The notes under the pieces are model-generated. The model had not been told where the DNA came from, searched no databases, and saw only the letters and a list, made by a program, of their open reading frames with translations. Made by a program: the position numbers and the translations under genes. From a virus, in IMG/VR virus record IMGVR_UViG_3300033149_002395, positions 1 through 22,182 of that record: 22,182 nt of DNA; one strand, given 5' to 3'. The first letter of the stretch is position 1; each line of letters starts with the position of its first letter. Positions 1-22,182 of this stretch are shown here, piece after piece.

Positions 1-84
1 AATATTGATTCCAGAACCACAATGGAAGCAACAATGTCAGTCAAATTTGTTCCAGATGGAGAATGGGACGTTACCCCGGCATAA
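1..84 (+). CDS. C-terminal end of a tail structural protein, probably tail tube (partial)
   Basis: The frame beginning at base 1 is open and ends at a TAA at 82-84, giving the last 27 residues of a protein that starts outside the window (…MSVKFVPDGEWDVTPA). The fragment is too short to identify by itself. In Mu-like and other myovirus tail operons the gene just before the frameshifted assembly chaperone and tape measure gene encodes the tail tube or a tube-like protein, so that assignment rests on gene order. The next gene starts only three bases after this stop, consistent with one operon. Confidence 0.6.
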   Translation, partial: NIDSRTTMEATMSVKFVPDGEWDVTPA

Positions 85-87
85 AAA

Positions 88-516
88 ATGGAAGAAAAAA
101 AAGAACCTGTTTTATCAGATGAAGCGGCACAGGCTGTTTTTCAAGAGATCCTTGATTATTATGATATTGAGTTCGACGATATTGTAAACGATCAGGGACA
201 GGAAGCTGCCAAGACATTAAAGAATAAAATGGTCCGGTCGATCCGAAAAGGAAAAATTGAAACCCGAATGCACGATGATATTGATAAGGGGTTTCAAATT
301 ATTCAGCACACAAGCACCGGAAAAGTGATTGAGTATAACGAATACAACGCCACTGCCGCCGAAGAAAGCGACAAGGGCAAGGGTATTTCAGCGGCTCAGT
401 ATCGCCTATTAGGATCATTGAGCGGTAAGGGTGCTGAGTTTATTAAGTCAAAACACAATTTACGTGGGCCTGACCTGAAACTTGCGGAATATATCGCTGT
501 ACTTTTTTTGCTGTAG
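88..516 (+). CDS. Tail assembly chaperone, short (zero-frame) product
   Basis: This 142-residue acidic, helix-rich protein lies directly upstream of the tape measure gene, the position of the lambda G / Mu gp41-type chaperones. Those proteins bind the tape measure protein in the cytoplasm and help the tail tube polymerise; they are absent from the finished virion. The ATG at 88 follows the previous stop by three bases and has no good Shine-Dalgarno sequence, so translation is probably coupled to the gene before. The sequence shows no catalytic motif. The last codons (CTT TTT TTG CTG TAG) form a slippery run that supports a second, longer product. The function comes from synteny plus the frameshift signature rather than recognisable sequence motifs. 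Confidence 0.75.
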   Translation: MEEKKEPVLSDEAAQAVFQEILDYYDIEFDDIVNDQGQEAAKTLKNKMVRSIRKGKIETRMHDDIDKGFQIIQHTSTGKVIEYNEYNATAAEESDKGKGISAAQYRLLGSLSGKGAEFIKSKHNLRGPDLKLAEYIAVLFLL

Positions 517-683
517 GGCCGGGAGATCGTCGAGACGGTCTTCCTACCGAGTGCCTAAAAATGATGGGGGCGTTATTTCAAAATCAGTCAATATCTGAGA
601 TCAGGAAATTGACCTATTCACAGTTAAAATTTTGGTACGCCGCTAGTCCACACAACCCAAAAAATAAACCGAAAGATGCCTAA
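88..683 (+). CDS. Tail assembly chaperone, -1 frameshift fusion product (join 88..510, 510..683)
   Basis: If ribosomes slip back one base at T TTT TTG (504-510), the reading frame avoids the TAG at 514-516. It then stays open through a further 57 codons to TAA at 681-683, giving a protein of about 198 residues. The added tail starts AVGPGDRRDGLPTEC and contains LTYSQLKFWYAASP, ending in a Lys-rich stretch. The extension has no independent start with a ribosome binding site and fills exactly the gap before the tape measure gene, whose ATG (676) overlaps its end by eight bases. In lambda and most long-tailed phages the G-T fusion made this way recruits tape measure protein to tail tube subunits. 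The ratio of short to long product is unknown here. Confidence 0.8.
504..544 (+). promoter_or_regulatory. Programmed -1 ribosomal frameshift signal
   Basis: The slippery heptamer T TTT TTG (504-510) fits X XXY YYZ in the zero frame. Ten bases downstream, GGGAGATCGT (521-530) pairs with ACGGTCTTCC (535-544) around a CGAG loop, giving a 10-bp stem with two G-U pairs. This is the classic heptamer-spacer-stem layout of a stimulated -1 frameshift, and both the stop that would be avoided and the extended frame are in place. Confidence 0.85.
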
Positions 684-2100
684 ATCAATGAGGGTAAAAA
701 CGAGGTTCGAAGCGTCGGAGAATGTCAGCAAGTCCGCTACCCGCATTGAAAAGAATGTCAGGCGCATGAACAAAGTAGCACAGGCCGGTTTTAAAGCGTC
801 CGCAAAAACTGCAAAACTTTTTGGTGGCGCTATGAAAGGAGTAGCATTAGGAGCAAAAGCCGCAGCCGCAGCCGCCGTTGGGGTTGTCGGTGCAGTATCA
901 GCAGCAGTAATCAAAACCGCAGAACTAGGCGACGAAGCCGCGAAAACAGGCCGTAGAATGGGCCTGTCCGCCGAAGCACTCCAAGAATTAAGATTTGCCG
1001 CAGATCGTCAAGGCGTTTCCTCTCAATTATTAGGATCATCCCTTACAGCACTTCAAAAACGAGTTGGAGAACTCAAAAACGGCACCGGTGCATTATATGG
1101 GTTCCTGAAAAAAACCGGAGATAAAGCACTTGCACGTCAATTAAAAGCCGCGAAAGGGACAGAAGAGGCCTTCGCAATTTTAACTACCAAAGTCAATCAA
1201 ATCAAAGACCCCATGAAAAAGGCCGCCTTTGCGTCCGCCGCTTTCAGTCGTGCCGGAATCGATATGATTAAAATGATGGAGGCCGGAAACGATGGAATTG
1301 CAGATCTCAGAAAAGAAGCCGTCAAATATGGGGCTGTGATCAGCAACGAGGCCGCCGGCAATTCTGAGATCTTCCTTGACGCATTGACAAATATGCAAAC
1401 CGCTTTCGGCGGCGTTGGAAAAGCTATTGGATCAACACTAATGCCTGCCTTGACTCCGATGATACAAGGTTTTGCTGATTTTATGGCGGCGAATCGTGGT
1501 CTTTTAAGCGGGGTATTAACTACCGCATTTACACAAATCACAACAGCAATAAAAGCACTTGCCGGTCCAGCAATGGAGATTTTTGGAGCGATTCAAAGTC
1601 ATATTACTAACATGGTTGATAAGTTCAAATTAGCGGCAGATAAGGCCGGATTGTTTGGAAGAATAAAAAACGCAATAAAAGCACTTGTTCCTGTCTTTAA
1701 AACTCTATTTGATATTGCTAAAACAGTTTTTGACGTGCTTGATAAAATTGGGGTAATTGATTTAATGGTTGCAGGGTTTGGACTTCTCGCTGATGGTATT
1801 GTGTTTGTTTCAAAAGCGTTTGTATCAATGTGGGCAAAAGTTAAGCCAATTATTGACGCGCTGGACTTTTCAGCAGTGAAAACCTTTTTGGGATTCGGAG
1901 CAGAAAAAGAAGAGAAAAAAGCGACCGTAACACCGCAGCCGAATTTACCAACAGGAGCAGCACAACCCGCTTTTGCAGGGGGAGCGGCACCGCCATTAAA
2001 TGTCAATGTCCAAAATAATATCAACGCTCAGAATATCGAGGTTGATACCACAGTCAAAGCCCCCGGAACGTCCGGCAATGTGGGGGTTAATAAATTCTAA
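676..2100 (+). CDS. Tail tape measure protein
   Basis: This 474-residue protein sets tail length by spanning the tail lumen and is injected ahead of the DNA. The N-terminus is basic and helical. A strongly hydrophobic Ala/Gly/Val segment follows at about residues 55-82, typical of the membrane-interacting part of tape measure proteins, and then long Ala-rich helices. The C-terminal 60 residues are low complexity with Pro, Ala and Asn and many VNVQNN-like residues. At the usual ~0.15 nm per residue it would give a tail of about 70 nm, at the short end for myoviruses. The ATG at 676 overlaps the end of the chaperone fusion; a second in-frame ATG at 688 is possible. Its stop overlaps the next start as TAATG. 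Confidence 0.88.
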   Translation: MPKSMRVKTRFEASENVSKSATRIEKNVRRMNKVAQAGFKASAKTAKLFGGAMKGVALGAKAAAAAAVGVVGAVSAAVIKTAELGDEAAKTGRRMGLSAEALQELRFAADRQGVSSQLLGSSLTALQKRVGELKNGTGALYGFLKKTGDKALARQLKAAKGTEEAFAILTTKVNQIKDPMKKAAFASAAFSRAGIDMIKMMEAGNDGIADLRKEAVKYGAVISNEAAGNSEIFLDALTNMQTAFGGVGKAIGSTLMPALTPMIQGFADFMAANRGLLSGVLTTAFTQITTAIKALAGPAMEIFGAIQSHITNMVDKFKLAADKAGLFGRIKNAIKALVPVFKTLFDIAKTVFDVLDKIGVIDLMVAGFGLLADGIVFVSKAFVSMWAKVKPIIDALDFSAVKTFLGFGAEKEEKKATVTPQPNLPTGAAQPAFAGGAAPPLNVNVQNNINAQNIEVDTTVKAPGTSGNVGVNKF

Positions 2101-3389
2101 TGCCAGCAATCGACCGACTAAAACCAGACATAAAACTTGTGTCACCTGTCAGTGACGGCAACCAAGAATTTTATGCAAAATGGATTGGCGACCCGATAAC
2201 CAAATCCAAAAAACTAGGTCTATTCGATTCCCCGAAAATCAAAGGAACCGTTGTACAGGATTTGGATGTCAAAGGGGATGTTTATCAATTTACGATTTAT
2301 TTTGATGATGAAGACCACGACGAAACAGCGGCGGTCTTTTGGGAGGCACTGAACGCGACAGGATCATGGACAATTGAACATCCAATCAGCGGCGTGATTG
2401 ACACGCTATATTTGACCGGCTCAACATGGGAGAATCAACCCGTTAAAAATATCGGATTCACTCAATTCTCAACAAATTGGATTCAGGGCTTGCCGGATGC
2501 CACAACGTTATCAATAGCAGAACGTGAGCAAGTTTTAAAATCGGATGTCTTTGACGCGATTGATTCGGCTATTGATCAGTTTATCGATAATATCAGCCTT
2601 GACAATTTTGAGCAATTCAACGCTGTTGTTTCCGGTGTAAATAAAGCAGTCGGAACGATCAAAAAGAATGTCAAGAAGTTTGAGAATTTACAGATTATCA
2701 ACCCGAGACTTGAGGCGCTTTTTAGGGGCATTGAATCAACAATATCAAGTTTTCCCCCTGATTTATCAGCGCTGGCTGGGCAATTTGTCGGGGTCTATGA
2801 GGCAGTCGGCCTTGCTCAAAACTCAGCGTTTGGCGCAATCGATAACATGATTAATCTTGTCAGCGGTGATGATATCACAGAGGACACCGGAGCGAGCGGG
2901 AGAAATGCGGCGGCGGTTGCTGAGTTCAATATGACTCTTGCAAACGCTGAAATATCAAGATCGGCACTACTCGGTGGGATCGAGACACGACAACAGGCCA
3001 TTGATGCAGCGGTTTTAATTGATCAGTATTTTAATGATATGGTGGCCGACTTGGATGCAGTTCAAGAAATTTTCCAAGATACACCAATTGAGAATCAATA
3101 TGTAACTCTTTCCGGGAGCTTTGGCGATCAACTGCAGGCAAACAGGAGAGCTATTCAATATTTGCTTTCTTCTTCGCTTGATCTAAAAATCGAAAGGCGG
3201 TTTACACTTAAGCGTCCACGGTCACCGCTGGAAATCGCATGGACTGAATTAGATGGACCCGGAGAAATAATTGAAGAGGACGGACTCAGAATTGATCAGA
3301 ATTTTGCTGATTTTTGCAGGTGGAACGATCTACACGGCAATGATATTTTGATTTTACCGGCAGGGGAAGAAGTGCGGGTTTTTGTATGA
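2100..3389 (+). CDS. DNA circularisation / tail completion protein, Mu gpN-like
   Basis: The N-terminal ~130 residues carry the pattern of the DNA_circ_N family (Mu gpN): KLGLFDSPKIKGTVVQDLDV, then a beta-rich stretch with YQFTIYFDDEDHD and later WIEHP-like and FSTNWI segments. In Mu-like phages gpN is a baseplate hub/tail completion component; the name DNA circularisation is historical. The middle (about residues 150-330) is helical, and the C-terminus has the IERRFTLKRPRSPLEIAWTE segment and the ending NDLHGNDILILPAGEEV that often precede the next baseplate gene. It starts by TAATG overlap with the tape measure gene and ends by ATGA overlap with the LysM gene, so these are probably translationally coupled. 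Confidence 0.82.
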   Translation: MPAIDRLKPDIKLVSPVSDGNQEFYAKWIGDPITKSKKLGLFDSPKIKGTVVQDLDVKGDVYQFTIYFDDEDHDETAAVFWEALNATGSWTIEHPISGVIDTLYLTGSTWENQPVKNIGFTQFSTNWIQGLPDATTLSIAEREQVLKSDVFDAIDSAIDQFIDNISLDNFEQFNAVVSGVNKAVGTIKKNVKKFENLQIINPRLEALFRGIESTISSFPPDLSALAGQFVGVYEAVGLAQNSAFGAIDNMINLVSGDDITEDTGASGRNAAAVAEFNMTLANAEISRSALLGGIETRQQAIDAAVLIDQYFNDMVADLDAVQEIFQDTPIENQYVTLSGSFGDQLQANRRAIQYLLSSSLDLKIERRFTLKRPRSPLEIAWTELDGPGEIIEEDGLRIDQNFADFCRWNDLHGNDILILPAGEEVRVFV

Positions 3390-3595
3390 GACCAAGACAA
3401 GGACAGCGATACACAACACAGCCCGGCGACACGCTCCCGAGCATAGCGGCGAGAGCATACGGGTTGCCAGGCAATTGGCCTTTGATCCGTGACGCCAATC
3501 AATTTAAGCTAAAAACAGCAACACTTGAGGACGTACAACCCGGCGAAACAATTTTTATTCCAGTTGATCAAACAATCGAGCAATTAAGACAATGA
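3386..3595 (+). CDS. LysM-domain baseplate protein, P2 gpX-like
   Basis: This 69-residue protein is almost a single LysM fold: YTTQPGDTLPSIAARAYG, then a central NWPLIRDAN segment and the closing LEDVQPGETIFIPVD. Small LysM proteins of this kind (tail protein X of P2, similar baseplate LysM proteins elsewhere) sit at the tail hub, where they hold the spike or contact peptidoglycan. It overlaps both neighbours by ATGA-type junctions. Its presence in a gp44-gp48 Mu-type series suggests a mosaic baseplate. The LysM identity is clear; the exact structural position is inferred from order. Confidence 0.82.
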   Translation: MRPRQGQRYTTQPGDTLPSIAARAYGLPGNWPLIRDANQFKLKTATLEDVQPGETIFIPVDQTIEQLRQ

Positions 3596-4641
3596 GAATC
3601 ATTTTAGGAAAACGAGAATTAAAAATAACGTCTGCAAGTATCCGGCGCACAATGGACACCGGAGCGGACGAATTTTCTTGTCTTATCCCAATGCCTGATC
3701 CTGATCCTGATATTGATCAAGAACTTTATAATTTAGTCAAACCACGGTCACTTACTGATTCAGAGGTTTGGATTGGGAATAAAAAACTATTGACCGGGAA
3801 TCTATACAAACGATCTCCGAGCCTGACAAACTCAGGTGCACAACTTCAATTGACCGGCTATTCCAAAACATACCGACTAATAAAATCAAACCCAAAAGAA
3901 CAGCGGGAATTTCTGAATCAATCACTTTTAGAAATAGCAAAATCATTTGCTTTGCCGTTTGGATTGTCGGTTGTTTCTGAAAGTGTGGATGCAGAAATAA
4001 ATGAAAAATTCGAGAATGAAAAAATCAGCGCAACAGATACCGTTTTTAATTTCCTTCAAAACTTGGCACGACAACGGGGGATTTTAATTTCAAATGATAT
4101 CCACGGGAATATTCTTTTTCACAGGGCCTGCACACAGCAAAAAACAGTCGGATCAATTGTTGAAGGGAGAGATGGAGAGATCCCATTAACAAGTAATTTC
4201 TCAGCAAGCTTTGATGACTCAAATCTGTTCCAAGTTTATCAATCTGTTGCTGATGCACCGTGGGCGTTTGAATCAAATGAGCCGGGCGGGATTTCAAAAG
4301 ATGATCGAATAAAAATACCGAGCTTTAAAACGGTACAGGCCAACAGTAACGTAGAGGGAGCCGGACAGAAAACTGTTGATTTTGCACGTAATCAGACCAT
4401 TGCGAAAGGGTTGTCAATCCCGTTTCAAGCAAATACTTGGTATGCCCCAAATGGTGAATTGTGGCAGGAAAACACGCTTGTTTCAATCGAGTCACCTACT
4501 CTTTTTATTCCCAATGGATTTACTTTTTTGATCAAAGATGTAGAATACAACCTTGATAGCTCAGGCGGGGAAACAGCGGCGTTGTCACTTGTTCCGCCGG
4601 CACTTTATACCGGAGGTGAAATAATCGAACCATGGGTATGA
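3592..4641 (+). CDS. Baseplate hub protein, Mu gp44 (gpP)-like
   Basis: At 349 residues this matches the usual size of Mu gp44/P2 gpD-type hubs, which form the trimeric ring linking tail tube to spike. Family-like features are the early beta-strands with RRTMDTGADEFSCLIP, the GNLYKRSPSLTNSGAQLQLTG segment, the helical FLNQSLLEIAKSFALPFGL stretch, and TDTVFNFLQNLARQRGILI followed by DIHGNILF. The C-terminal part has GQTW-like LWQENTLVSIESP and FLIKDVEYNLDSSGGETAALSLV, typical of this family. It begins within the LysM gene's stop and runs ten bases into the spike gene. Confidence 0.85.
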   Translation: MRIILGKRELKITSASIRRTMDTGADEFSCLIPMPDPDPDIDQELYNLVKPRSLTDSEVWIGNKKLLTGNLYKRSPSLTNSGAQLQLTGYSKTYRLIKSNPKEQREFLNQSLLEIAKSFALPFGLSVVSESVDAEINEKFENEKISATDTVFNFLQNLARQRGILISNDIHGNILFHRACTQQKTVGSIVEGRDGEIPLTSNFSASFDDSNLFQVYQSVADAPWAFESNEPGGISKDDRIKIPSFKTVQANSNVEGAGQKTVDFARNQTIAKGLSIPFQANTWYAPNGELWQENTLVSIESPTLFIPNGFTFLIKDVEYNLDSSGGETAALSLVPPALYTGGEIIEPWV

Positions 4642-5126
4642 TCACAGGGACAGTCACAGGACAATCAATCGAAAGTTACCGGGGATCTCTACCGGTGAGA
4701 CTTTTAAAAGTCCAACTCTTGGGAAACTTCCCGGAGCGGATCGAATGGTTTGATGTCACCGGAGAAGATACAGCCCCTTTGCCGGGTGATAAAGTAGTGG
4801 TTTGGCAGATTGCTGAAAATTATAAAATCGCAGTTGCAACCAAAGATCTGATCACGGCTGCAGTAGATGCCGGAGAAAGAAAGTTTTACAGCCGGGATTC
4901 AGGTGGAAATATTAAATCGGTGATCTATCTAAAAAATGATGGAACAATTGAACTAAATGACGCTGATGATTCAGCCGTTTTGTTTAGCAAATTGGATGCC
5001 AAACTGCAAATATTAGTCACAGCAATTAATGCGGCCTTTGCGACAAAACAGGATTCAACAGGCGCACCGGGAACCCTATCACTTGATCTTTCAACCGCAG
5101 AATCTCAGACATTAAAAATATCATGA
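4632..5126 (+). CDS. Baseplate central spike protein, Mu gp45-like
   Basis: This 164-residue protein follows the hub gene and matches the Mu gp45 / P2 gpV group, the trimeric needle that pierces the outer membrane or cell surface. It has an N-terminal OB-like beta segment (LLKVQLLGNFPERIEWFDVTGEDTAPLPGDKVVV), then a short beta-repeat stretch with FYSRDSGGNIKSVIYLKNDG and IELNDADDSAVLF, typical of the spike shaft. A C-terminal helix plus low-complexity end follow. There is no obvious HxH iron-binding tip. It starts inside the end of the hub gene (a second ATG lies at 4638) and ends with an ATGA overlap. Confidence 0.82.
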   Translation: MGMITGTVTGQSIESYRGSLPVRLLKVQLLGNFPERIEWFDVTGEDTAPLPGDKVVVWQIAENYKIAVATKDLITAAVDAGERKFYSRDSGGNIKSVIYLKNDGTIELNDADDSAVLFSKLDAKLQILVTAINAAFATKQDSTGAPGTLSLDLSTAESQTLKIS

Positions 5127-5581
5127 ATATTTACGAGGGAGATCCCAAAATAGTTTTAGGGCCGAACGGGTCGAGGATTGTCTATAAAGGCGGTCAGCCC
5201 GTCATGGATCGTGGGATTGAAAACAGCGTTTTTGTCGATCTTGGCACAAAAAAACGAGGCGTTGATAGTCATCAAAAAGGGTGGGTTGGTAATTATTTGA
5301 TGCGTGATCCTGATCAACGGATCGGAACAGATTATCAGGACACGTTTGAAAACCAGCCTATTACTTTGGCGGGACTCGCAACCCGAGAACAGACAACAAA
5401 GGCGGCTTTAAAAGGCGCGATTTATGGGGCTGTATCGTCAAAAGTCACAAACCCGAATACTGACAAAATCATAAATAAAATATTAATTGGGCCGCCTGCA
5501 GGAGCGTTTGAATTTAGAACAGAGACATTTTCCCAATTATGGCAATTCCAAGCAACTGAACCAGCTAACGAGCGCATTTAA
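5123..5581 (+). CDS. Baseplate wedge protein, Mu gp46-like
   Basis: The protein has 152 residues. Family features are the early DIENSVFVDLGT-like segment (here GIENSVFVDLGTKKRG), WVGNYLMRDPDQRIGTDY with conserved Trp/Gly, and a helical middle with LATREQTTKAALKGAI before a C-terminal beta part. Mu gp46 and P2 gpW-type proteins join the central hub to the wedge ring during baseplate assembly. It lies between spike and baseplate J genes, the canonical order. It begins at an ATGA overlap and ends at TAATG. Confidence 0.8.
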   Translation: MNIYEGDPKIVLGPNGSRIVYKGGQPVMDRGIENSVFVDLGTKKRGVDSHQKGWVGNYLMRDPDQRIGTDYQDTFENQPITLAGLATREQTTKAALKGAIYGAVSSKVTNPNTDKIINKILIGPPAGAFEFRTETFSQLWQFQATEPANERI

Positions 5582-6777
5582 TGGCATTCCAAACGCAGAC
5601 AGTACAAGAGCTTTTTGATTCGTCACTTGCTTTTATTGAGTCAAAAATAGGACAGGAAACACCGACAGCGGACAAAGCGTATAATCGAATTTTGGCTGGA
5701 TTGCTTTCTATGCTCCTGTCAATCCTGCTTAAATTTGCTACCGACAAGGCCAAGGAAGTTTTGACTATTTCAGCCTCAATTGTCGGGTTGCGGGTGATCG
5801 GTCAAGGCCGGAATATCACAGAAAAAGAGGCTGTATCTGCAGTGATCGTTTTCACGGTCCCCGCTACAACCGGCACGATTATTGACACGTCTGTGATTTA
5901 TACCGCAGACGATACAGGCGTGATTTATCATCCTGATGCACAAGTTACAGCGGTTGCAGGAGTCGCAACAATCACAGCCACCGCAGAAACGCAGGGGGTT
6001 GTGGGTAATCTCAGCGTTGGACAAACGCTAAAAGCAGATCGTGAAATATCAGGAGCAGAGCAAACCGGCACTGTGGCAGGATCAGTCACAACAGGAGCCG
6101 AAGCCGAAGAGGTGGAAGCTTACCGGCAACGATTACTTGATGACGAACGGACAGAGGGCGGCGGGTCTGATAGTGCTGATTACCGGAAAAATTCAGAAAA
6201 AACACCGGGAGTTTTTCGGTCTTTCCCATACACCGGAAACCCTACTTTTTTACAAACAGCCGTTGGAGCAATAAACCCCGGAGAAAGAACCGTTTTTATT
6301 AAAGCAGATGCCTCAATTGATGTTGATGGAGTTGCACCGCAATCATTGCTTGATTCAGCTAGGGATTATATTCAATACGATCAGGACACCGGACTTGCAA
6401 ACGAGGCGTTAGGGTGTGATGGAGATTCCACGCTTTGGGTTGAGTCAATTTATAACACTACGTTTTTTGTAGTGATCTCGACTCTTGACGTTCCCGTGGA
6501 TTTAGAAGCACAGGTCAAAACGGATATTGAAACCGCTTTGAAAACATATTTTAGAACCGTTGTGCAGTTTATTTCTGGTCTTGATTTTATCGGGGATAAA
6601 AACGACACGATCACAACGGGAACAGTTTCAAAAGTGATTCAAGATATTATTTCAGCAGCGGGAGGGAGTTTTTTGTCGGTGGCATTTAATACCGGTGCCG
6701 GGAGTATTCCGCAATATTCACCCGGAGCCGGAGAACTTGTAAAACTTGCCGATGTCGGGGGCGTGAGTTATGTTTAA
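5581..6777 (+). CDS. Baseplate J protein, Mu gp47-like
   Basis: This 398-residue protein fits the Baseplate_J family (Mu gp47, P2 gpJ), the main wedge component joining adjacent wedges. The N-terminus has QELFDSSLAFIE and a helical stretch to about residue 60. A beta-rich central domain follows, with VIVFTVPATTGTIIDTSVIYTADDTGVIYHPDAQ and VGNLSVGQTL. Next is the hallmark EEVEAYRQRLLDDERTEGGGSDSADYR segment near residues 175-205, which resembles the conserved E-x-YR-RLL…GGt.aDY core of the family. The C-terminal half carries the wedge-forming part. The start overlaps the gp46 stop and the end overlaps the gp48 start by eight bases. Confidence 0.88.
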   Translation: MAFQTQTVQELFDSSLAFIESKIGQETPTADKAYNRILAGLLSMLLSILLKFATDKAKEVLTISASIVGLRVIGQGRNITEKEAVSAVIVFTVPATTGTIIDTSVIYTADDTGVIYHPDAQVTAVAGVATITATAETQGVVGNLSVGQTLKADREISGAEQTGTVAGSVTTGAEAEEVEAYRQRLLDDERTEGGGSDSADYRKNSEKTPGVFRSFPYTGNPTFLQTAVGAINPGERTVFIKADASIDVDGVAPQSLLDSARDYIQYDQDTGLANEALGCDGDSTLWVESIYNTTFFVVISTLDVPVDLEAQVKTDIETALKTYFRTVVQFISGLDFIGDKNDTITTGTVSKVIQDIISAAGGSFLSVAFNTGAGSIPQYSPGAGELVKLADVGGVSYV

Positions 6778-7600
6778 TCTGATCCGACCCGTTCTTAATG
6801 CCTTAAAACCTCATGGGGCATTGTGGGAGCCTGAACCGGATGAAGGGCTTGATAATCAATGGGCAGGGATTACCGATGCACTTGATACAGAGGGCCGAGC
6901 GTTAGCGGATACACTAGCAGATATCAGAAACCCAAGAAAAACCTCTGTTTTCACCGACCTTGAACGGAATTATGGGATTCAGCCGAATGAAAATATTTTA
7001 CTTGATACAAGAATCGCACGACTTGAGCAAAAAGTTTATCAGGGTTCGAAGGTCAACTCAATTGATGATCTGCAAGCCGAACTGATCAGAGCCGGGTTTG
7101 ATTTGCAGGTCCACAAAAACGATCCTCCTGTTGATCCTGCAATATTTCTTGATCAGTCATTTCAAATGACCGCCGGTTCAGATTTTGCTTACGCCGGTTA
7201 TAATGATGGGGTTAATATTTTGGCCTTTGCCGGGACTCTTGGCGGGGAAATGCTTGTCAATACTCCGATTTTCACACAAACGCCGGCAGTTGAAATGCAA
7301 GCCGGTGGGGCGTTCGGATATGCCGGTTTTACGAGTGACGGGATTGATTTTGAATCAACCGCCGGGTATTTCAATGCATTGGAAAGGATTGATTTGGAAT
7401 ATCCAATTCCAACAGATTTAATCTATTGGCCGTTGGTGTTTTTTGTTGGTGGTGACGCAACACGCGATCCGGTAACGGATGAATTAACATCCATTCAATC
7501 CGGTTTTGTTGACAGCAATAGGCGCGATGAATTAAAAGCACTGATTCTTTCTGATAAAAATGCGGGAACTTGGTGTGGTTTGATAATCATTTTCACATAA
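6770..7600 (+). CDS. Baseplate/tail protein, Mu gp48-like (DUF2313)
   Basis: This 276-residue protein has the DUF2313 pattern: N-terminal LLRPVLNALKPHGALWEPE-like start, a helical region with LADTLADIRNPRKT and DLERNYGI, then ARLEQKVYQGSK and a beta part. Mu gp48 is a wedge component preceding the fibres. Two similar stretches at about residues 133-152 and 177-197 share the pattern M-x-AG-x-x-FxYAG and flank GGEMLVNTPIF; glycine- and Ala-rich segments of this kind are seen in other family members. The C-terminus has YWPLVFFVGGDATRDP and DELKALILSDKNAGTWCGLIIIF. It overlaps baseplate J by eight bases. Confidence 0.8.
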   Translation: MFNLIRPVLNALKPHGALWEPEPDEGLDNQWAGITDALDTEGRALADTLADIRNPRKTSVFTDLERNYGIQPNENILLDTRIARLEQKVYQGSKVNSIDDLQAELIRAGFDLQVHKNDPPVDPAIFLDQSFQMTAGSDFAYAGYNDGVNILAFAGTLGGEMLVNTPIFTQTPAVEMQAGGAFGYAGFTSDGIDFESTAGYFNALERIDLEYPIPTDLIYWPLVFFVGGDATRDPVTDELTSIQSGFVDSNRRDELKALILSDKNAGTWCGLIIIFT

Positions 7601-7606
7601 AAAATT

Positions 7607-8434
7607 ATGAAAAAAGTAGAGAATACAATTTTAAATTATTCCGGCACGTTTCCGAATTCACTTGCTATTGATGCAAGCGGGGCGGGGTTGACGGATGGAT
7701 CAGAGTTCACCGCGGCGTATATCAACAATTTTGTTTTTGGGATCTCACAGGCTGTTTTGGATTATTCCGGTGTCACTCCGAACGGAGTTGCAGAGGCCGC
7801 AGGAGCTTCCCAATTTATTGAGGGGATGCAGAAAGGGGCTGGATTATTGCCAGGGCTTGTCATGGAGTGGAATCTTGCTGTAGATCCTGCAGCAATCGGT
7901 TTTCGTGGGCTGTTACTTTCCGGCCAAGGTGTTTTAAGGGCGAATTACCCCGAGCTAGATACAAATAATTATGTCGGTGATGGAAACAACGCAGCAGTTG
8001 CAGCGGCAGGCGGGGCTTATTTTAGAGCGGATAATTCAGACGGATCAAGTCCAAATATTGCCGGGGTTTATTTGATTTTACCGGAGTCGAGAGGTTATGC
8101 CCCAAGGGGCTTGGATGTTGCGGCCAGTGTTGATCCACAGGGAGCAAGCCGTGTTTTGGGAGATAATCAGATTGATGCTAGTCAACGCATTACGGGTAAA
8201 ATTGGGCAAGAAGCAACTGGCGCATTTGGGTATTTTCATACCAGCGGAACAGACGGTGTTTTCGCTGGTTCAGCACCCGCAACGTATGTATTTCCAGCTG
8301 CAGGGGCAAGCGCAATCTCATCACGTACAGCGGATTTTGATTCTGATACGTCTGTTTCTCCAAACGCCGCAAAAACAGACGATGTAGAAACCCGCATGTC
8401 AAACCGTTCAACAAAATACGTTGTAATTTATTAG
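7607..8434 (+). CDS. Tail fibre / collar-type adhesin
   Basis: This 275-residue Gly/Ala/Ser-rich protein follows gp48, where Mu-like phages place the receptor-binding fibre. The N-terminus resembles fibre anchor segments. The C-terminal third carries the collar-domain signature: YLILPESRGYAPRGLDVAAS, then RVLGDNQIDASQRITG, a beta-rich variable segment, and the ending ETRMSNRSTKYVVIY, which resembles the conserved ETRPxNVAxxYxIxY end of collar fibres. It starts six bases after the previous stop with little Shine-Dalgarno sequence (only A-rich bases upstream). It is the likely determinant of host adsorption; no reverse transcriptase or template repeat suggesting diversification is present. Confidence 0.78.
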   Translation: MKKVENTILNYSGTFPNSLAIDASGAGLTDGSEFTAAYINNFVFGISQAVLDYSGVTPNGVAEAAGASQFIEGMQKGAGLLPGLVMEWNLAVDPAAIGFRGLLLSGQGVLRANYPELDTNNYVGDGNNAAVAAAGGAYFRADNSDGSSPNIAGVYLILPESRGYAPRGLDVAASVDPQGASRVLGDNQIDASQRITGKIGQEATGAFGYFHTSGTDGVFAGSAPATYVFPAAGASAISSRTADFDSDTSVSPNAAKTDDVETRMSNRSTKYVVIY

Positions 8435-8441
8435 GAGACAA

Positions 8442-9290
8442 ATGAAAACAATAATCACGCAAGAAATTGACGATATCAGGGTTATTTTGGGATTCGGAGA
8501 GCCTTCCATTGACCGATTCGAAACTGAAAAAATCGTTGTATCACTGATTGAATCATTGCCGGAGATGGGGCAGATCAAAGCCATTGCTGCAGAGATTGAA
8601 GGAAAAGCCAAAGAAAGCCAGGCAGCAAAGCGGAATTTATATAATCCCGCAATTCTTGGAAATCCGGCTGCAGTTGCCACAAACGAAAAAATCATTTCCG
8701 ATAATATCGAATTTATCAACGTCAAAGAGCGCGAAATTGGCATTCTTGCCGATGCTGTCAAGACCAAGAAAATCGATCTGATGACTGAAAAAGCGGTTTT
8801 TCATGAGCCGAAAAAGGGTGAAATGATGTTTTCGGAAGGGGAAGAGTTAACAATGATCATGGATCTTTTCGAAGCGGCCAAAGATGGAAAGCAAAAATTA
8901 AAATGTGATTTAGTTGATGGAAAAATATGTGTTCCGGTGATTATCGGTGATTTCAGAGGCAAATCTTGGAATGAGGTTGACGACAACGGCGCATGGATAA
9001 AACACACAATCGAAAAACTCGGAGAAGTAAAACCGGATCACGGGGTTTTTGATGCGGATCTAACAGAAACGCAACAGTCAGACATTCAGACGCAAAACGA
9101 AACTGAACGAATAGCCGGGCTTGACACGGATCAACGAGATACAGAAAAACAAGCCGCTTTAAATTCCGCACTCAGCCAGGCCGGGCAATTGAAAAACGAG
9201 CGTGAAATAATTGGCGATACTGATGCCTTGGCAGTCTCTCAGGCGTGGTATGCAGAGCAAAAAACAATTATTGAAACGAAATATGCTTAA
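8442..9290 (+). CDS. Unknown fibre-adjacent protein
   Basis: I do not recognise this 282-residue protein. It is preceded by a clear ribosome binding site (AGGAGA, six bases before ATG). The first 120 residues are helical and charged; a central part (about 130-205) looks beta-rich with IIGDFRGKSWNEVDDNGAWIKHTIEKLG. The last 75 residues are a Gln/Glu/Thr-rich helix ending in WYAEQKTIIETKYA. Its place immediately after the tail fibre is where fibre-assembly chaperones or extra baseplate proteins are found, and the C-terminal helical tail is reminiscent of such accessory proteins. That role is inference only. It overlaps the next gene by eight bases. Confidence 0.7.
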   Translation: MKTIITQEIDDIRVILGFGEPSIDRFETEKIVVSLIESLPEMGQIKAIAAEIEGKAKESQAAKRNLYNPAILGNPAAVATNEKIISDNIEFINVKEREIGILADAVKTKKIDLMTEKAVFHEPKKGEMMFSEGEELTMIMDLFEAAKDGKQKLKCDLVDGKICVPVIIGDFRGKSWNEVDDNGAWIKHTIEKLGEVKPDHGVFDADLTETQQSDIQTQNETERIAGLDTDQRDTEKQAALNSALSQAGQLKNEREIIGDTDALAVSQAWYAEQKTIIETKYA

Positions 9291-9696
9291 ACTAAAAAGG
9301 GCATATCTTGATAATTGCACACTTGGGAAACTGTTTTATAACGGTGAATTGATTTGTCACACAGTCGAAAAACCGTGGAAATCAAACGAGCCTTTTAAAT
9401 CATGTATCCCGGCGGGAGAATGTGCAATTGAATGCCATCACACAGAAAAGCACCCTGATTCTTTTATTTTATTAAATGAAAATTTAGGTGTTGGACGAAA
9501 TAAAGGCGATTCGATCCGGTATGGTTGTTTGATCCATGTCGCAAACTTCCCTGATGATGTTGTCGGCTGTATTGGCCCCGGTTTGAGCCTACACCCGTCA
9601 ACATGGGGCGTTTCTCAGAGCCGAAAAGCAATGGATGTTTTAAGAAAACTGATCAAACTTGAATCAGAAGAATGGAAACTTTTAATTGAGGAATAA
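9283..9696 (+). CDS. DUF5675-like protein, possible lysis-module enzyme
   Basis: The start at 9283 gives a 137-residue protein beginning MLKLKRAYLDNCTLGKL, matching how DUF5675-type proteins begin; upstream in-frame codons belong to the previous gene's region. Family-like residues include VEKPWKSNEPFKSCIPAG, a conserved RYGCLIHVANFPDDVVGCIGPG with His85 and Cys96, and LHPSTWGVSQS. The IH…GCI arrangement loosely recalls the His/Cys pair of YkuD L,D-transpeptidases, but that is my inference. It lies between the fibre genes and a small membrane protein, the usual place for lysis genes, and no other endolysin is visible in the window. The precise function of this family is not established. Confidence 0.72.
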   Translation: MLKLKRAYLDNCTLGKLFYNGELICHTVEKPWKSNEPFKSCIPAGECAIECHHTEKHPDSFILLNENLGVGRNKGDSIRYGCLIHVANFPDDVVGCIGPGLSLHPSTWGVSQSRKAMDVLRKLIKLESEEWKLLIEE

Positions 9697-9698
9697 AA

Positions 9699-9995
9699 AT
9701 GCTTGAAACATTGACAGCATACGCAACCGCCAAAGTCATGGCTTATGTCGGCGGATCAATCGCCGCTTTCGTTGTTGCCTGGATTTTAAAAAAGATCCCG
9801 AATGAGAAAATCAAGATTGCAGTTGGGAAAGTGATGTATTCTGCGGGGGTAGCGGTCACTTTGGGGCTGTCAAAATGGAAAGTAACCGCTGGTTTCTGGA
9901 ATCGGACGATCGAGCCTTTTATCGTGGACTTGATTGATAATGTTGTGGCCCACGGGATGAAAGAGTTTATTCGCGGATTGCGTTCAGATTCTTAG
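9699..9995 (+). CDS. Small membrane protein, holin candidate
   Basis: This 98-residue protein starts two bases after the previous stop. It has a hydrophobic segment at about residues 11-30 (VMAYVGGSIAAFVVAWI), a short charged turn with KKIPNEK, and a second hydrophobic segment near 42-58. An amphipathic C-terminal region with R and K residues follows. Length, two potential membrane helices and position at the end of the late operon fit a class II-like holin, which would permeabilise the cytoplasmic membrane and release a lysis enzyme. It could also be another small tail or membrane accessory protein. It is the last gene before the terminator. Confidence 0.62.
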   Translation: MLETLTAYATAKVMAYVGGSIAAFVVAWILKKIPNEKIKIAVGKVMYSAGVAVTLGLSKWKVTAGFWNRTIEPFIVDLIDNVVAHGMKEFIRGLRSDS

Positions 9996-10218
9996 CATTT
10001 ACCCTGATTATGTCGATTTCAATCTCTTCATCGACATAATCAGGGTTTTTTATAAATTTAGGTTTCCAAAACTGCCAACATCTACGATCTGGGTTTTTGA
10101 TTGTTTCAGGTTGAAAAATATTTAAAAAATTAGGGCTTGGCGGAAAAGCAATTTTTCCGTCTTCGAAAAGACCAAACATCCGTTTTGAATATGTATCACT
10201 TAAATTAGTATTTACCAT
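9967..10218 (-). CDS. Unknown 83-residue protein, last gene of the minus-strand cassette
   Basis: I do not recognise this protein. It is supported by translation signals: its ATG (10218) sits inside the end of the lipoprotein gene and is preceded by GGGGAGG seven bases upstream, a strong ribosome binding site. It is aromatic-rich (FGLFEDGKIAFPPSP, CWQFWKPKF) and contains two similar segments, IKNPDRR and IKNPDYV, about 17 residues apart. The C-terminus is acidic then basic. No signal peptide or membrane helix is seen. Its 3' end lies under the late terminator and overlaps the membrane-protein gene by 29 bases, so the two operons are convergent and share sequence. Confidence 0.72.
   Translation of the reverse strand: MVNTNLSDTYSKRMFGLFEDGKIAFPPSPNFLNIFQPETIKNPDRRCWQFWKPKFIKNPDYVDEEIEIDIIRVNAKNLNAIRE
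10001..10051 (+). terminator. Intrinsic terminator of the tail/lysis operon
   Basis: ACCCTGATTATGTCGAT (10001-10017) pairs perfectly with the inverted copy at 10030-10046 across a 12-base loop, and a run of six T (10046-10051) follows. The 17-bp stem plus T-run is a canonical rho-independent terminator for the + strand. Read on the - strand there is no T-run after the stem, so it should be one-directional. It lies inside the 3' part of a convergent coding gene. Confidence 0.9.
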
Positions 10219-11327
10219 TTCACAACCTCCCCATAACCCGCAAAAAACAGTTCAACAATCCCAGTTTCAAGCTCCAATTTCCAAATAGATCCTGATTCAT
10301 TATAATACAGCACCCCGTCAATAATTACCGGATCAAGCACACCCTTTTGAACAAATCCGCTTTCCCGTGTCCCGTCACCCTGATATAATCGGCCGGCCGT
10401 TTCAATCGTGTCAGATTCCGGCAAATACTTGACCAAAAATCCCGCATTGCATTCGATCCAATACAGAGCCGAATCATAAACCCCGGCACCGATTAAAATC
10501 GGAGCTTCAGACAATCCAAATGGATAAACAGTATTCCAATTATATAAAGCATTCGCATTTTCAACCAGATCAGCCCCCAATTCATACCCGTTTTGAGAAT
10601 ACCAAACCCCATCAAAAAACAACCATTCTTTCGCCTGATTAAAATAGTTATGGAACCAGGACACGGAAAAAACAGAATCAGATTCAATCAAGGCCGTTCT
10701 CCCGATAGGATCAAAATTATAAATCAGCAGTTTGTCTGCATGATTAATATTTTCAATCTCAGTATTCAGCGGGTGGGCTGATCCGTTTCGATCAATGGCA
10801 ACATAATCCCCAGATACCGTCCGGACAAGATCAGAGCAAAACCATTGATTGAGATACCACTTTCCGACCTCAACACCCTGAAAAAATACTTTTGTGTAAT
10901 CTTTTGGGAGTCCCCCGAGGGCGTAGGCCGTGGCCGGATCAATCCGCACAATTGACCAATCATCAATAATCAGATCAGGTGTCCCAACCGTTTTTTGTTC
11001 GACGACTTCCCCGTATTCATCATATTTCACGGCCTTTTCGCCATCCAAAAAACAACGATCACCGCACTTTTTGGGGGCGATGTTTTCCTGTGCTTTCAAT
11101 TCTCCATCATAAAAATAGAGTTTCCCGTATGAAATGACAGAAAACAGAACAGGCAATGCGCCCGGCTCTGTGAGTTCTTCAGGTTCAATCGGCTGTTCCT
11201 TGGGAGGTTCAGGGGGACTTTCCGGCACAGTCACAGGTGCTTGAATGGTTGCGTCTGATCTTTGAGGCTCTGGAGCATCGGAACACCCAACAATAAACAT
11301 CATTAATATAATGATTAGATTTTTCAT
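10212..11327 (-). CDS. Secreted lipoprotein with beta-propeller-like repeats
   Basis: The 371-residue protein begins MKNLIIILMMFIVGC, a lipoprotein signal with lipobox I/V-V-G-C and mature Cys15, so it should be lipid-anchored outside the cytoplasmic membrane. A Pro/Glu-rich linker (about 18-57) follows, then a domain of repeated short motifs with aromatic pairs (GKLYFYDGELKAQ, EWLFFDGVWYSQNG, SALYWIECNAGF, GVLYYNESGSIWKLELETG) suggesting a beta-propeller. A KKCGDRC pair and further Cys residues may form disulfides. The ATG has AGGGGA upstream. It is the central gene of a three-gene minus-strand cassette and is a candidate for changing the lysogen surface or excluding other phages; that role is not shown by the sequence. 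Confidence 0.78.
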   Translation of the reverse strand: MKNLIIILMMFIVGCSDAPEPQRSDATIQAPVTVPESPPEPPKEQPIEPEELTEPGALPVLFSVISYGKLYFYDGELKAQENIAPKKCGDRCFLDGEKAVKYDEYGEVVEQKTVGTPDLIIDDWSIVRIDPATAYALGGLPKDYTKVFFQGVEVGKWYLNQWFCSDLVRTVSGDYVAIDRNGSAHPLNTEIENINHADKLLIYNFDPIGRTALIESDSVFSVSWFHNYFNQAKEWLFFDGVWYSQNGYELGADLVENANALYNWNTVYPFGLSEAPILIGAGVYDSALYWIECNAGFLVKYLPESDTIETAGRLYQGDGTRESGFVQKGVLDPVIIDGVLYYNESGSIWKLELETGIVELFFAGYGEVVKW

Positions 11328-11494
11328 AATATCCCCTTGTTTTTTTCATTAAACTCCTTAAAAGCCAAATCAGAAACCTGACTTTTATCAAGCCCTTTAA
11401 TCTGGCCAATTGCTTTTAGTTTTAACCACTCAACCCGATCAACCATAATGAAAATCTTGGTTCGGGCGCTTGATGTGTCATATTTCTTTTTCAT
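11324..11494 (-). CDS. Small ribbon-helix-helix-like protein, probable cassette regulator
   Basis: A 56-residue ORF, easily missed because of its size, begins at ATG 11494 behind an excellent ribosome binding site (AAGGAGAAT). It reads MKKKYDTSSARTKIFIMV… and shows the layout of a ribbon-helix-helix DNA-binding protein: a short strand (TKIFIMV, about 13-18), a helix (VEWLKLKAIGQIKGL), and a second helix (DKSQVSDLAFKEFNEKN). Its TGA overlaps the lipoprotein ATG as ATGA, so it heads the cassette operon. RHH proteins usually bind inverted repeats near their own promoters, and autoregulation is therefore likely. The fold is inferred from pattern only. Confidence 0.7.
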   Translation of the reverse strand: MKKKYDTSSARTKIFIMVDRVEWLKLKAIGQIKGLDKSQVSDLAFKEFNEKNKGIL

Positions 11495-11637
11495 ATTCTC
11501 CTTTTAATTTAAGTGTGATCAAAGCATGGCTTAAAAAAAGTATTACGTCAAATAAAAAGTGCTTGACAGTACAAAATTTATGATAGATGATTAGCCAGAA
11601 TTTAACAAAACACGTTTAAACCTTTTTAGAGGATGAA
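11495..11637. promoter_or_regulatory. Divergent intergenic region between the minus cassette and the early operon
   Basis: This 143-base AT-rich gap separates two divergently transcribed units. It contains TTGACA at 11563-11568 facing right, with a weak -10-like GATGAT 17 bases on (11586-11591), and a TTGACG (minus strand, 11551-11546) facing left. The two form an inverted repeat, GTCAA (11547-11551) and TTGAC (11563-11567), 11 bases apart. This could be a shared operator for the RHH-like protein. I see no other gene here. Confidence 0.5.
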
Positions 11638-12171
11638 ATGAAATTTAAAGTTGAGGTCGATTTGGGTTGGGTAGACGATGAGGATAATATTGATAATGCA
11701 GTTAAGCGCGGAATTGTCAATGAGATCACGTCAAAATTCAGTGAAAAATTGAAAGATGGAGTTTTTAAGTCTGTTGAATCGCGGATTGCTGAAAAAGTTG
11801 ATAATTTGATTGATGAAATAATGCAAAACTTTATGAATCGCGAAATAACAATAACCGATAAATGGGGGGATGTTACTGATAAATTTGAGAACGTGACAGA
11901 GCTATTGAAACAGAAATTTGATGAGTTTGTTTCTGGCAAAGTTGACTCTGACGGCGAGCCTATCAGGAAAAAAGGATGTAGTTACGGAGGAGAAAAAAAT
12001 AGAATTGAGCACCTTATTGACAAATCAATTTCTGAAAAAACAAACAGATTTTCAGATGATATATTGCGTAATGTTGATGGTAGGATCAAAGATCAACTTC
12101 AAAAATCGCTGAAAGATAAAATCAGTGATACCTTGGTTAAAAAAATCAGCCTTGATTCTGTACTTGATTGA
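11638..12171 (+). CDS. Unknown charged helical protein, first early gene
   Basis: This 177-residue protein is not recognised. It begins after AGAGGA with proper spacing and reads MKFKVEVDLGWVDDEDNI, then is dominated by charged helices (VNEITSKFSEKLKDGV, SRIAEKVDNLIDEIMQNF) that could form a coiled coil. A short central stretch with KKGCSYGGEKNR carries the only Cys. It is the first gene of the rightward operon and precedes the Rad50-like ATPase by 15 bases. Its amphipathic helices and position suggest an accessory protein of the recombination block, but no function should be assigned. Its base composition matches its neighbours. Confidence 0.7.
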   Translation: MKFKVEVDLGWVDDEDNIDNAVKRGIVNEITSKFSEKLKDGVFKSVESRIAEKVDNLIDEIMQNFMNREITITDKWGDVTDKFENVTELLKQKFDEFVSGKVDSDGEPIRKKGCSYGGEKNRIEHLIDKSISEKTNRFSDDILRNVDGRIKDQLQKSLKDKISDTLVKKISLDSVLD

Positions 12172-12186
12172 TTAAAAAAGGAGATT

Positions 12187-13935
12187 ATGAAAATTGAATT
12201 GAAAAAAATCACCCTCAGAAACTTTCGGGGCGTGTCGAGGACATGGGAGTTTTCACCGGGCAAAAACGTTTTTTCCGGTCCAAACGGATCAGGGAAAACA
12301 ACGCTGTTTGATGCCGAGGTTTGGGGTAGGACCGGCAAAGACTCATTAGGACGATCTGATTTCGATCTAAAATCGATCATCGATGGAAAGCAGATTGAAA
12401 AATCAGAACACTTTGTAACGGCTGTATATGAGATAGACGGCAAACCCGTTGAACTTGAGCGGGTATTTTTTGAGAAATGGAGCAAAAAGAGAGGTGCAGC
12501 AGAATCGACAAAATCCGGCAATCAAACAGACTACCGGATAGATGGTCTCGAAATGGGAAAACGGGAATATGAAACGGCAATCATTGATTTGTTTGGTCCT
12601 CATTATTCTACGGTTTCCAATATTTCAGCAGTCCCAAACATGCAATGGAAAACCCGGCGGGAATTGTTGATGATGCTCCCACCTGATGTAGACCCAGATA
12701 AAATCATTGATTCGATTCCTGGGTTTCGGGATCTATTGAGAGATCGGACTGTTGAGATCGCAAAAAAGGCGGCCGATCAGAGGTTGAAAAAAGTGATCAA
12801 ATCCGGTGGCGGATCTCTTGAGGATGCAGAAAAACAGGTTTCAGTATGCGAAAAATCGGTTTCAGATGTTCAACAAAAAACCATTGACGCTCAGTCCGGA
12901 GATTCTGCCGAAGCAATCGAGCAGCTTAAAAAACTGAATCAATCATTGCTTGCAGCAACTCAAGAGCTTGAGGAACAACGGAGCAATGCACAGGCCGCCA
13001 TTGACACAAACAGACGTGAAGTCGACCGGTTTAACCGCATTGAAGCGCAGGTTAAAACTGATCTGGCAGAAAAAGAAACAGAGATTGCTGATTTACGAGA
13101 ATTGTACGCAAAAATTAGACAGTCAACCGCTGAAAATGTTGGTGATACTTGTGAGTCATGCGGGCAGTCGTTGCCACAGGCAAAACTTGACGACCGGAAA
13201 GAAAACTTTATGCGACACCGGGCAGAGGATTTGGAGGCCAACGCAGAACAAGGGGCGCAGTTATCCGGCGAGATTAAGAAAATCAAAACTGAACTTGCAG
13301 ACGTAAAATCAAGCCTTGATCTGCTTAAAAAATTCAAATCGGATCACATCCAGGCATCAACGCCGGAGATCGATAGCATTAAATCAGCGATTGAAAAGCT
13401 TAAATCGGTACAGGTCGAAACACCGGATTTTTCCGAAGAACTCAAAGCCGCACAAGATGAACTGACAGCGGCGCAGGAAATCAGAGCCAACGTGAAAGCA
13501 ACCGCCGGATCAGTCGAGCGGATCAAGGAATTGGAAGCCGAAAAAGCTAAACTCTCAGCCGAAAACGACAAGATTCAAAAGTTTTTGTCAAAACACGAGG
13601 AATTCAACCGGGCAATGTCGGGTGCCATTGAAAAACCTATCAATGACATGTTTGAAATGGTCAATTTCAGGTTGTTTGATACTCTAGAAAACGGTAATAT
13701 TGTTGATGTTTGTGATATTATGGACAAGCAAGGCAGACCGTATGTAGGGGCGTTGAGTAATGGGGAAAAGGTGCTGGCTGGACTTGATATTGTAAGCACT
13801 TTGCAGAAGCACTTCGATGTTTCGGTGCCGGTATGGATCGACAACGTAGAGAGATTCACCGGGGAAATAAATCTTGATTGTCAGTTTATTGAACTGAGGG
13901 CTGATAAAAATCTTAAAACATTAACGCAGGAGTAA
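12187..13935 (+). CDS. Rad50/SbcC-like ABC-type ATPase
   Basis: This 582-residue protein carries the SMC/Rad50 layout. The N-terminal part has the RNFRG motif, and Walker A GPNGSGKTT is at residues 31-39. Two long coiled-coil arms span about 200-320 and 330-470, with a CESC zinc-hook-like motif at their tip (Cys322, Cys325). The C-terminal half has an ABC signature LSNGEK (about 523-528) and a Walker B-like VPVWIDNVE (547-555). The residue after the Walker B Asp is Asn553 rather than the usual catalytic Glu. No Mre11/SbcD partner is seen in the window. In phages such ATPases lie beside RecT and nuclease genes, as here, and probably assist DNA-end processing during recombination. Confidence 0.85.
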   Translation: MKIELKKITLRNFRGVSRTWEFSPGKNVFSGPNGSGKTTLFDAEVWGRTGKDSLGRSDFDLKSIIDGKQIEKSEHFVTAVYEIDGKPVELERVFFEKWSKKRGAAESTKSGNQTDYRIDGLEMGKREYETAIIDLFGPHYSTVSNISAVPNMQWKTRRELLMMLPPDVDPDKIIDSIPGFRDLLRDRTVEIAKKAADQRLKKVIKSGGGSLEDAEKQVSVCEKSVSDVQQKTIDAQSGDSAEAIEQLKKLNQSLLAATQELEEQRSNAQAAIDTNRREVDRFNRIEAQVKTDLAEKETEIADLRELYAKIRQSTAENVGDTCESCGQSLPQAKLDDRKENFMRHRAEDLEANAEQGAQLSGEIKKIKTELADVKSSLDLLKKFKSDHIQASTPEIDSIKSAIEKLKSVQVETPDFSEELKAAQDELTAAQEIRANVKATAGSVERIKELEAEKAKLSAENDKIQKFLSKHEEFNRAMSGAIEKPINDMFEMVNFRLFDTLENGNIVDVCDIMDKQGRPYVGALSNGEKVLAGLDIVSTLQKHFDVSVPVWIDNVERFTGEINLDCQFIELRADKNLKTLTQE

Positions 13936-13937
13936 AA

Positions 13938-14282
13938 TTGACATTGGAAAACAAAGAAGATTTTGTTAAAGCATTTTGGGCAATATCTTTAACCGTCCAT
14001 CAAAACGCCGTTGAAAAAGGATGGTGGGATGAAAAACGGAGCGGTGCCGAAGCAATCGCCCTGATGCACTCCGAACTTTCAGAGGCATTAGAGGCCATGA
14101 GAGCCGGAAACCCGCCTGACGATAAAATCCCAAGTTTCAGCGGGGTTGAGGCTGAACTTGCAGACGTTATTATCAGGATTATGGATTTTTCAGCGGGTGC
14201 TGGTCACGATGTAGCCGGGGCGATCATTGAGAAAATCAAATTTAACAAAACACGTGAACATAAACACGGCAAACTTTTTTAG
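13938..14282 (+). CDS. MazG-like nucleotide pyrophosphohydrolase
   Basis: This 114-residue protein uses a TTG start behind AGGAG (AGGAGTAAAATTG) two bases after the ATPase gene. It has the MazG helical motif: SELSEALEAMR (Glu46, Glu49) followed by VEAELADVIIRIMDFS (Glu73, Asp76, Asp83), which coordinate Mg2+ in all-alpha NTP pyrophosphatases. Length fits single-domain phage MazG-like proteins. The family hydrolyses NTPs or dNTPs to the monophosphate plus pyrophosphate; phage copies may cleanse damaged nucleotides or affect alarmone or dNTP pools. Which substrate applies here cannot be read from sequence. Confidence 0.85.
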   Translation: MTLENKEDFVKAFWAISLTVHQNAVEKGWWDEKRSGAEAIALMHSELSEALEAMRAGNPPDDKIPSFSGVEAELADVIIRIMDFSAGAGHDVAGAIIEKIKFNKTREHKHGKLF

Positions 14283-14290
14283 GGGGATTT

Positions 14291-14443
14291 ATGAGGGGAG
14301 CTGCCTTGTTTGTGCTTGAGGTCACTGTATTGTTTTTAATGTGGGCTATTATTTTTGACGATCGTCATGACATGGCTGATTCATTATTAATTGTCTCATG
14401 TACTCTTTTAATTGTAATTTTATTACCAAAAAAGGAAAAATGA
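14291..14443 (+). CDS. Two-helix membrane microprotein
   Basis: This 50-residue ORF starts behind AGGGGGATTT and reads MRGAALFVLEVTVLF…, with two hydrophobic segments (about 4-22 and 31-45) separated by a charged turn DDRHDMAD and ending in PKKEK. Its TGA overlaps the next lipoprotein's ATG as ATGA, so the two are likely translationally coupled. It has no recognisable family. A membrane anchor or partner for the downstream lipoprotein is a natural suggestion but is inference only. Confidence 0.68.
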   Translation: MRGAALFVLEVTVLFLMWAIIFDDRHDMADSLLIVSCTLLIVILLPKKEK

Positions 14444-14838
14444 AAAAAACATTATTTGTAATTGCAACGGCTTTGATTACGTTGTTTACAGTCGGTTGCC
14501 GGACAGATTCACAAGTTGCTTCTCACAATCTGTCAAAAGCCGCTGACCAATTCGAGGTTGCGCGTAGAATTGTTTTTTACAACGGGATAACTGATAGCTA
14601 TATACTGACAATCGAAGGAAAATGCTCAATTAGCGGGGGTAGCGGGGAGCAGTTGGCCGTTACTTGCAAGACGGGGAAAACGTCTTACAAAAAACATTTT
14701 CTTGGTTTGTCTGATAATGTTACTTTTTTTGCTGAGCAGTTAGAGGGGTCGGCTGTCAGTGTTTACCGTTACCGTGTTATTTTTAAGCCTGAATCAATCA
14801 TACCTGATGTTGATTTAAAAACTAGTTTAACTGATTAA
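14440..14838 (+). CDS. Conserved phage beta-sandwich lipoprotein
   Basis: Starting at 14440 (ATGA overlap; AAGGAA before it) the protein has 132 residues and begins MKKTLFVIATALITLFTVGC, a lipoprotein signal with Cys20 as the likely lipidated residue. The mature part carries SQVASHNLSKAADQFEVARR, IVFYNGITDSYILTIEGKCSI, then KHFLGLSDNVTFFAEQL and YRYRVIFKPESIIPDVDL. This block matches a lipoprotein found in many unrelated phages and annotated as beta-sandwich lipoprotein. Its function is unknown. It sits in the early operon among recombination genes, so it is presumably made soon after infection. A more upstream ATG at 14398 is unlikely because it lies inside the preceding ORF without a ribosome binding site. 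Confidence 0.85.
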   Translation: MKKTLFVIATALITLFTVGCRTDSQVASHNLSKAADQFEVARRIVFYNGITDSYILTIEGKCSISGGSGEQLAVTCKTGKTSYKKHFLGLSDNVTFFAEQLEGSAVSVYRYRVIFKPESIIPDVDLKTSLTD

Positions 14839-14849
14839 AAAAGGAAGAT

Positions 14850-15653
14850 ATGAAAAACGCACCAATGAAGAAACCAATCGATATTTTAAAAAACACGATC
14901 AACAGCGCAACGATTCAGCAACGTCTTAAAGATACGCTAGACGATGGAGCCGGGGCTTTTACCATGTCCGTTTTGGACGCCTTTTCGAGCAACAGTTACC
15001 TGCAAAAATGTGATCCGGTTTTGGTTGTGCAGGAAGCAATGAAAGCTGCAGCCTTAAAACTGCCGATTTCAAACAGTTTAGGAATGGCTTATATTGTGCC
15101 ATACGGTGGAGTCCCGCAATTTCAGATTGGTTACCGTGGAATGATTCAACTTGCAATGCGGACCGGCCAATTTAAACACTTAAACGCTGATGCACTATTT
15201 GAGGGTGAGTCCGTAAAATCAAACCGACTGACCGGAGAGATTGAGATTCTTGGAGAGCCGAAAAATGAGAAGGCGATAGCAATCGGTTATTTTGCCCATA
15301 TGGAACTTTTAAACGGGTTTAAAAAAACGATTTATTGGACAAGTGAAAAAGTCCATGCACACGCTAAAAAGTATTCTAAGAGTTATAAACACAAGTCAAG
15401 TGCTTGGGTGACTGATACGGATGCAATGTGTATTAAAACTGTTGTCCGGGCTTTGATTAGCAAGTTTGCGCCGATGTCGATTGAATTTATTGGATCGACA
15501 TCGGAGAAAGTTGAGTCAGCTATTGAGCCTACTGTGATTGATGTCACACCGGAGCCAATCAAGCCGAAAAAGGTTGAGCAGAAACAGGCGAAACAGGAAG
15601 CACCGAAAAACGAAGAGCCTCTTGTTAATTTGACAGAAGAGCCACCTTATTAA
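14850..15653 (+). CDS. recT: RecT-family single-strand annealing recombinase
   Basis: This 267-residue protein has RecT family features: N-terminal helical part, then SSNSYLQKCDPVLVVQEAMKAA, the conserved LPISNSLGMAYIVPYGG and PQFQIGYRGMIQLAMRTGQ, and FKHLNADALFEGE. The later part has IGYFAHMELLNGFKKTIYW and SKSYKHKSSAWVTD with CIKTVVRALISKF. RecT anneals single-stranded DNA during phage recombination and usually works with an exonuclease. A Rad50-like ATPase lies upstream and an MBL-fold nuclease candidate downstream, so this appears to be the annealase of that module. The Pro/Glu/Lys-rich C-terminal tail (about 225-267) is typical. The start has AAGGAAGAT upstream. Confidence 0.92.
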   Translation: MKNAPMKKPIDILKNTINSATIQQRLKDTLDDGAGAFTMSVLDAFSSNSYLQKCDPVLVVQEAMKAAALKLPISNSLGMAYIVPYGGVPQFQIGYRGMIQLAMRTGQFKHLNADALFEGESVKSNRLTGEIEILGEPKNEKAIAIGYFAHMELLNGFKKTIYWTSEKVHAHAKKYSKSYKHKSSAWVTDTDAMCIKTVVRALISKFAPMSIEFIGSTSEKVESAIEPTVIDVTPEPIKPKKVEQKQAKQEAPKNEEPLVNLTEEPPY

Positions 15654-15658
15654 TTAAC

Positions 15659-15676
15659 AGCGGGGTAAAACCCGCT
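15659..15676 (+). other. Short GC-rich hairpin after recT
   Basis: AGCGGG (15659-15664) pairs with CCCGCT (15671-15676) across GTAAAA. Only two or three T residues follow, so it is a weak terminator at best and may instead protect the recT mRNA 3' end or attenuate transcription into the next gene. Confidence 0.4.
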
Positions 15677-15690
15677 TTCATGAGGAGTAG

Positions 15691-15894
15691 ATGAAAAATT
15701 TATTTGTATCATATAGCCATAAAACAGGCTATGGAAACGCTGTGCTTGAGGCTGTCGAGGACGATATAACAATTGATGGTATTGCAGATCTTAGAAAAAT
15801 ACGTGAAAAAATATGCAATATTGAGCCACATGATAGCCACATTTCCCTCAGCAGCCTTATTATTTTAAACTTTAAATGGTTGCCCCATAAATGA
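15691..15894 (+). CDS. Small conserved phage protein of unknown function
   Basis: This 67-residue protein follows GAGGAG and begins MKNLFVSYSHKTGYGNAVLE. Small phage proteins with the FVSY…GxGN…I…I….ILNF pattern recur in recombination/replication regions of many phages, but none has a known role to my knowledge. The FVSYSH start resembles a TIR domain only superficially; at 67 residues it cannot be a complete one. It ends in a stop overlapping the next gene's ATG by four bases, linking it to the nuclease candidate. Confidence 0.7.
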   Translation: MKNLFVSYSHKTGYGNAVLEAVEDDITIDGIADLRKIREKICNIEPHDSHISLSSLIILNFKWLPHK

Positions 15895-16586
15895 ATATAA
15901 AAACAATAGCGTCAAGTTCAAGTGGATGCAGTTACATCGTTGAAAGTGGGGGCTACCAATTAATAATCGATTGCGGAATACCACTCAAAAAAATCAGATC
16001 CGCACTTGATCACGATCTATCAAAAGTCGTCGGCTGTATCGTGAGTCATTCTCACGGAGACCACGCGAAATATCTTCCACAACTCGAAAAAGAAACAACG
16101 ATCCCTATTTTTTGCACTGCCGGGACCAAGGAAAAGTTTGGGCTGAAAACGGCAACGGTTTGGAATCCAGAAGGCGGTTTATATAATATTGCTTTTCAGT
16201 TCTATATAAAACCGGTTCCACTTGTTCACGATGTTGAGAATTGCGGGTTTATTATTTTGGCAGGAGAAAGTCCGAATGTTAAGCGGTTATTATACGCAAC
16301 AGACACCGGAGAACTAAACTATACAATCCCAGGACTCACCCATTTAATGATCGAGGCAAACTACAGCTTCGACCTCCTAGTAAAATCAACCTCAGACAAA
16401 TCAATGATAAAACGGGTACAGGAAACACATCTTGATATTGACCAGGCCGTGGAATTCGTAAAACGTCACCCGGATCTTGAGGAGATCCATTTAATTCATT
16501 TGTCCGATAATAATTCGGATGAAAAACTTTTTAAACGAATGGTACAGGATGTATGTGGTATTCCTGTTCATATAGCGGGGAAATAA
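15891..16586 (+). CDS. Metallo-beta-lactamase-fold hydrolase, exonuclease candidate
   Basis: This 231-residue protein has the MBL-fold active site: SHSHGDH at residues 52-58 (His53, His55, Asp57, His58), His113 in LVHDVENCG, Asp138 in YATDTGEL, and His203 in LIHLSDNN. The N-terminus ASSSSGCSYIVESGG resembles the YycJ/phage MBL group, which contains DNA exonucleases. Its place after recT and the Rad50-like ATPase suggests it is the exonuclease that generates single-stranded DNA for annealing, replacing RecE or lambda Exo. The fold is clear; DNA as substrate is inferred from context. The ATG overlaps the previous stop, and its TAA overlaps the next ATG (TAATG). Confidence 0.85.
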   Translation: MNIKTIASSSSGCSYIVESGGYQLIIDCGIPLKKIRSALDHDLSKVVGCIVSHSHGDHAKYLPQLEKETTIPIFCTAGTKEKFGLKTATVWNPEGGLYNIAFQFYIKPVPLVHDVENCGFIILAGESPNVKRLLYATDTGELNYTIPGLTHLMIEANYSFDLLVKSTSDKSMIKRVQETHLDIDQAVEFVKRHPDLEEIHLIHLSDNNSDEKLFKRMVQDVCGIPVHIAGK

Positions 16587-16822
16587 TGAAAGGGAAAATT
16601 AACAGTAACGGTGGGCTAGAGATTTACAGAAAAAATTTATACAAACATCAATATTGCCCGTTTATTATTGAGTTGCAAAGTTCCTGCGGTGATTGGTGCC
16701 CTCAATTCGGGGAGCCAAAAGACAGCATGTTTTTGACCGACAACGAGAACGTTTTGAGGATACAGGTGGTAATCTGCCACGGCAGAATTTTAACATTTAA
16801 TAAATTTGAGGATGAGAGATGA
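16586..16822 (+). CDS. Small Cys-containing phage protein (CGDWCPxFGEP motif)
   Basis: Taking the ATG of the TAATG junction gives 78 residues beginning MKGKINSNGGLEIYR. It has CPFIIELQSSCGDWCPQFGEP, a three-cysteine pattern seen in many short phage proteins, then CHGRILTFNKFEDER. The cysteines may bind a metal. No function is known. The longer ORF from 16553 lies inside the nuclease gene and is not preferred. Its end overlaps the next start by four bases. Confidence 0.72.
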   Translation: MKGKINSNGGLEIYRKNLYKHQYCPFIIELQSSCGDWCPQFGEPKDSMFLTDNENVLRIQVVICHGRILTFNKFEDER

Positions 16823-17334
16823 AAGCAAAATACGAATTGATTCTGGGAATGCTTGAGAGCGCAGAATTAGCATTTCAGATAAAAATGAAGGATATCAAAA
16901 CCGTGATTGAAAAAGCGGAGCAGGAAGAAGCGGAGTCAGAAAAAACCTATCCTATTGGGTTTGATCCTGATGGTGAGTGGTGTATTATTTGGAATTGCTC
17001 TGATAAATGGGAGGTAATAACCATAACAGGACATGCCATTAATAATTGGCATAAAACAGGGCAACAATTCACCACCCAGGAGCAAGCCCAAAAGGCTGCA
17101 GCCGGTAAAAACGCAATGCGGGAATTGGTGATGGCGATCCATGAAATAAGTAAACGCCTGCCGGACGACACACATTTTCATTATTTCAGGTGTATGGAAA
17201 AAGGTGTATTGGTTACATCAAAAACAGATACTAAAACAAATTTGTCTTTCCCAGGAGGAATTAGCGCACATAAAGCTTTAGTTGAAAAACTCGGTGAGAA
17301 AAAAATCAAACTTGCCATGGAACATGGTATCTAA
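16819..17334 (+). CDS. Unknown phage protein
   Basis: This 171-residue protein is not recognised. The first 40 residues are a charged helix with KAEQEEAESEK. A central beta-like stretch follows with DGEWCIIWNCSDKWEVITITGH and NWHKTGQQF; then comes an Ala-rich helix with EQAQKAAAGKNAMREL and a C-terminal part with HFHYFRC. It begins at an ATGA overlap with the Cys-containing gene and ends inside the following small gene. The central Trp-rich part may be a binding domain, but nothing more can be said. Confidence 0.65.
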   Translation: MKAKYELILGMLESAELAFQIKMKDIKTVIEKAEQEEAESEKTYPIGFDPDGEWCIIWNCSDKWEVITITGHAINNWHKTGQQFTTQEQAQKAAAGKNAMRELVMAIHEISKRLPDDTHFHYFRCMEKGVLVTSKTDTKTNLSFPGGISAHKALVEKLGEKKIKLAMEHGI

Positions 17335-17491
17335 ACCAAAAATAACCCCCGAACAGATCAAACTAATGCAGAGCGTGCTCCAAACGTTCCAAGGCTCAAA
17401 ACTGATCATTTACCGGGCAACAAAACAACATGTTGAGGATTTGAAAGATGCTGGGATTCGGGGCGTTTCTCGGTTGCAGCGGAAAGAATAA
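17324..17491 (+). CDS. Small unknown phage protein
   Basis: The likely start is ATG 17324, which overlaps the previous stop by 11 bases and gives 55 residues: MVSKPKITPEQIKLMQSV…, with an amphipathic helix, then a basic end GIRGVSRLQRKE. An upstream ATG at 17282 would overlap the preceding gene by 50 bases. No domain is recognised. Support comes only from the open frame and operon context. Confidence 0.5.
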   Translation: MVSKPKITPEQIKLMQSVLQTFQGSKLIIYRATKQHVEDLKDAGIRGVSRLQRKE

Positions 17492-17510
17492 TTTTAATCA
17501 AAAAGGAAAA

Positions 17511-17927
17511 ATGAAAAAAGCTAAACGATGGAGATACTATTGCGACTATTGTAAAAAGTCTGGCGGCAGTGCTTACCACATGAAAAAACATGAGAAATCA
17601 TGCACGGGGAACCCAAAAAGAACATGCGGATTCTGCGAAATTGTGGGCTTCGATAATAATAGTGTTAAGCTAAAAAAAATTGTGGCTGATGGCTTAAAAA
17701 GGATTGAAAAAGTTTTTTCTGAGAGCCATTTTCTTTTGCATGACAAGGCTGACGAAATATCTGAACAAATAATCAAGGATTTACACGCTGAATCAGGCGG
17801 TTGCCCTGCATGTATGTTAGCTGCTATCCGGCAGACCAAAGATAATGAATTTTTAAGTTTTGATTACAAAAAAACAAAAGATGAATTTTGGGCAGATCAT
17901 AACGAGTCGATTAATGATTTTTGTTGA
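17511..17927 (+). CDS. Zinc-finger-like phage protein
   Basis: Starting at 17511 (AAGGAA upstream) the protein has 138 residues. The N-terminus MKKAKRWRYYCDYCKKSGGS is followed by HMKKHEKSC and RTCGFCE, giving a Cys2-His2-like unit plus a CxxC pair that likely binds zinc. This motif recurs in short phage proteins. The rest is helical, with two further cysteines in GGCPACM at about residue 100. The longer start at 17448 lies in the previous gene and lacks a ribosome binding site. It may bind nucleic acid, but the role is unknown. Confidence 0.68.
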   Translation: MKKAKRWRYYCDYCKKSGGSAYHMKKHEKSCTGNPKRTCGFCEIVGFDNNSVKLKKIVADGLKRIEKVFSESHFLLHDKADEISEQIIKDLHAESGGCPACMLAAIRQTKDNEFLSFDYKKTKDEFWADHNESINDFC

Positions 17928-17952
17928 CTTGGTGTTTTTTATGCTCTAAAAC
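17924..17952 (+). promoter_or_regulatory. Candidate sigma-70-type promoter before the replication genes
   Basis: TTGACT (17924-17929) and TAAAAC (17947-17952) are separated by 17 bases in a short AT-rich gap after the zinc-finger gene. The -35 matches five of six and the -10 four of six consensus positions. It could give the zinc-ribbon, initiator and helicase genes their own transcription. This is pattern matching only. Confidence 0.4.
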
Positions 17953-17981
17953 TTACCCATAAACTATTTTTAAAGGTAATA

Positions 17982-18110
17982 ATGAAAAAGGATATTTGTT
18001 TAAGATGTGGTCATGAATGGTATAAGAGAATCCCGAAAAAGCCTGTAATTTGTCCTAAATGCAAAAGCCCATATTGGGATACTCCAAGAAAACGAAAAAC
18101 TAGCAGGTGA
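17982..18110 (+). CDS. Zinc-ribbon microprotein
   Basis: This 42-residue ORF, preceded by AAAGGTAAT, reads MKKDICLRCGHEWYKRIPKK… with CLRCGHEW and CPKCKSPYW forming two CxxC knuckles about 15 residues apart, a classical zinc ribbon. Similar tiny zinc ribbons with the CxxCGHxWxxR…P..CPxCKS pattern occur widely in phages and bacteria next to replication or regulatory genes. It ends four bases before the initiator gene. Nucleic-acid or protein binding is likely; the partner is unknown. Confidence 0.75.
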   Translation: MKKDICLRCGHEWYKRIPKKPVICPKCKSPYWDTPRKRKTSR

Positions 18111-18114
18111 AAGA

Positions 18115-18963
18115 ATGCAAAATGGAGAATGGATACCTGTTAGTAAATATTTTCTTGATAGCCTCCCAAGGAACCGAAAATTCACTGAACTTGAAGCTAT
18201 GTATTCAATGACTATCGATTATGATAATGGACGGAAAATAACCGTTTCCGGTTATTCTAGATTGTGGGGGTGGTCAAGGAGTAAGGTCACAAAGTTTATT
18301 GATTCTATGGGCGTTCTAGTCGAGTATGACGAAAAGACAGGGAAAAAACAGAATCAAAAAGGACAGATCAAAAGACAGATAAAGGACAGAAAAGAGACAG
18401 ATAAAGGACAGAAAAGATTTATTGATTCCAAATGGTTAAAGAAAACAAAAGACAGATCAGGGACAGATAAAGGACAGATAAAGGACAGATCAAAAAGCAC
18501 TACTATAGATCCTATTATAATCCTTAATCCTGAACCTAAAAAGAAAGAGCTACTTTCTCCCCTTAAAAACCGGGAAGAATTTCTCTCAAATATTCCTGAA
18601 AAACTTTATTCTGATTTTCCTGATTTTTCAAAACAAGAAGTAGAAAACATTCTGGATGACTTGATTGATTATTGTTCAGCAAGCGGGAAGACGTATAAAA
18701 ATTATTATTCGGCACTTCGCAACTTTTTAAAATCTGACCGCAAATCAAGCCCCGGTAAAAAAGCACCAACTGGAAACAAACTTGATTTCAAAACATATCA
18801 AGATGCTTTTAGCTATGCTGATAGTCACAGGGTAAATGGGGATGCTCCAAAATTCAAAGAGGACGCTTTAAACAAGGTTTTAAAAAAGCATCCTGGCATG
18901 TTTGAATACCAAAGAGACTCAGATTTTTTCAAATTAACTTACAAAACCTATTTAAAGCTATGA
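18115..18963 (+). CDS. Replication initiator, winged-helix type
   Basis: The 282-residue protein has an N-terminal region (about 5-75) resembling a winged helix, with WIPVSKYFLDSLPRNRKFTELEAMYSM and WGWSRSKVTKFIDSMGVLVEY. A low-complexity, basic Lys/Asp/Gln-rich linker follows (about 80-128), then a helical C-terminal part. It overlaps the DnaB-like helicase gene as ATGA. Phage initiators such as lambda O bind iterons lying in their own gene and recruit helicase; the linker here is encoded by an 11-bp repeat array. That arrangement, and the helicase following, make an origin-binding initiator/helicase loader the best call. Exact family is uncertain because linker and C-terminus are divergent. 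Confidence 0.75.
   Translation: MQNGEWIPVSKYFLDSLPRNRKFTELEAMYSMTIDYDNGRKITVSGYSRLWGWSRSKVTKFIDSMGVLVEYDEKTGKKQNQKGQIKRQIKDRKETDKGQKRFIDSKWLKKTKDRSGTDKGQIKDRSKSTTIDPIIILNPEPKKKELLSPLKNREEFLSNIPEKLYSDFPDFSKQEVENILDDLIDYCSASGKTYKNYYSALRNFLKSDRKSSPGKKAPTGNKLDFKTYQDAFSYADSHRVNGDAPKFKEDALNKVLKKHPGMFEYQRDSDFFKLTYKTYLKL
18362..18494 (+). repeat. 11-bp iteron array, candidate replication origin
   Basis: GACAG begins at 18362, 18374, 18385, 18396, 18407, 18451, 18462, 18473 and 18484. Most copies read GACAGATAAAG or GACAGAAAAGA, and nearly every interval is 11 bases. A gap of 44 bases (4 x 11) in the middle keeps the phase. 18374-18395 and 18396-18417 are exact 22-bp tandem copies. An 11-bp phase is not a codon multiple, so it is better explained by protein binding on one DNA face than by the protein. 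AT-rich sequence follows. Confidence 0.75.
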
Positions 18964-20225
18964 ATAACATACCAAATGATCACGAATCAGAACAAGCCAT
19001 ACTTGGGGCTATCTTTTATAACAATCATCATTTAACGGTCGTTTTAAGTATTATTAAAAACCACCAGTTTTTTTATGAGAAACCACATCAATATATTTTT
19101 ATGGCGATCACTGAATTACATGATCAAAAAACGGCTATTGATGAACTGTTGGTGCTGGAAAAATTAAAATCACTCGGTCAAGTTGATGTGGTTGGTGGGA
19201 TGTCTTACTTGATGCAGTTGACCGATTGTGTCCCGTCATCCGGTAACGTGGCGCACTACTGCAAAATAGTTGCAGAAAAACATTATTGCCGAATGCTTTT
19301 AAAGATCTCAAATGAAACCGCAGATGATATAAACCAAATGGCAAAATCATCTGATGCTATTGACCAGGCGATTGAAAAACTCATCAAATTAAGAGCCTCC
19401 CTGTCGAACTCCGCCAAGGCGATCAGCGTTTTTGACGCAATGCCGGAGATAATAAGTAATATCGAACTCACATCCGAAGGGAAAATAAAACCAGGGTTGC
19501 CGACAGGCTACGGAGAGTTTGACCGAATGCTCGGAGGCGGAGCGCACAAAGGGGATTTGATTTTTATCGGAGCGGAACCATCGACAGGCAAAACAAGTTT
19601 GGGGGTTTGCCTTAGTTACGCTCTGACAGCTGGTAGTTTTAAAGGCGTTATTTTTTCAATCGAATCCTCAAAAGAATCAATTATCAGGGACCGGTTAATC
19701 CCTGCAGCAATCAACATCAATTCCCACAAATTGAGAAACGGGAATTTGAACGCTGATAAATGGGATGAACTCCATCAATTAGCCGGTCAAAATCATTTAA
19801 AAGATTTGAAAATCTGTGATGATTCATCGATAAACATAAATGATATTTACTCGATTGTCAGCATGGAACACCGGACGAAAGGGATTGATTATATCTTGAT
19901 TGACTATGTTCAATTGATTTCTCCTGTATCAAACTCTGGGAATCGAAATAATGATCTTGGGGAAATTGCCAGGGGATTAAAAAGGATTAACAAAGATTTT
20001 GATATTCCAATCATTGTTTTATCGCAGCTCAACGAAAAAGGAAAATTGAGAGACAGCGGGGAACTAAATCAAATCGCGGATGTTGAAATAATCCTCAAAA
20101 AGAACGATGACGGGATGGAAAACATTATTGATTGCGATTTTAGAAAGAACCGAAACGGGATAAAAGGCAGTATTTTTATGGAGTTTATCCCCGAATATAC
20201 AAAATTCTTACCGGCGGAGAGATGA
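18960..20225 (+). CDS. dnaB: DnaB-family replicative helicase
   Basis: This 421-residue protein has the DnaB layout. The N-terminal domain begins NDHESEQAILGAIFYNNHH and runs to about 130. A linker helix comes next, then the RecA-like ATPase with GLPTGYGEFDRMLGGG, Walker A GAEPSTGKTS (residues 204-213), VIFSIESSKESII, and Walker B YILIDYVQLI (about 311-320). Further on are IARGLKRINKDFDIPIIVLSQLN and a C-terminal DCDFRKNRNGIKG arginine-finger region. It unwinds DNA 5'-3' at phage forks as a hexamer. It is slightly short for DnaB (often 450 or more), mainly in the C-terminus. It overlaps the initiator stop and the next gene start by ATGA, so expression is coupled. Confidence 0.92.
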   Translation: MNNIPNDHESEQAILGAIFYNNHHLTVVLSIIKNHQFFYEKPHQYIFMAITELHDQKTAIDELLVLEKLKSLGQVDVVGGMSYLMQLTDCVPSSGNVAHYCKIVAEKHYCRMLLKISNETADDINQMAKSSDAIDQAIEKLIKLRASLSNSAKAISVFDAMPEIISNIELTSEGKIKPGLPTGYGEFDRMLGGGAHKGDLIFIGAEPSTGKTSLGVCLSYALTAGSFKGVIFSIESSKESIIRDRLIPAAININSHKLRNGNLNADKWDELHQLAGQNHLKDLKICDDSSININDIYSIVSMEHRTKGIDYILIDYVQLISPVSNSGNRNNDLGEIARGLKRINKDFDIPIIVLSQLNEKGKLRDSGELNQIADVEIILKKNDDGMENIIDCDFRKNRNGIKGSIFMEFIPEYTKFLPAER

Positions 20226-20488
20226 AAATCAGAATAGCAAAAAAGATTTTAAAATCATACTCCCCGCATTCAGGGATTGTGGATTTTATGCGGAAGGCTG
20301 GGGGACACACCGATCAGCAAAAATACAAAGCATATTTTATCTGGTTGAGTCGGGACAACCGGTTTTTCCATTCATCCAGGTCGATTGGGGTTATTAGACC
20401 GCTTTTACCGTGGGGGAGATTCACAGACGATTATTTGAAGAGGAAGCGACAGAAAGTCAAATGTGGAAAACTAAAGGGGGAAGGATGA
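20222..20488 (+). CDS. Small unknown phage protein
   Basis: This 88-residue basic protein begins MKIRIAKKILKSYSPHSG, starts by ATGA overlap with the helicase gene and ends in a Lys-rich tail. The middle carries KAYFIWLSRDNRFFHSS and PLLPWGRFTDDYLKR. No domain is recognised. Position behind the helicase suggests an accessory role in replication, without direct evidence. Confidence 0.6.
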   Translation: MKIRIAKKILKSYSPHSGIVDFMRKAGGHTDQQKYKAYFIWLSRDNRFFHSSRSIGVIRPLLPWGRFTDDYLKRKRQKVKCGKLKGEG

Positions 20489-20589
20489 AATGCAGAAAAT
20501 GTAAAAACGAATTATTCAAAATCACAATCAAACCAAATTGCGGTGATTGTGAGCAAAACGGGATTTGGAGCGAAAAGGACGGGGGTTAA
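20485..20589 (+). CDS. Cys-rich zinc-ribbon-like microprotein
   Basis: This 34-residue ORF starts at ATG 20485 within an ATGA overlap, behind AGGGGGAAGG. It contains CRKC near the start and CGDC about 16 residues later, a plausible tetracysteine zinc site. An in-frame ATG at 20461 would extend it by eight residues. No function is known. It is followed directly, with no gap, by the next ATG. Confidence 0.5.
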   Translation: MKCRKCKNELFKITIKPNCGDCEQNGIWSEKDGG

Positions 20590-20799
20590 ATGATATCAGT
20601 AGAACTAAAAGTCAACGGCGTAATGGTCGGCCACATATACGGGCGCAACGTTCAGCAGGTCGGTGCAGATGAATATCTGTACAAATACGAATATTATGAG
20701 CCGGAAAAACACGCCACAAAACGTGGGAAAGTCGTTCATAAAAAAAGTGATGGTATTCGCGAATTAATCAGAATTATCTTGGAGGATTTAGAGAGATGA
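20590..20799 (+). CDS. Small unknown phage protein
   Basis: This 69-residue protein begins at ATG 20590, directly after the previous TAA and behind GGGGGT. The N-terminal MISVELKVNGVMVGHIYGRN looks beta-like, and the middle is YLYKYEYYEPEKH with a basic stretch. A short helix ends it (IRELIRIILEDLER). Its stop overlaps the next ATG as ATGA. No domain is recognised. Confidence 0.6.
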   Translation: MISVELKVNGVMVGHIYGRNVQQVGADEYLYKYEYYEPEKHATKRGKVVHKKSDGIRELIRIILEDLER

Positions 20800-20999
20800 A
20801 AATATTAACTGAAAAAACAGGCGCAAAAGAACGGACAGAAATTAAAGCAGCTATTGATTCTTCCGCTGTTGTAACTAATGGTTTAATAATGATTCGAATT
20901 GATGTCGGTTTTGGTGTAATAACTACGATCAAAATATTACCGGAAGACGTGGCAAACATGGCTGGGCTTTTTGCATTAAAACATAATAACAAAATCTGA
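20796..20999 (+). CDS. Small unknown phage protein
   Basis: This 67-residue protein starts by ATGA overlap and shares its stop with the RusA start (TGATG). It is a charged N-terminus followed by alternating hydrophobic residues (VVTNGLIMIRIDVGFGVITTIKI) suggestive of beta strands, then a helix. Nothing identifies it. It is supported by the tight junctions on both sides. Confidence 0.55.
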   Translation: MKILTEKTGAKERTEIKAAIDSSAVVTNGLIMIRIDVGFGVITTIKILPEDVANMAGLFALKHNNKI

Positions 21000-21418
21000 T
21001 GAAAAAACAAAAATGCGAATGCGAACCGTTCCAAGTCTGTGATATTTGCGCGATCTCAACAGAAAAAAGGATTGATATTGATCCGGTAGCGAAACCACGG
21101 CAAACAAGAGCAGATATCTGGAAGAAAAGACCGGCTGTCATGCGTTATCGTGCGTTTGCCGATGAACTGAGAATCAAGTGCAGATTGGCAGGAATAACGA
21201 TCACCGACCGCCTACAGTGCGATTTTTATATCAAGATGCCGAAGTCATGGAGCAAAAAGAAAAAAGATATGATGCGAGGAAAGCCACATCAACAACGACC
21301 AGACATTGATAATCTAGCAAAAAGTGTAATGGACTCGCTGTTGAAAGAGGACTCAGCAGTTTTTAGGCTACAATGCTCAAAATACTGGGCTGGAAAAGGA
21401 TCGATCCTGTTTTATTAG
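20999..21418 (+). CDS. rusA: RusA-family Holliday junction resolvase
   Basis: This 139-residue protein carries the RusA core: DPVAKPRQTRADIWKKRPAVMRYRAFADELR, then DFYIKMPKSWSKKKKDMM and GKPHQQRPDIDNLAKSVMDSL with Asp102 and Asp104, plus KEDSAVFRL where Asp119 would be the third acidic ligand. RusA dimers cut Holliday junctions formed during replication and recombination. The spacing between the second and third Asp is about four residues shorter than usual. The N-terminus adds KCECEPFQVCDIC, a four-Cys cluster (Cys6, Cys8, Cys14, Cys17) that may bind zinc. It is last of the tightly overlapping early block; a 109-base gap follows. Confidence 0.87.
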   Translation: MKKQKCECEPFQVCDICAISTEKRIDIDPVAKPRQTRADIWKKRPAVMRYRAFADELRIKCRLAGITITDRLQCDFYIKMPKSWSKKKKDMMRGKPHQQRPDIDNLAKSVMDSLLKEDSAVFRLQCSKYWAGKGSILFY

Positions 21419-21527
21419 TAATAAACGTAAATAAATGCAATTATTAATTGACAGAAATATACTGATTATGAGAGGATAAAATCAAGTTGAACGGGAATTT
21501 TTTTCAAAACTTGAATGGAGGTTAAAA
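21419..21527 (+). promoter_or_regulatory. Intergenic gap with a possible promoter
   Basis: This 109-base AT-rich gap breaks the overlapping gene chain. TTGACA lies at 21448-21453, but no good -10 element follows at 16-18 bases, so a sigma-70 promoter is possible but weak. A 7-base inverted repeat (TCAAGTT … AACTTGA) spans the later part. GGAGG just before the next ATG is a strong ribosome binding site. Confidence 0.35.
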
Positions 21528-21716
21528 ATGAACTACGTAATCGCAGCAATGAATGTTTTTGGAAAAAACGAAATTAATCATTTTCAAATTGATGAATCAG
21601 GGATTGTTCGAGTTTTTGACGATATCGCAGGTCATTATACACTGGTCCATAGTATGTCCAGTGACGAGATTGAAAAAATTAAATCATTACCTAGTTGCTC
21701 GTTTGACATGGCATAA
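21528..21716 (+). CDS. Small unknown phage protein
   Basis: This 62-residue acidic protein begins at ATG 21528 behind GGAGGT, the best ribosome binding site of the early region. It reads MNYVIAAMNVFGKNEINHF, has an alternating beta-like core (GIVRVFDDIAGHYTLVHS) and ends in a short helix. No family is recognised. Its strong site and own upstream gap suggest expression separate from the RusA block. Confidence 0.62.
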   Translation: MNYVIAAMNVFGKNEINHFQIDESGIVRVFDDIAGHYTLVHSMSSDEIEKIKSLPSCSFDMA

Positions 21717-21722
21717 AAACAC

Positions 21723-21742
21723 CGCTCCGATAGACCGGAGCG
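21723..21742 (+). other. GC-rich hairpin between two small genes
   Basis: CGCTCCG (21723-21729) pairs with CGGAGCG (21736-21742) across ATAGAC, a perfect 7-bp stem. No T-run follows, so a standard terminator is unlikely. It lies 24 bases before the next TTG start and may influence message stability or translation. Confidence 0.4.
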
Positions 21743-21766
21743 TAATGAATTCAACAGGAGTCAGTT

Positions 21767-22129
21767 TTGATCGATAGCTATAGTAATTTTCATAAAATCA
21801 GATACCGGAAAGTCCCACAGGCAAGATCGCGCGAAAAATGGGTTATTTTATACGGGGTATGGATGGATTTTAAGCAACTTGGGAAGGCGTTCAAAGTCCC
21901 TGCTTCATTAGTTAGGAGCCGTTTTGAAATCCATGTTTTGGGAAAGACAGGAAAATATAAAACAGTGAAAAAACTTTGTGGTGTAAAAAAACCAAACACA
22001 AATGGGCCGGGGAACAGCAACGTCATAGATGTTATTGCACAAGCAAAAATGATGGAACTCATGGCTGATCCAAATGCCACCGTTGCAGATGTTAAAAAAT
22101 ATCAAAAATTAGCTTATGGAGAACTATGA
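21767..22129 (+). CDS. DNA-binding-like protein, possible small terminase subunit
   Basis: This 120-residue basic protein uses TTG at 21767 behind AGGAG. The N-terminal half has EKWVILYGVWMDFKQLGKAFKVPASLVRSRF, which reads like a helix-turn-helix. A basic middle (KTGKYKTVKKLCGVKK) and a helical C-terminus (NVIDVIAQAKMMELMADP, ATVADVKKYQKLAYGEL) follow. Basic N-terminal HTH plus helical end and position after RusA are compatible with a small terminase subunit or a late-gene regulator. The identification is weak. Its TGA overlaps the next ATG. Confidence 0.58.
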   Translation: MIDSYSNFHKIRYRKVPQARSREKWVILYGVWMDFKQLGKAFKVPASLVRSRFEIHVLGKTGKYKTVKKLCGVKKPNTNGPGNSNVIDVIAQAKMMELMADPNATVADVKKYQKLAYGEL

Positions 22130-22182
22130 ACAAAAAAGCAGGAAGACCGAAAAACGAAGAACCAACAAGGACATTGAGTTGT
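22126..22182 (+). CDS. Start of an unknown protein, cut by window end (partial)
   Basis: Nineteen codons are visible, MNKKAGRPKNEEPTRTLSC, starting at an ATGA overlap. The basic AGRPK-type start is seen in DNA-binding proteins and in some terminase small subunits, but the fragment is too short to assign. Confidence 0.5.
   Translation, partial: MNKKAGRPKNEEPTRTLSC

Follow-up and report, generated by a model that had tools for sequence, protein, structure and literature searches.

An array of 11-bp direct iterons within a phage initiator gene, adjacent to dnaB, is a probable origin of replication

The window, i.e., the entire stretch of viral DNA analysed here (a virus record of 22.2 kb), carries tail genes, RecT, an SbcC-like gene, a DnaB helicase and RusA. 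The start of the helicase gene at 18960 overlaps the stop codon of the initiator ORF (18115-18963). An array of short direct repeats lies inside the initiator gene and is followed by a tract with T at every third base (Table 1). Rfam and tRNA scans of the window gave no matches, and a DNA-level search of a phage collection found none. GC skew across the window tracks gene direction and contains no origin signal. The window is a fragment, and the phage may possess a second origin elsewhere. Between recT and the initiator gene an ORF with an SHSHGDH motif of the metallo-beta-lactamase type is located (15891-16586). Three further ORFs, one with a lipoprotein-like signal sequence, are on the minus strand at 9967-11494. 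This stretch separates lysis-side from replication genes, its GC skew is reversed, and it looks like an inserted cargo cassette.

Table 1. Features of the initiator locus (positions in the window).
Feature	Position	Strand	Basis
Initiator gene, 282 aa	18115..18963	+	ORF; AlphaFold2 model; C-terminal similarity
Iteron site 1 (GACAG, 12 bp before site 2)	18362..18366	+	motif positions; homologs
Iteron block 1, sites 2-5, 11-bp steps, contains the 22-bp duplication	18374..18417	+	motif positions, shuffles
Spacer between blocks, 33 bp, 79% AT, 11-bp phase kept	18418..18450	+	sequence; 44-bp step of homologs
Iteron block 2, sites 6-9, 11-bp steps	18451..18494	+	motif positions, shuffles
Tract with T at every third base (CACTACTATAGATCCT...), proposed opening/loading element	18498..18546	+	sequence; function putative
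DnaB-type replicative helicase gene	18960..20225	+	DnaB_C E 6e-48; DnaB N-terminal E 1e-26

Nine copies of GACAG start at 18362, 18374, 18385, 18396, 18407, 18451, 18462, 18473, and 18484 (span 18362-18488). The original prediction had placed all nine at 11-bp intervals. The number is correct and eight copies do share a single 11-bp phase, yet the step from the first to the second site is 12 bp. The predicted central gap which keeps the phase was confirmed: 18407 to 18451 is 44 bp, and this step divides the array into two blocks. The predicted exact 22-bp tandem duplication (GACAGATAAAGGACAGAAAAGA) is present as well, at 18374-18395 and 18396-18417. The window has four runs of three GACAG at 11-bp spacing and two runs of four; 100 dinucleotide shuffles yielded no run of three, and no run of four even when two mismatches were allowed. 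Because the steps rotate the reading frame, the core is translated as QI, DRS, and TD in turn. The core common to the homologs is CAGAT, not GACAG, and two of the nine sites in the window read CAGAA.

The protein around this array is predicted to consist of an N-terminal winged helix (aa 11-88), a disordered linker from aa 86, and a C-terminal domain. In the AlphaFold2 model, computed with 19 homologs, helices comprise residues 25-37, 44-51, and 55-65, and a two-stranded wing residues 68-71 and 83-86. Mean pLDDT per block of ten residues is 74-89 between 11 and 70 and lower in the wing; everything from residue 86 onward is below 50. The best matches in structure searches are many generic winged-helix regulators, with phage replication initiators and the N-terminus of lambda GpO among the weaker ones. 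At the sequence level the N-terminus has no significant match in Pfam, PHROGs, or the sequences of solved structures. The protein has no Pfam match up to E 0.1, which includes the lambda O family (Phage_rep_O), and Phage_rep_org_N (PF09681) gives none. Weak similarity (E 0.007-0.04) connects the C-terminal part with proteins of Enterococcus and Acinetobacter phages that are annotated as replication initiators. Among homologs the C-terminal domains vary, and the N-terminus and the array remain together, as expected for a DNA-binding domain which is tied to its own sites. The array is positioned between the DNA-binding and the C-terminal domain and the helicase gene adjoins; both features are those of the lambda O type layout. 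To this extent the original prediction is borne out: iterons in the linker part of an initiator with a winged helix, its gene located directly ahead of dnaB, lambda-O-like and probably an origin.

Is the repeat preserved as DNA or as peptide? Homologs were gathered by protein searches and by a scan for the CAGAT pattern; one of them, L065, belongs to a related prophage in Desulfosarcina cetonica. Four of them (L027, L043, L044, and L047, refetched as L052, L056, L055, and L054) were first found via this pattern, and the perfect cores of L052, L054, L055, and L056 are therefore partly ascertained; for the other homologs, CAGAT throughout the array was no selection criterion. Counted from the first core, the sites of the CAGAT group are at 0, +12, +23, +34, +45, +89, +100, +111, and +122. 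Third codon positions are conserved to 95-100% in the CAGA core, to 38-50% at unit positions -2, 6, and 7, and to 60% in the gap. Shared ancestry does not explain the contrast between core and neighbours since these are columns of the same sequences. The original prediction had named as fatal a peptide that is kept while its synonymous positions drift. The opposite is evident, i.e., the synonymous positions of the core are conserved.

A codon test points in the same direction. The peptide was held fixed and codons were redrawn 2000 times from each gene's own usage. The 11-bp self-match was reached in at most 2 of 2000 draws for 14 of 19 homologs; L068 (18/2000) and L069 (8/2000) are intermediate, and L057, L058, and L066 are weak (108, 144, and 32 of 2000). 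Periods 10 and 12 show no comparable excess, save a weaker to moderate one at 10 in L060. Coding constraint does not account for the phase, as had been predicted. By these comparisons the repeats appear to be constrained as DNA rather than as peptide, again as in an origin of the lambda O type; selection may have acted on mRNA rather than on DNA. Two further loci deserve mention. On the contig of L058, a homologous ORF (L004:332-682) stops after block 1 and lacks block 2 and the C-terminal domain. At L005:2594-2797 a 22-bp, i.e., two-turn, repeat array of about nine copies is located in the linker of an initiator-like gene whose C-terminal stretch is related to that of the window protein and whose N-terminus is different.

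In more distant homologs the units have changed, viz. GATACCGGAAT in L059, AAGGACACCCT in L060, GGCGAACAACC in L061, ACCGACAGATC in L062, and GGAACACTAGC in L064. The linker peptides differ, and the 11-bp period persists in all five, least clearly in L060. The 44-bp step between the blocks is exact in L061, L062, L064, and L071. In L059 the distance between recognisable sites is 55, which fits one eroded site; the block geometry of L060 is less regular, and the copy number per block varies among homologs. The two blocks are more similar within a genome (0.79) than between genomes (0.67; permutation p 5e-5). By this measure they evolve in concert. New units on an unchanged layout are what one would see if the binding unit changed in concert and the geometry stayed fixed.

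These data bear on the possibility that the DNA has no role, the repeats being products of slippage or duplication in a dispensable linker or of selection on peptide or mRNA. The linker is indeed disordered and carries an exact 22-bp duplication. However, single 11-bp slips would shift the frame, the unit is completely replaced among homologs while period and 44-bp step stay, core synonymous positions are conserved next to variable neighbours, and the 11-bp self-match exceeds that of synonymous shuffles. We consider such an origin of the repeats improbable.

Immediately behind the array a second element is conserved. In 16 homologs examined, the array is followed by CACTACTATAGATCCTAATCCTAATCC-like sequence, whatever the iteron unit. 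Where a codon permits a final T, T is used in 131 of 157 cases in the tract and in 588 of 1576 elsewhere in the same genes, a count that omits L068 and L069, which show the tract poorly. The respective Fisher p (2e-29) overstates the evidence because the tract was noticed before testing and its limits were set by eye. The excess of T is large and present in most homologs (L052-L071). With T at every third base, this strand has 5'-TnnT-3' motifs in a ladder as well as CTA triplets, and these adjoin the initiator sites in the arrangement that characterises a DnaD recognition element or DnaA-trios. The tract would be the place of strand opening or helicase loading. For the tract, selection at the codon or mRNA level is inseparable from selection on DNA and may be what has preserved it.

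Taken together, we consider the array to be the replication origin of the phage, situated within its own initiator gene and bound by that initiator (probability about 0.85). The analysis shows an array conserved as DNA, a fixed layout, two blocks evolving in concert, a predicted winged helix, and dnaB as neighbour. We infer that binding of the initiator, opening of the DNA, loading of the helicase, and the start of replication take place here. The N-terminal winged helix would bind 11-bp units, one per turn of DNA. As the units are direct and not palindromic, the subunits would probably be arranged head to tail. They would stack on one face of the DNA with a slow twist (11 versus about 10.5 bp per turn); chances that they form a head-to-tail filament on the array are roughly even. 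With nine subunits bound, in two blocks at a fixed distance of four turns, the DNA may then be strained and open beside the array; the triplet-T tract and the AT-rich spacer are the likeliest places. Subsequently, the C-terminal domain would recruit the phage DnaB helicase which is encoded next door.

Could the array instead be an operator by which the winged-helix protein represses or times its own operon, initiator plus dnaB, and have nothing to do with the start of replication? Many repressors contain winged helices, generic regulators are the best structural matches, and the array is upstream of dnaB in the same direction. Yet the sites are in the middle of a gene, far behind any promoter of the initiator, and a fixed two-block geometry plus a conserved tract exceed what an operator needs. 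Moreover, the comparable in-gene arrays of Tuc2009, TP901-1, and lambda are origins. An operator is therefore unlikely, to about the same degree as repeats without a role. Most improbable of all is a partition centromere like parC or tubC, with the winged-helix protein bound as a filament: the 11-bp repeats in parC of plasmid R1, the partner of ParR, do form two clusters, and TubR, a winged-helix protein, sits on short direct repeats, but no ParM- or TubZ-like motor gene was seen among the ORFs scanned (a subset, in a fragment), the C-terminal part is common to annotated replication initiators, and the gene adjoins dnaB.

The original prediction regarded an 11-bp period as unusual, and this is not supported. 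Exact 11-bp arrays exist in rep of Tuc2009, in ORF11 of r1t, in a Pseudomonas phage gene ahead of dnaC, and in most 11-bp GAACA loci fetched, where they are in linkers of other winged-helix-like initiators. In Tuc2009 rep, a gene annotated 'contains origin of replication', four CAACC cores have exact 11-bp steps; no other such four-fold run occurs in the 38 kb examined at steps of 8 to 23 bp, and in the codon test period 11 is favoured (z 3.9). ORF11 of r1t has four copies of GGAACC at exact 11-bp steps. In Pseudomonas phage KLEP17-4, units of the GAACAGCAGGT type recur at 11 bp in gp72, a gene annotated as hypothetical, and dnaC comes next. The sequences of TP901-1, 80alpha, and lambda that were checked have no 11-bp array, nor do phi11 orf20 and the annotated A2 origin. 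With the spacing present in some phage initiators and absent in others, it constitutes one recurrent design, neither unique nor universal.

Viral contigs were scanned for four GAACA cores at 11-bp steps, and 80 loci were fetched among the matches listed. In 64 of these 80 a sense ORF of 120 aa or more contains the array; a simple pattern detects a wing-like motif just upstream in 49 of these 64 ORFs, again among the matches listed, and by eye several further ones are initiator-like and a few clearly not. These initiators differ from the window protein; where they have matches at all, these are weak, below-cut-off ones to winged-helix families or Phage_rep_org_N. DnaB is encoded near the array in L267 and L251, and the record of L273 has it at another place. 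Scans with CAGAT returned 46 loci at 11 bp, 37 at 10 bp, and at least 120 at 12 bp. The 10- and 12-bp controls alone do not single out 11, since coding DNA often contains 12-bp repeats and any period can arise by tandem duplication. The informative point is where the arrays lie. In 2.4 Mb of fetched viral DNA a strict threshold yielded no further strong 11-bp array outside the masked matches.

L007, L042, L045, and most of L229-L308 have out-of-frame arrays of 11-bp period in the linkers of winged-helix-like phage initiators other than that of the window; the peptides are of the NNKRTTNEQQMNTNKN type. Other 11-bp repeats are not covered by a clear sense ORF: L014, L016, L023, L034, L046, and L051 (CAGATGGATTT), L031 and L039 (CAGATTATTTA / CAGATTATTCA), and L265 and L276 (AACAGTTACCG). 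Perhaps these are operators or iterons of other elements.

A bolder generalisation is offered tentatively, and we would sooner expect it to fail than to hold. A common, unrecognised architecture of phage origins might consist of direct iterons one turn (11 bp) apart, placed in the linker of an initiator with a winged helix and followed by an opening tract of short repeats. Units and initiators would change freely; the period, the in-phase blocks, and the order of binding domain, iterons, tract, and loading domain would be kept. This would imply a head-to-tail filament which opens the adjacent triplet tract much as DnaA does. If true, origins of many uncultured phages could be read from sequence alone, the search rule being an out-of-frame 11-bp array within a winged-helix gene near dnaB or dnaC. 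It would also provide a natural series of joint changes in initiator and binding unit, with the same fold and spacing and different units, and would connect phage origins in a testable way to the triplet-based unwinding elements of bacterial oriC. The possible general 11-bp rule across phages is the most interesting part; no report of one was found in the literature covered, which was mostly outside subscription journals.

A phage origin inside the initiator gene is of a well-known kind. In TP901-1 and Tuc2009 the ori consists of direct repeats in the initiator gene, to which the initiator binds (PMC8965321). Origins in initiator genes are also known from 80alpha and SPP1, and 80alpha ORF20 is not complemented in trans, suggesting an embedded ori (PMC5499656). 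Closest to the window are Tuc2009 (Rep2009) and r1t (ORF11), with an array embedded in the initiator gene and exact 11-bp steps; unlike the window, they have four copies in a single block, different initiators, and other repeats downstream. TP901-1 REP and 80alpha ORF20 have the ori within the initiator gene, as is proposed here, and share a CTACTAA / TACTACTAAT tract soon after their repeats, similar to the tract of the window, whereas their repeat steps are near 15 bp instead of 11. In lambda O, too, iterons followed by an AT-rich tract are situated in the middle of the initiator gene, each iteron being an inverted repeat (PMC7466680). Lambda has four such 18-bp iterons at steps of 20-24 bp in contrast to direct units of 11 bp, and it employs the P loader whereas the phage of the window has its own dnaB. 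RepB, the initiator of plasmid pMV158, binds 11-bp direct repeats (PMC4753449), yet it is a different protein which nicks DNA, and the repeats are not described within its gene. In the unwinding region of B. subtilis oriC, initiator sites are located beside CTA triplets and 5'-TnnT-3' motifs (PMC10201434). These DnaA-trios and the DnaD recognition element resemble the phage locus in that a triplet tract adjoins initiator sites; the bacterial tract is bound by DnaA and DnaD, whereas the likeness of the phage tract is one of sequence. To these systems the window adds an initiator family for which Pfam has no model, the division of the array into two blocks at a fixed step of four turns, and a triplet-T tract that is conserved.
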